Part shown: positions 1 to 64,000 of the stretch, in pieces | Layout of the letters: each line of letters opens with the position of its first letter | Position numbering within the stretch: position 1 is the stretch's first letter | Origin: SAR324 cluster bacterium | Lineage (GTDB): Bacteria > SAR324 > NAC60-12 | DNA length: 64,000 nucleotides | Assembly (NCBI GenBank): GCA_015232315.1 | Contig: JADFZZ010000010.1 | Location: 1-64,000, forward strand | Direction of reading: 5' to 3' | Notes under the pieces: model-generated | The model's input: only the letters and a program-made list of their open reading frames with translations | What the model was told of the DNA's origin: nothing | The model's database searches: none | Translations under genes and position numbers: made by a program

Positions 1-67
1 CATGAGCTTGGGGTAAGGCAGCATCAATGATTTCAGCGATACGCATACGGTTTAGCCAATGCAACAC
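1..67 (-). CDS. Partial transposase N-terminus (IS1634/DUF4277-like)
   Basis: Reading leftward from a GTG at 67, the frame is open to the window edge. It encodes about 22 residues including the run RIAEIIDAALPQAH. The pattern 'EIID-x3-P' resembles the N-terminal DUF4277 region of IS1634-type transposases, where an 'xLAEIID' helix opens the protein. Only the first few percent of the gene is visible, so the start and the family are both tentative. The inverted repeat just to the right (69-194) would fit the upstream end of such an insertion sequence. Confidence 0.35.
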   Translation of the reverse strand, partial: MLHWLNRMRIAEIIDAALPQAH

Positions 68-68
68 T

Positions 69-194
69 AAGGGCTCGTGCGTAAATAACCTGTATAGTTT
101 GAGAGATTCAGTCCTGATCATGTCCACAGGGGATATGGGACGAGATCCCTCCTGACGACACCATAGTGTAAATCTTATTCTTGCACGAGCCCTT
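69..194. repeat. Inverted repeat pair, probable insertion-sequence end
   Basis: AAGGGCTCGTGC at 69-80 is repeated in exact inverse at 183-194. The match extends imperfectly to 20 bases (17 of 20). The 126-bp interval has no open frame. It sits directly upstream of the partial transposase frame, so it may be the terminal and promoter region of that IS. A stand-alone inverted-repeat element is the alternative. Confidence 0.5.
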
Positions 195-230
195 AATTCA
201 AAAACAGTCTCAAAAATAAGCGAAAGGACT

Positions 231-243
231 GCTGAACGCTTAC
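231..243. repeat. Solo terminus of the GTAAGCGTTCAGC repeat family
   Basis: GCTGAACGCTTAC here is identical to the right terminus of the full elements at 6990-7128, 51435-51567 and 57067-57197. No matching left end is found nearby, so this looks like a decayed copy. It lies 5 bases beyond the end of the adenylate cyclase gene. Confidence 0.6.
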
Positions 244-247
244 GTTT

Positions 248-2341
248 TTATTTCTTACTCAAACACAATTCACAGCGTTGAATATAGATCTGACATGCCC
301 GATCTTCTGGCAATTGAAGGGCGCATTCCCTGAAGATGTTCAACGCCTCTTCAAAGTTGTTCAAATAATATAGAGAAACCGCGGTTTCAAAAGGCTTAAT
401 GATCTTCTGTTTGCTGATACGAATCAGTTCAGGATCGCCATCAAAGACTTCCCAGAGTGTGACAGGTTCTGATTTTCCTTTGACATTCACTCGATCAATC
501 ACCCGCAAACAATAGTCACCGGGATTTTTTAACCGATAGAAGGTGTATTCACTGATCAAAAGCGAAATTCCATACTGTTTTGTTAAACTTTCAACCCTTG
601 ACGCCAGATTCACCGCATCACTGATGACAGTGCTTTCCATGTGTCCATGCTCTCCGATAATCCCCAGCATCAAATCCCCGGAGTTGAGTCCAATCCCGAT
701 CTGGATGGGACTGCGACTGGTTTGAATACGCATCGTGTTATAGTCATGCAAGGCCTTCAGCATCCCGATTGCGGCGCTTAAAGCAGAATCAGCGTCTTCG
801 CCAAACAGTGCCATGATGGCATCACCAATGTATTTGTCGATGAATCCGCCGTGCTGTCGGATCACCGGCCCCATCACCTGTAGGTAGGAATTGATGAACC
901 GAAAATTATCACGAGGTTCCATGGTTTCTGAAATAGTCGTGAATCCCCTGATATCTGAAAACAGGATCGTCATATCCCGTTGTACGCCATCACCAAGATT
1001 CACTTCTGTGATACTCGATTTGTTGAGATATTTCACAAAATCGTGCGGAACAAATTTTCTGAAAATATCACTCATACGCACAAGGCGTTGGGATTCTTCC
1101 AACTGAAGCTGTAAGGCCATTTCCCGTTCTTCTTTGAGAATGCGCATACGATGTGCCAACCCTACAGAGAGAATCAGCACTTCGAGAAACGCGCCCATAT
1201 AAATGCCGTATTCTGTAAAAAAACTGGTTTTTACCCACCCGACGTAGCGCAAGATAAAGGGTGGGGTACTCGCCAGCAAAGTGATCCACGCTATGACAAA
1301 ATATTTTGACGCGATTCCACTTTCAGGCTGTCTCAGACAATGAACTCCGGCACTCAATAAAAAATAGGCTCCTGTGGGAATCACGACCATAAGCAATATT
1401 AAGGATTCCCGGTAGGATGTGAACCATAAGGTAACCATCCCTCCCAGACATAAAATGATCATTGTTTGGATAACTTTATCCCATTTAGGCGCATACCTGG
1501 CTGTTTCCAGAAAATGTTTGCTGAAAAGGAGGACAAACATGCAGGTCAAAATAGTTATTTCAAGGAATATCCGATGGGTATAATAGAGGTTGTTCCAGAT
1601 CAGAAGTTCACTAAAAAAACCGTTCAACAGAGTGCTTTCCGTCAGCAGAAACACAAGATACAGCACATAAAACAAATAAGTTTTGTCTCGTATGGCAAAA
1701 AACATAAAAAAATTGAACACCCCAATGATAAGCAAACTTCCAAAGTAGAATCCCCACAGCATTTGTGAATGCCGATCTGTTTCAATAAAATGGATGGGTG
1801 ACCATAATTGAAAAAATAACAGGATAGGGTGTTCAGATTCAATTCTTACATAATACGTTTGATCGGACTTCGGCGGAACTTCAATGGAAAACAGGTTCAG
1901 ACGGTGTTTAATGTCACGTTTGCTGAAGGGGTAGGCAAATCCGGATTTTTTTATATTCCAGGAACCATCTGTTTGAGGCAGATATAAGTGAATGCTGTCA
2001 TGCTCTGTATTCATTTCCCACAGCAGACTTTGGGTGAACCCTGTCGGATTTTGAAGCTGGACCCGAATCCATAAGGCGTTATCCATAAAACCAAAACTTG
2101 GCACATCGTCATGGTTTGCCTGGAATTGTTTCTGATGTTCTTCTGCAAGAATATCGTTCAAGGTCCAATGGAGTGGAGATTCCATAACCTCCAGAAAGGG
2201 TCCCAAAACATACTTTTGCTGATCCTGTCCAAGAACCAGAGGTGCGCTCCAAACTTCAATGCTTGAGCAAAAAAAAGAGAGGAATCCCAAGAAATAGGCC
2301 AGATTCCATAAACAGAAGGGATGTTTCTGATAAAGTTTCAT
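248..2341 (-). CDS. Membrane 7TMR-DISM class III adenylate cyclase
   Basis: This 697-residue protein probably makes cAMP in response to an extracytoplasmic signal. A signal or anchor segment (about 10-33) is followed by a periplasmic DISMED2-like beta domain (about 35-188) and a seven-helix DISM membrane region (about 195-400). A short helical linker leads to a class III cyclase domain (about 455-640). Visible catalytic motifs are TILFSDIRGFT (first metal Asp), FIDKYIGDAIMALF (second metal Asp and the adenine-specifying Lys), and ISDAVNLASR (Asp, Asn and Arg). The Lys/Asp pair favours ATP over GTP. The last 50 residues resemble one or two TPR helices, as in the second cyclase at 14266. It is monocistronic on the minus strand. 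The ligand cannot be predicted. Confidence 0.9.
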   Translation of the reverse strand: MKLYQKHPFCLWNLAYFLGFLSFFCSSIEVWSAPLVLGQDQQKYVLGPFLEVMESPLHWTLNDILAEEHQKQFQANHDDVPSFGFMDNALWIRVQLQNPTGFTQSLLWEMNTEHDSIHLYLPQTDGSWNIKKSGFAYPFSKRDIKHRLNLFSIEVPPKSDQTYYVRIESEHPILLFFQLWSPIHFIETDRHSQMLWGFYFGSLLIIGVFNFFMFFAIRDKTYLFYVLYLVFLLTESTLLNGFFSELLIWNNLYYTHRIFLEITILTCMFVLLFSKHFLETARYAPKWDKVIQTMIILCLGGMVTLWFTSYRESLILLMVVIPTGAYFLLSAGVHCLRQPESGIASKYFVIAWITLLASTPPFILRYVGWVKTSFFTEYGIYMGAFLEVLILSVGLAHRMRILKEEREMALQLQLEESQRLVRMSDIFRKFVPHDFVKYLNKSSITEVNLGDGVQRDMTILFSDIRGFTTISETMEPRDNFRFINSYLQVMGPVIRQHGGFIDKYIGDAIMALFGEDADSALSAAIGMLKALHDYNTMRIQTSRSPIQIGIGLNSGDLMLGIIGEHGHMESTVISDAVNLASRVESLTKQYGISLLISEYTFYRLKNPGDYCLRVIDRVNVKGKSEPVTLWEVFDGDPELIRISKQKIIKPFETAVSLYYLNNFEEALNIFRECALQLPEDRACQIYIQRCELCLSKK

Positions 2342-2433
2342 AATGATCTGCTGTGCTTATTCATTTTATTGGTAAGGAATACTCAAAAAATAACTTCCAT
2401 AACTTTTCAAAAGACATTTCCTGCCGGGCATGC

Positions 2434-2461
2434 GTAGAGACGTGCTATAGCGCGTCTCTAC
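2434..2461. repeat. 28-bp palindrome with GTAGAGAC arms
   Basis: GTAGAGACG at 2434-2442 pairs exactly with CGTCTCTAC at 2453-2461. The central ten bases also pair almost completely (GCTATAGC core). A second palindrome with the same outer arms but a different core lies at 50729-50757. Palindromes with these arms are familiar as dispersed repeats in some bacteria, notably cyanobacteria. It lies in the gap between two minus-strand genes and could form an RNA hairpin. Confidence 0.7.
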
Positions 2462-2524
2462 AGACCCGGGCAAGGGGGTGTGTTAAAAAACTTTGGGCGG
2501 TTATTCTTTTGTCGTTCCTAAAAT

Positions 2525-2687
2525 AACGTGAGTTCGGGATAAGAATTATCCTGAAATAGACATCCCCCTAACCCCCTTCCAATGGGGAATTATGAAGCAA
2601 TCCACCGAGAGAATCCCGCTTTGAGGGGGCTTGGGGGGTGTCAATGCGGATTGAATCCGCTTTAGTTTCTTATCCCGAACTTACGTT
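2525..2687. repeat. 163-bp MITE-like element with 21-bp inverted ends
   Basis: The ends at 2525-2545 and 2667-2687 are inverted copies matching at 20 of 21 positions (core GAGTTCGGGATAAGAA). The interior holds a C-rich stretch near 2570-2590 and a G-rich stretch near 2623-2640 that can pair with each other. It has no coding capacity. The right end runs into the AraC-type gene and supplies its last codons and stop. A related C-rich interior occurs at 63071-63105 within another inverted-repeat element. With the palindrome at 2434 it accounts for most of the gap 2342-2680. Confidence 0.7.
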
Positions 2688-3688
2688 AAAATAGGAGCAA
2701 GATTCGAAATCTGGCGATTTTTTAATTTTTGTCGGTAATGGTTGGGCGATAAACCCGTGTAGCGTTTGAATAGTTTACGAAAGAATCCGATATTTTCATA
2801 GCCGAGAGCATACCCGATTTCCTCAATACTTTTTTGAAAGTTTTCCAGTTCTTTTTTTGCGGCATCGACCCTCAATCGTTGAAGATAGACAACAAGCGAA
2901 TCACCCGTGGCTTTTTTGAAACGCCTCTTGAAATTCCGGGTACTCATTGCCGCACGATTTGCCACTTCCTCCAACGTGATAATGTTCGCGTAATGAACTT
3001 CCAACCACTCCTGAACCGCTAGAATTTCCTGATCTTTGTGAGACTTTTGGGCACGAAAAATCACATACGGGTTTTGGGACGTTCTGTCGAGATCCAGCAC
3101 AAAAGTTTTGGCACAGGACGCGGCTGTTTCATAACCGCAAAATTTTTCAATCAGATAAAAAGCCAGATCAAAACACGCGTAGTTTCCTCCGGAACAAAAA
3201 AGTCTGCCGGCATCCGTCATGATTCTTTCCGGGTGGAGTCTGACCTGTGGATACCTTTCCTGAAATTGTTGCGCACAGGCCCAGTGGGTTGTCGCGTCTT
3301 TACCATCCAACAATCCTGTTTCAGCCAGAATAAAACTTCCGGTACACAAGCCGGCAATGCTGGCACCTTTTTCAAAATGCTCATGCAACCATGGCAGGAC
3401 ATATTGGGAGACTTGAGAATCTCGCCGTAAATGCAATCCCATGCTGGGTATGAAAATTAAATCTGTATCAGAAATTTCCCCCAAAGAACAATGAGGAATA
3501 ATGGGCATCCGGTTGATACATTTGACGGGTTGACCATCCAGGGAAACAATTTTCACATCAAATGCGGATTTTTGCATGAACTGTTGTGGCAGGTTCCAGT
3601 CAATTCCAGTAGCACACAGAACATCCATGAGTCCGGTAATGCATGAAGACAGCGAATAAGGTAACGCCAGAATTGTCGCTTGGTACAT
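2681..3688 (-). CDS. GlxA-type AraC transcriptional regulator with DJ-1/PfpI-like domain
   Basis: This 335-residue regulator has two parts. The N-terminal half (about 5-195) is a class I amidotransferase-like DJ-1/PfpI fold, recognised by the elbow GLCTGSFILAETGLLDG followed by TTHW. The C-terminal half (about 225-325) is an AraC HTH domain with helices LEEVANRAAMSTRNFKRRF and IGYALGYENIGFFRKLF, ending GLSPNHYRQ. Such proteins bind DNA through the AraC domain, and the PfpI-like part probably senses a small ligand rather than acting as an enzyme. It lies 36 bases downstream of rsmE on the same strand. The extreme C-terminus (stop included) is encoded by the end of an inverted-repeat element, so it may be altered from the ancestral form. 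Confidence 0.88.
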   Translation of the reverse strand: MYQATILALPYSLSSCITGLMDVLCATGIDWNLPQQFMQKSAFDVKIVSLDGQPVKCINRMPIIPHCSLGEISDTDLIFIPSMGLHLRRDSQVSQYVLPWLHEHFEKGASIAGLCTGSFILAETGLLDGKDATTHWACAQQFQERYPQVRLHPERIMTDAGRLFCSGGNYACFDLAFYLIEKFCGYETAASCAKTFVLDLDRTSQNPYVIFRAQKSHKDQEILAVQEWLEVHYANIITLEEVANRAAMSTRNFKRRFKKATGDSLVVYLQRLRVDAAKKELENFQKSIEEIGYALGYENIGFFRKLFKRYTGLSPNHYRQKLKNRQISNLAPILT

Positions 3689-3724
3689 GAAGCCTCGAGA
3701 AATATGGAATTGTTGCTCAATTCG

Positions 3725-4501
3725 CTAACTTGTCAGTGTCCCATAGCGGCTTGAACGTTCATGAAAATTCAAATCACCCAACCAGAACTGAAAAATCGAG
3801 ACGGCGGCAATAGCCGCGGTTTCAGCTCTTAAAATTCGTGGTCCCAATGGAATCGGCTGAACATGGAACTGCTCTGCCAGTACGTATTCCTCAGGATGAA
3901 AACCACCTTCGGGTCCAACAAAAATTCGATGAGGCGTGGAATGCAGACTCTCAATTGAAAGGGATTGTGGCTTCCAGAGAGGAACATCTGGTTTGAGAAT
4001 CCATGTCTGTGCCTGGCCCAATCCGGTGTTCAAGGCATTTTCCAGGGAGGATGCCCACAATATTTCAGGAGGAGATGTTCTGCCGCATTGTTTACAGGCT
4101 TCCTGCACGATTTTTCTCCAGCGTTCCAGGGCCTGCCCGGGGCTGGAAACCAGAGCTTTGGGGGTATGACAGGAATGGAATATCAAAATTCTGGAAACAC
4201 CCAGTTCGGTAGTTTTCTGCAAAATCAGATCGAGTGCTTTTTCTTTCACCAACGCTTGAACCAGTTCCAGATCAAGCGGTGAGTCATCAGGCGTTTTGAT
4301 GGATGAAAGAACTTGAAATTCAAAACTTTTTCTATCCACCGATGTGACTCGCACCAGAAAGCGTCGTTGGCGGATATCCTGAAGTTCCAGCATTTCATGC
4401 ACCCGAACCCGGCGGACAGTCAAAATGTGATGGGCTTCTTCTCCTGATAAAATATATGTTTTTCCCTCTTCCAATTCCTGATCAAATAAGAAATAAGACA
4501 T
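3725..4501 (-). CDS. rsmE: 16S rRNA m3U1498 methyltransferase RsmE
   Basis: This 258-residue protein has the usual RsmE length. It methylates N3 of U1498 in 16S rRNA using SAM. An N-terminal PUA-like RNA-binding region (about 1-75, with HHILTVRRVRV) precedes a SPOUT methyltransferase domain. The trefoil-knot motifs are clear: VGPEGGFHPEEY and LGPRILRAETAAIAA, which bind SAM. KTTELGV and QACKQCGR are also family hallmarks. It is divergently oriented from aroQ across 111 bases and is followed by the AraC-type regulator on the same strand. Confidence 0.95.
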   Translation of the reverse strand: MSYFLFDQELEEGKTYILSGEEAHHILTVRRVRVHEMLELQDIRQRRFLVRVTSVDRKSFEFQVLSSIKTPDDSPLDLELVQALVKEKALDLILQKTTELGVSRILIFHSCHTPKALVSSPGQALERWRKIVQEACKQCGRTSPPEILWASSLENALNTGLGQAQTWILKPDVPLWKPQSLSIESLHSTPHRIFVGPEGGFHPEEYVLAEQFHVQPIPLGPRILRAETAAIAAVSIFQFWLGDLNFHERSSRYGTLTS

Positions 4502-4517
4502 AATGTGATCCTGAAAC

Positions 4518-4546
4518 TTGACTGAAACCTTTAAGATGTTTATTGA
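4518..4546 (+). promoter_or_regulatory. Candidate sigma-70 promoter for aroQ
   Basis: TTGACT at 4518-4523 is followed after 17 bases by TATTGA at 4541-4546. It lies about 65 bases before the aroQ start in the divergent rsmE/aroQ gap. The -35 is good and the -10 weaker. This is a motif match only. Confidence 0.35.
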
Positions 4547-4612
4547 AATAAAACAGAGCGCAATGTTTCACAACTGACGGATCTTCCGCAATACATAAAA
4601 GAGACACGATTT

Positions 4613-5053
4613 ATGGAAAAAACGGTTTTGCTGTTAAATGGCCCCAATCTGAATTTATTAGGAACCCGGGAACCTGAAGTTTATGGACACACAACCCTTA
4701 AAGAAATTGAACAGCATATCAATGGAATTTTTTTAGCCCATCAGATTCAATGCCAGACCTACCAGTCCAATATTGAAGGAGAAATGATCAATTGGCTGCA
4801 TGCGCATCGCACTGCGGATTTTCTGATCATCAATCCGGGCGGCTATACCCATACCAGCATTGCCCTGCGCGATGCCATCCTGGGAATTGCGGTTCCGTGT
4901 GTGGAAATTCATATTTCCAATATTTTCAAAAGAGAGTCGTTTCGCCACCATTCCTATATTTCAGACATTGCGGTTGGCTGCGTGATGGGACTGGGAGTCT
5001 ATGGTTATGAATTGGCGGCACAATATGCTTTAAAACATCTTCAATCTCCATAG
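4613..5053 (+). CDS. aroQ: Type II 3-dehydroquinate dehydratase
   Basis: This 146-residue enzyme converts 3-dehydroquinate to 3-dehydroshikimate in the shikimate pathway. Family hallmarks are complete: NGPNLNLLGTREPEVYG (with the catalytic loop Arg and Tyr), QSNIEGEMINWLH, INPGGYTHTSIALRDA, and the catalytic His region EIHISNIFKRESFRHHS. Length matches the dodecameric type II family. No other shikimate genes are adjacent. Confidence 0.96.
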   Translation: MEKTVLLLNGPNLNLLGTREPEVYGHTTLKEIEQHINGIFLAHQIQCQTYQSNIEGEMINWLHAHRTADFLIINPGGYTHTSIALRDAILGIAVPCVEIHISNIFKRESFRHHSYISDIAVGCVMGLGVYGYELAAQYALKHLQSP

Positions 5054-5087
5054 GAACGTTCAAAAAATAACAGGGAAAACTTTCTGG

Positions 5088-5215
5088 TTACGAACGGGAC
5101 GTTCGTAACGGTTCCATGACCCACCTCCGGTGGGTGCGAAGCAGAGCTTCGCCTGGTGAATAACGTGCCCCACGGGACGTAGGGCACGAGCAAACTTTTA
5201 CAACTTATTCTTTTG
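5088..5215. repeat. Cluster of four adjacent hairpins followed by a conserved tail
   Basis: Four perfect inverted repeats stand side by side: TTACGAAC/GTTCGTAA (5088-5108), ACCCACC/GGTGGGT (5119-5135), GCGAAGC/GCTTCGC (5136-5152) and CGTGCCC/GGGCACG (5164-5188). The fourth hairpin plus the downstream tail (5164-5215) recurs at 39088-39139 with 44 of 52 bases identical. A short piece of the tail also appears near 2502-2518. The stretch lies between aroQ and the GspC-like gene. It may act as a structured RNA or terminator, or be a dispersed repeat; the sequence does not decide. Confidence 0.6.
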
Positions 5216-5237
5216 CCATTCCATAGGTACTGTTTTT

Positions 5238-6206
5238 ATGCGATTTTCACCCACACTGATTTTGAATTATACTCTGTTGCTTCTGAGTGTCCTGACGTGT
5301 CATTCTCTGGGAAGTTTGTCGGGGAACATCATTCGCCAGCAAATTCTCAACCGTCCCTATCAGAAAACATTCGCGCCCAGGGTTTCTGCCCCACCGGCAA
5401 TCAGAGACACTGTTTTGGAAAAAGCCGAATTTGAACCGATACTGAACAGAAACATGTTCGGTGCGCAACGAGCTGCTGTAGCTGTGGCCAGCACTACGGA
5501 AAGCATGACATCGCTCAAAATATCCCTGGTGGGAACCATGCTTTATCCCAGCATATCGTTTGCGTTTATCAGTCTTCAGGGACGTGAGCAGGATTATTCT
5601 GTGTTTCCGGAAGGAAGCTGTTTTGATCCATCTTCCATGCAGATCGCTGAACTATGTGAAATCAACCATGTCATGATCATGAAGATTGAAAATCGTAAAG
5701 TCACCCTGACATATCATGGCAAGACAGAAATCCTGATCATGCCTGACGCTCAGGAAACCAGCTTTGCCGCAGTGTCCGCAGCGGCGGCGGTTTCATCGGA
5801 GTTTGAACCCAAAAATATCACTTCGACCGGCAATAGTGTCGCACCGCCACCCATAGCGTCCGGCGAATCAGCGGCACCGGATGACGAACAGACCGTATTT
5901 CATTTCAAACGGGAATGGGTGGATGAGCAACTGGCAAATTTTGACAGCCTGTTGCGTGACGCCCGGGTGGTGCCGACCACAAAAGATAGCAAAACATTAT
6001 TTATGTTCAAATTCATCAAGCCCAAAAGCCTGTATGAAACCCTCGGCTTAAAAAAAGGAGATGTCATTCTTGAAATCAACGGACATTCCATTGACAATAT
6101 CTCGAAGGCTCTCAGTTTGCTGGAAGTTTTACGCTCAGAACGGGAAATTGTTCTGACCGTCGAACGGGATGGTCAGCCCCGAACCTTCAATTACTATATT
6201 GATTAA
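5238..6206 (+). CDS. GspC-like inner-membrane protein with C-terminal PDZ domain
   Basis: This 322-residue protein resembles the type II secretion protein C. A single N-terminal membrane segment (about 8-30) precedes an HR-like domain (about 70-170), which begins with the GspC hallmark EPILNRNMFG. An Ala/Pro/Ser-rich linker follows (about 175-215), then a PDZ domain (about 235-320) with LGLKKGDVILEINGHSIDN. In type II secretion, GspC links the inner-membrane platform to the secretin. No other gsp genes are within the window, so it may work with a pilus/secretion system encoded elsewhere or as a stand-alone periplasmic scaffold. Confidence 0.8.
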   Translation: MRFSPTLILNYTLLLLSVLTCHSLGSLSGNIIRQQILNRPYQKTFAPRVSAPPAIRDTVLEKAEFEPILNRNMFGAQRAAVAVASTTESMTSLKISLVGTMLYPSISFAFISLQGREQDYSVFPEGSCFDPSSMQIAELCEINHVMIMKIENRKVTLTYHGKTEILIMPDAQETSFAAVSAAAAVSSEFEPKNITSTGNSVAPPPIASGESAAPDDEQTVFHFKREWVDEQLANFDSLLRDARVVPTTKDSKTLFMFKFIKPKSLYETLGLKKGDVILEINGHSIDNISKALSLLEVLRSEREIVLTVERDGQPRTFNYYID

Positions 6207-6363
6207 CCCCGGGTTGGCCATTTTGTTTTCCAGAATTCCATGACGCATAGGAGGGATCCCTTATAATTCTCATTTGGCTGCAAACCGCCGCATCGCAGCT
6301 TAGTTCAACAACGTGAGGGATCTTTACAAACTAAAGTTTTCAGATTCTAACCATGAGCGAAGT

Positions 6364-6990
6364 ATGCCACAAAAAACCATGATTTACTGTTCAGGTCCTT
6401 TGTTTTCACCTGAGGAAATTGCCAGCATGACAGCCATTTCCCGGATTCTGGAACAACATGGTTATGACACCTTTCTGCCTCACAGGGATGGCTTTGAACC
6501 TTATGTGCTCCCCAAACTGGGAAAGGCCTTAGGATTGCTTCCGGAGGCGGTCAGTTCCGCCATTGATCAGGCGATATTCGCATTGGATGTGTATCAGATT
6601 GTCGAACGTTGTGATGTTCTGGTGTTCAATATGAATGGTCGTGTTCCCGATGAAGGCGGAGCGGTGGAAGCTGGAATCGCCTTTGCCTGCGGAAAGCCGG
6701 TGGTGCTGTTCAAACAGGATTATCGCACGGTGTTTCATGGCAGAGATAATTCGATGATCACAGGACTATCCCACAAGCCACCGGTATCAGACCTGCAAAG
6801 GCTTCCTGAACTCATCCGGGCTCTCCCGGAAAACAGGCCCACCTCGACACCTCAGTTATCTTCAACATTGATGAAAACCGTTCAAACAGGAAAAAAACTT
6901 TGGACCATCCGGTCAAAACTCACTCCGAAGCAAAATTTGCATGACCGCGAGCTGATGGATGAAATCCTCAAAATCTGTGAAGAAAAATAG
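6364..6990 (+). CDS. Nucleoside 2-deoxyribosyltransferase family protein
   Basis: The product (about 208 residues from the ATG at 6364) carries the nucleoside 2-deoxyribosyltransferase fold: an N-terminal IYCSGPLFSPEE, and a central stretch with VFNMNGRVPDEGG and VEAGIAFACGKPVVLF. The Glu in VEAG is at the family's nucleophile position. Family enzymes move or hydrolyse the N-glycosidic bond of deoxynucleosides in nucleotide salvage. An upstream in-frame GTG (6313) would add 17 residues with no family similarity, so the ATG is preferred. The stop codon overlaps the first base of an inverted-repeat element. Confidence 0.8.
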   Translation: MPQKTMIYCSGPLFSPEEIASMTAISRILEQHGYDTFLPHRDGFEPYVLPKLGKALGLLPEAVSSAIDQAIFALDVYQIVERCDVLVFNMNGRVPDEGGAVEAGIAFACGKPVVLFKQDYRTVFHGRDNSMITGLSHKPPVSDLQRLPELIRALPENRPTSTPQLSSTLMKTVQTGKKLWTIRSKLTPKQNLHDRELMDEILKICEEK

Positions 6991-7128
6991 TAATCGTTGA
7001 GCTATCAGTATTCAGCTATCAGTGTTTATCCATTTCGGAAGCATTATGACTCAATAGCCGAAAATATCGATTGGCTTCCAGGCTTTGAGAATTCTTGAAA
7101 ACTAATAACTGACGGCTGAACGCTTACG
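6990..7128. repeat. MITE-like repeat, copy A (139 bp)
   Basis: The left end GTAATCGTTGAGC is a decayed inverse of the right end GCTGAACGCTTAC (7116-7128). The interior shares long stretches with copies at 51435-51567 (same orientation) and 57067-57197 (opposite orientation), for example TATGACTCAATAGC and TTGAGAATTC. It is non-coding and carries no transposase, so it would need one in trans. It fills most of the gap before the CheA-like gene. Confidence 0.8.
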
Positions 7129-7213
7129 AAAAATAAGGGTTGATCAAGCCGGATTAAAACGATAGGGGATAAAAAAGGGGAATTGCATAATTCGTGTGAA
7201 AATAAGGGGAAAT

Positions 7214-10075
7214 ATGAAAATCAAACTGATCCTTGTGACATGGTTGTCACTATTCATCGCACTGACTGACGCATGGGCGCTACCTCAGAGTGAATCAAAA
7301 TGTGATTCCTGTCTGATCAAAGTCCATTCACTGGAAAAACCGGTCGATCTGGCCGGCAACTGGCTGTTTACCCGGGAGGATCGTGAAACCAACAAGGATG
7401 TGGAAATCGACACGTCCGACTGGGTGCTTGTCAAGGCTCCGGGCCCCTGGAAAAAAGCCTATAACGACCATGAGGTTTATCGTGTCGGCTGGTATCGTGG
7501 CGTGCTGGAATTCGATCCCGCGTTGATCGGAAAAGAAGTTGTTTTCCTGGTGGATAGCTACATGTCAGCCTTGACGTTCTATCTGGATGGTCAACAGATT
7601 TTTCATCGCGGTGAACGAAAAACCAGTGAACGCTACTACGCCATCCAACCGATTCCAATTGCCTTCAAAGTGACGCGAACTCACCATGTGATCACCTTCC
7701 GGATTGATACGATTTTAATGGTTGGTGTTTACCAACTGCCGTTTCAGCTTCGGGAATTCAAGGACTTTGATTTTTTAATTTCATTCCTGCATTTCTGGGA
7801 AGGCGATTTCCGTCAGTTTGCGGCCAGTATCATTCTGGTATTCAGTCTGTTTTTCATGCTGATCTGGGCCAAAACCCGCTTCAACCTGTATCTGGTCACA
7901 GCCCTGATGGGGTTCTTTCAGTATCCGTTTTATGCGGCACCGGGAGATGTCTGGGCCACATTTTTCAATCCGGAAACATTACTGCTGATTCATTATCTGG
8001 GTATCACCACCGGTGCGGCATTGCATCATTATTTTGTGCAACATTTTTATAAATTTTATCCCCGTGTGACCCGGATCAACGGTATTTTTGTGATGCTTCA
8101 ATTTTGTGCTTTTGTATTTTTTATCTTCCATATGAATCTGGAAGTGTTCCAGAAACTCAGGGTTATCTGGCTCCTGAATACTTTTTTTCTGGGTGTTCAC
8201 ATGGTGTATATGCTGATCCGGAGCGTGTTGCAGAAACGTGAAGGCGCGGTCATCATTCTGATTGGTGAAACCATTCTGGTGCTGTCAGGTACCCAGGACA
8301 TGCTACTGGCGCTGGGAAAAATTGAATCCTTCATGATGATGTTCGCGGGGTCCCTGTTTGCGACCATGTGTATTCTCTGGTATTGTAGCAACCTGTTCGC
8401 CAACACCTTTGTGCAGAACAAAAAGTTGCTCACCGACATGAAAAAAATGAACACCGTACTGGAAGAGATGAATGATCATCTGGAAGAACTCGTGCTGGAT
8501 CGAACCGCTCAACTGCGTGAAAAATCCAATGACATTCTCACCATGCTGCAACATCTTCCCGAAGGCGTTCTCACCGTAATGCAGGATAATAAAATCCACC
8601 ATGAATATTCAGCCTATCTGGAAACCATTCTGGGCACAAAAGACATCGCGGACCGGGATGTCATGGACGTGTTGTTTAGCAATACAAACCTTGGTGTTGA
8701 TGCCCTTGCCAGTCTGGACACCGTGTTTGGCGCCTGCCTGGGAGAATTCGAACTTAATTTCTTAATGAATTCACACTTGATGATCAGGGAACTGGACAAA
8801 ACCCTGGCCGATGGCACCACCAAACATCTGGAACTCACCTGGTCGCCAATTGTCAATGAAGAAACTGAAGAGATCGACAAGATCCTGATCTGTGTCAGGG
8901 ATATCACGGAACTTAGAATCCTCCAGACTGCGGCCAATCTGCAGAAACGTGAACTGGAAATTATTGGCCAGATCCTGTCTGTGCCGCAGGAAAAATTTCA
9001 GGATTTCCTGGAATCCTCCAGAAATTTCATCATGGAAAATGAAAAAATTATCCGGCAAACAACCCGAAAAGACAATGAAATCCTTCAGGAGCTTTTCAGA
9101 AACATGCACACCATCAAAGGCAATGCCAGAACCTATGGTCTCGTGCATCTCACCAACATCGTGCATGAAGCAGAGCAGGAATATGATGATCTGAGAAAGC
9201 ATCCCGACCGGGAATGGAAGCCTGAACTTCTGCTGCAACAACTGGCTTCCTCCTCACGAATGCTGGATGAATATGCCTTGATCAATGAAAAGAAACTCGG
9301 ACGGAAAGGTCCGGGACGCAGAGGTTCTGCGGATAAATTTCTGATGATTGAGAAAGAGCGGATCACCAAATCCATTGAACTTCTGGAAAATGTAGACTCG
9401 CTGGAACCTCTGAAACTGATTCAGGCACTTGACCGGATTCGGGCCACCCTTAAAATTCTGGGAACAACGCCCACCCGTGAAATTGTGTCAGACATTGTGG
9501 ACTCCCTGCCCTCACTGGCCAGCGAACTGGGCAAGGAAACGCCTGAAGTCACCATCAATGACCATAATATTTTTATCAAAAACCAGGCCACAGGTTTGTT
9601 GAAAAACGCGTTCATGCATATTTTCAGAAACTCGCTGGATCATGGCATCGAAACCCCTGCAGAGCGGTTGAAACACGGCAAGGTTTCGCAGGGCAATATC
9701 CAGCTTGATGTCCTGATCGACCACGGTCAGTTGCTCATGCATTATCATGACGATGGCCGCGGACTCGCCCTCAGCAGGATTCGACAAAAAGCACTGGAAC
9801 AGGGCATGATCTTCGAAGGGGATGAGTTGCCACTGGAAGACCTTGCCAATCTGATTTTTCAATCAGGATTTTCTACGGCGGAAAAGGTCACTGAAGTTTC
9901 AGGTCGGGGAGTGGGTCTGGACGCTGTTAAAAAATTCTTCCAGAAAAACAAGGGCGATATCATGATTGAACTGCTGGATACCAGCCAGCCTGACGCTGAT
10001 TTCATTCCCTTTCAATTCACACTCCAGTTGCCCGAAAACCTGGCTGTCCAAGTGAACGAGCTTGAATTGATTTAA
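7214..10075 (+). CDS. Membrane CheA-like histidine kinase with DISM sensor, PAS-like and Hpt domains
   Basis: This sensor kinase (about 953 residues) starts at ATG 7214, preferred over GTG 7196 because it gives a standard signal peptide and has AGGGGA just upstream. In order: signal peptide (1-22), periplasmic jelly-roll/DISM-like domain (about 30-185, with AGNWLF and GWYRGVLEF), seven-helix membrane region (about 190-400), coiled coil (about 405-435), and PAS-like domain (about 440-570). An Hpt domain follows with the phospho-accepting His in MHTIKGNAR (about 630), then a CheA-type ATPase (about 760-940) with NSLDHGIE, DDGRGL and SGRGVGLDAV. There is no CheW-like or receiver domain, so it probably passes phosphate to a separate regulator. 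It heads a close + strand run with an exporter and an antiporter. Confidence 0.88.
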   Translation: MKIKLILVTWLSLFIALTDAWALPQSESKCDSCLIKVHSLEKPVDLAGNWLFTREDRETNKDVEIDTSDWVLVKAPGPWKKAYNDHEVYRVGWYRGVLEFDPALIGKEVVFLVDSYMSALTFYLDGQQIFHRGERKTSERYYAIQPIPIAFKVTRTHHVITFRIDTILMVGVYQLPFQLREFKDFDFLISFLHFWEGDFRQFAASIILVFSLFFMLIWAKTRFNLYLVTALMGFFQYPFYAAPGDVWATFFNPETLLLIHYLGITTGAALHHYFVQHFYKFYPRVTRINGIFVMLQFCAFVFFIFHMNLEVFQKLRVIWLLNTFFLGVHMVYMLIRSVLQKREGAVIILIGETILVLSGTQDMLLALGKIESFMMMFAGSLFATMCILWYCSNLFANTFVQNKKLLTDMKKMNTVLEEMNDHLEELVLDRTAQLREKSNDILTMLQHLPEGVLTVMQDNKIHHEYSAYLETILGTKDIADRDVMDVLFSNTNLGVDALASLDTVFGACLGEFELNFLMNSHLMIRELDKTLADGTTKHLELTWSPIVNEETEEIDKILICVRDITELRILQTAANLQKRELEIIGQILSVPQEKFQDFLESSRNFIMENEKIIRQTTRKDNEILQELFRNMHTIKGNARTYGLVHLTNIVHEAEQEYDDLRKHPDREWKPELLLQQLASSSRMLDEYALINEKKLGRKGPGRRGSADKFLMIEKERITKSIELLENVDSLEPLKLIQALDRIRATLKILGTTPTREIVSDIVDSLPSLASELGKETPEVTINDHNIFIKNQATGLLKNAFMHIFRNSLDHGIETPAERLKHGKVSQGNIQLDVLIDHGQLLMHYHDDGRGLALSRIRQKALEQGMIFEGDELPLEDLANLIFQSGFSTAEKVTEVSGRGVGLDAVKKFFQKNKGDIMIELLDTSQPDADFIPFQFTLQLPENLAVQVNELELI

Positions 10076-10103
10076 CACAATTTTCCATATTTTATAAGGT
10101 TGT

Positions 10104-12398
10104 ATGCAAAATTTCATTCGTTATCGCTGGCTGTGGTTCGGGTTGATGATCCTGATTATGGCACCCTTGCTGAAGTGGATCGGACCGGCACTCATTCCTG
10201 ATAATTCGTTGTCGGTGTGGTTTCTTAAAACAGATCCATTGCTGGTGTCCTATCATGAATTTCATGAACATTTCGGCAACGACGAAGTGATCCTGACCGT
10301 TCTTGAAGAAGAAAACGGGATCTTCAATCAGGCAACACTCCTGAAGCTTCAGGCCATGTCTGAAAAGATCAAAGCCATTGACGGAGTGGACCGGATCACC
10401 TCCATCCTGACCGTTCAGGACGCCTTTGACACGCCGGGCGGCATACGCTTTGAAAAACTGGTGCCCTCCCCGATTCCAGGCGATCCTGCCGAACTTCAGG
10501 CCATTGAGACCCGGGCCAGAAACAATATTCTCATTGAAGACAGGTTTGTCAGCAAAGATGGCAAAAAAGCCATGATTTCGATCCAGATGACCACCGGAAA
10601 TTTTGATGCCATCCGGGACAGGGTTGTGGCGGAAGTCAAACAGGTGATCGATGAAGATCTCAAAGACACGCCCCACCCCATTGGCGGACTTGGTGTGATT
10701 TACTCCGCACTGAACATTCTGACCCAACAGGATTTTGGAACCTTCCTGAGTTTATGCTATCTGTTCATGTTTTCTGCCATGTGGTGGGTTTTCCGGAGCG
10801 CCCGGTTGCTCATTGGCGGCATGGGCGTGATCCTGTATGGCTGTTTATTCACGCTGTCTATCTATGGTTTGGCCGGACGTCAGCTCAACATGGTCACAGC
10901 GGCCCTGCCGACCTTGATCATTGTGTTGGGAATTGGCGATGCCATTCATTTTCCGTCAACGTTCATTCATCTGCGACATGAATATCCCAATCTCACACGC
11001 CCACAGATTGTTGAAAAAGGATTGCGTCAGGTTTTTATGCCCTGTGTGCTGACTTCGATGACCACCATTGCCGGCTTTTTATCGCTGGTAACTTCGCCAA
11101 TGTCCGTCATCAAGGATATGGGAATTTATGCGGCCATCGGTTTGGTGGGAACCCTTGCGGCCAGTATGGTATTCATGACCATCGCGTTTCTCAGTCTTCC
11201 GGAAAATGTCCGGTTGCCACGACCGAAATGGATGGGAACTGTGCTCAACTGGTGTGAACAGGCTGTGATTCTTCATCCCTGGAAAGTGCTATCGGCCTTT
11301 GTTGTGGTCGCCTTACTCAGTTTCGGGGGGGCGTCCATGGTCAAAGTGGATACCTACACCATCGGATATCTGCCCAAAAGTGACAGGGCCGTGGTGGATC
11401 ATCATGACCTTGAACAACGCTGGGGCTATTACAATGTCATGGAATTTCTGATCAAACCCAAAGGGAGCCTGCGGGCGGACAGCCCTGAAATTCTGAATGG
11501 CATGGAATCGTTTATTGACGAAGTGAAGCAATTCCCCCAGATCCGTGACGGCTCCAGCCAGCATCTGGTCTATCGTCGTCTTGAAACTGTTTTCCGTGGA
11601 ACCGAACCCCCACCCGGTCCGATGTCGCCGGAACTCATTGCGCAGATGCGTATGATCATCGGTGTTGATTCGATGTCCTGGGACAAATCAGAAGAAGCGT
11701 ATGATGACAATTTTGTGGCACCGTTCATGATGGAAGACGGTTCGCTGGGAAGAGTCACCTTGATCGGGGCCATGATGAGCGCCTCGGAAGTGTCTGAGCT
11801 GATCGGAAAGGTTCAACTCATTGCCCAACGCCACCTTGGTGTCTATGCGGAGGTGGTCAGTTCAGGCTATGTGCCGATGTATGTGACCATCATTGACTAT
11901 GTGATGCGTTCCCAGATCAACAGTTTTTTTCTGGCACTGGGATTGATTTTTCTGATGATGCTTTTATGGCTCAGGTCTTTCCGATTAGCCCTGCTCAGCC
12001 TGATTCCCAATGTGTATCCTGTGCTGGTCATGATGGGTTGCATGGGTGCCGCCGGAATTGATCTGGATGTCACCACCGCCATCATTGCGGCTATTGTGAT
12101 CGGTGTGGCCATTGATGATACCATCCATTTTCTGTATCACTGGAACGAAGCGGAAAAAGCCCACAAAACTTGGGAACAGGCCTTGAAGTGGACCTTTGAT
12201 CATTCTGGAAGAGCCGCGATCACCACCACGGTTCTGCTGATGATTGGCTACCCTGTGATGATGTTTGCCAGTGTGAAATCTGTCGTTTATTTTGGCTTTC
12301 TGACCACCATTGCGGCATTCACCGCCTTGCTCGCGGACCTGTTGCTCACTCCACTGATGATGCGGCTCTGGCCCCCTAAATCAGTCACTTCCAAATAA
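10104..12398 (+). CDS. RND-superfamily exporter, MMPL/SSD type
   Basis: This 764-residue protein has the two-fold RND layout. An N-terminal helix precedes a periplasmic domain (about 35-205), then a six-helix bundle, a second periplasmic domain (about 420-600) and a second bundle. Family signatures in the bundles are GIGDAIHFPSTFIHL in the first half and IGVAIDDTIHFLYHW in the second, the places where MMPL/hopanoid-exporter-like proteins carry acidic residues for proton coupling. TSMTTIAGFLSLVTSP is also typical. Likely substrates are lipids or hydrophobic molecules. No membrane-fusion partner is adjacent. It starts 28 bases after the CheA-like kinase and ends 23 bases before the antiporter gene. 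Confidence 0.85.
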   Translation: MQNFIRYRWLWFGLMILIMAPLLKWIGPALIPDNSLSVWFLKTDPLLVSYHEFHEHFGNDEVILTVLEEENGIFNQATLLKLQAMSEKIKAIDGVDRITSILTVQDAFDTPGGIRFEKLVPSPIPGDPAELQAIETRARNNILIEDRFVSKDGKKAMISIQMTTGNFDAIRDRVVAEVKQVIDEDLKDTPHPIGGLGVIYSALNILTQQDFGTFLSLCYLFMFSAMWWVFRSARLLIGGMGVILYGCLFTLSIYGLAGRQLNMVTAALPTLIIVLGIGDAIHFPSTFIHLRHEYPNLTRPQIVEKGLRQVFMPCVLTSMTTIAGFLSLVTSPMSVIKDMGIYAAIGLVGTLAASMVFMTIAFLSLPENVRLPRPKWMGTVLNWCEQAVILHPWKVLSAFVVVALLSFGGASMVKVDTYTIGYLPKSDRAVVDHHDLEQRWGYYNVMEFLIKPKGSLRADSPEILNGMESFIDEVKQFPQIRDGSSQHLVYRRLETVFRGTEPPPGPMSPELIAQMRMIIGVDSMSWDKSEEAYDDNFVAPFMMEDGSLGRVTLIGAMMSASEVSELIGKVQLIAQRHLGVYAEVVSSGYVPMYVTIIDYVMRSQINSFFLALGLIFLMMLLWLRSFRLALLSLIPNVYPVLVMMGCMGAAGIDLDVTTAIIAAIVIGVAIDDTIHFLYHWNEAEKAHKTWEQALKWTFDHSGRAAITTTVLLMIGYPVMMFASVKSVVYFGFLTTIAAFTALLADLLLTPLMMRLWPPKSVTSK

Positions 12399-12421
12399 TC
12401 GCTCAACCAAGAGAAGTTTTT

Positions 12422-14203
12422 ATGGAAATTCCATTACTACAGGATATTGCCATAATTTTTGGTTTGTCCATCATTGTGCTCTTCATTTTTGAAAAGATCC
12501 GTTTGCCGCCAATCATCGGGTTTCTGCTGACAGGAACCCTGGTGGGGCCTCATGGATTACACATGATCGAAGCCATGCATGAAGTGGAAATGCTGGCGGA
12601 AATCGGGGTGGTCCTGTTGTTGTTCACCATTGGACTCGAACTCTCCATCAGGGAACTGGTGCATAACAAAAAAGCGGTGCTGTTGGGCGGCTCCCTTCAG
12701 GTATTCCTCACCGTCCTGATTGTTTTTGGTCTATCCCGATCTTTGGGGATCACGCCGGGAACCGCAATTTTCATGGGGTGTCTGGTTTCTTTGAGCAGCA
12801 CGGCCATTGTGCTCGGGGTGTTGCAGGAAAAAGGCAAGGTTCACTCGTCTCATGGAAAAATGATGGTCGCCATCCTGATTTTTCAGGACATCATCTCCGT
12901 GGTGATGATGCTACTCACCCCGCTTCTCCAACAAGGCGACCAGCAGGTGGATATCACCAACGCGCTATTGATTCTGCTGGTCAAGGCGGTCGTGATCATC
13001 GGCCTGGTGATTGTGTCTTCCCGCTATATCATTCCCCGTTTGATGTACCAGATTGCCAACACGAAAAATCAGGATCTGTTTCTGTTAAGCATCGTGGGTG
13101 TCTGTCTGCTGATCGCCTGGGGTGCGGCCAGTATTGGACTTTCACTTGGACTCGGCGCGTTTCTGGCAGGATTGATCATTTCCGAATCCGAATACAGCCT
13201 CCGTGCCCTGGGCAGTGTACTGCCATTCCGGAGTGTTTTTCTGAGCTTCTTTTTTGTATCGATTGGAATCTTGTTCAATGGGCTGTTCCTGCTTGAAAAT
13301 CTGTTATTGATTCTCATGCTGACCCTCTGTGTGATCGGCATCAAAGCGCTGGTTCTTATGCTGGTAGGCGTTGTGTTGCGATCTGATCTGAAAACAACCC
13401 TCCTTGTGGGCCTCTCCCTCAGTCAGATTGGAGAGTTTTCCTTTTTGCTGTCAAATATCGGCCTTGGTTCCGGTGTTCTCAGCCAGCATCATTATCAGTT
13501 GTTTTTATCCATCGCGGTGTTGACGATGGGATTGACGCCCTTATTGATGTATCTGGCGCCGCTGTTGGCTGGCAGTCTGATCAAAGCGCAAACAGCGGTA
13601 CGCTTCAGAAAAGGCCCTGTCAAAGTGAAAGATTCCACACAGGAAGTGGATCTGAAAATGGAATACCATCTGGTCATCATCGGCTATGGACTGCATGGAA
13701 AACTGCTGGCTAAAACCGCCCGTGAAACAGCGATTCCCTATATCATTCTGGAAATGGACGCTGAAATTGTGAAAGAAGAAAAACTCAAAGGCGAACCGAT
13801 TCTGTATGGCGATGCCCGACATGAAAATTTTCTAAATCACGCCTACATCAAAAACGCGTTCATGGTGGTCATTGCCACCTCGGATATCACCACATCCCGT
13901 CAAATCGTAGCCCTTGTCCGGCAACTCAATCCCAAAGTCCATATTCTGGTGCGAACCCGATTTATTCTGGAAGTGGATCATCTGACACGAATGGGGGCCA
14001 ACAGCGTGATTCCGGTTGAATTCGAAGCGGCGCTGGCAATTCAGCGTCAAACCCTGTCCCATTTCCTGATTCCACCCGATGAGATTGAGCGGTTCATGGA
14101 CAGAATCAGGCAGGATGGCTATCGCAAATTCATTGCGGATGCGGTCTCAGGCAATTTTGAACAGTCTGAGATTGACAAAATGTTCAGTCACCCTGTCAGA
14201 TGA
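12422..14203 (+). CDS. KefB-type monovalent cation:proton antiporter with RCK_N domain
   Basis: This 593-residue protein belongs to the CPA2 family. About 12 membrane helices (residues 5-385) include the signatures GFLLTGTLVGPHGL, GVVLLLFTIGLELS and GLGAFLAGLIISES. A cytoplasmic RCK_N/TrkA-N NAD-binding domain begins near residue 414 (LVIIGYGLHGKLLA) and is followed by YGDARHENFLNHA, typical of KefB/KefC and YbaL. It probably exchanges K+ or Na+ for H+ under nucleotide control. There is no RCK_C domain; the chain ends soon after the Rossmann fold. It lies within the operon-like run 7214-18741. Confidence 0.92.
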   Translation: MEIPLLQDIAIIFGLSIIVLFIFEKIRLPPIIGFLLTGTLVGPHGLHMIEAMHEVEMLAEIGVVLLLFTIGLELSIRELVHNKKAVLLGGSLQVFLTVLIVFGLSRSLGITPGTAIFMGCLVSLSSTAIVLGVLQEKGKVHSSHGKMMVAILIFQDIISVVMMLLTPLLQQGDQQVDITNALLILLVKAVVIIGLVIVSSRYIIPRLMYQIANTKNQDLFLLSIVGVCLLIAWGAASIGLSLGLGAFLAGLIISESEYSLRALGSVLPFRSVFLSFFFVSIGILFNGLFLLENLLLILMLTLCVIGIKALVLMLVGVVLRSDLKTTLLVGLSLSQIGEFSFLLSNIGLGSGVLSQHHYQLFLSIAVLTMGLTPLLMYLAPLLAGSLIKAQTAVRFRKGPVKVKDSTQEVDLKMEYHLVIIGYGLHGKLLAKTARETAIPYIILEMDAEIVKEEKLKGEPILYGDARHENFLNHAYIKNAFMVVIATSDITTSRQIVALVRQLNPKVHILVRTRFILEVDHLTRMGANSVIPVEFEAALAIQRQTLSHFLIPPDEIERFMDRIRQDGYRKFIADAVSGNFEQSEIDKMFSHPVR

Positions 14204-14265
14204 GAAATATTTCCCCTGAAAGTCGATGCTGATTCCATCACAAACCTCATGAACCATTAACCCGC

Positions 14266-17200
14266 ATGTCAACACCGTTATTTCATTGGGATCTTTTCTG
14301 GCCTTATGGCATTCCTCCGCTGTTGACGGTGATCAGCGCCTTTTTTCTTTCCACACTCACCATGAGAGGTGCCAGACACAGTCAGGAACATCAGGTGTTC
14401 AGCCTGTTCTGCGCGTTACAGGGCGTGGGCTATTTGCTCGTGACAATGGATGTCCTTCTGGTTTCGCCTGAACTCTCACTGACCGCGTCCCGCATCAACG
14501 CGCTGGTCTATAATTTCATCATCCCTGCCGGAATCCATCTGACCCATGCCCTTCTCGGAATCCATACCCGCAAATGGCTCACCAGAGGGGGGTATCTTGT
14601 AATCCTGCTGTTGCTTCCGTTCACGCAGGGCGACTTACACATCCTTGAAAAATATCGTACCTTCTGGGGGTTTGTTCCAAGAGGGGGCGTGGTTTATCTG
14701 ACCTTTTATTCACTGGCCTTGCTGGCATTGATTTATTGCGGAGTGATGCTCCTTCAGGGAATCCTCCGAACGCCCTCAGGTGAACAGAAACTCAAAATCA
14801 AACTGCTGTTCAGCGGCCTGTTTTTAAGCGCGTTTCTGAGTCTGGTGGATGGCCTCGTTTCCATGACGCACATCACCTGGTACCCGCTGGGAAATCTGGG
14901 CTTTATTCCGTTGGGTATCATGGCTTATGGCGTGCTCCGGCAAGATCTGGTCGATACCGCACGGACATGGTTGTCGCAAGGATACATCTCGAAATTGCTG
15001 GCAATGATGGTGTGGGTACCGTTGATCATGGCCGTGGTGTTCTATTTCACAGCCACTGAAGGAACCTTTTATCCAAAGGTGTCAGAGCGAATATTTCCCT
15101 ATGCCATTCCGTCCGCCATCTCCTTCATGGTGTGTTATTTTCTGGCCTCGTTTTCCTTTTTGAAGGGCAGTCGAAAAATTGAGACGCTCCTGTTTGGAAC
15201 CCTGTGCTGGCTGTGGGGAAATATGAACCTGGATATCACGCTGATCTCCATGGTGATCCACGAATCCGTGGCCCTGACGATTTCAAGGATGGATCATTTT
15301 TTACTGGTGTTGCAGCCTGCGGTTTACGCATGGTTCATTTTCTATCTGATCCGGGCGCCGAAAGTCTTTGTTTTTGGAACCACCCTGATCGGTTTATGCC
15401 TCATGCCACTCACCCAGACGGATCTTTATTTTCGGGGAATGTTCCACTTTTACTGGGGATTTTTCGGTAAAAAAAATGTGCTCTTTGATGTTTTCAGTGT
15501 CTTAACGACTGTTTCCGCACTGTATGTGATTTTCACCCTGATCACTGAAATCCGTCACACTGAAAACAAAAAAAAGAAAAAATCCTACGAATATTTTCTG
15601 GCCGGAGGAGTGGTTTCCGCCTTGTTGTCCATTGGCAACATTCCCGCGGTGTACGGCCTTGAAATATATCCTGTGGGAAATTTTGTATTTATTCCCATCC
15701 TGATCATGGCGTATGGCATGTTTCGTCATGATATCATTGAAATCAGTGATTACGCCAAACAGCGAGCCACGCGCCGCATGGCCCAGATGTTCCTGCTGAT
15801 GGTCTATGTCTCCATTGGTCTGGCGTTCTGGATGGCTGGTGCCGGTCACACGCCCTCACAGGTGTTGCTGCACCTTGTTCCTTATGGCATTCCGCCGTTT
15901 TTATCGCTTCTGACCTGCCTGTTTTTTTCATTTGCGGCGATTCGTGTAGGCCGGTTGCGAACCGAACTGGTTTTGTTCAGTCTGATTTGCATCGTCTGGG
16001 CCTTCCTCAATGCGGATATCATGCTGCTGGGGGTGGTGGATACCGCGGAGCAGGCACTTCAGATCAGCAGACTGGATCATTTTTTTCTGGTCATGGGACC
16101 CGCGTTGTTCCTGCATCTGTTCATGACTGTCGCCGGAGATGTGCGCAAAGCCTGGATGTATTCCTTTTATCTGGCCGGTCTGGTGTTCATGCCCTTGACC
16201 CGCTCGGATTATTACCTGAACGGAATGTCGCGATATTACTGGGGATATTATGCCACCAAAGGGATTTTGTTTGATATCTTCGGGGCGTTGTTTCTATTTG
16301 CGGTATTCCTGGGATTTTATGTTTTAATCAAGGACTGGAGACAAACCACCGCGCCCCTGAAAAAACAAACGCTGAAATATATTCTTCTCGGATTGACTGC
16401 CACCGTGATTTTGAATCTGGGAAATTTCCCGGCGCTGTATGGTTATGAAATTTATCCTGCCGGCAATTTCACCTTCATTCCCATTCTGCTGATTGGTTAC
16501 GGGTTGTTACGCCGCTATTTCAACTCTGTGAGCATATTCTTCCGCCAGATCCTGCATTACACCTTGCTGTTAGCCGTTATTGGCGCAATGAGTTTTCTGA
16601 TTTCTCCCTCGCTGTTGACTATGGCAGGTCTGGCCCTGGCCACAGGTCTGTTTTTCAGGACAATCAATCGCTGGATTGAAATCATGCTCAATCTGGTGTT
16701 TCAAACCGACACCCAGGACTGGCCAAAACTGCTGCAACAGGCCAACAATAGACTGTCCATTTCCATCAGCGTGGACTCCATCCGGCAAGCCCTGATTCCC
16801 TACTTTCTGAAACATCTCTCCTGCCAGAAATGCTGGCTTTTTTTCGAACAGGACCATGCCCTTTATTTTGAAGGTGACAGCGTTGTTTATGCAAAACATA
16901 ATGATCCGGCAGAGTTTACTTATCAGCTACAGGATCATGTCCGGTTCAGCGCGGAACATCCGGTCGTTCAGATGTTGTATGAATTACAGGATCAGGTGTT
17001 GGCAGAGCAGTTGGATGAATGGATGCGCTCCCGCTCACTGCGACTTTCCCCTGAAGACCTGTTCACCCGGGGGGTTGTACTCCAACCCGTGTTTTTCCAT
17101 GGTGCGCTGGTGGGTATCATCGTGCTTGAAGAAAAACTCAATGAACAGTTGTATTCTTTTGAAGAACTGAGATTCATCCGTCATATCAGTTCGTCCCTGG

Positions 17201-18741
17201 GGCCCATCATTGAAAATGTGAAACTGGTCAGCACCCTGGAACAACGAATTCAGGACCGTACCCGGGATTTACAGAAGGCTCACCAGGAAATCAGTCATCT
17301 GAACGAAGTGACCCAGGCGGTGAATTCCTCGCTGATTCTGGAGGATGTTCTGAAATCTTTCATGGGCGTGATGCTCGAGATCTTTTTCTTTGACCAGTTG
17401 GGAGTGGTCTTTTTACAACCCGATGAACATCTGCATTTTGTCAGCTTTTCTATTGGTTTTACAGAAGAGCAATTGAAAGCCTTCATGGCTATCCGGATTC
17501 CGATCAAAACCAGTTTAAGTGTGTACGCCTCAACCGTGCTGCATAATGAACCGAGTTATTTTCCACAAATTGATGAAAGCATGCAAAAACTGTTGGTGGA
17601 GGATGACCGCATCCTGTTCGAAATCAGCCCGGTCAAAAGTATTTTGCTGTATCCTGTCGTAGTGCGAGGTAAGGTCATTGGTCTGCTTCATTTCGGCAAC
17701 ACGAAAGCGTATTATGATCTACAGGAAGCGGACATTGAAAAAATTCAGCGTTATGTGAGTCAGATCGCGTCTGCCATCAACAACGCCAGACTTTTTGAAG
17801 AGTTGAAAACCACACGGATCCAACTTGCTGAAAGCGAAAAAGTGGCCGCCATGACCAAGACCTTTGAGAAATTTGTGCCCAAGCCGTTTCTGCTGCGGAT
17901 TGCCCGTGAAGGACTCGAAAATATCGAACTCGGGAAAGGTCAAAGCGACAACATCACGATTCTATTTTCGGACATCCGCATGTTCACGGCCCTGTCTGAA
18001 AGCATGACGGCACAGGAATTGATGAACTTCCTCAATTCCTACCTGCAACGCATGAGTATCCCGATCCATGAGTTTGGCGGATTCATTGACAAGTTCATTG
18101 GCGATGCGATCATGGCGTTGTTTGATTTTCCCGACAGGAATGATTCGGAAGAAGCCGAATCCGCCGTCAAAGCGGCGATTGCCATGCAGAACGCGCTCAA
18201 ATTATACAACCAGCATCGAAGTTCGCATGGATATCGCGCCATCACGAATGGCATCGGGATCCATAGCGGTCAGGTCGTCATTGGAACTGTCGGTTCAGAA
18301 AGCCGGATGGATTCCACCGTGATTGGCGACAGCGTCAATCTGGCCTCCCGCATTGAAGGCCTGACCAAATTTTATGGAGCCGATATTCTGATCAGCTCCC
18401 AAACCCTGGAGCTGATCCGGGATAAAAGCTGGCTGAAACTCCGGGAACTGGACAAGGTAAAAGTTCAGGGCAAGAGCAAATCCGTGGGAATCTATGAAGT
18501 TCTCAATCATTATTCCACCGAAATTCAGGAACTCAAACGTGCGTCCGGCCAAATGATTCTCAAGGGATTGGTGTATAGAAATCTTCAGGACTGGAACACT
18601 GTGCAGAAGTGCTTTGAGCAGGCCTTGAAATGGTATCCTGAAGACAAAGCCGCTCATTTTCTTATGGAACAAACCCGTCAAATGCAAACCATGCAACTCC
18701 CTGAAGATTGGGATGGATCACTCATTCTGGAACAGAAGTGA
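14266..18741 (+). CDS. Giant adenylate cyclase with triplicated membrane sensor module and two GAF domains
   Basis: The N-terminal half of this 1491-residue protein holds three copies of a roughly 210-residue multi-helix module. They begin near residues 11, 277 and 538 with PYGIPP, PYAIPS and PYGIPP, and end near 221, 482 and 743 with YGVLRQD, YGMFRHD and YGLLRRY. Copies two and three share the most, including ISRxDHF and the EIYPxGNFxFIPI block before the end. The module recalls the N-terminal 7TM region of some histidine kinases. Two more helices, a GAF domain (about 815-985) and a second GAF (about 1010-1180) follow. The class III cyclase domain shows ITILFSDIRMFT (about 1235), FIDKFIGDAIMALF (about 1274, metal Asp and adenine Lys) and IGDSVNLASR (about 1352). 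A TPR-like tail closes the protein. cAMP synthesis is well supported; the ligands are unknown. Confidence 0.88.
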   Translation: MSTPLFHWDLFWPYGIPPLLTVISAFFLSTLTMRGARHSQEHQVFSLFCALQGVGYLLVTMDVLLVSPELSLTASRINALVYNFIIPAGIHLTHALLGIHTRKWLTRGGYLVILLLLPFTQGDLHILEKYRTFWGFVPRGGVVYLTFYSLALLALIYCGVMLLQGILRTPSGEQKLKIKLLFSGLFLSAFLSLVDGLVSMTHITWYPLGNLGFIPLGIMAYGVLRQDLVDTARTWLSQGYISKLLAMMVWVPLIMAVVFYFTATEGTFYPKVSERIFPYAIPSAISFMVCYFLASFSFLKGSRKIETLLFGTLCWLWGNMNLDITLISMVIHESVALTISRMDHFLLVLQPAVYAWFIFYLIRAPKVFVFGTTLIGLCLMPLTQTDLYFRGMFHFYWGFFGKKNVLFDVFSVLTTVSALYVIFTLITEIRHTENKKKKKSYEYFLAGGVVSALLSIGNIPAVYGLEIYPVGNFVFIPILIMAYGMFRHDIIEISDYAKQRATRRMAQMFLLMVYVSIGLAFWMAGAGHTPSQVLLHLVPYGIPPFLSLLTCLFFSFAAIRVGRLRTELVLFSLICIVWAFLNADIMLLGVVDTAEQALQISRLDHFFLVMGPALFLHLFMTVAGDVRKAWMYSFYLAGLVFMPLTRSDYYLNGMSRYYWGYYATKGILFDIFGALFLFAVFLGFYVLIKDWRQTTAPLKKQTLKYILLGLTATVILNLGNFPALYGYEIYPAGNFTFIPILLIGYGLLRRYFNSVSIFFRQILHYTLLLAVIGAMSFLISPSLLTMAGLALATGLFFRTINRWIEIMLNLVFQTDTQDWPKLLQQANNRLSISISVDSIRQALIPYFLKHLSCQKCWLFFEQDHALYFEGDSVVYAKHNDPAEFTYQLQDHVRFSAEHPVVQMLYELQDQVLAEQLDEWMRSRSLRLSPEDLFTRGVVLQPVFFHGALVGIIVLEEKLNEQLYSFEELRFIRHISSSLGPIIENVKLVSTLEQRIQDRTRDLQKAHQEISHLNEVTQAVNSSLILEDVLKSFMGVMLEIFFFDQLGVVFLQPDEHLHFVSFSIGFTEEQLKAFMAIRIPIKTSLSVYASTVLHNEPSYFPQIDESMQKLLVEDDRILFEISPVKSILLYPVVVRGKVIGLLHFGNTKAYYDLQEADIEKIQRYVSQIASAINNARLFEELKTTRIQLAESEKVAAMTKTFEKFVPKPFLLRIAREGLENIELGKGQSDNITILFSDIRMFTALSESMTAQELMNFLNSYLQRMSIPIHEFGGFIDKFIGDAIMALFDFPDRNDSEEAESAVKAAIAMQNALKLYNQHRSSHGYRAITNGIGIHSGQVVIGTVGSESRMDSTVIGDSVNLASRIEGLTKFYGADILISSQTLELIRDKSWLKLRELDKVKVQGKSKSVGIYEVLNHYSTEIQELKRASGQMILKGLVYRNLQDWNTVQKCFEQALKWYPEDKAAHFLMEQTRQMQTMQLPEDWDGSLILEQK

Positions 18742-18856
18742 TTCCCTGTTATCCAGCCCACAGCAGTTGACAGGTAAAAATAGCTCTATAAGGAGACAAG
18801 GGAGGAGTTTGCTCAAAAACCAGTGTCTCGCTAATAAAAACCATCAATTTTAGTAC

Positions 18857-18919
18857 TTGACACATAGTAGGTCGATATTTTGTTTAGGAATTGACTCTAT
18901 CCGGAATAGTCTGTTAATT
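18857..18919 (+). promoter_or_regulatory. Candidate promoter region upstream of the O-antigen operon
   Basis: In the AT-rich gap 18742-18986, TTGACT at 18891-18896 is followed after 17 bases by TTAATT (18914-18919). A second -35-like TTGACA lies at 18857-18862 without a convincing -10. Either could start transcription of the polysaccharide genes that begin at 18987. No JUMPstart/ops element was seen. Motif match only. Confidence 0.3.
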
Positions 18920-18986
18920 CTTTTTCCCTTTAATCATTGCCATTAACATAGATCGTTAAGATTTAATCTTTTCAGTGATTCCGTAT

Positions 18987-19868
18987 ATGAAAATCATTAT
19001 TGCTGGCGCAAACGGAATGCTAGCTCAAGATATCATCAAAATATTACACAGCTATCCTGAATTCAATGTCTATCCTCACAATGAATTTGAACTTGATATC
19101 ACTTCTGTTGAATCCATACACAATGCACTGAAGCGTATTGAACCGGATGTGTTGATTAATTGTGCGGCATATACCCAGGTTGATGTCGCCGAAAATGACG
19201 AAAAAAAGGCCTTTCTGATCAATGAAACCGGAGTTGAGTATCTTGCGAAAGAATGTTCAGAATTCCACTGTAAACTGATTCATTTTTCCACTGATTTTGT
19301 GTTTGATGGGACGGCCTCAACTCCATATAAAGAAAATGACATTGCCGGGCCACTAAGTGTTTATGGGAAATCAAAACTGGCTGGAGAAATAAAAATTCAG
19401 CAATTTGCAAATAGTTATTTGATTATCCGTACATCATGGTTGTACGGCGTGAATGGCAACAATTTTGTAAAAACAATGCTACGGTTAGCACGTGATAGGG
19501 ATCTCCTTAAAGTGGTGCATGACCAGACGGGTTGTCCAACCTGGAGTGCTGATCTGGCTGAAGCGACACTCGAATTGATCAAGGTGGATGCCACGGGGAT
19601 TGTACATTTTTCTAATTCAGGGCCCTGCACCTGGTATGATTTGGCCAGAAATACCATTGATATGGCTTATGAGTCTTCGATAATTTCTCGAGTCACAACC
19701 ATTCATGCCATTCCATCAAAAGAATATCCTACGCCGGCCAGGCGTCCTGCCTATTCGGTTTTGGATTGCAGTCAATACAAGCAATTAACAGGAAAAAATC
19801 CACCCTTCTGGAAAGACAGTTTGAAACAGATGCTTCTTGAATTCAAAAGTCACTCAAAAGTCTTTTGA
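18987..19868 (+). CDS. rfbD: dTDP-4-dehydrorhamnose reductase (RmlD-like)
   Basis: The protein is about 293 residues from ATG 18987; an in-frame GTG at 18975 would add four residues before the Rossmann strand. It starts MKIIIAGANGMLAQDI, an SDR nucleotide-binding motif. It continues with NCAAYTQVDVAE, FSTDFVFDG and the catalytic YGKSKLAGE (Tyr-x3-Lys), then TSWLYG, all typical of RmlD. RmlD makes dTDP-L-rhamnose for cell-surface glycans. RmlA, B and C are not in the window, so they must be elsewhere if the pathway is complete. It opens the + strand surface-polysaccharide operon, 24 bases before the ABC permease. Confidence 0.88.
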   Translation: MKIIIAGANGMLAQDIIKILHSYPEFNVYPHNEFELDITSVESIHNALKRIEPDVLINCAAYTQVDVAENDEKKAFLINETGVEYLAKECSEFHCKLIHFSTDFVFDGTASTPYKENDIAGPLSVYGKSKLAGEIKIQQFANSYLIIRTSWLYGVNGNNFVKTMLRLARDRDLLKVVHDQTGCPTWSADLAEATLELIKVDATGIVHFSNSGPCTWYDLARNTIDMAYESSIISRVTTIHAIPSKEYPTPARRPAYSVLDCSQYKQLTGKNPPFWKDSLKQMLLEFKSHSKVF

Positions 19869-19892
19869 AATATTTAGCCTTAGGTTGGTGAT

Positions 19893-20684
19893 ATGTTCGA
19901 ACTGATCAAAAATATTATGAGATCTCGTTCACTCATAGTGGTTATGGGGGTTCGTGAGATCAAAATGAGATATACTCAATCCGCTTTAGGGGTGGTTTGG
20001 GCATTTCTGCATCCAGCAGTCATGACTTTTTTATATTGGTTTGTATTTTCATTTGGACTCAAACTGCAACCCGCAGGAAATGCGCCCTTTTTGATATGGT
20101 TTTTTTGCGGTTTTATTCCATGGATTTCTTTCAGTGAGATGATCACCATGATCACTCCGTCCGTGGTCAATCATCCAGCCTTGATCAAACGCACACTGTT
20201 CCCCAGTGAGATTTTTCCGGTAATATATGCCCTTGTTTCCGGATTTGGACACATCATCATGATGGTTATTCTTCTGCTTTTACTTTTGCTCAGCCATATC
20301 CCAGTCACATGGTATGCCCTCCAGTTTTTTTATTACAGTGCCGGATTAATCCTGTTGACCATTGGTTTGGGATGGCTGTTTTCGTCACTCAATGTTCTGT
20401 CTCGTGATATAGGCCAACTCGTGGCAATTCTGCTTCAGGTATGGTTCTGGGCAACACCGATTATTTATGGACCTGAATTGGTTCCGCATTTTCTGCATTG
20501 GGTCCTGCAAATCAATCCTCTGTATTATGTGGTGCATGGCTATCGAAATACTTTCGTCTATTTCCAACCATTTTGGAATGATGGGGTCACTGCGATTATT
20601 TTCTGGGGGGAGGTTTTGACAATTTTAATTTTGGGTGGATTTGTGTTTAAGCGCTTTAAACCTGAATTTGCGGATATTCTTTAG
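19893..20684 (+). CDS. wzm: Polysaccharide ABC exporter permease (Wzm-like)
   Basis: This 263-residue ABC-2 permease has about six membrane helices. An amphipathic start (REIKMRYTQSALGVVWAFLHP) is the signature of Wzm/KpsM/TagG permeases. IPWISFSEM, FPSEIFPVIY and INPLYYVVHGYR are further family marks. It would form the membrane channel that moves lipid-linked polysaccharide across the inner membrane, together with the ATPase encoded 6 bases downstream. Confidence 0.92.
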   Translation: MFELIKNIMRSRSLIVVMGVREIKMRYTQSALGVVWAFLHPAVMTFLYWFVFSFGLKLQPAGNAPFLIWFFCGFIPWISFSEMITMITPSVVNHPALIKRTLFPSEIFPVIYALVSGFGHIIMMVILLLLLLLSHIPVTWYALQFFYYSAGLILLTIGLGWLFSSLNVLSRDIGQLVAILLQVWFWATPIIYGPELVPHFLHWVLQINPLYYVVHGYRNTFVYFQPFWNDGVTAIIFWGEVLTILILGGFVFKRFKPEFADIL

Positions 20685-20690
20685 AGGCTT

Positions 20691-22061
20691 ATGGCAAACA
20701 GTAACGCAGTCGTTGTGGAGAGCCTAAGTAAAAAATACAAACTTTATCCTTCCCCTCAGGCAAGGCTCAAGGAGTTTCTTCATCCATTTCATAAACGATA
20801 CCATAAGGAATTCTGGGCATTGAATGATGTTTCATTTCAGGTTCCTCAAGGGCATACTTTTGGCGTAATCGGACGAAATGGTTCAGGAAAATCTACTTTG
20901 TTGCAATTGATCACAGGCGTGATTCAACCAACGAATGGAATGATTGTCAGTCATGGAAAAATCTCGGCATTACTTGAATTAGGATCAGGTTTTAATCCTG
21001 AGTTTTCCGGACGGGAAAATGTGATGGTTCAGGCCAGTGTGATGGGTCTCACAACTGAAGAAATCAAGTCACAGATGGCAGAAATCGAGGCCTTTGCAGA
21101 CTTGGGTGGGTTTATTGATCAACCTGTCAAAACCTATTCTTCAGGAATGTATGTGCGCCTGGCTTTTTCCACCGCAATTCATGTCAATCCTGATATTTTA
21201 ATTGTAGATGAGGCGTTGGCGGTTGGAGATGCCAAGTTTCAGTCCAAATGTTTCCGTAAGTTTGAACAGTTTCGCAAGGATGGAAAAACCATTATTCTGG
21301 TAACCCATGATCCCAATGCGATAGTGCGATATTGTGATACCGCACTCCTGTTGGACAATGGATCTCTGGTCGAAATGGGAACTCCCAAAACGATTGTCAA
21401 TCACTACATGGAATTGCTCAATACCGGTTCTCTTTCTTCGAAAAAAAATGACAAGAAAGACGAAAAACCGGAAGAAGTCGCACATGCGGGCTATCAGTTA
21501 CCTGACGCAACACGCCTCAACACCCCTCTTGGAGAATTTCTTAAGGAGTTTCATACAGAGGATCGATGTCCGTTACGCAACTCCTATAATCCCAATGAAC
21601 ACAGATATGGAACTCGGCAAGCGGAAATCATTGATTACATGATTGTGAATAAGGAGGAGTATGATCCTGCAGGAATCCGCTCACACGATGAAATCGAAAT
21701 ATATCTTAAAATCAAATTCAATGAGGATGTGGAATTTCCAATTTATGGTGTCACTCTGAAAACATTGGATGGTATTGAAGTCTATGGCAACAACTCATGG
21801 TTTTCAGAGTCAATTGTTCATCCTCATTCTGCAGGTAGCTTGGTTTTGGTACAGATGCGGTTGAACATGATTGTTGCCGGTGGTGATTATTTTTTAAATC
21901 TTGGGGTTGCCTGCAAACCACCTATTGGCGATTCAATTGCCTTGGATCGACGTTATGATCTGGTGCATCTTAAAGTTCTGCAAGAAAGTCGAAGTCTGGG
22001 GTTTGTCGATCTGGACGCAACGATCACTGAATACAAAACACTGTCAACGGTTGTTTCCTGA
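20691..22061 (+). CDS. wzt: Polysaccharide ABC exporter ATPase with C-terminal glycan-binding domain (Wzt-like)
   Basis: This 456-residue protein has an ATPase domain (about 5-250) with Walker A GRNGSGKST (about 60), signature YSSGMYVRLAFS (about 148), Walker B ILIVDEALAVGD (about 169) and the switch His in VTHD. The C-terminal part (about 300-450) matches the Wzt_C beta-sandwich, which recognises the terminal modification of a finished O-antigen chain (here GTRQAEI to the end). Presence of this domain suggests export coupled to chain capping, often methylation. A methyltransferase-containing protein is encoded immediately downstream. Confidence 0.93.
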   Translation: MANSNAVVVESLSKKYKLYPSPQARLKEFLHPFHKRYHKEFWALNDVSFQVPQGHTFGVIGRNGSGKSTLLQLITGVIQPTNGMIVSHGKISALLELGSGFNPEFSGRENVMVQASVMGLTTEEIKSQMAEIEAFADLGGFIDQPVKTYSSGMYVRLAFSTAIHVNPDILIVDEALAVGDAKFQSKCFRKFEQFRKDGKTIILVTHDPNAIVRYCDTALLLDNGSLVEMGTPKTIVNHYMELLNTGSLSSKKNDKKDEKPEEVAHAGYQLPDATRLNTPLGEFLKEFHTEDRCPLRNSYNPNEHRYGTRQAEIIDYMIVNKEEYDPAGIRSHDEIEIYLKIKFNEDVEFPIYGVTLKTLDGIEVYGNNSWFSESIVHPHSAGSLVLVQMRLNMIVAGGDYFLNLGVACKPPIGDSIALDRRYDLVHLKVLQESRSLGFVDLDATITEYKTLSTVVS

Positions 22062-22087
22062 ACAAACCCGGTTTATCCAGCCTAACC

Positions 22088-22096
22088 TGCTATAAT
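22088..22096 (+). promoter_or_regulatory. Candidate extended -10 promoter
   Basis: TGCTATAAT at 22088-22096 is a perfect extended -10 element, 20 bases before the ATG of the 1274-residue glycosyltransferase gene. No good -35 is seen, which is common with extended -10 promoters. It could give internal transcription within the polysaccharide operon. Confidence 0.35.
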
Positions 22097-22116
22097 ATCT
22101 CTATGGATGAAAACTC

Positions 22117-25100
22117 ATGAAATTCCCTGAAAATTTTGAGAAATTTCCGGAAATTCCCCTGTGGAGTTCCTCGCTTCACGCTCAATCAAGCAACTTTCAA
22201 TACTCAGATGGAGACGATGCTGAAAATTACATGTTGCAGGCTGTCAGGGATGCCAGGGATTTAGGACCGCATTCGATCGAACTCCAGCAAAAAATAAAAG
22301 ATTGGTCCTCAGAATATCATTTTTCATTCAAACGTAGCAATTTGCTGAGACCCTTTAACCTGTCAAGGGAAGATACCGTCCTTGAATTGGGTTGCGGATG
22401 TGGTGCAATCACACGCTATTTGGGGGAAACCTGTGGCGAAGTGGTTGCTGTTGAAGGCAGTTTGAGACGTGCAGAGATCGCCGCACAACGATGCCGGAAC
22501 TTGAATAATGTAACGGTTATTCAATGTAATTTTCAGGAACTGGAGTTAAACCGGACTTTTGATGTAGTCACCCTGATTGGTGTACTCGAATACAGTGGAA
22601 TGTTTCTGAATGGTGAGAACCCTTACCTTCAATGTCTGGAAATGGCCGGCCGATATCTATCGCCTGAAGGGATTCTGGTGATCGCCATAGAAAACAAACT
22701 GGGATTGAAATATCTGGCTGGTTGCTCGGAGGAACACACATCAAAACGATATCGTGGAATTGAGGGGTACTCTACAGATTCAAAAGTCTCGACGTTTGGT
22801 AAGGACGAACTTCATCGTTTGTTAAGAAAATCCGGTTTGATAGAACATGAATTATTCATTCCTTTTCCAGATTATAAATTGCCTGACGGAATGATGGCGT
22901 TTTCCAGAATTAAACCCCAACCTGAAGCTCCATTTTTATATCAATGGTTTTCTTATGAACGGTCACGTGATTATTCACTGATTCAACAACCTGGCTTTAA
23001 TGAATTTCTGGTGGCTCGGGAATTTGAAGCGAACGGTCTGTTAGAAGAAATCGCCAATTCTTTCGTGGTGATTGCTGGAAAAAATCCGGAAGCACTGAAA
23101 AGAATCACCGAGGCATCATGGTGGATAAACAAATATAATGTGTCCCGAGCAAAACCATACATGACTTCGTTAAGCATGGAACCACAGTCTGATCGTCTGG
23201 TGATCAAAAAACAACCAATTTATCCTGAAATACGGCAAACCTTTACGTTTCCGGACGGGTTGAATCATGATGCTGAAGAAATAGCTGATTTTATACCTGG
23301 AACACCTTTAATTGAAAAACTGCTGAGAGATTTTGCTTCAGGAACCTATTCGCTAATAACTTTTTTGCGAGACTGGCTTGAGTTTCTAAATGCGGAATCC
23401 AGAAGATTGAATTGTGCTGAGGGCGAACTGCCAGGAAACTATATTGATTGTGTTCCCTGGAACATCATGGAACAACCGGATGGAACCCAAGTCTATTTTG
23501 ACCGTGAGTGGAAATATGGGGAAACTCTTTCTGTCAAATTCATATTCACACGGGGACTTATTTTTATTTATCATTGGTTCCATCGCAAAATATATCAGGA
23601 ATTGTTTCCACAACTGAATACATATTCTTTCCATCATTTTTATCATTATTGTTTCAATGAGCTTTCGCTTGGGACCTCTGAGGAAGAGTTTGAGTCTCTT
23701 ATGAAACTGGAATGGACTTTTCAGAAGATGGTGAATCCTGAAGTATTGGTTACCCTTGTTAGTTTTATTCAACAATTCAAACAGGAGCAATGGAATCGCT
23801 ATGGTAATCTGGATTATTACCTAGAACATGCGAAAGAAAACATCCAACAACTGAATACTCAAATAGAACAGTTGAATACTCAAATAGAACATTTGCATAC
23901 TCAAATGGATAAATCCAATGCCAGATTGCTGGAATACCATTATCTTGTCAAACGCATGGAAGCAACACTCGCATGGAGAACGCATGTACTATTGCGAACA
24001 ATGATCAAACAAGTCCCAAGACAAACACTACAATTCCTGAAAAAGAAAACGCCTTTAGCCAGACATTTGGTTCAGCAACATGGATGGAAATATTTTATTG
24101 TGTATTCGATCAAATGGTTTGCCAGGAAAATACATATAAAAACACGCTCTAAATGGAGGACATTGCAGTGGAAAACTCATTACCGTCTGAGTCACATTGA
24201 TTTTTTGCATTCCTATCTTCCCCAGTTATTACCCTACAGTCCTGATCCTGCCTATTATTCCTGGCTAATTCATAATTATCCCCAGAATAATAAATTGAAG
24301 GATATGCAGGAAACAATGAAAAATTGGCAATATCATCCATTGATCAGCATTATTGTTCCAACCTACAATTCTCCAGAAAAATTTTTAAGAGAAATGATAC
24401 AGTCTGTACGGAGTCAGCTTTATTCCAATTGGGAACTATGCATTGCCGATGATGCGTCGCCTAATGCGCATATTCGAACAATTCTTGAGGACTATCGTAA
24501 ACAGGATTCACGAATCAAGATCTGTTATCGTGAACAAAATGGTCATATTTGCCATGCCTCAAATTCAGCTCTCGAATTGGCAACAGGGGAATACATAGCC
24601 CTGCTGGATCATGATGATTTGTTAACGCCTCACGCCTTGTATAAAGTTGTCGAATTGCTGAACAAGCACTCTGACGTGGATATGATTTACAGTGATGAGG
24701 ACAAGGTGGACGAATCAGGCTATTTGAAAGATCCCTATTTCAAGGCAGATTGGAGTCCTGATACATTTTTGAGCAGGATGTATACCTGCCATCTTGGGGT
24801 TTACAGACGTTCCCTCATTGATAAAATTGGTGGATTCCGTCCGGGGTTTGAAGGTGCTCAGGACTATGATCTGGTACTTCGGTTAACGGAACAAACCAAC
24901 CAGATTTTTCATATTCCAGATATTTTATATCATTGGAGAATTCACAGTGGTTCCACGGCAATGGGGGGGCAGCAAATTAAACCATATGCCTATGTCGCCG
25001 CTGAAAAAGCGTTGAAAGAAGCATTGGAACGACGTGGCGAACCTGGAACAGTCAAAGGTGTTGAACAATTACTTGGAAGTTATGAAGTCCGTTATCAGAT

Positions 25101-25941
25101 CCAACAGAATGATTTGGTGAGCATCATTATTCCGACACGAGATTTGTCTTCAATTCTTGAACGATGTTTGCGTTCTATCGTTGAAAAAACACTGTATCCA
25201 AATTATGAAATCATTCTCCTGGATAATGGTAGCCGCGAACAGGAAACACTGGATTTATTTGATCGCTGGAAAATAAATTATCCTACGCAATTTCATGTTG
25301 TCCGCCATGATGTGCCCTTCAATTATTCCATCATCAATAATCACGCTGTTCGGCATAGTAAGGGCAAATATCTTTTGTTTTTGAATAATGACACAGAAGT
25401 GATTACTCCCGACTGGATTTCTGCAATGCTTGAACAGGCACAGCGTCCCTCCATTGGGGCGGTGGGCGCAATGTTGCTTTATCCTGACGATACCATTCAA
25501 CACGGAGGCGTCGTGCTGGGACTTGGTGGTGCCGCGGCCCATAGTCATCGATGTTTCCCCTCAACCAGTCCCGGATATGTGGGGCACCTCTGGTGTGTGA
25601 CCAATTATTCAGCGGTGACTGCGGCTTGTTTGATGTGCCGCAGGGATGTTTTTGAGGAAATTGGTGGTTTTGAAGAAACACTGGCAGGAAACTATAATGA
25701 TGTGGATTTATGTCTGAAAATGGTGGCCAAGGGATATCGAAATGTTTATTTACCGCATGTAAAATTGTACCATCACGAATCAAAAAGCCGGGGCAAAGAC
25801 ACGACTCCAGAAAAACAGGCAAGGTTCCTTCAGGAATTTGATTATTTACGCAATAAATGGCCCGAATTCATTGAGCACGATCCGTGCTACAATCCACACC
25901 TCACCCGAAATCATGAAGATTATAGTATTCGCACTCAATGA
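22117..25941 (+). CDS. Methyltransferase fused to two GT2 glycosyltransferases
   Basis: This 1274-residue cytoplasmic protein combines three catalytic units. A class I SAM methyltransferase has motif I VLELGCGCGAITRYLG (about 87), with motif II-like VVAVEGS. A middle region of unknown function is followed by a short heptad coil (about 570-605, near-repeats of QLNTQIE). GT2 domain one begins near 742 (ISIIVPTYNSPEK) with the metal motif LLDHDD (about 831) and acceptor region GAQDYDLVLRL. GT2 domain two begins near 1000 (VSIIIPTRDLS) with FLNNDTEV (about 1089). Such fusions assemble and cap surface glycans, and the methyl group may be the terminal mark read by Wzt. Its stop overlaps the next start by four bases. 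Confidence 0.88.
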   Translation: MKFPENFEKFPEIPLWSSSLHAQSSNFQYSDGDDAENYMLQAVRDARDLGPHSIELQQKIKDWSSEYHFSFKRSNLLRPFNLSREDTVLELGCGCGAITRYLGETCGEVVAVEGSLRRAEIAAQRCRNLNNVTVIQCNFQELELNRTFDVVTLIGVLEYSGMFLNGENPYLQCLEMAGRYLSPEGILVIAIENKLGLKYLAGCSEEHTSKRYRGIEGYSTDSKVSTFGKDELHRLLRKSGLIEHELFIPFPDYKLPDGMMAFSRIKPQPEAPFLYQWFSYERSRDYSLIQQPGFNEFLVAREFEANGLLEEIANSFVVIAGKNPEALKRITEASWWINKYNVSRAKPYMTSLSMEPQSDRLVIKKQPIYPEIRQTFTFPDGLNHDAEEIADFIPGTPLIEKLLRDFASGTYSLITFLRDWLEFLNAESRRLNCAEGELPGNYIDCVPWNIMEQPDGTQVYFDREWKYGETLSVKFIFTRGLIFIYHWFHRKIYQELFPQLNTYSFHHFYHYCFNELSLGTSEEEFESLMKLEWTFQKMVNPEVLVTLVSFIQQFKQEQWNRYGNLDYYLEHAKENIQQLNTQIEQLNTQIEHLHTQMDKSNARLLEYHYLVKRMEATLAWRTHVLLRTMIKQVPRQTLQFLKKKTPLARHLVQQHGWKYFIVYSIKWFARKIHIKTRSKWRTLQWKTHYRLSHIDFLHSYLPQLLPYSPDPAYYSWLIHNYPQNNKLKDMQETMKNWQYHPLISIIVPTYNSPEKFLREMIQSVRSQLYSNWELCIADDASPNAHIRTILEDYRKQDSRIKICYREQNGHICHASNSALELATGEYIALLDHDDLLTPHALYKVVELLNKHSDVDMIYSDEDKVDESGYLKDPYFKADWSPDTFLSRMYTCHLGVYRRSLIDKIGGFRPGFEGAQDYDLVLRLTEQTNQIFHIPDILYHWRIHSGSTAMGGQQIKPYAYVAAEKALKEALERRGEPGTVKGVEQLLGSYEVRYQIQQNDLVSIIIPTRDLSSILERCLRSIVEKTLYPNYEIILLDNGSREQETLDLFDRWKINYPTQFHVVRHDVPFNYSIINNHAVRHSKGKYLLFLNNDTEVITPDWISAMLEQAQRPSIGAVGAMLLYPDDTIQHGGVVLGLGGAAAHSHRCFPSTSPGYVGHLWCVTNYSAVTAACLMCRRDVFEEIGGFEETLAGNYNDVDLCLKMVAKGYRNVYLPHVKLYHHESKSRGKDTTPEKQARFLQEFDYLRNKWPEFIEHDPCYNPHLTRNHEDYSIRTQ

Positions 25942-28340
25942 GTTTCATGCAAACGATAAAAAAATATAAACATATTATTCTGCTCATACTTCTGGTTTTA
26001 TCATTACATTCCTGGTTCACCCAGATTACCTTCAGTGAGTTGTACGCGGTCAAAGAAAGTCCATTGTTCAAAACACTGAAACTTAAAATTTATTCTCATA
26101 ATATTTTTCGTACAGATGACACCTATATCGGAGCACCACTTCATCATTTGTTTTCAGGTGAGTTTCTAAAATCATTTGTATTGGATGGTGGATTTACACC
26201 TTATATTGGTTTCGGATCCATTGAGCATAATCAGCGGAATCAGGCATTTTCTCTGTACAATGCTGGATTCTGGTTTTTTGGGCCTCAAACAGGGCGGAAC
26301 TATCTCTATTTTCTTGTCTTGATGACCGGAGTGGTTGGAATGTATCTCCTGTCGGGTTTTTTAACAGAAAGCCGTACAGCACGATTGAGCATGGGTGTGT
26401 CCTATGGTTTTTCAGCCCATTTTATGGTTTGGCTGGTTGGCGCTCACAGCATAGCGTTGACCGGAAGTTTGATACCGATTTTGATTTATGGCGTAATTCA
26501 GATTTTTGAAAGACAGAAACTCCGTGATCTTGCTTTATTTGTATGGGCATCATGGGAATTTATTCAGGCTCATTATCCTCCCAGCCAGATCATTGCCGCA
26601 TATTTTATCATGGTGGTGCTCAGTATCTATTTATTGAGCCGGTTAATTGAACAACGAAAAAATAATCAAATCATATCTCGAATTATTAAACCCTCTGGTT
26701 TGTTTCTGAGTTTGGCTATTTTCGCTGTAATCGCATCGGTCCTTGTGTGGTTTCCACGTGTTGAATTTTTGAAAAATACCCAAATAGCTGAGCGCGTGTA
26801 TTCTCCGTTTGGCTTTCAAGCCATTCTGAATTCTGATCTTCTGCTTTTGAGTGTTTTTCCCAGATTTTTTGGTGCAGGAACCTACTGGAACTATGCGGCC
26901 AACACCTGTGAAATGGCTTATGGTGTGAACGCAATTATTGCCGGGTTTGCTTTATTGTCAATATTCCGGTTGCCGTGGGAGTTATCAAAAATACGAAGGC
27001 TCATTCATGAGATGAGTACAGCACAGAAAACTTTATGGGTCAGTGCGGGCATTTCTCTTTGGATTTTGACAGGTATTTTCTTTAATAGAGGTATTTTTCC
27101 GCTTAGCTTTCTGCCTTTCATGAATAATTTTAATCCAAGAAGAATTTTTTTACTATGTAGTTGGGGCCTTGTTCTGTTGGGCGGTCTGGAAATTTCAAGA
27201 ATGTTGAAAAACCCCGGTCATCCACGTTATGTGATTGCAGGATTTTTTGCTCTTTCATTGAGTACCGCCATGCTCATGATTTGGGGCCTGTTCAAACAGA
27301 ATCCACCCTTTGCTTATCCTGAAGATGTTTTGATTGGTTTACTTGGGTTTTCATTTATTTGTCTTACAGCTTATTTCAAGGGTAATTCCAGATATCTCAA
27401 TGTTGCGATTGTCGGTGTTGTATTTGTGGTCTCAGTTTTCTGGGTGCTGGAATTCACTCCACGTGTGAGTCAATTCAAAGTTGATAACATGCATCCTGTG
27501 ATTAAGCGTCTCAAACATGAATTAAAGGATGATTTTTTCTATGTTGTTTTTGGCGATCAGACAGCAACCTGGAATTTGGCAGGATTTTTTGGTATTCCTA
27601 CTCTTGATGAATATGATCTAATTGGAGAAAAAACACAACAATGGTTTGGTGCGTTGAGCGGAACCCCTGTTTCTCCAAATCCAGGTGGTATCATATTCAC
27701 CACCGATCCTACACAGCAACTGCTGAATAACAACCTGTTTCAATTAGGGCGTAACACACGACTGTTGGAGCATTTCAATGTTAAATATGTTCTGTTGAGA
27801 ACTCCTCTTGAAAATCCAGACTTTGAACTTTCAGAAAAATATAATGACATCTGGCTGTATCGGTTCAAACACTATCGTCCAAGAATTTACGCACCATCAT
27901 CCGTAGAAATTCTGACTGACCTGCAATGGACAGATCAATTAGCATCCTATCAACATGAAGTGAAGGATCCCCGAGTGCTGGTCAAGCAGAGTGAACTGGG
28001 CAAAGAAAACATCAACTCATGTCCAGAAGTTTTTACCTGGAAACCAGACAATCTGGGCGAAGGAGATTTAAATTTTGAGCAACCTGTAGCAGAAGATTGT
28101 TTTTTATTTGTTGCGGCCAAATATTCTATCAATTATGAATTTGAGGGGGATGCCGACGCAATTCAAAAGATATCTGCCAATGATTTATTCACGGGCTTGG
28201 TTATTCCTGCTGGCACAAAAACATTCAGTATGGAATATGTGCATGAGGATTACAGACGATTTGGGCTATTCTGGTTGATTGGAACAGCGGGGATTTTAGG
28301 AATAATATGGCAACTGCGCAAAAAGGGCTGGGAGTGGTGA
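25938..28340 (+). CDS. Large polytopic membrane protein, YfhO/GT-C-like
   Basis: This 800-residue protein has an N-terminal membrane helix, an extracytoplasmic loop (about 30-110), and roughly ten or more helices between 110 and 520. A soluble tail follows (about 530-775), then a last helix and KKGWEW. The layout and the loop FSLYNAGFWFFGPQTGRNY resemble the YfhO family, bacterial membrane proteins linked to glycosylation of lipoteichoic acid or other envelope polymers with polyprenyl-linked sugars. It is translationally coupled (ATGA overlap) to the glycosyltransferase gene. A role in glycan modification on the periplasmic side is inferred. Confidence 0.6.
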   Translation: MSFMQTIKKYKHIILLILLVLSLHSWFTQITFSELYAVKESPLFKTLKLKIYSHNIFRTDDTYIGAPLHHLFSGEFLKSFVLDGGFTPYIGFGSIEHNQRNQAFSLYNAGFWFFGPQTGRNYLYFLVLMTGVVGMYLLSGFLTESRTARLSMGVSYGFSAHFMVWLVGAHSIALTGSLIPILIYGVIQIFERQKLRDLALFVWASWEFIQAHYPPSQIIAAYFIMVVLSIYLLSRLIEQRKNNQIISRIIKPSGLFLSLAIFAVIASVLVWFPRVEFLKNTQIAERVYSPFGFQAILNSDLLLLSVFPRFFGAGTYWNYAANTCEMAYGVNAIIAGFALLSIFRLPWELSKIRRLIHEMSTAQKTLWVSAGISLWILTGIFFNRGIFPLSFLPFMNNFNPRRIFLLCSWGLVLLGGLEISRMLKNPGHPRYVIAGFFALSLSTAMLMIWGLFKQNPPFAYPEDVLIGLLGFSFICLTAYFKGNSRYLNVAIVGVVFVVSVFWVLEFTPRVSQFKVDNMHPVIKRLKHELKDDFFYVVFGDQTATWNLAGFFGIPTLDEYDLIGEKTQQWFGALSGTPVSPNPGGIIFTTDPTQQLLNNNLFQLGRNTRLLEHFNVKYVLLRTPLENPDFELSEKYNDIWLYRFKHYRPRIYAPSSVEILTDLQWTDQLASYQHEVKDPRVLVKQSELGKENINSCPEVFTWKPDNLGEGDLNFEQPVAEDCFLFVAAKYSINYEFEGDADAIQKISANDLFTGLVIPAGTKTFSMEYVHEDYRRFGLFWLIGTAGILGIIWQLRKKGWEW

Positions 28341-28342
28341 TC

Positions 28343-29497
28343 TTATTTCAAACCGGATTGGATGGTTTTTAAATTCAACTGATCCTGTTCTGTGTATTCC
28401 TGTTTTTGTTTTAATTCTCCACGTCCGTTGGATACCCCAAAAATTTGTTGGGGGTGGTTGACATTATCCAACACAATCGCACCGTTTTCTCCTAGTACCC
28501 CTCCTGAAACCAGAGATATTCCACTTATATTTTTTCGACCAATTTCATTTTCCAGAATTTGAGAGTTTCGGAAAATAGCGGACACGACTCCATCAAGTGC
28601 GGCGGTGATATCCGTGCGGTAAATTTCAATCTGGTGTTGCTGACAGAGATCAATGGCTTCGGCAGTCAAAGTACCTTTTCCCACATCCACCACATATCCA
28701 TTTTTTTTCATTACAGAAACCATATCAGCGTCAATCACCGAGGGTTCGTTGCTGCAACCGATAACAGCATCCACCATCAGACAGGCGTTGACACCGCAAG
28801 ATGTATAGTTGGCGGAAGCAATGGTAGAGAATGGTTTGAGTATATTCAGTGTATTGGCCAGTTGCATCCCCAGATTTGCATCCCGACGAACGACATTCAC
28901 CGAGGCTCCGCTTTCCAGAAGTCTGAGCGCGACCTTGAATCCAATATTACCGAATCCAATGATCGCAAAGCTTTTTCCGGAAAGAACCCGGAGTTTTCTG
29001 GAAATAAAATACCACACCGCATCGGCGGTCAGATCATTGGGTTTGAATTCGTAAAAATGACTTTTATTGATTGTTTCGAAACAAACGGACGTCAGATATC
29101 CCGATTCTGTATTCAAAACAGTTTGGGAACGTTTAAGGATTATTTCCTGTTGTTGTGGTGATAATAATCTCAGATCAGGATCAATCAACACAGGAATTTT
29201 TTTTTCGGCATCGACCAGAATACAGCTCACCAGACCATCTACTTTTTGACAAAGCGCAATGGCCTGAGATTGTGTATAAACAACGGCACCTGAGAAAATT
29301 GCCGTACTATTCTGACGCAATGGAGTGAGATAAGGCCGAAATCCCGAAGTGGGTTTGGCCGTGCTGCTTATGGTAAATACAGAATATTTTTCTTGTAGTT
29401 CAGCAAGTTTAGCAACTTCTGTTGCTCTCTGCCGAGCTTGCTCCATCCATTCCAGAATATAAGTCAGGTCTTCCTGAAATCCTGTTTCAAAAGGCAT
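28343..29497 (-). CDS. NAD(P)-binding Rossmann protein of unknown function
   Basis: In this 384-residue protein the second half carries a clear Rossmann dinucleotide site, FAIIGFGNIGFKVALRLLESGASVNVVRRD (spread over about 180-210), as in S-adenosylhomocysteine hydrolase and D-2-hydroxyacid dehydrogenases. Later AVIGCSNEPSVIDADM and GYVVDVGKGTLT resemble the SAHH-like 'discovery of inert nucleotide loop' pattern. The first 150 residues are not recognised. It is convergent with the polysaccharide operon (two bases between stops). Its Uma2-type neighbour is 43 bases upstream on the same strand. Substrate unknown. Confidence 0.55.
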   Translation of the reverse strand: MPFETGFQEDLTYILEWMEQARQRATEVAKLAELQEKYSVFTISSTAKPTSGFRPYLTPLRQNSTAIFSGAVVYTQSQAIALCQKVDGLVSCILVDAEKKIPVLIDPDLRLLSPQQQEIILKRSQTVLNTESGYLTSVCFETINKSHFYEFKPNDLTADAVWYFISRKLRVLSGKSFAIIGFGNIGFKVALRLLESGASVNVVRRDANLGMQLANTLNILKPFSTIASANYTSCGVNACLMVDAVIGCSNEPSVIDADMVSVMKKNGYVVDVGKGTLTAEAIDLCQQHQIEIYRTDITAALDGVVSAIFRNSQILENEIGRKNISGISLVSGGVLGENGAIVLDNVNHPQQIFGVSNGRGELKQKQEYTEQDQLNLKTIQSGLK

Positions 29498-29540
29498 TGA
29501 TCTCCATTTTTATTTTTTGGAAAAAACATCACCTGTTTTT

Positions 29541-30302
29541 TTATATCGCTCTTGAATCAATGCCCGCTGAGGATAGCAATGCTTTCAGACGCTCAATTTC
29601 GGATAGCGCCGCATCAGCCCGTTGAGCTTCCTGTTCAGCCCGTTGAGCTTCCTGTTCAGCTCGTTGAGCTTCCTGTTCAGCCCGTTGAGCTTCCTGTTCA
29701 GCCCGTTGAGCTTCCTGTTCAGCTCTTAGCGTTTCCAGCGAGGCCCATTCCGCTGTACTTAAAACCGGAATACCGTCGATGTTAAACAGTCGTAGTTGAT
29801 TGTGTTGTTCGATTGCCAGATAAATTTGGAGGTCTTCGAGAAAGTATCGGCCATCTTCTTCAGATTCGATTAATTGATAGGATTCATTCTTCAGTTGGAA
29901 CACATTCAGATAGGTCATGTGCGGATCAAAAATCACATAATACGGAACTTTAAGGATATTTTCATAAATCTGTTTTTTTTTGTGGTGATCCATTCGTTTG
30001 GTTGAAAAGGAACTGAATTCCATCACCATGTCCAGTTGCGCATTTGTTTCCCATGCCAAATACACCCGTTTTTGATGGGGGGGTTGGGATCGACAGAGCA
30101 ATGAATCTGGTGAAATCATTTTTTGAGGGTTTCCTTGTTCATAATACAAACAGATATTTCCCGAAACATAAGCTTCGGGGAACGCACGCTGAAGCATATC
30201 GACCATGCCCAGCAATAAATTGCGGTGAACGTCAGTTTCTGCCATAGGTTTGCCATCGCTTTCAGGATAAAAGATGTCATTGTTTTTATAGGGCGCCAGC
30301 AT
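29541..30302 (-). CDS. Uma2-like PD-(D/E)XK nuclease-fold protein with heptad-repeat tail
   Basis: The protein is about 253 residues from ATG 30302; an upstream GTG at 30377 adds residues unlike the family. The region 30-160 matches the Uma2/DUF820 fold: SPDSLL (active-site Asp), VMEFSSFSTKRMDHHKKKQ (Glu, spacing to Lys) and YYVIFDP. These proteins are abundant in cyanobacteria and other lineages, with function mostly unproved. The C-terminus holds five exact-in-protein heptads EQEAQRA, which should form a coiled coil for oligomerisation. The DNA of the repeat (29615-29719) is near-identical between units, so unit number may vary among strains. Confidence 0.78.
   Translation of the reverse strand: MLAPYKNNDIFYPESDGKPMAETDVHRNLLLGMVDMLQRAFPEAYVSGNICLYYEQGNPQKMISPDSLLCRSQPPHQKRVYLAWETNAQLDMVMEFSSFSTKRMDHHKKKQIYENILKVPYYVIFDPHMTYLNVFQLKNESYQLIESEEDGRYFLEDLQIYLAIEQHNQLRLFNIDGIPVLSTAEWASLETLRAEQEAQRAEQEAQRAEQEAQRAEQEAQRAEQEAQRADAALSEIERLKALLSSAGIDSRAI
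29615..29719. repeat. Five 21-bp tandem repeats inside the Uma2-like gene
   Basis: Units of 21 bases start at 29615, 29636, 29657, 29678 and 29699. Four are identical and one differs by a single C-to-T change. A sixth begins at 29720 and decays. Each encodes one heptad on the minus strand. Expansion or contraction would keep the frame and change coiled-coil length. Confidence 0.9.
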
Positions 30303-30489
30303 AAGCGGTATCTTTATTAAAATTGAATTTTTAAAATGGTGTGAAAAACATAATGTATGTAACGCTATATAACACAAATACGCTTACTTCAAGGCATTCC
30401 TGATCACCCAATTTATCTTGTGAATCCGGAATGATTACAGGTTGACAGGAATGCTGAAGCCGTTTATGTTCCTGTTTGAAAGGACAAAA

Positions 30490-31437
30490 ATGGCCGATTT
30501 TCTATGTTATCTGTGTAGCAAACAACTTCCCCCCGGACAATCCTGGTATGAGGATCATCAAGTTAAAGTTTGCCTGGATTGTTTTAAAAAAACAACACGT
30601 TGTCAGCGTTGCAAATTTCCGTCAAATTCACTCAAAATGTATCCCGGCATCGGACGTGTCTGTGAATTCTGCCAGCAGGAATTACAACTGGAAAGTGGGA
30701 TGGAATGCTATCTTTGCCACAAACAGATTCCAACCTGGGCGTCCTTCTACCATGACTACGACAGATATGTCTGTCAGGATTGTTTCAGAGATGCCAAACG
30801 TTGTTTTGTTTGCAGATTTCCACAGGGGATTGAAAAAATTCAGGGATTGGGACATCTCTGTGGATTTTGTCAACCGACGGTGATTCGTAAAGATGTGGAT
30901 GTGGTTAAGAGCATCGAACCCTTGAGACAGTTTCTGTCAGGGTTTCGTCATACAATTCCTCAAGCATTGTCGTTGCAATGGATTGATTGGAATATTCTGG
31001 TAGGAATGCAGCTTCAGGGTGTTCCCCCTGAATTTAAAATTGCGTTTCTGGATGAGTTTTTGCATTATTGTTACCCGATTTATTACTTTCGAAGCAATAT
31101 GTATTTGATTCCCTGTCTTCCCAGGGAACAATTCATGGTTCACATGGCCGGACAGCTTGCCGCAGCCGATATTTGTAAGACTTTTGGCCAGACGCATCTT
31201 GTGGGTGATAATCCTTTTTTCAATCTTGCCCGTGGATGGTGCCACTGGGTATCCTACATGACAGCAAAAAGGTTGAAATATACTTCAATCCAGAAACAAC
31301 TGGAACGATATCCAATGGAACCGGTTTCTGGCGATTTTTCTAAATTTCTGGCGATGCTGGAATTCCGAACACCCAAGGCAATAGTTGAATTCACCCATAA
31401 AACACTCAATGAATACTCACAACGATATCTGAAATAA
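30490..31437 (+). CDS. Duplicated LIM-like zinc-binding protein
   Basis: The product (about 315 residues) starts at ATG 30490, with AAAGGA 6 bases upstream; an earlier TTG gives an implausible leader. Two copies of a LIM/zinc-ribbon-like unit fill residues 1-130. Each has CxxC, a second Cys pair (VCLDCF or VCQDCF), CxxC(R/K)FP and CxFCQ: first CYLCSKQLPPG, second CYLCHKQIPTW. The C-terminal 180 residues are mostly helical. They recall DA1-like domains, but no HExxH metalloprotease motif is present. Zn binding is likely; function unknown. It lies three bases before the polyprenyl synthase gene and heads the cluster 30490-34834. Confidence 0.7.
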   Translation: MADFLCYLCSKQLPPGQSWYEDHQVKVCLDCFKKTTRCQRCKFPSNSLKMYPGIGRVCEFCQQELQLESGMECYLCHKQIPTWASFYHDYDRYVCQDCFRDAKRCFVCRFPQGIEKIQGLGHLCGFCQPTVIRKDVDVVKSIEPLRQFLSGFRHTIPQALSLQWIDWNILVGMQLQGVPPEFKIAFLDEFLHYCYPIYYFRSNMYLIPCLPREQFMVHMAGQLAAADICKTFGQTHLVGDNPFFNLARGWCHWVSYMTAKRLKYTSIQKQLERYPMEPVSGDFSKFLAMLEFRTPKAIVEFTHKTLNEYSQRYLK

Positions 31438-31440
31438 TCC

Positions 31441-32412
31441 ATGACCATTCATGAAATATTAGCGTCTGTGTCACCTTACATGCAGAAAACAGAAGCCATG
31501 ATTCTGGAAGATATACAGCATCATGTTCCACTGATCACTCATGTGTCGGACCATATTCTTCAATCAGGAGGAAAGCGCATCCGTCCAGCGATGCTGATTC
31601 TAAGTGCCCAGGCGTTTGGTGCTATTCACAAACCTGTCTTGAGAGCGGCCCAGGTGGTGGAATATATCCATACTGCCACATTGTTGCATGATGATGTAGT
31701 GGACAACGCGACATTACGCAGATCCCGTAAAACAGCGCGTAATATCTGGGGCAATGAAGCGAGTGTGCTGGTCGGTGATTATCTCTTTTCGATGGCATTT
31801 CACATGCTGGTCCAGTTGAAGGAAATATCCGTGCTGAATTTAATGTCAGAAACCACGACTTTGATGGCTAGAGGCGAAATCAGTCAACTTTTGAGAAACA
31901 ATGAGGCTGCGACAGAACAGGAATATCTGGATATCATTTTTAAAAAAACCGCGTGCCTGTTTGCCGCTTCCACCAAAATGGGCGCAATCCTGAATCAGGC
32001 CTCTCCTGAAGCACAACAGGCCATGTATGACTATGGAATGGCTGTTGGTATGGCGTTTCAGATTGTGGATGATACACTGGACTATGTGGATAATGAAACG
32101 CAGACAGGCAAAGCTCCTGGAATTGATTTGAGAGAACGCAAGATCACACTCCCGCTCAGACATTTGCTGGATACTGCATCAGAAATGGAAAAAGAACATC
32201 TGAAGGAGATTCTCCAATCTCCGGAAATAACAGAAAAAGAAGTCAAGGAGGTTATTTCTCTCATGAAGCAACATGCTTCTTTGGAATACTCACTCAAGGT
32301 CGCTGAAAATTATATCGATCAGGCCTGTTTATCGCTTGAGGTTATTACTGATTCTTCGATAAGGAAAACATTATCAGGATTGGCCAGGTTTGTGGTTTCA
32401 AGGAATGGCTAG
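31441..32412 (+). CDS. ispB: Trans-polyprenyl diphosphate synthase (IspB-like)
   Basis: This 323-residue enzyme condenses isopentenyl diphosphate units into a long isoprenoid diphosphate, usually the side chain of ubiquinone or menaquinone. Hallmarks are GGKRIRPAMLIL, the first Asp-rich motif LLHDDVVDNATLRR (about 84), and the second, FQIVDDTLDY (about 210). Length fits the IspB group. The preceding gene's stop is three bases upstream, indicating co-transcription with the LIM-like gene. Confidence 0.94.
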   Translation: MTIHEILASVSPYMQKTEAMILEDIQHHVPLITHVSDHILQSGGKRIRPAMLILSAQAFGAIHKPVLRAAQVVEYIHTATLLHDDVVDNATLRRSRKTARNIWGNEASVLVGDYLFSMAFHMLVQLKEISVLNLMSETTTLMARGEISQLLRNNEAATEQEYLDIIFKKTACLFAASTKMGAILNQASPEAQQAMYDYGMAVGMAFQIVDDTLDYVDNETQTGKAPGIDLRERKITLPLRHLLDTASEMEKEHLKEILQSPEITEKEVKEVISLMKQHASLEYSLKVAENYIDQACLSLEVITDSSIRKTLSGLARFVVSRNG

Positions 32413-32477
32413 TTTTTATTAAAGAATTGTGTTTTTTGGAGTGATCCAATCCCTTTTTTCCTGAAGGAAACCGTCTT

Positions 32478-32624
32478 ATGGAAAGCGTTCGTTGTGCCTG
32501 TTGTCATCAAGCAATTACACGTTCAGAAGCCATTAAATGCAATCGCTGCAAGGAACTGGTCTGTCGGCATTGTATGGCTCAGACAGTCCAAAAAGAAGGG
32601 CGTGTCTGTAGAAAATGCGCATGA
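32478..32624 (+). CDS. 48-residue Cys-rich zinc-finger-like protein
   Basis: A short frame begins at ATG 32478 with AAGGAAA 7 bases upstream and ends in TGA at 32624. It encodes 48 residues with eight Cys and two His: CxCCH near residues 6-10, CNRC (21-24), CRHC (29-32) and CRKC (44-47). Paired CxxC motifs suggest one or two zinc sites, similar in style to the LIM-like protein upstream. It sits between ispB and the TerB-like gene with 32 bases to the next start. Too short for reliable homology, but the ribosome site, Cys spacing and position support a real gene. Confidence 0.65.
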   Translation: MESVRCACCHQAITRSEAIKCNRCKELVCRHCMAQTVQKEGRVCRKCA

Positions 32625-32656
32625 ATGATATCTGAAAAATTTCTCAATTAACTGTT

Positions 32657-33610
32657 ATGAAAAATGATTTTTTATTGATCAATCAGATTCTGAAACGCTC
32701 AGGCAAGGTCATTGATAATGGTTACTTGCTTGATCTTGGCAAGATACTGTTGATCGCGGCCGGGGCCGATGGGGTCATCGCGCCTGAAGAAATGAAATTT
32801 TATCTGGAACTATTTGAGGATCTTCATGCTCCTGCTCGCGTCATTGATGAGTTGAAAAATTTTGATTGGAAAGAGGCCAAACTGGGTACTTATTTATCCC
32901 GAGTGACGCAGTTTGATGTGTCTCAGCGACGATGGTTGCTCTATCAGTCAATACGTATTGTGTGCGCTGATAAAATTTTTGAAGTCAGGGAACGAAAATC
33001 AACCAGGACTATCGGTGAAACACTGGGGCTTGATGTGCAGACCATCAATGCTATTGAAAATCTGGCTAAGTTGGAACATTTTCTGTTAAAAACACGACTC
33101 CAACTGTTTGGATCTTCAGCAATGGATTATTCCAAACCAACAGAACCATGTTGTGAAATCAGCGTCAAGAATGAACTTTTGCTGGGAATAAAATATATCT
33201 CACGTTTCACTCTCATGAATATTGGTAAAACGATGCTGATTGCGGCTGGCGCTGATGGTGAGATCGCTGCTGAGGAGTTAGCAACGCTTCTGTCCTTTTT
33301 CAGAGGACTTGGAGGGACACCGGACATGATAGAAGAATTAAAAAACTTCAATTGGGTTGATGAAAACATTGAACCTTATTGTCAGGCTCTGGCGGGAATG
33401 GATCTGACCTTCAGACACCGTATGTTTTATATCACACTGAAGGTGACTCATGCTGATCGTGACTACTCCGCCATTGAAAAAATTGCGACGGAATGGATAG
33501 GTGAACAGTTAGGAATGATTTCCTCCAATATTTCAGCAATTCAGGGAATGGTGAATATTGAGCACGCCTTTTATGACATGATAGAAAATGTTTTTTTAAA
33601 AACTGTTTAG
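32657..33610 (+). CDS. Tandem TerB-like domain protein
   Basis: This 317-residue all-helical protein is built from two copies of one domain. Each copy has the TerB hallmark AAGADGxIAxEE, at about 34-46 (LLIAAGADGVIAPEE) and about 193-207 (MLIAAGADGEIAAEE), followed by ELKNFxW and a further conserved helix. TerB domains bind metal ions through these acidic residues and occur in tellurite/stress and phage-defence contexts. It has no membrane segment. Neighbours are the 48-residue zinc protein upstream and a PP2C phosphatase downstream. Role inferred, not known. Confidence 0.7.
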   Translation: MKNDFLLINQILKRSGKVIDNGYLLDLGKILLIAAGADGVIAPEEMKFYLELFEDLHAPARVIDELKNFDWKEAKLGTYLSRVTQFDVSQRRWLLYQSIRIVCADKIFEVRERKSTRTIGETLGLDVQTINAIENLAKLEHFLLKTRLQLFGSSAMDYSKPTEPCCEISVKNELLLGIKYISRFTLMNIGKTMLIAAGADGEIAAEELATLLSFFRGLGGTPDMIEELKNFNWVDENIEPYCQALAGMDLTFRHRMFYITLKVTHADRDYSAIEKIATEWIGEQLGMISSNISAIQGMVNIEHAFYDMIENVFLKTV

Positions 33611-33667
33611 TGTTCCTCATTTCACAATGCTGACAGTTTTGATGCTCACAAATTTTAAAAAGGGATC

Positions 33668-34834
33668 ATGCATCACTATCCTGAAACAATCCTGCTGATA
33701 GAACGTAGTCCTTTTCAAACTCGATTGATCAAAAAGCTCCTCCAGACCGCATTACCGCATTCCTGTCAGATACTCAACGTCCGAAGCCTGGCGGATGCCC
33801 TCAAACAATTGGAACAACAACCGGTTGATATCATTCTGACTGATCTTAACCTTCCCGATTATCTACCTGAAAAAATAGTTAGTTTTCTGAATAAGCATGT
33901 TCCGGAAATGCCTATTGTGATCATTACTGGTGACAGCAATGAAGAAACAGCAATTCGCAGTTTACAGCAGGGTGCCCAAGATTACTTGATCAAAAAAGAA
34001 ATGACCGGACCCTTGCTGATAAAGATGCTGGGCTATGCGATTGAGCGAAAACGGATTCAGTTGGAACTACAAAGATCACTTCAACTCATCAATGAACAAA
34101 ACACGCAAATGCGTGATGAACTCGAATTGGCTGCTCAAACTCAAAACTATATTTTATCAGGGGTCACACATCCAACGTTTCTTCAAACAACTTTTTATTA
34201 TCATCCATTTGGAACAATTTCAGGTGATACCTATGATATTCGCTTGAACCGTGAGGGGGCTATTGTCGTATTTCTTGGCGATGGGACAGGGCATGGTATT
34301 CCTGCGTCCCTGATTACCATGATGGTGCATATGGGGTTGAAGACCATCAATATGTCATTGCCGGTTAGCGAAATCATGAATCAACTGAATCAACATATGG
34401 GAACCTGTCTTCCTCCAGATCAATTCATGACAGGGATTTTTGTCAGGATTTCGGCCAATGGAAATATGGAAATATGCAATGCGGGACATCCTACGCTTGT
34501 GAGTCTGCCAGCAAATTCACAAAATGAACTGTGCTTATTCAATGCCGATGGTCCACCTCTGGGAATGATCGAAGACGTAACTTACAAAGAAAGAACACAT
34601 CATCTTGATCCCGGCGATCGCTTTTTTATGTTTACGGATGGCCTTACTGAGTGGGCCAACCCCGATGCAGTATTGTTTTCAGAAGAACAAGTCATGTCCT
34701 GTCTTCTTCATCACAGACATGAAAATCTGAATGCCATGATGTCTGGATTGTTGAACGCGGTTCAGGAATTTGCGGAAGGCGTTGTCTGCAATGATGATAT
34801 GACCATTCTCGGATTTGAATTTGCAGGAGAATAA
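33668..34834 (+). CDS. Receiver-PP2C (RsbU/SpoIIE-type) phosphatase
   Basis: This 388-residue response regulator has a protein phosphatase output. The receiver (about 5-125) shows IILTDLNLPDY with the phospho-acceptor Asp near 57, VIITGD and DYLIKKE. A helical linker (about 125-165) leads to a PP2C-like domain (about 170-388) with GDTYD, FLGDGTGHGIPASL, FTDGLTEWAN and CNDDMTILGF (metal Asp residues). Such proteins typically dephosphorylate an anti-sigma antagonist, but none is recognisable here. A fragment of a second phosphatase C-terminus lies 1 base beyond its stop, on the other strand. Confidence 0.9.
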   Translation: MHHYPETILLIERSPFQTRLIKKLLQTALPHSCQILNVRSLADALKQLEQQPVDIILTDLNLPDYLPEKIVSFLNKHVPEMPIVIITGDSNEETAIRSLQQGAQDYLIKKEMTGPLLIKMLGYAIERKRIQLELQRSLQLINEQNTQMRDELELAAQTQNYILSGVTHPTFLQTTFYYHPFGTISGDTYDIRLNREGAIVVFLGDGTGHGIPASLITMMVHMGLKTINMSLPVSEIMNQLNQHMGTCLPPDQFMTGIFVRISANGNMEICNAGHPTLVSLPANSQNELCLFNADGPPLGMIEDVTYKERTHHLDPGDRFFMFTDGLTEWANPDAVLFSEEQVMSCLLHHRHENLNAMMSGLLNAVQEFAEGVVCNDDMTILGFEFAGE

Positions 34835-34835
34835 T

Positions 34836-34910
34836 CTATTCCAGATCTTCTCCAAATTTCCCGACAATCATTGTGACATCATCGTGGTCAGTATATTGGT
34901 GGAAATTTCG
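34836..34910 (-). pseudogene. Remnant of a PP2C phosphatase C-terminus
   Basis: On the minus strand a 24-codon open stretch ends in TAG at 34836-34838. It contains HDDVTMIVGKFGE, resembling the final metal-binding strand of SpoIIE-type phosphatases (compare NDDMTILGFEF in the intact neighbour). An in-frame TAG at 34911-34913 and the FadL gene cut it off upstream, and no start codon of use is present. It looks like the scar of a gene lost or replaced on the 5' side. Confidence 0.45.
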
Positions 34911-34914
34911 CTAC

Positions 34915-36453
34915 TCAAAACTGATGATGAACGGTTGCGAGCCCAAAAACTGCTCCTCCGGAATATTTCCCTGTGAAAGGATCTTCATAGATTGGCTGCT
35001 GGATCGTGTCATTGGTTTCAATTTCCTGAAAGATCCAAACTGCGGCGGCTCCACTCACACTTGTTTGTTCATTGAGTTTATATTCTACGCCTCCGCTCAA
35101 CGAGGTCACGCCTCCAAGGGGTACAATGGGTCCCAGAGAATTTTTCTGGTTCAGACTGCTGCTTATCTCCGCGCCACCCCTGAAAATGAAATTCTCCCAG
35201 TGATAATTGGCACCTGCCCGATAACTTTGGGTATCGATGAAATTCAAAGGAAGCACAACCAGATCTTTTTCATAACCAACCAGTGGCAGTGCGGTGCTGT
35301 CTTTACTCATTTGAACCGCAAATTTGTCTGTCACTGAATACCCCATTTTGGCATATCCCAACTCAACCTCAACGGTGGGGTTCAGGTCATCATCCTTCCA
35401 TCCGATTGCGGTCTCCAAGTGCCAGGGTAAGGTGGCATTGATGGTTGCGGCACTTTCCTGTTGCAAGGATAAATCCACCAGTGGACCTCCGATAGTGGAT
35501 AATAAAAACAGCATGGTTGTCGCCATTGGCGGGACAAAAAAACCGATTTTCCCCCGAAGTTTCAAGGGGACAGAAGAGTGATAATTTGCGGCAAGATAGA
35601 TAGGTCCGATATTTCCAAGATAGGCCAGGTTGTAGTTGCTTGTAGTTCCGGCACCCTCAACCCTTACTTTTTCAGACATTTTTGTTTTGCCTATCGTGCC
35701 ACCAAGGGTCGTGCCAATGGTGTCAAAAATATTGTCCAGGGTTTCCTCACTAAGCAGAGTACTTGTCAGCCCCTTGGTCAGGCCGTTCACATAATCCTTG
35801 AGAGAATCTTTGACATATTCATTGTTCAGATCGAGTGATGGCCCTTCACGCTGATAATCCATCAAGGCCACATACAGGGTGCCACCAATAGCTACGGAAT
35901 GATTGCCCATGGATGTGGAAAGGATCTGTTTTGCATAACTGGCATTGAAACCAACCACATATAAATCAATGTATTCAACCAGCCCATCTCCTACCCAATT
36001 TTTATCCCAGGCGATTGATGACGCAAAACGTGGGAGGAATGAAAATCCGAGTGCGGTTTTTTCTTTGACATTGGCGTATTGAAACGTGGGAGCCGGAATT
36101 AATCCCGGGAGTGATTCCTCCGAACGGGAGGGGCCGTCAATGCGTTCGCCATCATTGCTACGGGTTCCTTCCCATTTAATGCTCAAAGAGGCTAAGGCTC
36201 CACCGGCACTGATATATTTTCCGGGTAAAAGACGCATCATCCCGGCAGGATTGAATGCCGCGGTATCCGCATGACTCGGCATGGTCATCACCGCATTGGA
36301 CTGAGCAAATTGATCAGCACTGAACAGTGGTGTATAAAACCCTGCGCCCCATGCTGTTGGAACAAATAAACTGCTTATCCACAATCCGATTCCTGCAAGT
36401 TTCCATCGCATGTTCCCCATTTCAATTAGATGGTTTTTTATTTTCAGAAACAT
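34915..36453 (-). CDS. OmpP1/FadL family outer-membrane transport protein
   Basis: The product is about 512 residues using ATG 36453, chosen because AGGGA lies 6 bases upstream. Internal ATGs at 36420 and 36411 would give a shorter leader. A signal peptide ends at about AWGA. The mature N-terminus, AGFYTPLFSADQFAQSNA followed by ADTAAFNPAGM, is the FadL hatch/NPA signature. The rest shows alternating beta strands, closing with a Phe (VHHQF), as in 14-strand FadL barrels. FadL proteins carry hydrophobic compounds such as fatty acids or aromatics across the outer membrane. Substrate unknown. Confidence 0.88.
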   Translation of the reverse strand: MFLKIKNHLIEMGNMRWKLAGIGLWISSLFVPTAWGAGFYTPLFSADQFAQSNAVMTMPSHADTAAFNPAGMMRLLPGKYISAGGALASLSIKWEGTRSNDGERIDGPSRSEESLPGLIPAPTFQYANVKEKTALGFSFLPRFASSIAWDKNWVGDGLVEYIDLYVVGFNASYAKQILSTSMGNHSVAIGGTLYVALMDYQREGPSLDLNNEYVKDSLKDYVNGLTKGLTSTLLSEETLDNIFDTIGTTLGGTIGKTKMSEKVRVEGAGTTSNYNLAYLGNIGPIYLAANYHSSVPLKLRGKIGFFVPPMATTMLFLLSTIGGPLVDLSLQQESAATINATLPWHLETAIGWKDDDLNPTVEVELGYAKMGYSVTDKFAVQMSKDSTALPLVGYEKDLVVLPLNFIDTQSYRAGANYHWENFIFRGGAEISSSLNQKNSLGPIVPLGGVTSLSGGVEYKLNEQTSVSGAAAVWIFQEIETNDTIQQPIYEDPFTGKYSGGAVFGLATVHHQF

Positions 36454-36644
36454 TGAGCGTCCCTGATGAATCATCGTTCCATGTATTGCTCCTAAAACAC
36501 GGGATGACAGGTTGTCAAGCCTCAAATATATCATGAACCCTGATGAAATACTGTGGCATCATTTTTTACTTGAATCTCATGCGGGATACTCCCATCTTTT
36601 CTTTCGGTTATTCGTGCTGTTCAAGTGTCTTTCTTGTTGTTGAT

Positions 36645-37256
36645 ATGAAACCATTGAAAGAATTCCAGAATATTGAAATAGCGGTTGAACTGGATAAAGG
36701 TTTGACGGTTGCCAGTATTGCCAGACAATTTTCGGTTTCAGAATCGTTTGTTCGCAAAATCGCCACACAGGCTGGGATTCGCGAACGACGACAAAAGATT
36801 CCTTTACCAAAGGTTTCACCTGAACAGGATCTCATCACCGAAGTGCTGGAACAGGTTCAGGATGGAGTCTCTCTCAAGGAATTATCTCACTCTTATCAGA
36901 TTTCAATCACACAGATTCAGGAATGGTTTCTCGCAAGAGAAATACAAATTCCGATTGATTTTAAGGAATTGACTGAATCTGAAAAAGCAGAAGTTCTTGA
37001 CTTGCTGATGGAAAATGAACTGAGTGAACTTGCTGAAATTTATAATTTTTCCATTAAAAGTTTTTATGAACTGTCAGGCCCGCATTACTCAGTGCTTGAG
37101 CCACAAAAATTAGCGGTACTGATGGAAATCCTGATGGACAATCCGGGGGTATCTCCTGTGAAAATACAGAGTATCGCTCGTAAGTCGGGATATGATATAG
37201 GTCTTTTCGCCATTGTGACCTACAAGAAACGTCTTCAACAACTCAATCGATTATAA
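36645..37256 (+). CDS. Helix-turn-helix-like protein with three repeated HTH segments
   Basis: The protein is about 203 residues from ATG 36645; in-frame starts at 36543 and 36579 would add a hydrophobic, unconvincing leader. Three segments look like homeodomain-type HTH units: VASIARQFSVSESFVRKIA, SLKELSHSYQISITQIQEW and LSELAEIYNFSIKSFYE. This resembles transposase/HTH_psq-type DNA-binding modules but without a catalytic domain. It ends 11 bases before the aminotransferase gene and may regulate it. Family not recognised. Confidence 0.5.
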   Translation: MKPLKEFQNIEIAVELDKGLTVASIARQFSVSESFVRKIATQAGIRERRQKIPLPKVSPEQDLITEVLEQVQDGVSLKELSHSYQISITQIQEWFLAREIQIPIDFKELTESEKAEVLDLLMENELSELAEIYNFSIKSFYELSGPHYSVLEPQKLAVLMEILMDNPGVSPVKIQSIARKSGYDIGLFAIVTYKKRLQQLNRL

Positions 37257-37267
37257 GGTCCTCAAAC

Positions 37268-38437
37268 ATGTTTTCAACACGAACAGAATGGAAATTAACC
37301 GCAAACCGATTTTCAGAAATTCTAGACTTGAAAAAACAACAGCAGGCTGTGCTTACGGATCTGACTATTTCAAATCCGACTGAGGCAGGTTTTGTTTTTG
37401 ATGAGACTTTAATATCTCAGTCGATGTCAAAACAGGAAAATCTGAAATATCATCCGGAACCCCAGGGACTGTTACAGGCAAGGGACGCTATTTCAGCGTA
37501 TTATCGGGCAAAAGGTAGCCATGTGTCTTCTGATTCAATTTTTTTAACGTCAGGAACCAGTGAAGCCTATGCGTTTCTGTTCAAGTTGCTCATGAATCCT
37601 GATGATGAGGTTCTTGTGCCTCAACCCGGATATCCTCTTCTGAATTATCTGGGAATGCTGGAGTGCGTCAGGCTCATCCGATATCCATCACGCTATCATT
37701 CAGGGTCGGGATGGTCCATTGATCTCGAACTACTCGATGCGTTGCTTTATGGCTCCGCAAAAGCCCTCGTTCTGGTAAATCCAAACAATCCGACGGGTTC
37801 CTTTCTTAAACAGAATGAGTTGGAATTTATCAATCAGTCAAAGCATGATTTCTCGATTATCTGTGATGAGGTGTTCAATGACTATCCTCTGGGTTCCCCG
37901 GAATCTCAGGTGCCGACCCTGGTAGAAAATCATGAAAGACTCACGTTTGTGCTGAGTGGACTTTCCAAAATATGTGGACTTCCACAGATGAAGCTTTCCT
38001 GGATTGTGGTTGCGGGGCCTGCTGATCTGAAAAAAGAGGCGATAAAGCGGCTAGAGGTGATTGCGGATACGTTTCTGTCTGTGGGAACACCTGTTCAACA
38101 AGGTCTGATGGCATTACTTGACACCAGACAACAGATTCAGACGCAGATCCATCATAGAATCCAAACAAATTTTGAAAAATTGGGGAACTTGCTGAAAAAT
38201 TCAGGATTTTTACCACCCCTCATTTGTGAAGGTGGATGGTATGCTGTTTTGCTGTTATCCTGGGATCAGGATGAGGAATTGATTTCAGAAGACCTACTTC
38301 TCAGACATAACATTTGTCTGCATCCTGGATATTTTTATGATTTTGATAATTCGCATACGCTTGTCATCAGTCTTTTAACACCTCCAGCTATTTTTGAGAG
38401 CGGTGTGAAAGGTTTGATAACCTACCTTTCGGAATAA
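37268..38437 (+). CDS. PLP-dependent class I/II aminotransferase
   Basis: This 389-residue protein has the fold-type I aminotransferase motifs in order: SNPTEAGF, YHPEPQGLLQARDAIS, LTSGTSEAYAF, LVNPNNPTG, IICDEVFNDY and SGLSKICGLPQMKLSW, where the Lys forms the Schiff base with PLP. Asn, Asp and Tyr ligands are in place. Substrate specificity (amino acid versus keto acid) cannot be read from sequence. A tiny minus-strand gene converges on its 3' end. Confidence 0.88.
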   Translation: MFSTRTEWKLTANRFSEILDLKKQQQAVLTDLTISNPTEAGFVFDETLISQSMSKQENLKYHPEPQGLLQARDAISAYYRAKGSHVSSDSIFLTSGTSEAYAFLFKLLMNPDDEVLVPQPGYPLLNYLGMLECVRLIRYPSRYHSGSGWSIDLELLDALLYGSAKALVLVNPNNPTGSFLKQNELEFINQSKHDFSIICDEVFNDYPLGSPESQVPTLVENHERLTFVLSGLSKICGLPQMKLSWIVVAGPADLKKEAIKRLEVIADTFLSVGTPVQQGLMALLDTRQQIQTQIHHRIQTNFEKLGNLLKNSGFLPPLICEGGWYAVLLLSWDQDEELISEDLLLRHNICLHPGYFYDFDNSHTLVISLLTPPAIFESGVKGLITYLSE

Positions 38438-38452
38438 TCAAAACCGTATCAA

Positions 38453-38584
38453 TTATTTGTCCCACAAATCCGGATAATCCAGAAAATCGTTCCATTCTTG
38501 CCGGTAATCCTCATGTTCTTCCAATCGTGTCTGAAATTCTTCCATTGTTCCTGAGGTCATTGATTCAAATTCTTTTTCATTCAT
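38453..38584 (-). CDS. 43-residue acidic protein of unknown function
   Basis: Begins at ATG 38584 with a strong AAGGAG ribosome site four bases upstream and ends in TAA at 38453-38455. The product is rich in Glu and Asp (starting MNEKEFESMTSGTMEEF) with aromatic residues near the end (WNDFLDYPDLWDK). No membrane segment or Cys. It converges with the aminotransferase gene. The ribosome site and composition support a real small gene; there is no recognisable family. Confidence 0.55.
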   Translation of the reverse strand: MNEKEFESMTSGTMEEFQTRLEEHEDYRQEWNDFLDYPDLWDK

Positions 38585-39010
38585 ATTACTCCTTGTTAAT
38601 CATCATGTTTTGAAAACTGTTAGTCCTTTGACATTTGGAATTCGTGTTGTCAATAGGGAAAAAGCAAAGCAATTCTTGCGCCAGCAGTTTACAAATAAAG
38701 CATTCTGATTTTGTTAAGAGTTATTCATTTTTTTGTTAGAGATGTTCATGCTGTGATTATGGCAAGTGAAAAACGCACCTCTGTGGCAGTCGAAAAACGC
38801 ACCCCCTCCGTGAGGAAAAATCGGCAAAATATTTTTCTTACAATCAGAGTATATCAAAGACCAAACTACTCCAAAATTGCTCCAAAATTGCTCCAATTGC
38901 TGTTAAAAACTTGCCATAATTGAGGATAACAGGCAAAAGATGAAAGTGGTTAACGTATTGTTTTAACTATCTCTGATTATCCTGAATAATCCTGTAATAT
39001 CATATATTTA
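38585..39010. other. AT-rich non-coding gap with short tandem repeats
   Basis: No convincing gene. It contains a TTGACA/TGTCAA inverted pair (about 38627-38660), a 12-base direct repeat GAAAAACGCACC (38768-38779 and 38792-38803) and an 11-base tandem CTCCAAAATTG (38869-38890, with a decayed third copy). A 70-codon frame runs across the repeats but its start and composition are unconvincing. The gap ends at a tRNA fragment, so it may be the residue of an integrated element. Confidence 0.4.
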
Positions 39011-39058
39011 TGATTTCGATTCCAAGGGCCGGAGGTTCGAACCCTTCCAGGCGCGCCA
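39011..39058 (+). pseudogene. 3' half of a tRNA-Arg-like gene (possible attachment-site remnant)
   Basis: GGAGGTTCGAACCCTTC forms a five-pair T arm with a standard TTCGAAC loop. It is followed by CAGGCGC, a discriminator G and encoded CCA ending at 39058. Upstream, TGATTTCGATTC looks like part of an anticodon loop with TCG (Arg). The expected 5' acceptor strand GCGCCTG, D arm and 5' anticodon stem are absent. A 3' tRNA half without the rest is what an integrative element's attachment site leaves. No integrase is present nearby. Confidence 0.6.
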
Positions 39059-39087
39059 CTCTCAAAGCCTATTCGTCTGAGGGATAC

Positions 39088-39139
39088 AGTGCCCTACGGA
39101 ACGAATGGCACAAGTAAACTTTTACAACTTACTCTTTTG
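39088..39139. repeat. Second copy of the hairpin-and-tail repeat
   Basis: Matches 5164-5215 at 44 of 52 bases, including a GTGCC/GGCAC hairpin and the tail AAACTTTTACAACTTA. Differences in the hairpin loop are more common than in the tail. It lies between the tRNA fragment and the PilZ gene. Confidence 0.65.
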
Positions 39140-39259
39140 TAGTTTCTTTACGATAAAGGCCTTCGAGTTTTTCCTGAAACTGTATTGCTTTATTCAGGTG
39201 AATCCGTTATCAACCACACAAAATACTTTTTTATCCAAACATCATTGAGAGGAGGCGTT

Positions 39260-39619
39260 GTGGGAGAACATCGACAGTTCAGTCGTGTGGATTTTGGTAC
39301 AAAAATTCGAATCTACTTCAAAGGACAGCATCTTGATGCTCAATTACTGGATATTTCCCTGAAAGGTGCCTTGATTGAGATCAAGAAAAGTTTTGATATC
39401 CATTTGCGGGATATTCTGAACCTGGAATTTGAACTTGGCGGGTCCGATGTCACCCTGGAAATTGAAACGGAACTCGTACATCTTAACGAAAATCTGTTGG
39501 GGCTCAAATTCAAGGCCATGGATGTAGAAAGTCTGACTCATCTCCGGAGATTGATGGAATTGAATATTGGTGATTCTGATCAGGTTGGACGTGAATTGGA
39601 ATTTTTGTCAGGCCAGTAA
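39260..39619 (+). CDS. PilZ domain c-di-GMP-binding protein
   Basis: A 119-residue single-domain protein starting at GTG 39260, chosen because AGAGGAGG (39248-39255) lies four bases upstream; earlier in-frame starts give an unrelated leader. The PilZ c-di-GMP motifs are present: RQFSR (RxxxR) near residue 5 and DISLKGA (D/NxSxxG) near residue 34. Stand-alone PilZ proteins act as adaptors that change motility, polysaccharide export or transcription on binding c-di-GMP. It is nine bases upstream of a glycosyltransferase-like gene, so the two are probably co-transcribed. Confidence 0.85.
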   Translation: MGEHRQFSRVDFGTKIRIYFKGQHLDAQLLDISLKGALIEIKKSFDIHLRDILNLEFELGGSDVTLEIETELVHLNENLLGLKFKAMDVESLTHLRRLMELNIGDSDQVGRELEFLSGQ

Positions 39620-39628
39620 TTCTACGCT

Positions 39629-40723
39629 ATGACACATATTGCTGTTTTCATCTCGCCTCATGGTTTTGGTCATGCAGCCAGAGTTTCTGCCATCATGACA
39701 GCTCTGGCCGAGATTGAGCCTCAACTTGAATTTGATATTTTCACCCTGGTTCCTGAATGGTTTTTCAGGGATTTTGCCGCCTTCCAGTTCAATTATTTTC
39801 CCCTCAACACGGATATCGGTTTCATTCAGTCGTCAGCCTTTGTCGAAGATATTCCACAAACGTTGACCGCAATTGACGCACTGATTCCCTTCAGACAGGA
39901 ACAGGTCTCAGTCCTGGCAAACCTCATTTTATCACGAGACTGCCGGCTGGTTCTTTGTGATATTGCGCCCTTAGGAATTCAGGTTGCGGAAACCGCAAAC
40001 ATCCCTTCCGTTCTGATTGAAAATTTCACATGGGACTGGATCTATCAGGGATATCTCCAGGAGGCTCCGGAACTGAAAAAAAGCATTGATTATCTGTCAG
40101 GTATTTTTTCCAGAGCAACCCACCACATCCAGACAGAACCCGCGCATTCACAATGGAAATATTCCCTCCGGACAAATCCTGTCAGCAATAAACCACGCAC
40201 AGCGCCAGAGCAAATCCGGAATCAACTGGGAATTTTACCTGATAAAAAATGGGTTTTGATCAGTATGGGTGGGATTCTTCAAAACATTCCTCATGTGGAA
40301 CGTCTGACAGAATTGGAAAATATTCAGGTAGTAATGCTCTGCGCCCTTGAGGAGCAGAAAAGGGAAGGGAATCTGATTCTTTATCCGCATCACACCTCCA
40401 TTTACCATCCGGATCTGGTTCATGCCGCAGACGCGGTCATCGGCAAAGTCGGCTACAGCACTGTGGCAGAGGTCTATCATGCGGGTGTGCCATTCGGGTG
40501 TGTCCTGCGTCCCCGTTTCCCTGAAAATGAGATACTCCGGCAATTTTTGGCTCAGAACACCCCGGTTGAGTTTTTTTCCCCGGAAACCTTTGAGTCCGGT
40601 CAATGGATTGACAGGATTCCAGCACTGGTTCAACGCCCCAAAGTTCCGCGATCGAATATCATCAATGGCAGTCGACAGGCCGCGGAATACTTGTATCGGG
40701 TACTGCTCGATACGGCTGAGTGA
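39629..40723 (+). CDS. Glycosyltransferase of the GT-B (MurG/UGT-like) fold
   Basis: This 364-residue protein begins HIAVFISPHGFGHAARVSAIMTAL, the glycine/histidine-rich acceptor loop typical of GT-B enzymes. The C-terminal half contains the donor-binding region VIGKVGYSTVAEVYHAGVPF, the UDP-sugar site pattern of MurG-like and glycolipid transferases. Substrates are unknown. Co-transcription with the PilZ gene suggests c-di-GMP-linked envelope glycan or glycolipid synthesis. Its stop is two bases from that of the converging NtrC-type regulator. Confidence 0.72.
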   Translation: MTHIAVFISPHGFGHAARVSAIMTALAEIEPQLEFDIFTLVPEWFFRDFAAFQFNYFPLNTDIGFIQSSAFVEDIPQTLTAIDALIPFRQEQVSVLANLILSRDCRLVLCDIAPLGIQVAETANIPSVLIENFTWDWIYQGYLQEAPELKKSIDYLSGIFSRATHHIQTEPAHSQWKYSLRTNPVSNKPRTAPEQIRNQLGILPDKKWVLISMGGILQNIPHVERLTELENIQVVMLCALEEQKREGNLILYPHHTSIYHPDLVHAADAVIGKVGYSTVAEVYHAGVPFGCVLRPRFPENEILRQFLAQNTPVEFFSPETFESGQWIDRIPALVQRPKVPRSNIINGSRQAAEYLYRVLLDTAE

Positions 40724-40725
40724 TG

Positions 40726-42186
40726 CTATGATTCTTCGGAGTCATTGTGATTATCATTCTTGCGGATGCCAAGAACTTCCACTTTTTTTCTGAGAGTGTT
40801 TCGGTTGATACCAAGAATTTTTGAAGCTTTCTGTTGATTGCCGCGGGTATGTTCCAGCAATATTTTCAGCAAAGGACGTTCCACCTGTTGAAGAATTTCG
40901 TCCATGAGGTTTTCACCGTCTGTTTCCAGATATTGCTTCACCATGGGCCTTAGTTGTTCATAGACCATGTCTTCCAGATTTTGATTTGCCGGGGTTATTT
41001 GTGATTTTTTCAAAATTCCCTGTGGCAGGGATTCCTTGGTGATCAAATCCATGACATTGGTGATCATCAGGCTTTTGATCACATTTTCCAGTTCACGGAT
41101 GTTGCCGGGCCATTGATACAGCGAAAGTTCTTCCATGGCTTCCTGACTCATGGTTTTTGCGCACACAGCCAGTTCCTTCTGCCCTTTTTCCAGAAAGTGT
41201 TCAATCAACACTTGAATATCTTCCGCACGTTCCCTTAAAGGCGCCGCATAGATCGGAAACACGTTTAGTCGGTAAAACAGATCCGCCCTGAAACGCCCCG
41301 CCTCAATGAGTTCATCCAGATTGCAATGCGTTGCGGCAATCACACGCATATTGGTTTTGAGCAAAGTCTGCCCGCCTACCCGTTCAAAGGATTTTTCCTG
41401 AAGCACACGAAGCAGTTTGCTTTGCAGTTCCAGCGGCATATCCCCGATCTCATCCAGAAACAGAGTTCCCTGGCTGGCCAGTTCAAATTTGCCTTTTTTC
41501 TGGTCTGTCGCTCCGGTGAACGACCCTTTTTCGTGGCCGAAGAGTTCTGACTCCAGCAATTCTTTGGGAATCGCCGCGCAATTGATGGCAATGAAGGGTT
41601 GATTGGCCCGTGTAGAATGCTGATGGATGGAACGTGCGATCAATTCTTTCCCTGTTCCACTTTCACCCTGAATCAGTACGGTCAGATCTGTGGCCGCAAC
41701 CCGACCTATGGCTTTATAAATGGTGCGCATGGAATCGCTGACCCCCACCAGCAGGTCGGCTTTGTCAGACTTCAGACTGGAGGGAATAAACTGCTCGCGT
41801 CGGGCACCACTTAATATTTTCAGAACCTGAGCAATGATCCGCTCAATATCTTCAATATCAAACGGTTTGGAAATATAATCATACGCGCCGATTTTCATGG
41901 CTTCCACGGTATTGTGCATCGAACTTTGCCCGGTCATGATCACGACAATCATGTGTGGATATTGTTTCAGCAGTTCCCGGGTAAACTGAAGGCCATCCTG
42001 CTGAGGCAGGTTAATATCCACAAAGGCCATGTCGATGGGATGTTTTTTGAGGACATCCCAGGTTTCTTCAGCGGAAGTCACAGGATGGGGAATATGATTC
42101 ATGCGGGAAATGGTTTTTTCCAGCACCCAGCGGATGCTTTTTTCATCATCCACAATCATGATATGCGTGGGTTCATCAGCAGACAT
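40726..42186 (-). CDS. NtrC-family sigma-54 response regulator
   Basis: A 486-residue protein with receiver (about 8-120; phospho-Asp in [10 protein letters not shown] near 57, MTGQSS, YISKPF), AAA+ domain (about 145-380) and Fis-type HTH (about 440-480, [19 protein letters not shown]). Walker A is GESGTGKE and Walker [13 protein letters not shown]. The sigma-54 contact loop reads GSFTGA instead of the more usual GAFTGA. Serine at this position is tolerated in some family members. It activates RNA polymerase-sigma-54 when phosphorylated. It is five bases downstream of a lipoprotein gene on the same strand; no cognate kinase is adjacent on that strand. Confidence 0.92.
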
Positions 42187-42191
42187 AAACT

Positions 42192-43433
42192 CTAGTTTTC
42201 AAGGGTTCTCATAGTGCGGGTCAATTCTTCCCGGAAGAGCCTGATGCCGAGCAGTGCGTCAGCACCGTTCACGGTTTTTTCAGGGCCGAATTCCCCTCGT
42301 ATTTTATTCACGACTTCCATGATGTTTCTGGAAACAAGGGTTCTGGCCGCATTGTAATAAAAAGCATCAGGACGAACATCAATCCAAGGGGAGGGTTCCC
42401 CGACAAATTTCGTGGAAAGCCTGGAATCCTGGGTCACACGCACCAGAATATCTTCCATCATCACCGCATATTCCGCACGGGTTATGGGCTGGTCCGGATA
42501 AAAAAGTTTCTGGGGATTTGCTTCGAGGCCTCTGACTTTCAGGGATAACACGGTTTCCATGTCATTTCTCAACGGGTGATCCATGATATCGGTAGCGTTC
42601 TGGACCGGCGTTTCCTGATTCTGGAAGGGTTTGTAGGGCGACTTGAAGGATAGATCCCGGGATTGTGGATTTCGTCCCTGATACAATTCAGCCAGATTCA
42701 GTTCTTCAATCAGCAAAGCGGCCATGTCAGCCCGGGTGATGGCGGGATTTAAAGAAATTTGTTTTCCGTGTCTGCTGGCAGGCTGAGCCCGGATGATTTT
42801 ATCCAGCAATACCATTGCCTGATTTGCTTCCTGGATAAAATTCTGATTCAGTTCCAGAACCGTTCTGAAATGCTGGGACGCTTTTTCCATGTTCAGTGCC
42901 TGTTGATAAGCCTGCGCCATGTAAAATTCCGGTTCGCCCAGATAGGCATGCAGTTTGGGGGCGTTTTGATAGATATCCACGGCCCGTTCATAGTGTTTTT
43001 CAGCATCCTCCAGCCAGTCCTCATGCTGCAAGAATGTTCTGACACGAATCCCATAGGTGTTGACCGAAGCCTTGTCTTCATCTGTTTTTGCGGCCTCCAG
43101 GGCCTGTTCCAGATAGTTAAGGCTTTCCTGTGTTTCCCTGTTCTTTTGTTCCGTTGGTTTTCCCGGCAACTGGGCAGAATGAGCTACCAGCAAAGCCATT
43201 CCTGCCAGTCCAGGCGCATATTCCTGTTGTAAACCGAGCGCCAGTTGAAATTCACGACGTGCTTCAATCCAACGTTCCTGACGGATCATGTCCCGTCCCC
43301 GCATGCCATGATGCATGGGTGTATCCAGCGTGGATTGCTGTGGTCTGGGTGCTGGCCCGGAACTACATGCCACCATAATTAAACCAAACAGGATGATTGC
43401 TGAGACATTCAGCCATTTTTTTGAATTTCGCAT
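42192..43433 (-). CDS. Lipoprotein with TPR and S-layer-homology-like segments
   Basis: This 413-residue protein has a lipobox in the N-terminal signal (IMVACSS, Cys at about 23). Residues 40-200 contain TPR-like helical repeats (RDMIRQERWIEARREFQLAL, AEKHYERAVDIY). The C-terminal half holds two SLH-like segments: ITRADMAALLIEEL and PITRAEYAVMMEDILV, with FGPEKTVNGADALL resembling a third. SLH segments bind cell-wall polymers in other phyla, but in this lipoprotein they may serve another envelope role. Upstream partner of the NtrC-type regulator, probably one transcript. Confidence 0.7.
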   Translation of the reverse strand: MRNSKKWLNVSAIILFGLIMVACSSGPAPRPQQSTLDTPMHHGMRGRDMIRQERWIEARREFQLALGLQQEYAPGLAGMALLVAHSAQLPGKPTEQKNRETQESLNYLEQALEAAKTDEDKASVNTYGIRVRTFLQHEDWLEDAEKHYERAVDIYQNAPKLHAYLGEPEFYMAQAYQQALNMEKASQHFRTVLELNQNFIQEANQAMVLLDKIIRAQPASRHGKQISLNPAITRADMAALLIEELNLAELYQGRNPQSRDLSFKSPYKPFQNQETPVQNATDIMDHPLRNDMETVLSLKVRGLEANPQKLFYPDQPITRAEYAVMMEDILVRVTQDSRLSTKFVGEPSPWIDVRPDAFYYNAARTLVSRNIMEVVNKIRGEFGPEKTVNGADALLGIRLFREELTRTMRTLEN

Positions 43434-43678
43434 GAGACCCCCTCAAAAAGGCGTTTTGATTTGCAGAACGTTAAACCTGATCAGGAAAAGCACAAGTAAT
43501 ACCAAACGTCTTCCTGAAAAAAGGATCATTGTTGAAAGGAGTGCACAGATTATCCCGAGCAACAATGCATAGCTGTTGAAATAGATAAAAAAATTATGGC
43601 TTGCCAGAAATGAATGCGTCTTGCAAAGTATTTATACAGAATTCCAATAATTGTCAGCACCTTCATCACAACCACGCT

Positions 43679-44656
43679 ATGCTCAATATCCGACTCATGC
43701 GCCTGTTATCACGAATTATCCGTTCCTACTGGTTATGGTTGCTGATATTTGCCCTATCCGGCGTTTATGCGGGCTTCAATCTCAGAGATTTTGCCTGGAA
43801 CAAAGGCTGTGTGCGGCTGGCTCATGATCTTGAACCGGCCCTGAACATTCCTGAAAAGCAGGACCATATCTTCTTTCTGGCCATCGGTGATACCGGCACA
43901 GGGGATGAAAACCAGCAAGCAGTGGCAAACAGCATGCAAAAGCTATGTGAGGCGCAAACCTGTGATTTTATCCTGCTACTTGGAGATAACTTTTATGAAA
44001 AGGGAATAAAATCCATCCGGGATAAAAAATTTAAACGTCTGTTTGAACAACCTTATCGCAACCTCAACCTGCCATTTCTGGTGACGCTGGGAAATCATGA
44101 TGTGAAGGGCGATGCCATGGCCCAGGTCCTGAAAACTTTGAGCAGTGATAAATGGAATATGCCCAATATTCATTATCAGACCTCAGCGGGTCCCGCGCAG
44201 ATTTATTCCGTCAATGGGATATGCCATCTTTCAGGAATGCAGTGGTTGTGGCAACATTTGAGACAAGACCGTCCCTGGAATATCGTATTTTCACATTATC
44301 CCATTTATTCCAGTGGCGCTCATGGGGATCATGATTTCAGTATCCGTACCTTGTGGCAGGCTCTTTTCGCCAACAACGTGGATGTTTATGTTTCAGGACA
44401 TGATCATTATCTGGCCCATCTGCAACAAAACGGCGATCGCACGGAATATGTTGTGAGTGGTGCCGGGGGGCAGTCTTATGCGAAGAATATGAACAAAAGT
44501 ATAAAACTGCCGACATCCTCAGCGGCTGAAACCCGTTTTTACGCAATGGGACCAGGCTTCACTTCGTTTGAAGTGGAACCAGACCATTTAACCCTGCGGT
44601 TTTATGACCGGGAGGGCCATCAAATTTATGAATATCTGAAACAACGAACTCAATAA
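43679..44656 (+). CDS. Purple-acid-phosphatase-like metallophosphoesterase
   Basis: The protein is about 325 residues using ATG 43679. An earlier in-frame ATG (43601) would add 26 residues, and ATG 43697 is a third option; no clear ribosome site decides. A membrane or signal segment (about 13-32) is followed by the five metallophosphoesterase motifs: IGDTGTGDE, LLGDNFYEKG, TLGNHDVKGD, VFSHYPIY and VSGHDHYLAH. This order and TGTGDE are typical of tartrate-resistant acid phosphatases. It probably acts in the periplasm on phosphate monoesters. It starts divergently from the lipoprotein gene across about 245 bases. Confidence 0.82.
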   Translation: MLNIRLMRLLSRIIRSYWLWLLIFALSGVYAGFNLRDFAWNKGCVRLAHDLEPALNIPEKQDHIFFLAIGDTGTGDENQQAVANSMQKLCEAQTCDFILLLGDNFYEKGIKSIRDKKFKRLFEQPYRNLNLPFLVTLGNHDVKGDAMAQVLKTLSSDKWNMPNIHYQTSAGPAQIYSVNGICHLSGMQWLWQHLRQDRPWNIVFSHYPIYSSGAHGDHDFSIRTLWQALFANNVDVYVSGHDHYLAHLQQNGDRTEYVVSGAGGQSYAKNMNKSIKLPTSSAAETRFYAMGPGFTSFEVEPDHLTLRFYDREGHQIYEYLKQRTQ

Positions 44657-44675
44657 ACCCCGTCAAACGGTTTCT

Positions 44676-46232
44676 ATGGCTATAAAAATTCTGTTTGTGG
44701 ATGACGAACCAGACTGGAGGTTTCTGATTAACGCCAATTTCCAGAATCGTATCAAAAATCATGAATATGAATTCCTGTTCGCGGAGGACGGTGTGGACGC
44801 GCTGGAGAAGATTCAGAAAAATTCAGATCTGGATCTGGTTGTGACGGATATCCGCATGCCCAGGATGGATGGTCTCACGCTGATGTCGCATCTTCATCAG
44901 ATGGAATTGCCGTTGCGGACCATCATTGTTTCAGCCAATGATGAAATTAAAAATATTCGCTTTGCCATGAATCAGGGGGCCTATGATTTTCTTGTCAAAC
45001 CCCTGGATTTTGAAGACATGGCCCGAACCATCCAGAAATGCGCGGCAGATGTCAGACGTGAAAAATTACAGCGCTCCCTGATTGCGCAGGCGGAAACGTC
45101 GATCATGGAAGAAGAAGAGCGATACCGCTCACTGATTGAACAATTGCCCGATGGCATCATCATCAAAGACAAAGAAATCACCTATGTCAATCAGGCTGGC
45201 ATGCGGATCCTTCATACGGCTTCTCCTGAAATGCTCATCGGCAAACATTTTTCAGAATTATGTGATGACGCCACCAAACAAGTCATGAGAGAGCGTCTTC
45301 AAAAAATCCAGGGTCCCGGAGAAGTGGCCTTTTATGACAATGTTCCGCTGAAATGCGTGGATGGGATTTTTATCACAACCAATGTCCGCATTATTCCTTT
45401 TTTTTACAAGGGAAACCTTCAAAAAATGATCATCTTCACCGATATTACTGAACTTAAAAAAACCGAAGCGATGCTCAAACGTGAAGAGATCGCCAGAGAA
45501 GCCGCTGAACAGGCCGGACAATTGAAAGATGAATTCATGGGTTATCTGGCACACGAACTCCGCACGCCACTGAACACGGTGCTGGCCAATGTCAGTTTTC
45601 TGGAACTTTCGCTGGATGATGATGAATTTCTTCAGGAAGAAGGATTGACTCAGACAGATCTGATTCACCGGATCAAACAAGGCGGAGAGATTCTGCATAA
45701 ACTGATTCAGAACATTCTTGAACTGCAGAAACTGGAATCAGGCAAGATTCCAATGCGCTTTAGAACAACCGATTTGAATCCGCTAGTGCGGAATGTTGTG
45801 GATAGTTTTGCCACCATGTCCCGGCAAAAAGGACTTCAACTGCATTTTGAAAGCACTGTGGCCAATTGCGCGACGGTGCTGGATGAATCTCATTTTGCCC
45901 AGGTCATCAGGAATCTTGTGGGGAATGCCATAAAATTCACCCGTTTCGGTAAAGTGGAAGTCACCTTGAGTTGTACGGAAAATGAGGTGCTGGTTGCCGT
46001 TAAAGATACCGGTTGCGGCGTACCTCAGGCTGATTTGAAAAATATTTTCAACCGGTTTGAACAGGTGCGACGCAAACAGCACGAACAGCAGGGAGTGGGA
46101 CTTGGTTTAACTTACTGCCGGCATGTGATCAGTCTGCATCAGGGAACCATTGATTTGCAGAGTGAAGAAAACAGGGGAAGCACTTTCACCATAAGAATTC
46201 CCCGTGATTTAGCGGCAACTCACCCTGAATGA
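44676..46232 (+). CDS. Hybrid kinase: receiver-PAS-HisKA-HATPase
   Basis: A 518-residue cytoplasmic protein. Receiver (about 3-120; FVDDEPDWR acidic pocket, Asp near 55 in VVTDIRMPRMDG, DFLVKPLDF). PAS domain (about 150-265; PDGIIIKDKEITYVNQAG). HisKA with HELRTPLNT (His near 293). ATPase with RNLVGNAIKFT (N box), VKDTGCGVP (G1), and GLGLTYCRHVI (G2). Receiver-first kinases usually pass signals between two-component systems. It lies 19 bases downstream of the metallophosphatase gene. Its last 13 bases overlap the converging lipoprotein gene. Confidence 0.93.
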   Translation: MAIKILFVDDEPDWRFLINANFQNRIKNHEYEFLFAEDGVDALEKIQKNSDLDLVVTDIRMPRMDGLTLMSHLHQMELPLRTIIVSANDEIKNIRFAMNQGAYDFLVKPLDFEDMARTIQKCAADVRREKLQRSLIAQAETSIMEEEERYRSLIEQLPDGIIIKDKEITYVNQAGMRILHTASPEMLIGKHFSELCDDATKQVMRERLQKIQGPGEVAFYDNVPLKCVDGIFITTNVRIIPFFYKGNLQKMIIFTDITELKKTEAMLKREEIAREAAEQAGQLKDEFMGYLAHELRTPLNTVLANVSFLELSLDDDEFLQEEGLTQTDLIHRIKQGGEILHKLIQNILELQKLESGKIPMRFRTTDLNPLVRNVVDSFATMSRQKGLQLHFESTVANCATVLDESHFAQVIRNLVGNAIKFTRFGKVEVTLSCTENEVLVAVKDTGCGVPQADLKNIFNRFEQVRRKQHEQQGVGLGLTYCRHVISLHQGTIDLQSEENRGSTFTIRIPRDLAATHPE

Positions 46233-47047
46233 ACTTCTTTTAATTTCTCAATCCAGTTGGAAATCTTGTGAATGACCTGCTGTTTTTGCTCGCTGTTTAA
46301 AATATCTGGCAACGACAATACCAGGATTTTTATCGGTGCCATCACCTCCGGCAGAGGTTCATAACGACGGTTGATAAAAACTTCTGTTAAATCATTTCTG
46401 AGTTCCTCAGCAGAAGCATGATTACGCAACAGTTGAACCATAGCCTGTTGGTTTTTCTGAAGTTGATTCAACCAGATATCATAGTGATCAGGCACAGCAC
46501 GGATCAGGCTTTCAATTTTATTATGCTGCTCCCGATCCAGAGAATCCACCCAATCTTCCATGATTTCAAAAAACTTTTCTACGCGATAGTCCATTCTTTC
46601 TTCAGGAGTTTTTTCCATAATTTCCAGATACTCCTCGTTGTTTTTGACCAATTCTTTTTCAAAATAATCCACCTGTTCCGGATTCAGCATGACCATCAAT
46701 TGAACCGAATCATCAAGGATTCTGGAATAGATCATGGTGATCTGGGTGTGCCATTCCTCCATAAACCAGCCGATATCCTCTTCAGCAATTCCAGCTTCAA
46801 GGCGTTGTTTGACCTGTTCCAGAAACTCAATGTTCAGGGGAATAGCTTCCTGTCGATGCCAAATCAAATGCGTCCTGATTCGAGGTTCCAGAAAATCTTT
46901 CTGTTCGCGGGTTAAATCAAAATAATCATCAATCCGCCACATCAACAGATGATCGGCCTGACCATACCACCAATAATTGGAACACCCGGCAATCAATCCT
47001 GCCGCTATGAATAAAAAAACAAATACACGTAATTTTCTGAGACGCAT
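46220..47047 (-). CDS. DUF6279-like lipoprotein
   Basis: The protein is about 275 residues from ATG 47047, preferred to TTG 47062 because GAGGAA lies seven bases upstream. Lipobox LIAGCSN near residue 20. The mature start YWWYGQADHLLMWRIDDYFDLT is the hallmark of the DUF6279 lipoproteins. The rest is helical and charged. Function unknown; outer- or inner-membrane anchoring by lipid is expected. Its 3' end overlaps the converging kinase gene by 13 bases. Confidence 0.7.
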   Translation of the reverse strand: MRLRKLRVFVFLFIAAGLIAGCSNYWWYGQADHLLMWRIDDYFDLTREQKDFLEPRIRTHLIWHRQEAIPLNIEFLEQVKQRLEAGIAEEDIGWFMEEWHTQITMIYSRILDDSVQLMVMLNPEQVDYFEKELVKNNEEYLEIMEKTPEERMDYRVEKFFEIMEDWVDSLDREQHNKIESLIRAVPDHYDIWLNQLQKNQQAMVQLLRNHASAEELRNDLTEVFINRRYEPLPEVMAPIKILVLSLPDILNSEQKQQVIHKISNWIEKLKEVHSG

Positions 47048-47203
47048 GGGCCAATTCCTCAAAAATATTTAAAAAAGCGGGACACTATCATGTTTGATGC
47101 CGAACTAACTTGAGAGTCTTAAACATAAAATGCTAGTTCAGAACTGTCGATACCGTTCACAATCATGATGAACAATTTTTATAAACTGCAGATGGAGGTC
47201 CTT

Positions 47204-47692
47204 ATGAAAAAGACAGGAATGTTGATGATTGCTGGTTTATTGATGTCAAGTCTGGTCTATGCCAATTCACCAACAGGATGTGGTATCCCCTCTCATGTGT
47301 TATCAAAGGATAAAGGAATCAGTGGCGCATTGAACTTTATCATCAACATCACAACATCCTTCCCGCTCTATGCTTCAAGCACCCTGTTTGGAACATCCAA
47401 CTGTCAGGGCCTGGCCATCAATGACTATCGTGAAGACTACGTTCGACAAAACTATGTGGTTCTCATGGAAGAAGCTTCACAAGGGAGCGGTTACCATTGG
47501 GAAGCCCTGTCACAACTTGCGGGTTGTCAAAAAGGAGCGGTTCAACCACTCCTGATTCAGGCACACGAATCGTTTGAACAACTCTTTGTGGAAACCGCAG
47601 AAATGAGCAGGGAATCTCTGTTTTTGAATAAACTCAAACAGGTGATCGAGCAACATCCTCAACTTTCAGGTCAATGCCAATGGGTGTCCTGA
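47204..47692 (+). CDS. DUF3015-like secreted protein
   Basis: The product (162 residues) starts at ATG 47204 with GGAGGT four bases upstream. A signal peptide (1-21, ending VYA) is followed by CGIPSHVLSKDKG and an internal STLFGTSNC, both typical of DUF3015 proteins, which have a conserved Cys pair and a small periplasmic domain. Function is unknown. It is monocistronic and converges with the GT2 gene. Confidence 0.65.
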   Translation: MKKTGMLMIAGLLMSSLVYANSPTGCGIPSHVLSKDKGISGALNFIINITTSFPLYASSTLFGTSNCQGLAINDYREDYVRQNYVVLMEEASQGSGYHWEALSQLAGCQKGAVQPLLIQAHESFEQLFVETAEMSRESLFLNKLKQVIEQHPQLSGQCQWVS

Positions 47693-47702
47693 GTTGTTTT
47701 TG

Positions 47703-47727
47703 GTAAGCGTTCAGTCGTCAGCTTTTG
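47703..47727. repeat. Truncated copy of the GTAAGCGTTCAGC repeat
   Basis: GTAAGCGTTCAGT at 47703-47715 followed by CGTCAGCTTTTG resembles the left end of the copy at 57067 for about 25 bases. The rest of the element is missing. Confidence 0.55.
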
Positions 47728-47729
47728 AG

Positions 47730-47757
47730 GGGGAGTACTGTGTCTTTTCTACTCCCC
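47730..47757. terminator. Hairpin between converging genes
   Basis: GGGGAGTA (47730-47737) pairs perfectly with TACTCCCC (47750-47757) across a 12-base loop. It lies between the converging DUF3015 and GT2 genes. No T-tract follows on either side, so an intrinsic terminator is possible but not typical. Confidence 0.4.
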
Positions 47758-47780
47758 GGAACTTACGATTGACGAGTATT

Positions 47781-48809
47781 TCAGATCATCTGAAAATACT
47801 CCCTGTTTTCTTGAAGCCCCTGTTTTCTCAACTCAGATTTGATGAGTTCAATGGATTCGCTCGACAATGCCAGCAGGATCCTGACGCGATGTTTGTCTTC
47901 AGGCATCCAGGAAGCGATCGGTTCCTGCTGGTGACTGGCAGGAATTCCCATGACTGTCCGGTCAGGCGGTCCCTGCAGATTATCCACAAACCGTTGCACA
48001 GCAATTCCTGAAGCTATGAGACTTCGGGCAAGTTCCCTGCCGGAGGGGCCGGTTCCAAAAATGACTGGATAGTGATCCTGTGAGACAAGTCCGCTTTGAA
48101 GAAGATAGTGGACTTTGGCGTTGAACATGGCTGGACGCTTGTATTCTGCTCTGACCCGGGACAGTCGTTCGGGAGAATCACGTTTATCAACCAGAACTTC
48201 AGGAATTTTGCCAAACTTCGAGCCTGCAAGAAAAGCCCTGAGCAGGAAATCATAATCTTCTGCCCAGCCATGGTCTTCATAGCCCTTCAGCGATTCAAAC
48301 AGTTCACGCCGCCCGAGAAAAGTCGGATGCATGATGGGAGATTCCATAAAAATGGATGCGCAAATATCTTCATGAGATTGCAACTGGTTGCTCCAGTTCA
48401 TGTATTTCAATGCATTTGCTGAAAGAGTGCCTGCTTCACAAAACAGCGCCACCAAACTGCCGCACAAATCAACATGGGGATTTGTTTCCATGAAGTGGAC
48501 CTGTTTTTCCAGACGATCAGGTCGCATCAGGTCGTCACCATCCATCCGGGCAATCAAAGTCCCATGGCATTGAGACAGTCCCGCATTGAGGGCATTGACA
48601 ATTCCTCCATTTTTTTCAATGGATACAACAATCAACCTTGAATCATTCTGATTTCCAAGCAATTCAGGGGTGGAATCATTGGAACCATCATCCACAACAA
48701 CCAGTTCAAAGTCATGGAATGTCTGCTTCCAGATACTGTTCAGGCAAGCAGTCAGTGTGGTTTCATCGTTATACACCGGCATCACAATTGAAACTGCGGG
48801 TTGATTCAT
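47781..48809 (-). CDS. GT2 family glycosyltransferase
   Basis: A 342-residue protein whose N-terminal 210 residues form a GT-A fold: VSIVMPVYNDETTL, LVVVDDGSNDST, and the metal motif ARMDGDDLMRP. The later WAEDYDFLLRA is the acceptor-side EDxD/E region. The C-terminal 90 residues include VIFGTGPSGRELARSL, which looks like a nucleotide-binding Rossmann strand-loop and is unusual for this family. The product is probably a cytoplasmic or membrane-associated sugar transferase for surface glycans. Not adjacent to the other polysaccharide genes. Confidence 0.82.
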   Translation of the reverse strand: MNQPAVSIVMPVYNDETTLTACLNSIWKQTFHDFELVVVDDGSNDSTPELLGNQNDSRLIVVSIEKNGGIVNALNAGLSQCHGTLIARMDGDDLMRPDRLEKQVHFMETNPHVDLCGSLVALFCEAGTLSANALKYMNWSNQLQSHEDICASIFMESPIMHPTFLGRRELFESLKGYEDHGWAEDYDFLLRAFLAGSKFGKIPEVLVDKRDSPERLSRVRAEYKRPAMFNAKVHYLLQSGLVSQDHYPVIFGTGPSGRELARSLIASGIAVQRFVDNLQGPPDRTVMGIPASHQQEPIASWMPEDKHRVRILLALSSESIELIKSELRKQGLQENREYFQMI

Positions 48810-49151
48810 CGGAATTCCAAGGGAGAATAGAAATGTGTGTAATCAGGATTGGAGACGTCTGTTGTCAGATGTGGTCTGATAAACCGTAGCCGCTGTTTTT
48901 TGGCAAGTTGAAAGTAGATACCCCCGGAATGACACTATGCGATGGATTGAACCGGTTGCTGTCACCAGAAAATTCACAGCAGGAAAAAAAATGACTTCAG
49001 TAACATTGACCCTGAGCTTCATTTACTATATTGCTATTGGGCGTCGCTAACTGATAAAAGAAGGTTAACTTTGGACGATTTTAAATTTTGACTGGAACTT
49101 GTTATGCATAAGTAACATTTTTTCCAAAGAATTTATTTTTTGAGAAATGCT
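48810..49151. other. 342-base gap without a supported gene
   Basis: Divergent spacer between the GT2 gene and the calcium-loop gene. TTGACC near 49013 with TATTGC 17 bases later is a weak promoter candidate. Only very short frames are present. No repeat from the families found elsewhere was recognised. Confidence 0.5.
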
Positions 49152-49424
49152 ATGTCAGCTCATGGAAGAGTTATTTTCGCTAATTTAATTGATGCCAATG
49201 GAGATGGCGCCATTGATATGGTGTCGTTTCTGGATGAAAAAGGCAGCATTGGTCTGGCTGTTGACAGTACGGGGAATGGAAAAATTGATAAGGTTTATGT
49301 TTTCCAGGATGTTACCGGTGATGGCAAGATGGATTCGGATGATGAAGTTCTGCTGCTCAACAAGGCCAATGAACTCGTGGCTGACACGGCAAATCCACAA
49401 AATCCAAGACTCATAAGTTTTTAA
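49152..49424 (+). CDS. Small protein with three EF-hand/dockerin-like calcium loops
   Basis: A 90-residue protein from ATG 49152 (GAGAA five bases upstream); an in-frame TTG at 49140 is less likely. It has three evenly spaced loops of the DxNGDGxID type: DANGDGAIDMV, DSTGNGKIDKV and DVTGDGKMDSDDE. These match the acidic loop consensus of EF-hands and dockerin repeats, about 20 residues apart. No signal peptide or Cys is seen. Calcium binding is likely; partner unknown. It is 29 bases upstream of the receiver-domain gene. Confidence 0.65.
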   Translation: MSAHGRVIFANLIDANGDGAIDMVSFLDEKGSIGLAVDSTGNGKIDKVYVFQDVTGDGKMDSDDEVLLLNKANELVADTANPQNPRLISF

Positions 49425-49453
49425 TTTCATGTATTTTTATTAAGTTACAGCTC

Positions 49454-50287
49454 ATGTTGAATGCCATCAAAATAACGGTTATTTCCGATCAGCGAGAAAT
49501 ACAGAATGAGCTTGTTTCCATGATGGAAACGATGCCCTATTCTCTGGAGCCACCCATGGACGTGGAGGACTTCGTTGGTGGAAAAGTGATCCGATCTCAT
49601 ATTCTGCTGATCCATCTCACTAAAGATAATTACACCGCCGCAATCGCAAGCTCCGGAACATTTCTTGATAATACAGGAAATGCTATTTTATTTCTGACTG
49701 ATCAATTTGATCAGGAGGTGATTAGCCGTGCCCGATCGGCCACTCATTCAGGGTTTCTGATATTTCCATTACACTCACAGCAACTTCAGGCATCTCTTGA
49801 AACCATCATCCATGCGAATCCCCAATTCACACAACAGAACAAATCCTTGAACACGGCTCCACCGGTTCATGACATCTACGAAAAAAGTATTGCTGAAAAC
49901 TCATCTTTCAGGGCGTTGAAACACAAAACGATCCTGCTGGTTGAAGATGATGAAAACAATGCGTTCACCTTGAAAGTCATCCTTGAATCGCATGGCATGA
50001 CGGTTCATAGCCGATCCAATGGGAAGGAAGCACTTCAGTTTCTGAGGGAACAGGGCCTTGTGGATCTGGTGTTGATGGATATCATGATGCCTGTCATGGA
50101 TGGATATGAGGCCATGCGTGAGATCCGTAAACAAACCATATTTCAAAAAATGCCCATCATCGCACTGACCGCCAAAATCATGAAATCTGAAGTTTCCAGA
50201 TGCATTGAATCTGGCGCAAGCGATTATTTCCCCAAACCCATTGATGTGGATCGACTGCTTTCCCGTCTCAAAATCTGGCTTTATTAG
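49454..50287 (+). CDS. Response regulator with degenerate N-terminal receiver
   Basis: A 277-residue protein of two receiver-like folds. The C-terminal one (about 155-277) is intact: LLVEDDENN, LMDIMMPVMDG with the phospho-Asp, IALTAK and DYFPKPID. The N-terminal one (about 5-125) keeps the fold pattern (ITVISDQREIQ, ILFLTD, GFLIFPLHS) but the phospho-Asp position reads LLIHL and the Lys of the KP motif is lost. It thus has a pseudo-receiver plus a working receiver and no output domain. It may act as a phosphorylation-switched adaptor. It follows the calcium-loop gene by 29 bases. Confidence 0.8.
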   Translation: MLNAIKITVISDQREIQNELVSMMETMPYSLEPPMDVEDFVGGKVIRSHILLIHLTKDNYTAAIASSGTFLDNTGNAILFLTDQFDQEVISRARSATHSGFLIFPLHSQQLQASLETIIHANPQFTQQNKSLNTAPPVHDIYEKSIAENSSFRALKHKTILLVEDDENNAFTLKVILESHGMTVHSRSNGKEALQFLREQGLVDLVLMDIMMPVMDGYEAMREIRKQTIFQKMPIIALTAKIMKSEVSRCIESGASDYFPKPIDVDRLLSRLKIWLY

Positions 50288-50309
50288 TCAGTGCTCACAA
50301 ATTACTGCC

Positions 50310-50684
50310 GTGAAGTTGCTCATCACTTTTTTTTTACTGATTGTCCCACTGATTGAAATTGGTTTATTAATCCAGTTATCCAGAATCATGCCGGTTGTCA
50401 GCATTTTTTTGGTCTGTGGTATCACTGCGCTTCTGGGATTATGGCTGATGCGCAACGAAAATTACACCATCTGGACGTTGATTGAGTCAGATATTCAAAA
50501 TCAGCGACTTCCGTCTGAAGAAATACTGAATGATTTTCTGGTATGGTTCAGTGGACTGATTTTGCTGTTACCCGGTTTGCTCACAGACGGCCTTGGTATC
50601 ATGCTGATTTTTCCTGAAATCAGAAAAACGCTCATTGAAGCCACCAGAAAATTTCTGAAAAACAAATTTCAGATGTCGCAATAA
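50310..50684 (+). CDS. fxsA: FxsA family membrane protein
   Basis: The protein is about 124 residues from GTG 50310. The upstream frame overlaps the previous gene and adds no family similarity, while this start gives LLITFFLLIVPLIEIGLLIQ, the usual FxsA opening. Further features are a second helix and LLLLPGLLTDGLGIMLIFP, the third family motif. FxsA is an inner-membrane protein that in E. coli relieves exclusion of phage T7 by F plasmids; its normal role is unclear. It lies 22 bases after the receiver gene. Confidence 0.85.
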   Translation: MKLLITFFLLIVPLIEIGLLIQLSRIMPVVSIFLVCGITALLGLWLMRNENYTIWTLIESDIQNQRLPSEEILNDFLVWFSGLILLLPGLLTDGLGIMLIFPEIRKTLIEATRKFLKNKFQMSQ

Positions 50685-50728
50685 TAATGACCTGGTTAAG
50701 AACCGGGTGGAAACCCTTGTGGACGCAT

Positions 50729-50757
50729 GTAGAGACTGGTTTGAAACCCGTCTCTAC
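50729..50757. repeat. 29-bp palindrome with GTAGAGAC arms
   Basis: GTAGAGAC (50729-50736) pairs with GTCTCTAC (50750-50757), and the centre TGGTTTGAAACCC also self-pairs (GGTTT/AAACC). Same outer arms as 2434-2461 with an unrelated but also palindromic centre. It lies between fxsA and ribE. Confidence 0.7.
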
Positions 50758-50805
50758 TGGTTATTTCTTTATACCCCCTAACCACTTTTTTATTTAAGGA
50801 TATTT

Positions 50806-51426
50806 ATGTTTACAGGAATCGTACAGGGAACCCGCCAGGTTTCAGAGGTTAAGCATCACTCAGGGATATGCCGCTTGACCATCCACTTGGAGGATCTGTC
50901 TGACCAGATCCGTAGAGGTGCCAGTGTTTCCGTCAACGGGGTCTGTCTGACGGTCGTGGATATCAGACAGAAGCATGTGGATTTTGATGTCATTCAGGAA
51001 ACACTGAGTCGAACTGGACTTGGAACCCTGCAAAATGGCGACAGAGTCAACATTGAACGGGCCTGCCATTATGGTGATGAAGTCGGTGGACATCAAGTTA
51101 CAGGACACATTGACACTGTCGGGACAATCCATCACATCATCCATACGCCGAATAACCGTGAGGTTTTTATCGCTATGGGCACACAATGGCAGAAATTTCT
51201 GATTCCCAAAGGCTGGATCTCGATTGATGGCATCAGCCTCACAGTGGTGCAGGTAGAAGCTGACCGGTTTTCAGTCTGCCTGATTCCTGAAACCCTGGAA
51301 CGAACCACCCTGGGCTTCAAGAAAGAAGGGGATTCTGTGAATCTGGAGTTTGACCATACCACCAAAGTGATTGTCCAGACGTTGGAAAGAATCCTGCCTC
51401 AATACCTCTCAGGAGCTACTTCCTGA
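50806..51426 (+). CDS. ribE: Riboflavin synthase alpha chain
   Basis: This 206-residue enzyme has two lumazine-binding repeats: MFTGIVQGTRQV opening the first (1-97), and VGGHQVTGHIDTVG opening the second. SVNGVCLTVV and SIDGISLTVV are the paired internal motifs. It converts two 6,7-dimethyl-8-ribityllumazine molecules to riboflavin. No FMN riboswitch-like sequence was recognised in the 121-base gap upstream; only the palindrome is there. Other rib genes are not adjacent. Confidence 0.95.
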   Translation: MFTGIVQGTRQVSEVKHHSGICRLTIHLEDLSDQIRRGASVSVNGVCLTVVDIRQKHVDFDVIQETLSRTGLGTLQNGDRVNIERACHYGDEVGGHQVTGHIDTVGTIHHIIHTPNNREVFIAMGTQWQKFLIPKGWISIDGISLTVVQVEADRFSVCLIPETLERTTLGFKKEGDSVNLEFDHTTKVIVQTLERILPQYLSGATS

Positions 51427-51434
51427 GTTTATTT

Positions 51435-51567
51435 GTAAGCGTTCAGCTTTTACAGCTTTCAGTGTTTATGTGCCTCAGAAGCCTTATGACTCAATAGCAG
51501 AAAATATCGTTTGACTTCCAGGCCTTGAGAATTCCTGAAAACTGATAGCTGACGGCTGAACGCTTAC
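51435..51567. repeat. MITE-like repeat, copy B (133 bp)
   Basis: Perfect inverted ends GTAAGCGTTCAGC (51435-51447) and GCTGAACGCTTAC (51555-51567). Interior shares long stretches with copies A and C. Non-coding, between ribE and mltA. Confidence 0.85.
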
Positions 51568-51589
51568 GTTAAATTTTTGAGAGAGCCTT

Positions 51590-52807
51590 ATGCGTTTTGC
51601 TGCACCCCTTGTATTTCTGTTCATGCTTCTGATTGGAATATCAGGCTGTACCGTGTCTCCGCAACCCGGGATTTATGCCTTGACGGATGAGGAGGTGGAG
51701 ACACTCCTGTTGACGGATGAACTGAATTTTGAAAGTCTCAGTCATGGGATTGAACGATCCATTCAATATTTTGACCGTCTTCCAGCGACCTCAACCTTTG
51801 ACTATGGAGAGTTGCAATATTCGGCTCAGGAAATGAAAGCGTCGATGCGACTGTTTCTGAATATCCTTGAAAATCAAAGCGATGATGAACGAATTGCCGG
51901 GATTAAGGAAAAATTTTTGTTTTTTGAAAGCCGGAATAACTCAGGAAACGCGTTTTTTACAGGTTATTATGAACCCTTACTGACAGGAAGTCTGGTGCCG
52001 TCAGAACAATACCCCGTGCCGATTTATGGGGTTCCAACTGATTTGATTACTGTGGATCTTGGCAAATTCAGCGATGAACTCAAAGGCAAACAGATTGTGG
52101 GCCGGCTGTCTCAGAACCAACTGATTCCGTTTGATGAACGTAAAGAAATTTCCTATCGTAACTCCTTGAATAACCGGGCCACCATTCTTGGCTATACGTT
52201 CAATCACATTGAGCTGTTCTTTTTACAGATTCAAGGTTCCGGTGTGTTGTTGCTGGATGATGGCTCGAAAGTCAGATTGAACTATGCGGGTCAGAATGGA
52301 CGATCCTACAAAGCAATCGGGGCCTTGCTCAAAGAAAAAATTCCTCCTGAAGAAATGTCGTTGCAATCATTAAAAAAATATTTGTATGAACATCCTGAGG
52401 AAGTGCCAAAAATTCTGTCCTTTAATCCCAGTTATACATTTTTCAGGATTGTGGAAGAAGGCCCTCTCGGAAATATTCAGGTGCCGCTGACCCCCGGACG
52501 CTCTGTAGCCATGGATCATCGACTCATCCCCAAAGGGAGTCTGGCGTTTATCGCAACCACCTATCCCGCCAAATATCTGGAAGGAACCGTAGCCGGCACA
52601 GCGGGACTGCGAGCCTTGCATCGTTACGTACTGGTGCAGGATACCGGAGGTGCGATCCGGGGCTATGGCAGAGCTGACATTTTTTGGGGGAATGGTGAAA
52701 CCGCCGAAAAAATTGCGGGTTATATGCAAAATGAGGGAAGGATCATTCTGCTGGTCGCGCGGAAAGAATTTCTGAATTCTGAGCCGTTTCCCCTTGCACA
52801 GCGATGA
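51590..52807 (+). CDS. mltA: Membrane-bound lytic murein transglycosylase A
   Basis: A 405-residue lipoprotein: lipobox GISGCTV near residue 20. The MltA barrel region shows GYYEPLLTGS, LFFLQIQGSGVL, and the 3D domain AMDHRLIPKGSLAFI then VQDTGGAIRGYGRADIFWGNG, which carries the catalytic Asp. It cleaves the glycan strands of peptidoglycan with formation of anhydro-muramic ends, acting at the outer membrane's inner face. Its stop is 12 bases from that of the converging MotB-like gene. Confidence 0.93.
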   Translation: MRFAAPLVFLFMLLIGISGCTVSPQPGIYALTDEEVETLLLTDELNFESLSHGIERSIQYFDRLPATSTFDYGELQYSAQEMKASMRLFLNILENQSDDERIAGIKEKFLFFESRNNSGNAFFTGYYEPLLTGSLVPSEQYPVPIYGVPTDLITVDLGKFSDELKGKQIVGRLSQNQLIPFDERKEISYRNSLNNRATILGYTFNHIELFFLQIQGSGVLLLDDGSKVRLNYAGQNGRSYKAIGALLKEKIPPEEMSLQSLKKYLYEHPEEVPKILSFNPSYTFFRIVEEGPLGNIQVPLTPGRSVAMDHRLIPKGSLAFIATTYPAKYLEGTVAGTAGLRALHRYVLVQDTGGAIRGYGRADIFWGNGETAEKIAGYMQNEGRIILLVARKEFLNSEPFPLAQR

Positions 52808-52819
52808 CTTTGGGACGAC

Positions 52820-53461
52820 TCATTCAGGGACCAGAATCACTTCCACCCGATTATTCAGGGCACGTTGCTGCGGAGTGTCATTCGCAGCCTTGGGACGTTG
52901 CCAGCCAAACCCCTTGACCGTAATTTTTTTTCCATTGATTCCGGCAGTCGTCAGGAAATTCCCCACAACAGCCGCTCGTGCGCCTGAAATTTCCCATTGA
53001 TTGCGCCATTGGGTTGATTCCACCTGATCAGTGTGTCCTTCTACCTGAATTTTGTTAGGCAGAATATACAGCAGTTTGGCAAACCGTTCGAGTTCCTCCC
53101 GTGCCTGAGCATTCAACTCTGTGGAATCCTGATCAAAAAAAGCATTGGCACTGAAGGAAACCACAACCCCCCGTTCATCCACATTGATCTGGGTATCTTC
53201 GGCAAGCTCACTGTCTTCAAGTTCTTTGGCCAGTTGTTCCACCACAGAATCCTGCCCTTCCGTGATGAAGGGACTTCCGGAGGGCATGGGTTTAAAACTT
53301 TGTGCCACATCCTTGAATTTTGAATTGTCCATCTTGCACATGGAAAACAGCAAAATGAAGAAACACAGCAACAGTGTGACCAGATCTCCATAGGTGAAAA
53401 TCCATTCCTGATCAAACGGTTCACAATGCGGACAGTCTTCCTCATCAATCATTTGTCCCAT
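52820..53461 (-). CDS. motB: MotB-like flagellar stator protein, paralogue 1
   Basis: A 213-residue protein with one membrane helix, FTYGDLVTLLLCFFILLFSM (about 24-43), that includes the stator's ion-binding Asp. The C-terminal OmpA-like peptidoglycan-binding domain (about 95-213) shows VEGHTDQVESTQWRNQWEISGARA and GWQRPKAANDT. An N-terminal CxxC (DCPHCEPF) precedes the helix, as is common in PomB-like stators. Stator proteins couple ion flow to flagellar rotation. It is encoded last in a minus-strand set of MotA, MotB-2, MotB-1. Confidence 0.85.
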   Translation of the reverse strand: MGQMIDEEDCPHCEPFDQEWIFTYGDLVTLLLCFFILLFSMCKMDNSKFKDVAQSFKPMPSGSPFITEGQDSVVEQLAKELEDSELAEDTQINVDERGVVVSFSANAFFDQDSTELNAQAREELERFAKLLYILPNKIQVEGHTDQVESTQWRNQWEISGARAAVVGNFLTTAGINGKKITVKGFGWQRPKAANDTPQQRALNNRVEVILVPE

Positions 53462-53476
53462 CGGACACTCCTGTTC

Positions 53477-54136
53477 TCAACGTGTGTAATCTTCAGGAAG
53501 CAAAATCACTTCTACCCGGCGGTTCAATGCCCGTTTATAGGCAGTGTCATTATAAAATCTGGGTCGGGTGTCCCCATAACCCGCGATCTGAATTCGTTTG
53601 GGCGACAATCCGGATTTTTCAAGTTCATCGGCGACAGACGCGGCTCTTGCTGTGGAAAGTGCCCAGGGGGAAGGATAATCCGTCAGCGTGTCGGCTTCAC
53701 TGTCCGCATGTCCGGCCACAAGCACCTGGTTGGAAAAACTGGAAATGATCGGAATCATGTTTTTCAAAGCGACCCGTGCCACTTCAGTCAATTCCACAGA
53801 GTTGGTTTCAAACGCCACGTTTTCCTTGAAGGTCACTTCCACCCCCTTGTTGGAAACATTCACGGTGACGTCATCGGGCATTTCCAGTTTTTCCAGTTTC
53901 TGGGCAGCATTTTCCATCACAGAACTTTTGCCTGAAAAAACAAACGGACTTCCCATCGGCATGGACTTGAAACTCATCGAAACCTGTTCGATTTTCTGAT
54001 CATCCATCTTGCACATGGAAAACAGCAAAATGAAGAAACACAGCAACAGTGTGACCAGATCTCCATAGGTGAAAATCCATTCCTGATCAAACGGGACACA
54101 TACTTCGCACTCTTCTTCATCAATCAATTGACCCAT
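53477..54136 (-). CDS. motB: MotB-like flagellar stator protein, paralogue 2
   Basis: The protein is about 219 residues from ATG 54136, matching the start of paralogue 1 (MGQLIDEEECEVC); GGGAGAAG lies just upstream. The helix FTYGDLVTLLLCFFILLFSM is identical in sequence to that of paralogue 1, including the ion-binding Asp. The OmpA-like domain has VAGHADSEAD and GYGDTRPRFYNDT. The soluble domains differ a good deal while the helix is unchanged. The two may form a mixed motor or serve different conditions. Confidence 0.85.
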   Translation of the reverse strand: MGQLIDEEECEVCVPFDQEWIFTYGDLVTLLLCFFILLFSMCKMDDQKIEQVSMSFKSMPMGSPFVFSGKSSVMENAAQKLEKLEMPDDVTVNVSNKGVEVTFKENVAFETNSVELTEVARVALKNMIPIISSFSNQVLVAGHADSEADTLTDYPSPWALSTARAASVADELEKSGLSPKRIQIAGYGDTRPRFYNDTAYKRALNRRVEVILLPEDYTR

Positions 54137-54163
54137 AATGTCTTCTCCCAAACGTATTGTTGG

Positions 54164-55000
54164 TTATTCACCACCACCACCACCACTTCCGCCTTTTTGT
54201 TCATTTTCAAATTTGAGTTGTTCATACATTTGTTTTTGGGAGGAGGGCAAATAATTCATCAAATCCCCTTCAATGAAATCCGGACGCTCTCCACGTTCAA
54301 TGTAAAGCACACCGTCGCGGATCATTTCCATGAGCAGTTTTTCATCCCCTTTGAAGCCTCCGAGTTTTGTGGCAGTAGGCGCAAAAATAACGTTTGCGAA
54401 CAAGGATCCATACAACGTTGTGATCAACGCCACGGCCATCGCAGGACCAATTTTGGAAGGGTCATCCAGGTTCTGGAGCAGAATCACAAGCCCGACCAGC
54501 GTTCCGAGCATTCCCCAGGCAGGTGCGAGTGATGCCAGGGTTTTGATCACGGCGATGTCGCCATCGGACTGTGCCTCGGTATATTTCATTTCATGCGCCA
54601 GCATGTCCACAATCAGTTGCCGGTCAACCCGGTCCACCACCAACCGGAGTCCACCACGCAGGAATTCATTTTCAATGCTTGGCAGCGCGTCTTCAATCGC
54701 CAAAATATTTTTTCTCGCGATCTTGGACACATCGACAATCAATGTCAGGGTTTCAACCAACTGCACATTGGGTTCCTTCCAGGCTTTACCGATCAGTTTA
54801 CCAAAGGTCTTTGCCTGGTCCATGGGATAACTGATAAAGGTTGAGGCAATCGCCCCCCCCAAGACGATCAGCAGGGAGGGAAAATCGATGAAGTACTTGA
54901 TCGCTGAAGGTGTCAGTGTGAAGGTATTAAAATCGAACATGATGGCCATTAATAACAGAAATAGCGCCAGTATGTTTCCGACCAGTGTTCCTGTATTCAT
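54164..55000 (-). CDS. motA: MotA-like flagellar stator protein
   Basis: A 278-residue protein with four membrane helices, of the MotA/PomA family. Recognisable segments are the first helices (IDFPSLLIVLGGAIASTFIS), the cytoplasmic charged loop (ALPSIENEFLRGGLRLVVDRVD), and the last pair with LASLAPAWGMLGTLVGLVILL and TTLYGSLFANVI. It surrounds MotB dimers to make the ion channel. The C-terminus ends in a Gly-rich tail (GGSGGGGGE). It is encoded just upstream of the two MotB paralogues and overlaps the nadE gene by four bases. Confidence 0.9.
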   Translation of the reverse strand: MNTGTLVGNILALFLLLMAIMFDFNTFTLTPSAIKYFIDFPSLLIVLGGAIASTFISYPMDQAKTFGKLIGKAWKEPNVQLVETLTLIVDVSKIARKNILAIEDALPSIENEFLRGGLRLVVDRVDRQLIVDMLAHEMKYTEAQSDGDIAVIKTLASLAPAWGMLGTLVGLVILLQNLDDPSKIGPAMAVALITTLYGSLFANVIFAPTATKLGGFKGDEKLLMEMIRDGVLYIERGERPDFIEGDLMNYLPSSQKQMYEQLKFENEQKGGSGGGGGE

Positions 55001-57033
55001 ATGTTTTCTCCCGCGGTGAGTTTATTGAGATATTCAACCACAACTTTTTTTAATTGACTGAGTTCTTCGGTGAATCCCCCGGATAAAATGGGGAAGCGGC
55101 ACCATGTTTTGGGATCAAGGTTTTCATCATCCAGATGAAATGAAGGGGCATAGCGTTCGCGTTTCCATTGATTTCTGCTCCACAATAGAAAAAATTTTTC
55201 AACATACTTATATAATTGAAGTGGTGTGTAGGTTTTCCACTCTGCGACATCTCTCAATTCCAGCCAAACTTCCAGCGGTGATTTCCGGTCACGGATCGCC
55301 AGTTTTTCGATCCGGTCCAGCAACGGATAGGGCATCAGATCGGCTTCATCGGACTGCTCCGATTCCAACGGTCGCAACTCCGCGGTGGGACGTTGGGCAG
55401 TCACCAGTTTCAATATATGAAGTGGTCCTGTTTCCGCAAGTCCTTCTTGTTCCATCCAGCAAAGCCAGGAGATGATAAAAGCTTTGTCAATACCCGCGAT
55501 CGGACTCAAGCCTCCACAGGTATCGCCATCCATGGTGGCATACCCCACAGCGGCTTCACTCCGGTTGCTTGTGGAAAGCAGCAAGGCACCATACACATTG
55601 GCCAGCATCCAAACGCCGGGCCCCCTGACCCTGGCCTGAATGTTCTGCAAGGCCAGATCATCCTGTTCCCAGGTCAGTGGACGTTCCAGCATTTGTTCTA
55701 CCCATTGCGTATAGGTCTGTACCAGTCCGGAAATTTCAAAATTAAAAAATTTTCCATGCAGACTTTCACACAAACTTTTCGCGGCGTCCAACGTGGTTTC
55801 TGAAGAATGTTTGCTGGCTTGATAAACTCCGGTCAGGAGTTGTGGCATAAGCGTTTTCCAATCTTCCGAACCCGTATCATTGGTGTTAATCCAAGGTAAC
55901 TTTTTCTGGATGTCAGTCCATTTCAGTTCCTTGAGCACCAGTCTGCACATGAGCCAGATCAGCACAGCAACCGTAGAGGAATCCGCGCCTCCGCTCATGG
56001 ATAGCACAAATCCACGACTGCGGCTTTTGCGCATATAATCCCAGAGTCCGAGAGAAACAGCCCTCGCAAACTCTTCCTTTCGATTTCCGGCAACCGGATT
56101 GATGATCACACTGGCAACCGGAATTTTTTCAGGGATGGGAAATTGCCAGGGGCAGTCAATGGTGTATTTCTGCTGATCAGGATGATTGGGACGATAGTTT
56201 GTATTTTTCCGGCGATAAAGGCGATTGAGTGAAATATCCGCTACGGCAGTGGTCATCAGCACATCACGAAACGAAAACCGTGTTCCGCTCGCAATCAATC
56301 CCCGGTTTCCTGACGCGATTAAAACGGTGCCATCATAAATAATCCGTCCGGCTTCACAACCGATCAAATTGCTGTAAACATACACACTGTTTGTAACCCG
56401 GGCACCTTCCCTGACGATCTGACAGCGAGTCTGATATTGATCAAAGGCAAAATGGCTGGCACTTGCGTTTAATATGACATCAACGCCAAGATCCGCCAAC
56501 TTGGTTCCCGGACGCTGAATGACCCATGCGTCTTCACAAATCTCGAAGCCAACCTTGACACCATCCATATCAAACAGCAAATCCCCGACAGGAATAGTTT
56601 GCCCCTTGTGTTCAATGGTGGTCTGGAATGCGCTAGGCCATGGTTTGAACCAACGGGTCTCATAATACAGATCCTGCCCCGCCAGAAACTGTTTGGGCAC
56701 AATGCCGCAAAGCTTTCCGTTCACCAGCCAGGCAATGGCATTATACATCACCTGACTCACCAGCACAGGAAGTCCCACAGCCACCCCGATTCCAACAGTG
56801 TGGGGCAAAATCTCATCGAGAATTTCCAGCGATCGCTCAGCGACACTCGCAGAATGAAAGGCATCTTCGCAACCATAACCTGAAATGCACAACTCTGGCA
56901 GGCATAACAGGTCAACACCGGCTGATTTTGCCTGTTGAATTGCAGAAAGAATGTTGGTCAGGTTGTTTTTCCAGTCAAGTGGCGTCTGGTTGAGTGCGGC
57001 GCCCCCGACTTTGACAAATGAAATAGTGGTCAT
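54997..57033 (-). CDS. nadE: Glutamine-dependent NAD synthetase
   Basis: A 678-residue enzyme with two domains, like the long mycobacterial and eukaryotic form. The N-terminal nitrilase-like amidase (about 1-280) has the Glu/Lys/Cys triad in LCLPELCISGYG, VPKQFLAG and FEICEDAWV. The C-terminal synthetase (about 310-670) has the ATP loop SMSGGADSST (about 348) and later GDTCGGLSPIAGI. It makes NAD from deamido-NAD, ATP and glutamine. The 3' end overlaps motA by four bases (same strand), so translation is coupled with the stator genes. Confidence 0.93.
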   Translation of the reverse strand: MTTISFVKVGGAALNQTPLDWKNNLTNILSAIQQAKSAGVDLLCLPELCISGYGCEDAFHSASVAERSLEILDEILPHTVGIGVAVGLPVLVSQVMYNAIAWLVNGKLCGIVPKQFLAGQDLYYETRWFKPWPSAFQTTIEHKGQTIPVGDLLFDMDGVKVGFEICEDAWVIQRPGTKLADLGVDVILNASASHFAFDQYQTRCQIVREGARVTNSVYVYSNLIGCEAGRIIYDGTVLIASGNRGLIASGTRFSFRDVLMTTAVADISLNRLYRRKNTNYRPNHPDQQKYTIDCPWQFPIPEKIPVASVIINPVAGNRKEEFARAVSLGLWDYMRKSRSRGFVLSMSGGADSSTVAVLIWLMCRLVLKELKWTDIQKKLPWINTNDTGSEDWKTLMPQLLTGVYQASKHSSETTLDAAKSLCESLHGKFFNFEISGLVQTYTQWVEQMLERPLTWEQDDLALQNIQARVRGPGVWMLANVYGALLLSTSNRSEAAVGYATMDGDTCGGLSPIAGIDKAFIISWLCWMEQEGLAETGPLHILKLVTAQRPTAELRPLESEQSDEADLMPYPLLDRIEKLAIRDRKSPLEVWLELRDVAEWKTYTPLQLYKYVEKFFLLWSRNQWKRERYAPSFHLDDENLDPKTWCRFPILSGGFTEELSQLKKVVVEYLNKLTAGENI

Positions 57034-57066
57034 GACCTGGTTTTGAAGGGGTTCATTAAATAATTC

Positions 57067-57197
57067 GTAAGCGTTCAGCCGTCAGTTTTCAGGAATTCTC
57101 AAAGCCTGGAAGCCAAACGATATTTTCTGCTATTGAGTCATAAGGCTTCTGAGGCGCATAAACACTGAAAGCTGAATACTGAAAGCTGAACGCTTAC
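57067..57197. repeat. MITE-like repeat, copy C (131 bp, inverted)
   Basis: Perfect inverted ends GTAAGCGTTCAGC (57067-57079) and GCTGAACGCTTAC (57185-57197). The interior matches copies A and B in the reverse orientation. Non-coding, between tatD and nadE. Confidence 0.85.
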
Positions 57198-57203
57198 AAA
57201 AAA

Positions 57204-57986
57204 TCAATCAGGTTTGTTTTCAGGCAAACGGAACAATTGACCTGCGTTATGGGTTGTCTGTTCGGCAATTTCATCCAGACTCACATTCAATTCCTGTGCA
57301 ATAAATTGTGCGATTACGGGAATTCGTGAAGGATCGTTGGATTTTCCCCTGAATGGCATGGGACTCAGAAATGGCGCATCGGTTTCCAGCAGGATTCTGT
57401 CCAATGGGGTTTGCCGGAGCACAATTCTCAAGTCCTCAGCACTTTTAAACGTAACAATACCATTGAAACCGATATACCATCCCATCTCGAGCAGAGTCTG
57501 GGCCATCCTCAAGGATCCTGTGAAACTGTGTGCCACACCTTTGCGGGTGAGTGGGGTTTCACGGAGTATCTCAAGTGTGTCCTCTTCAGCCTCACGCGTA
57601 TGTAAAACCAGTGGCAATTGGACTTTTTCCGCAAATTTCAGATGCTCCCGAAAAGAGTGTTTTTGGGTTTCCAGGGGAGATTTCATGTAGTGATAATCCA
57701 GACCTGTTTCGCCAACTGCTACAATATCAGGGTTGGTGTGGAGAATGTTTTGCATTCTGCTCAGGATCTCGTCAGAAAACTGGCTGGAATCATGAGGATG
57801 TATGCCAACACTGCCATAGATGCCCGCATGCTTTCGTGTGAATTGATCAACAAATTCCATAGAAGCTTCATCAATGGAAATAGTGATCAACTGAACCACC
57901 CTGGCGGCTCTGGACAGTGCAACAGATTCTTCAGGTTGAACAGGCAACATATCCAGATGGCAATGGGTATCAATAAAACTTGTCAT
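57204..57986 (-). CDS. tatD: TatD family metal-dependent hydrolase (DNase-like)
   Basis: A 260-residue TIM-barrel hydrolase. Metal ligands are seen in FIDTHCHLDML (first His pair), VGETGLDYHY (Glu), LVLHTREAEED, and KGVAHSFTG (His), with LLETDAPFLSP supplying the last Asp. TatD proteins act as 3'-5' exonucleases or related hydrolases. It is encoded alone on the minus strand between an inverted repeat and a non-coding gap. Confidence 0.93.
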   Translation of the reverse strand: MTSFIDTHCHLDMLPVQPEESVALSRAARVVQLITISIDEASMEFVDQFTRKHAGIYGSVGIHPHDSSQFSDEILSRMQNILHTNPDIVAVGETGLDYHYMKSPLETQKHSFREHLKFAEKVQLPLVLHTREAEEDTLEILRETPLTRKGVAHSFTGSLRMAQTLLEMGWYIGFNGIVTFKSAEDLRIVLRQTPLDRILLETDAPFLSPMPFRGKSNDPSRIPVIAQFIAQELNVSLDEIAEQTTHNAGQLFRLPENKPD

Positions 57987-58087
57987 AATTTTTACGGATA
58001 AGTAAGAATGCCACTGATTTCAGGGGTTATGCTGTGACAGGTATTTGGATATACAAATAAAAAGCGTTCCACTTTTCGATTTTTTGA

Positions 58088-58162
58088 TTACTGGTAATGT
58101 TTTTCGATGAAGTCTTTGAAATAAACAAACTCCTTTTCATTTTCAATCTGAAACTCAATCAT
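58088..58162 (-). CDS. Possible 24-residue peptide
   Basis: From ATG 58162 to TAA at 58088-58090, encoding MIEFQIENEKEFVYFKDFIE and four more residues. No strong ribosome site is seen, only GAAAG adjoining the start. Composition is plausible for a real peptide or for the tail of a lost gene. Very tentative. Confidence 0.2.
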   Translation of the reverse strand: MIEFQIENEKEFVYFKDFIEKHYQ

Positions 58163-58182
58163 CTTTCATTAATAACACCTTT

Positions 58183-58500
58183 ATGAAATCATGGCATTTC
58201 CTGTTATTCAGCTTAGGAATCAATTTATTGACAGGAGGATGTTATTCATTATCTTTCTATCATGATGTTGCCCAACTGCGTGCGATGCCTGATGGTGAAC
58301 TGGAACAAATCAACACTGTTTTTGCCTCCAGAGAATTGACAAAGCCTCCGTCACTGCGGAGGATTTGTCCAAGTGGTGTTTCCAAAGTGGAAATTCTGCA
58401 AAGCTTTGACAATGGAATGCTGCATTATCTGACTCTGGGATTTTACAGTCCCATGTCCATCAAAGTCTGGTGTGATACTCCTCCGATGGATATTCCCTGA
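58183..58500 (+). CDS. Small Bor-like lipoprotein
   Basis: A 105-residue protein with lipobox LLTGGCYS (Cys near 20). The mature part resembles the Bor/Iss family: one Cys near the middle, then VEILQSFDNGMLHYLTLGFYSPMSIKVWC, where Bor has a similar 'QxFxNGLLxxxTLGIYxP...VxC' run. Bor lipoproteins are lambda-encoded serum-resistance factors; other homologues are chromosomal with unknown roles. It is 22 bases upstream of rnc. Confidence 0.6.
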   Translation: MKSWHFLLFSLGINLLTGGCYSLSFYHDVAQLRAMPDGELEQINTVFASRELTKPPSLRRICPSGVSKVEILQSFDNGMLHYLTLGFYSPMSIKVWCDTPPMDIP

Positions 58501-58521
58501 ATATTATTTAAATCGATTATT

Positions 58522-59235
58522 ATGTTTGAATCCTTGTCTGAGGCCTTAGGTTATCAGTTTCGGAATCCTGAAATTCTGAAACTCGCACTGACCCATAAAT
58601 CATGGTCTTCCGAAAAACTCTTGAACAATGAACGTCTGGAATTTCTGGGTGATGCGATTCTGGATCTGGTGATCACAGAATGCCTGATGACACTCTTTCC
58701 TGAAGCCTCAGAAGGAATTCTTTCGAAGCTCAGGTCAACCCTGGTGAATGAACAGGGACTGAACCGGGTTGCGATAAATTTGAATCTCGGCCAGTTTCTT
58801 TTTCTGGGAAAAGGAGAAGAAATGACTGGCGGACGTTCCAAACCATCTTTGTTATCCAATGCCCTGGAAGCTGTGTTTGCCGCAATTTATATTGATAGCA
58901 AGACAGATTCAGGTTTGTCACGGATGGCGGAAGTGATTGAACGATTATTTGAGCCGTTTATTCCCAGAACCATGGATTCCAACCAGCACAAGGATCCTAA
59001 AACAGAACTTCAGGAATTGGTACAGAAGCAGTTCCGTGCTCTCGTCCATTATGAATTGCTGGAGGAATCAGGGCCGGATCATCAGAAACTCTTTGAAATC
59101 GCGGTCATGATGGATAGCAAAGAACTGGGCCGCGGAAAAGGCTCCAGTAAAAAACAGGCAGAACAGGCAGCGGCAGGCTCAGCACTGATCCATCTGCATG
59201 AATTCTCATCCTCAACAACGAAAAGCACCCTATGA
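58522..59235 (+). CDS. rnc: Ribonuclease III
   Basis: A 237-residue enzyme. The RNase III domain (about 3-145) has the signature NNERLEFLGDAILDLVITE with the catalytic Glu and Asp. It is followed by KLRSTLVNEQGL and NALEAVFAAIYID. The dsRNA-binding domain (about 155-230) has DPKTELQELVQKQF and GKGSSKKQAEQAAAGSAL. It cleaves double-stranded RNA in rRNA maturation and regulation. The stop overlaps the pseudouridine synthase gene by four bases. Confidence 0.95.
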   Translation: MFESLSEALGYQFRNPEILKLALTHKSWSSEKLLNNERLEFLGDAILDLVITECLMTLFPEASEGILSKLRSTLVNEQGLNRVAINLNLGQFLFLGKGEEMTGGRSKPSLLSNALEAVFAAIYIDSKTDSGLSRMAEVIERLFEPFIPRTMDSNQHKDPKTELQELVQKQFRALVHYELLEESGPDHQKLFEIAVMMDSKELGRGKGSSKKQAEQAAAGSALIHLHEFSSSTTKSTL

Positions 59236-59975
59236 CATCAACACCCTCAGAACAAATACGTATTCATAAATATATGGCCCAGGCCGGCATCTGTTCACGC
59301 CGGGAAGCGGAGCAAATCATTGTCCGTGGTTCCGTCACCCTCAACGGTCAGGTTGTCACAGAACCCGGAGCCAAAATGACCCCCGGAGCTGATAAATTGG
59401 AAGTGGATGGGGAGCTTGTCCGCTTTAAACCCGTCATTCAAACTTCCGTGTATGCATTGTATAAACCCAAAAACTGCGTCACCACGCTGAAGGATCCTGA
59501 AGGCCGAATGACCATCAAACACTTTTTCCCCCCTGAAAACAAACGGTTTTACCCGGTGGGGCGGTTGGATTATGATGCTGAGGGATTGCTGCTGATCACC
59601 AATGATGGCGATTTCTGCAACAAGATCACCCACCCCAAATTTAAAATCTGGAAAAGTTATTTTGTCAAAGTGAAAGGAATCGTCACCCCGGAACACCTTC
59701 GAGGTCTGAAAAAAGGTCCGGTGATCAACAAAAAGAAACACCTTCCCGTCAAGGCAAAGATTCTGCATAACGTCAATAACAATACCTGGCTCGAAGTCAC
59801 CCTTCAACAGGGCACCAACCATCAGATCAAAAATATGTTTTTACAAATGGGATTTCTGGTAGAGAAAATCAAACGATTCAGTATCGGGAATATCCATCTG
59901 GGGGAAATGAACCCCGGTGAATACCGCAAACTGTCTCCTGAAGAAATTGCCGATTTGTTGAAGTTAGTTACCTGA
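59232..59975 (+). CDS. rluB: RsuA/RluB family rRNA pseudouridine synthase
   Basis: A 247-residue enzyme. The N-terminal S4 RNA-binding domain (IRIHKYMAQAGICSRREAEQ) is followed by the catalytic domain. The motif VGRLDYDAEGLLLITNDGDF holds the catalytic Asp, and QGTNHQIKNMF is the family's C-terminal motif. Closest in architecture to RluB/RluE-type synthases acting on 23S rRNA; the exact target uridine is not certain. Co-transcribed with rnc. Confidence 0.85.
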   Translation: MTSTPSEQIRIHKYMAQAGICSRREAEQIIVRGSVTLNGQVVTEPGAKMTPGADKLEVDGELVRFKPVIQTSVYALYKPKNCVTTLKDPEGRMTIKHFFPPENKRFYPVGRLDYDAEGLLLITNDGDFCNKITHPKFKIWKSYFVKVKGIVTPEHLRGLKKGPVINKKKHLPVKAKILHNVNNNTWLEVTLQQGTNHQIKNMFLQMGFLVEKIKRFSIGNIHLGEMNPGEYRKLSPEEIADLLKLVT

Positions 59976-59991
59976 TATTCCGGAATTTGAC

Positions 59992-61614
59992 ATGGCTATG
60001 CGCACCAAAACCTCCTTGTTTCAGATCAGAATCAAAGACGAAAAGATTCTTCTCAGGGTGGTATTGTCTGACACTGGAGAAAAAGCTTCTCTGGATGATA
60101 TTCAGGATAAACTGCATGAAATGGATGTCGATTATCTTCCTGAAACGCTGTTGGAAATTTATGAAAAGGCCTCTGGAAAATTTGAAGTGCTGTGTGATGA
60201 ACTCAGTTCAGAATATCAACTGCTGATTGAAATTTCAGACAATGAACTGAAAGCCTACCTCACGATCCATCCACCAAATTCCGGCGAAGATTTTCTTTCA
60301 GTGGATCGCATTGTTCATTCCCTCAGTCAGTCAGGGGTGTATGAAGGCATCAATCGAACAGCAATTCAAACGATGCTGGATGACATGATCGAATATGATC
60401 CTGTTGTCGTTGCTGAAGGCCGCATGCCCGTCAATGGCAAGGATGGCACATTTGAAGTGGTCTGCCTTCCTGAGGAACCCCGGAAAGATCCCCTGCACAA
60501 AGACCCCCGTGACATGCATTTCATCCATAATGTCGCTGAAGGAGAGACTTTGGTCAAGATTGTGCCACCAAGTCCCGGTGAAAATGGATTCACTGTGACT
60601 GGCAAGGCTCTTCACGCGCAACCCGGGAAAAAAGCCGCAATTTTTCCAGGCCGCAATACCCAATACAATTCTGACCGGACTCAAATTATTTCAACACATT
60701 CAGGCTTTGTCTGTTTTGCGGGCAACCGGGTTTCTGTCGATAATCTGCTTGAAATTTCAGCGGTGAATGGTGCTTCGGGGCATGTACGCTTTGATGGGAT
60801 CCTGAGAATTTTCGGTGATGTGGAAGATGGCTTTTCCGTGGAAGCCAGTTCAAAAATAGAAATATGGGGTACGGTGGGCAAGGCGAATGTCCTGTGTCAT
60901 GGGGATATTGAAATCAGGCAGGGGATCATGGGGAGCAATATCAAATCAGGCGGAACCATTCAGGCTGGTTTTATTTCTGAAGCCCAGGTGGAAGCTGGAG
61001 AACATTTGATAGTGGAGGAATACATTCTCAATTCCAAGGTTTCAGCAGGGAAAACCCTGCTCATTGCCAATGCGCAGGGATACTTTGCCGGAGGCGAAGG
61101 CTATGCCGGAAATTTTATCAAAGTTCCCAATGCGGGTTCGGCCAAAACCCAGAAGCAAACAACGCTGGAAGTCGGCATCGCCATCAATACCCGTAAATAT
61201 TACAATGAACTTGAAGCCACCCTTGAGCGGGAATTTGAAAATTTACAGAAGCTGAAAAAGAACATGCTCATTCTCCAGAATGCCCGTGAAAAAAGGAACG
61301 GGGTGCTTCCGGAAGAACATGAAGACGTCTTTAACAAAATGGGAGTTGCACTGGATTCATCCTTAGTCACCTTGAAATCCGGCATCAGTCAATGGCGAAA
61401 AATCAAGGAGACCCTCTGGATTGATCATGAAACCAATGGCGGGGCAATTTTTGTAGAACATGATGTTCACCCCGGTGTCGTGATCAAGGTTCTACGGGTC
61501 AAACTCAATGTTCCATCGGGCATTGCCAATGCCGCGTTTGTTTTTACCAGAGAAGGAATCCAGGTCTCACCTTTTGATTCAGTGTATCAAAAATACAAAC
61601 GACATTTTCCATGA
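59992..61614 (+). CDS. FapA/DUF342 family protein
   Basis: A 540-residue protein. The central region (about 195-400) has a repeated beta-helix with GENGFTVTGKAL, and FDGILRIFGDVEDGFSVEASSKIEIWG, the hallmark of DUF342. The C-terminus has a coiled coil (about 405-440, LEREFENLQKLKKNM). DUF342/FapA proteins are cytoplasmic and in Vibrio act in polar flagellar or c-di-GMP-linked control. It starts 16 bases after the pseudouridine synthase gene and is followed by a pentapeptide-repeat gene. Confidence 0.82.
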   Translation: MAMRTKTSLFQIRIKDEKILLRVVLSDTGEKASLDDIQDKLHEMDVDYLPETLLEIYEKASGKFEVLCDELSSEYQLLIEISDNELKAYLTIHPPNSGEDFLSVDRIVHSLSQSGVYEGINRTAIQTMLDDMIEYDPVVVAEGRMPVNGKDGTFEVVCLPEEPRKDPLHKDPRDMHFIHNVAEGETLVKIVPPSPGENGFTVTGKALHAQPGKKAAIFPGRNTQYNSDRTQIISTHSGFVCFAGNRVSVDNLLEISAVNGASGHVRFDGILRIFGDVEDGFSVEASSKIEIWGTVGKANVLCHGDIEIRQGIMGSNIKSGGTIQAGFISEAQVEAGEHLIVEEYILNSKVSAGKTLLIANAQGYFAGGEGYAGNFIKVPNAGSAKTQKQTTLEVGIAINTRKYYNELEATLEREFENLQKLKKNMLILQNAREKRNGVLPEEHEDVFNKMGVALDSSLVTLKSGISQWRKIKETLWIDHETNGGAIFVEHDVHPGVVIKVLRVKLNVPSGIANAAFVFTREGIQVSPFDSVYQKYKRHFP

Positions 61615-61641
61615 ATTCACCTTTAATGACTGAGCAATGAC

Positions 61642-62481
61642 ATGGCGGCCCTGGCAAAAAATGATTTAATTCGAAAAGTTCAGCGTGGAGAAACGTTGTT
61701 TCGAATGGATCTGAAAAACATGAATCTGGAAAATGCCATGCTCAAAGGCGCGATTTTAAGGGAGTGTTCCTTCAACAACAGTTGTATGAACGGCATCAAT
61801 CTGGATTGCGCCATACTGGATAAATGTGATTTTACCGACTGTGAACTCAGGGAATCATCATTTCAGGAAGCATCCCTGGTGGAATGTGATTTCCGCGAAG
61901 CCTCTCTGAAAAATTCAAATTTTATTGAAGCCAATCTCCGGGAAGCCAGGCTTTTCCAAACAGAGATGAGTCAATGTAATCTGGATGGTACTATCATGAT
62001 CAAGATCCAGGCTCATCTGGCGGATTTTACCAATTCCAGTTTTTTTGGAAGCAACATGTCTGAAGCCAGTATGCTGTTGTGCGACTTCACCGCCTGTGAC
62101 GCGGATACGCTCACAGCGACCGATGCTGATTTTTCCGGTTCAATCTTCAATGGAACCAAAATGGACAGGGCAAAGCTGGAAAACAGCAATTTTACCTACT
62201 GCGAATTTGCCTCATCCATGTTGCGAGGATGCCATGCTCCAAAAGCAAATTTTTTCAAAGCCACATTCATCAATACTTACCTGACCAAAACAAATCTCGA
62301 ACAGGCCAGATTTATGCGGGCCAACCTGAAAAAATCGTTTCTGGCCGCGGCACATCTGGGCGAAGCCAATCTGATTGAAGCCAGTTTTTCTCATTGCAGA
62401 TTTGACAGTGCCATCATGACAGGCGTGATTGAAACAGGCACCAGTTATGAACAGGTGATTTTCAAGGATGTCAAGCGATGA
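61642..62481 (+). CDS. Pentapeptide-repeat protein
   Basis: A 279-residue protein made almost entirely of A(D/N)LxX-type repeats (for example NLENAMLKGAILRECSF, EANLREARLF, ANLKKSFLAAAHLGEANL), which form a right-handed quadrilateral beta helix. There is no signal peptide. Some pentapeptide proteins mimic DNA and protect gyrase; others are scaffolds. No sequence feature decides here. Repeats are unusually rich in Cys and Asp (SxCDFTDCEL). The stop overlaps the next start by four bases. Confidence 0.85.
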   Translation: MAALAKNDLIRKVQRGETLFRMDLKNMNLENAMLKGAILRECSFNNSCMNGINLDCAILDKCDFTDCELRESSFQEASLVECDFREASLKNSNFIEANLREARLFQTEMSQCNLDGTIMIKIQAHLADFTNSSFFGSNMSEASMLLCDFTACDADTLTATDADFSGSIFNGTKMDRAKLENSNFTYCEFASSMLRGCHAPKANFFKATFINTYLTKTNLEQARFMRANLKKSFLAAAHLGEANLIEASFSHCRFDSAIMTGVIETGTSYEQVIFKDVKR

Positions 62482-62936
62482 CCCGTAAAATCCTGTTGTG
62501 TGGACTTCCTATTTATTTTTGGGTTTGCCTGTCTATAGCTCTTGCTGAATATCGAGCCTATGAACTGGAGGTGTTTGACAGGATTCAGATGAAAAAAGAA
62601 ATTGTCATTACCTCTTTTTCTCCGAGTGACTACATCCTGAGTCACGGTGGGCCACAGCGTATCGGGATCATCATTCGCGCTTCATGGATGTGCTATGGCG
62701 ATACCTCCCAATATGGTAAAGTCTGTCCGCAACCTCCAGCGATCAATCCCCGATTCAAGGTGGGAGAACGGATTCAGGTGATATTGAACAAACATCTCAC
62801 CGATGGCTGGCTTGGCGTTGTAGAAAACAGTTTTTATCGTCCGGATCTGCGCAGTAATGTGTATGGGGTACGTTTTCCGGAACGCAAGGATCTTTACACC
62901 CGCTATTACGAAGCCAATCTCCAGAAAGCACCCTGA
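62478..62936 (+). CDS. Small secreted protein of unknown function
   Basis: A 152-residue protein with a signal peptide (about 1-22, ending SIALA). The mature part has YRAYELEVFDR near its start and two Cys (CYGD, VCPQP). Later residues (GWLGVVENSFYRPDLRSNVYG) look like beta strands. Not recognised. It is translationally coupled to the pentapeptide gene by ATGA overlap, so the two probably work together. Confidence 0.6.
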   Translation: MTRKILLCGLPIYFWVCLSIALAEYRAYELEVFDRIQMKKEIVITSFSPSDYILSHGGPQRIGIIIRASWMCYGDTSQYGKVCPQPPAINPRFKVGERIQVILNKHLTDGWLGVVENSFYRPDLRSNVYGVRFPERKDLYTRYYEANLQKAP

Positions 62937-62953
62937 TGTTCTTCAAGTCTAGG

Positions 62954-63140
62954 CTGTTGAGTTAAGGCTGTAACACGGGTTCCCAGGCTCTGCGTTAAGG
63001 TTTTTTAAGAAATTTCGAGCGAGAAAATCCCCCTTTTCAAAGGGGGCATGGGAGATTTAACGCTCAGAATAACATCCCCCTAACCCCCTTCAACCAAGGG
63101 GGAATTGGTGCCAGTGCCTTCACAGTGCTTAACTTAACAG
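62954..63140. repeat. 187-bp element with inverted ends and G/C-tract interior
   Basis: CTGTTGAGTTAAG (62954-62966) and CTTAACTTAACAG (63128-63140) are inverted copies with one mismatch. The interior has CCCCCTTTTCAAAGGGGG (near 63029-63046), a self-complementary tract, and CATCCCCCTAACCCCCTT (near 63073-63090), also found inside the element at 2525-2687. Non-coding; it fills the gap before the Na/Pi cotransporter gene. Confidence 0.65.
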
Positions 63141-63233
63141 ACTTGATGTTCTGCGTGGCAACCCTGGATCGCACAGATTGATCCTTAAATATTCGCTGTT
63201 CGACATTCGCATTGTTTTTAAATCAGGATTCGC

Positions 63234-64000
63234 GTGTTCTCTAAAAATCTACCAAGCAAAAGGCCTCCTTTGTTACTGGCAGGATCAATGCTTCTGCTGG
63301 TTCTGTCCCCCATTGCCAGTTTATATGCCGCTGAACCAGTACCCAGGCAAAATATTGAATGGTTTGCCTTGTTCAGTGGACTTCTGGGGGGCCTGGCCTT
63401 GTTTCTGTTTGGCATTGAGAAAATGAGCAATGCCCTCGAGATGGTCGCCGGAGATCAAATGAAAACCATTCTGGCCCGTATTTCTCAAAACAGGTTTATG
63501 GGCATGCTGACAGGAGCGCTGGTCACCGCGATTATTCAATCCAGTTCTGTAACCACAGTCATGCTGGTGGGGTTTGTGTCGGCCAATCTGATGACCTTCA
63601 CCCAAACCATTGGTGTGATTTTCGGTGCGAACATCGGCACAACCATCACCACCCAGATCATCGCTTTCAAAGTTACAAAAGCCGCCTTACTGTTGATTGC
63701 GCTGGGGGTTGCCATGATATTCACAGGCAAGCGGGAACTGATTCGACAATATGGTTATGTGATTCTGGGCATGGGGTTGTTGTTTCAGGGAATGGTAATC
63801 ATGGGAGACAGCGTCCACCCGCTGAGAACGTATCAGCCGTTCATTCAGTTGATGGCTCAAATGGAAAATCCGGTATTGGGAATTCTGGCTGCGGCAGTTT
63901 TCACCGCAATGGTACAGGCCAGTTCCGCGACACTGGGGGTCGTGGTTGTGCTGGCCTCACATGGATTGGTATCGCTGGACGGTGGAATCGCCATGATGCT
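63234..64000 (+). CDS. Na/Pi cotransporter family protein (partial at window end)
   Basis: Begins at GTG 63234 with AGGA 6 bases upstream and runs open to the window end (about 255 residues seen). After a leader/helix, the region has GLLGGLALFLFGIEKMSNAL, GALVTAIIQSSSVTTVMLVGF and FGANIGTTITTQIIAF, the QSSS-containing repeats of NptA/PF02690 phosphate transporters. A second QASSATLGVVVV repeat begins near 63910. It probably imports phosphate with Na+. A C-terminal PhoU-like domain, if present, would lie beyond the window. Confidence 0.9.
   Translation, partial: MFSKNLPSKRPPLLLAGSMLLLVLSPIASLYAAEPVPRQNIEWFALFSGLLGGLALFLFGIEKMSNALEMVAGDQMKTILARISQNRFMGMLTGALVTAIIQSSSVTTVMLVGFVSANLMTFTQTIGVIFGANIGTTITTQIIAFKVTKAALLLIALGVAMIFTGKRELIRQYGYVILGMGLLFQGMVIMGDSVHPLRTYQPFIQLMAQMENPVLGILAAAVFTAMVQASSATLGVVVVLASHGLVSLDGGIAMM

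Follow-up and report, generated by a model that had tools for sequence, protein, structure and literature searches.

The gene at 14266..18741 on the forward strand of a SAR324 cluster bacterium contig probably encodes a receptor adenylate cyclase, in which three unequal seven-transmembrane (7TM) sensors stand in one chain and signal through a stalk made of the third sensor (M3) and GAF domains. It lies in a stretch of 64,000 nucleotides, the window. Residues 1-790 of the protein are three copies of one membrane module, spaced about 260 residues apart. The parts of the gene are as follows.

14266..18741, + strand: whole gene, probable three-module 7TM receptor adenylate cyclase (ATG-start open reading frame, 1491 amino acids)
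14266..15042, + strand: sensor module M1, HisKA_7TM-like, predicted 7TM bundle with TM8 as its return helix (14275-15036 matched by the module profile, E 2.6e-83; helices)
15055..15840, + strand: sensor module M2, predicted 7TM plus return helix (module profile match 15061-15822, E 5e-92; AlphaFold2 pLDDT 89)
15841..16611, + strand: sensor module M3, predicted 7TM, adjoining the output (module profile match 15847-16602, E 6e-86)
16543..16680, + strand: predicted closing helices TM24-TM25, by which the chain re-enters the cytoplasm (hydropathy maxima near residues 778 and 798)
16801..17214, + strand: GAF-like domain 1, weak (GAF_2 E 0.0019, below cut-off; residues ~845-982)
17212..17331, + strand: charged helical linker STLEQRIQDRTRDLQKAHQEISHL, putatively signalling-helix-like (judged from the sequence itself)
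17344..17778, + strand: GAF domain 2, clear (GAF and GAF_2 matches; residues ~1030-1171)
17941..18483, + strand: class III adenylate cyclase catalytic domain (PF00211 E 3e-24; motifs; 3r5g E 5e-35)
18559..18645, + strand: single C-terminal TPR-like motif (TPR_2 E 2.5e-4, below the Pfam cut-off)

Each copy of the module opens with a PYxIPP-like motif (residues 13-18, 278-283 and 539-544) and closes with a YGxxR motif (residues 221-225, 483-487 and 745-749), as a sequence-only reading of this DNA had described. The self-comparison is significant for all three pairs. By self-BLAST, M1 and M2 share 26% identity over 248 amino acids (E 3e-26), M1 and M3 share 27% (E 1e-21), and M2 and M3 share 37% over 230 amino acids (E 2e-55). 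The alignment scores for these pairs are 239, 217 and 442 respectively, against means of 39-44 for shuffled sequences in which the hydrophobic or polar class of each position was preserved (z 29, 26 and 38). With scores 26-38 standard deviations above such shuffles the repeat is therefore not generic hydrophobicity, and chance or mere hydrophobic likeness between the modules is ruled out. The tandem triplication ahead of the cyclase is upheld by both self-BLAST and the module profile. The length first given for the module, about 210 residues, grows to a repeat unit of about 260 when the linking helix is included.

The module appears to be a diverged branch of the Pfam family HisKA_7TM (PF16927), which is described as an N-terminal 7TM region on histidine kinases. 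The family scores above cut-off at five places in the genome, all within three-module genes, and also in the modules of relatives, with nearly the full 224 positions covered. M1, M2 and M3 of the cyclase itself are all below the cut-off; the link to HisKA_7TM-type sensors is supported through paralogues and relatives. Like HisKA_7TM, the modules of the array are 7TM, N-terminal and located upstream of signalling outputs, and the predicted arrangement is that of the family, with seven transmembrane helices, the N-terminus outside and the C-terminus toward the cytoplasmic output. Unlike HisKA_7TM, the array consists of three diverged copies whose order is fixed, placed ahead of a class III cyclase domain. 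The output is not a histidine kinase; kinases bear the module in the relatives C17, L057 and L059-L061. In archaeal kinases the literature assigns HisKA_7TM a sensor role (PMC5847659). No other Pfam sensor family matches the module better than HisKA_7TM. We considered an identity with 7TMR-DISM (PF07695) and rejected it, with only one of the 37 modules in the genome giving a match, and a weak one (E 0.0065). The 7TMR-DISM receptors are bacterial 7TM sensors with variable outputs, and in this the array is like them.

Averaged over 12 paralogues, the hydropathy profile has exactly 25 peaks in residues 1-800, in the pattern 8+8+9. Predicted inside loops carry a mean of 3.3 lysine and arginine residues and outside loops 1.1, loop 17 (1.67) being the sole predicted inside loop within the range of the outside loops. 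The number of peaks and the pattern of loop charge together indicate that each repeat is a 7TM bundle with one return helix. The return helix would let the next bundle begin in the same N-out orientation, and the two closing helices would reach the cytoplasm. For M2, AlphaFold2 with 19 sequences gives a confident model (pLDDT 89, pTM 0.82), which has seven helices, with a beta hairpin joining the fourth to the fifth, and an extra long helix. A Foldseek search of the PDB with this model found no match at E <= 0.001, and a sequence search found no solved homologue of the module at E <= 10. The best scores of the module model to bundles of the GPCR or rhodopsin type are E 2e-3 and a TM-score of up to 0.56 (mGluR5 and GABA-B receptors), a likeness that we read as probable resemblance and not homology. 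The model of all three modules is of low confidence (pLDDT 66, pTM 0.53), and leaves the packing and the signal route without structural support; the earlier notion of an intramolecular array fits the anatomy of the protein to this extent, as anatomy and not as packing.

The array is unusual, as had been suggested, and it is not unique. The module profile has 37 matches in the genome, of which 36 belong to 12 genes that have exactly three modules apiece, the remaining match being a 230-residue remnant on contig 23. Cyclases are the output of seven of the 12 genes (contigs 10, 35, 23, 48, 3, 3 and 18) and GGDEF domains of three (contigs 3, 39 and 50), with one histidine kinase (HATPase, contig 17) and one SpoIIE phosphatase (contig 1). 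Among these genes the motifs of the cyclases, of the GGDEF domains and of the His box are intact. With its 12 genes and four output types, the three-part sensor looks like a receptor cassette that is old and has been used repeatedly, and not like a one-off. Identity between the paralogues is 31% for M1, 29% for M2 and 32% for M3, and each has its own position-specific conserved residues. None of the three appears, from these comparisons, to be a decaying spare copy.

In a tree of 101 modules, M1 (support 100/99), M2 (91/98) and M3 (100/99) form separate groups, each of which mixes the genome of the window with Desulfobacterota-type metagenome-assembled genomes (MAGs), at least two phyla. A second tree of 111 modules agrees, placing M2 and M3 together (98/85) and M1 with single-module kinases (99/90). 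Separate groups that hold across genes and phyla indicate a single ancient triplication whose product has stayed together. The simplest reading would be one old array that spread between phyla, grew to 12 genes here and changed its outputs. The second module of the contig 18 paralogue (C18) is of M1 type, with 43% identity to its own M1 and 21-22% to M3, and appears to be an internal swap by an M1-type copy. The forms with fewer modules keep M3, as M2+M3 (G226, G098), M1+M3 (G005) or M3 alone on diguanylate cyclases. The last may be a product of array loss or the ancestor, the tree fitting either.

Relatives are found in other groups. In a scan of GTDB contigs with a four-row module alignment, three-module genes came from four MAGs that bear the names Deltaproteobacteria or Desulfobacteraceae, with an assembly gap interrupting one, and relatives with one or two modules came from three further MAGs. 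L058 (865 amino acids) was set aside as a candidate sensor without an output; this short array runs into an NNN stretch of the assembly. The class of one array-bearing Desulfobacterota-type MAG was searched in 389 genomes with two candidates scored per genome, and has at least 10 full arrays in at least eight genomes, both counts being lower bounds. The arrays examined from this class have a hybrid histidine kinase or GGDEF output, and single-module kinases (~730-750 amino acids) and diguanylate cyclases (~880 amino acids) are far commoner there than full arrays. Two-module proteins are frequent in the phylum of G064, some with GAF-cyclase outputs. No full three-module array is present in the other genomes examined from the same phylum as the window's, where the nearest case, G005, has M1 and M3 fused to WD40 repeats and to protein kinase, GAF and cyclase domains. 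Arrays of more than three modules were not seen in the loci examined, and a plasmid search for spread of the sensor gave no match. Among the genomes sampled, a three-module sensor on a cyclase occurs only in the genome of the window.

The class III cyclase reported by the sequence-only reading is intact. Its catalytic residues D1236, K1276, D1280, T1351, N1358 and R1362 are present and aligned with CyaB (3r5g), the closest solved catalytic relative, and supply the two metal-binding aspartates, the base-specifying lysine and threonine, and the transition-state asparagine and arginine of the class. The comparison with CyaB-type cyclases covers the catalytic domain, where the likeness lies. Of the two GAF domains proposed, the second stands clearly and the first is weak. 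The genome has about 44 places with a cyclase domain and 46 cNMP-binding domains above cut-off, so the cAMP output has many possible readers. Mammalian cyclases and Rv1625c/Cya have 6TM membrane anchors, one or two per chain. The present protein is like them in joining a membrane part with class III catalysis. It is unlike such 6TM-receptor cyclases in having 7TM bundles with a return helix, three per chain, and GAF domains before catalysis. In other class III cyclases, mammalian and mycobacterial, the membrane domains are reported as lipid receptors (PMC11606603, PMC12505454), and a cyclase membrane anchor as replaceable by a quorum-sensing, ligand-gated 6TM receptor (PMC4821796).

The gene closes a run of closely spaced genes, with gaps of 23-62 nucleotides, that includes an MMPL transporter and a Na+/H+ exchanger. 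A 7TMR-DISM receptor (PF07695, weak match) is encoded nearby at 7196-10075. Adjacency to these neighbours is a weak functional clue, because the DISM-Hpt kinase and MMPL families are common in the genome. An Rfam search of the window gave no match.

The retention of M3 in every reduced form suggests a role for M3 in coupling to the output, with M1 and M2 modifying it. We picture the receptor cyclase as follows. Three HisKA_7TM-like bundles would stand in one chain, all N-out by means of the return helices. By analogy with other cyclases the array may be a receptor, perhaps for hydrophobic ligands; the ligands would probably be small and hydrophobic or lipid-like, or the signal may be the state of the membrane. 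Ligand-dependent changes in any bundle would reach M3, the integrating transmitter that adjoins the output, and would pass from there through the closing helices and the signalling-helix linker to the GAF pair and the cyclase. The alignment of a predicted class III cyclase homodimer would be altered and the cAMP level so set. M1 and M2 would be distinct accessory sensors or modulators, not spares. The cassette itself is of single origin, is kept whole, and has been joined to outputs of four kinds: cyclase, GGDEF, histidine kinase and SpoIIE.

Among the alternatives, it is rather unlikely, but deserves weight, that M3 alone senses and transmits, with M1 and M2 as a ligand-free scaffold for clustering, dimerisation or membrane placement. 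The retention of M3 in M2+M3, M1+M3 and M3-alone GGDEF forms would follow from such an arrangement, as would its place beside the output wherever the array is full. M1 and M2 are however as conserved as M3 between paralogues and relatives, each with its own position-specific residues, and all 12 paralogues retain three modules. That same constancy bears on whether domain duplication fixed the number of copies by neutral accident, with three modules not functionally needed. The number of modules in known arrays ranges from one to three, and in C18 an M1-type copy has taken the place of M2. Neutral arrays are expected to vary in number, whereas all 12 full genes of this genome have exactly three modules, as do the Desulfobacterota-type arrays, even at identities of about 30%, and M1, M2 and M3 form separate groups; we regard a neutral origin of the number as very improbable.

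It is likewise hard to credit that the protein is a transceptor, in which a transporter- or channel-like membrane part reports its transport activity to the cyclase. A membrane part of 25 predicted helices is of transporter-like size, the gene ends a run with a transporter and an exchanger, and Solute_trans_a gives a weak match to one module (E 1.7e-5). The module nevertheless matches a sensor family best, there are histidine kinases and diguanylate cyclases that carry a single module and no partner, and MMPL proteins are common in the genome (28 matches).

For the receptor cyclase that we prefer, the sequence-only reading had offered that the copies may sense different ligands, and this is consistent with the old divergence of the modules and their position-specific conservation. 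A bolder form of the same idea, which we hold only tentatively, is an intramolecular receptor hetero-trimer, in which three functionally distinct 7TM receptors act as two modulators and one transmitter, each role tied to its position in the chain. With this cassette placed across outputs, the cell would read combinations of ligands via a dozen proteins into cAMP, c-di-GMP, phosphorelay and phosphatase signals.

Bacterial sensors normally have one membrane sensor before one output. HisKA_7TM-type sensors and class III cyclases are both known, and what appears new is a three-part positional unit reused on different outputs. No published description of tandem HisKA_7TM arrays or of cyclases with tandem transmembrane sensors was found in the open-access literature, which, as the only literature covered, makes this absence weak evidence of novelty. 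The array bears on whether the membrane domains of cyclases are receptors, a recent question for the mammalian and mycobacterial enzymes. A conserved chain of three sensors with positional identity and four outputs in one genome offers a natural system for the study of receptor integration within one polypeptide.

The cyclase gene is the last of four tightly spaced genes, which possibly form a single operon; the gaps between them are 28, 23 and 62 nt.

7196-18741 (+): 7TMR-DISM/PAS/Hpt/HATPase kinase, then MMPL transporter, Na+/H+ exchanger with TrkA_N, and cyclase
22117-25941: 1274-aa protein with a methyltransferase at the N-terminus and two family 2 glycosyltransferase domains

The second of these features is preceded by RmlD and ABC-2/Wzt polysaccharide export genes.

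On contig 23 of the window's genome, positions 79301-80490 (L018) hold what remains of a three-module gene. The first 7TM module (M1) is mostly kept and is closest to that of the contig 35 gene, it is followed in a different frame by a GAF-like stretch containing one TAG. The second and third modules (M2 and M3) were looked for at this locus and not found.

The nearest other genome of the phylum with these modules, G005, encodes on contig 52 (L110:1058-8116) a 2352-aa multidomain protein, which comprises a Ser/Thr protein kinase, WD40 repeats, one M1-type and one M3-type 7TM module, a GAF domain and a class III cyclase. The phylum of G064 (L127-L138) has 7TM proteins that carry two modules, and in some of them the output is a GAF-cyclase. 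The modules of these two-module proteins make two groups of their own in the tree, which suggests that the tandem duplication there was a separate event; the long branches make this reading unsure.

Contig 3 of the window's genome carries three three-module genes within about 24 kb (115-140 kb), their outputs are cyclase, GGDEF and cyclase. Two kinase-type proteins adjoining a three-module cyclase (L143:3338-7865, about 130.3-134.9 kb on contig 3) have cNMP-binding domains, and are possible cAMP readers. Across this 5.25 Mb genome, class III cyclase domains occur at about 44 places spread over many contigs, and there are 46 cNMP-binding domain matches above the cut-off. The cAMP network of this genome is very large.
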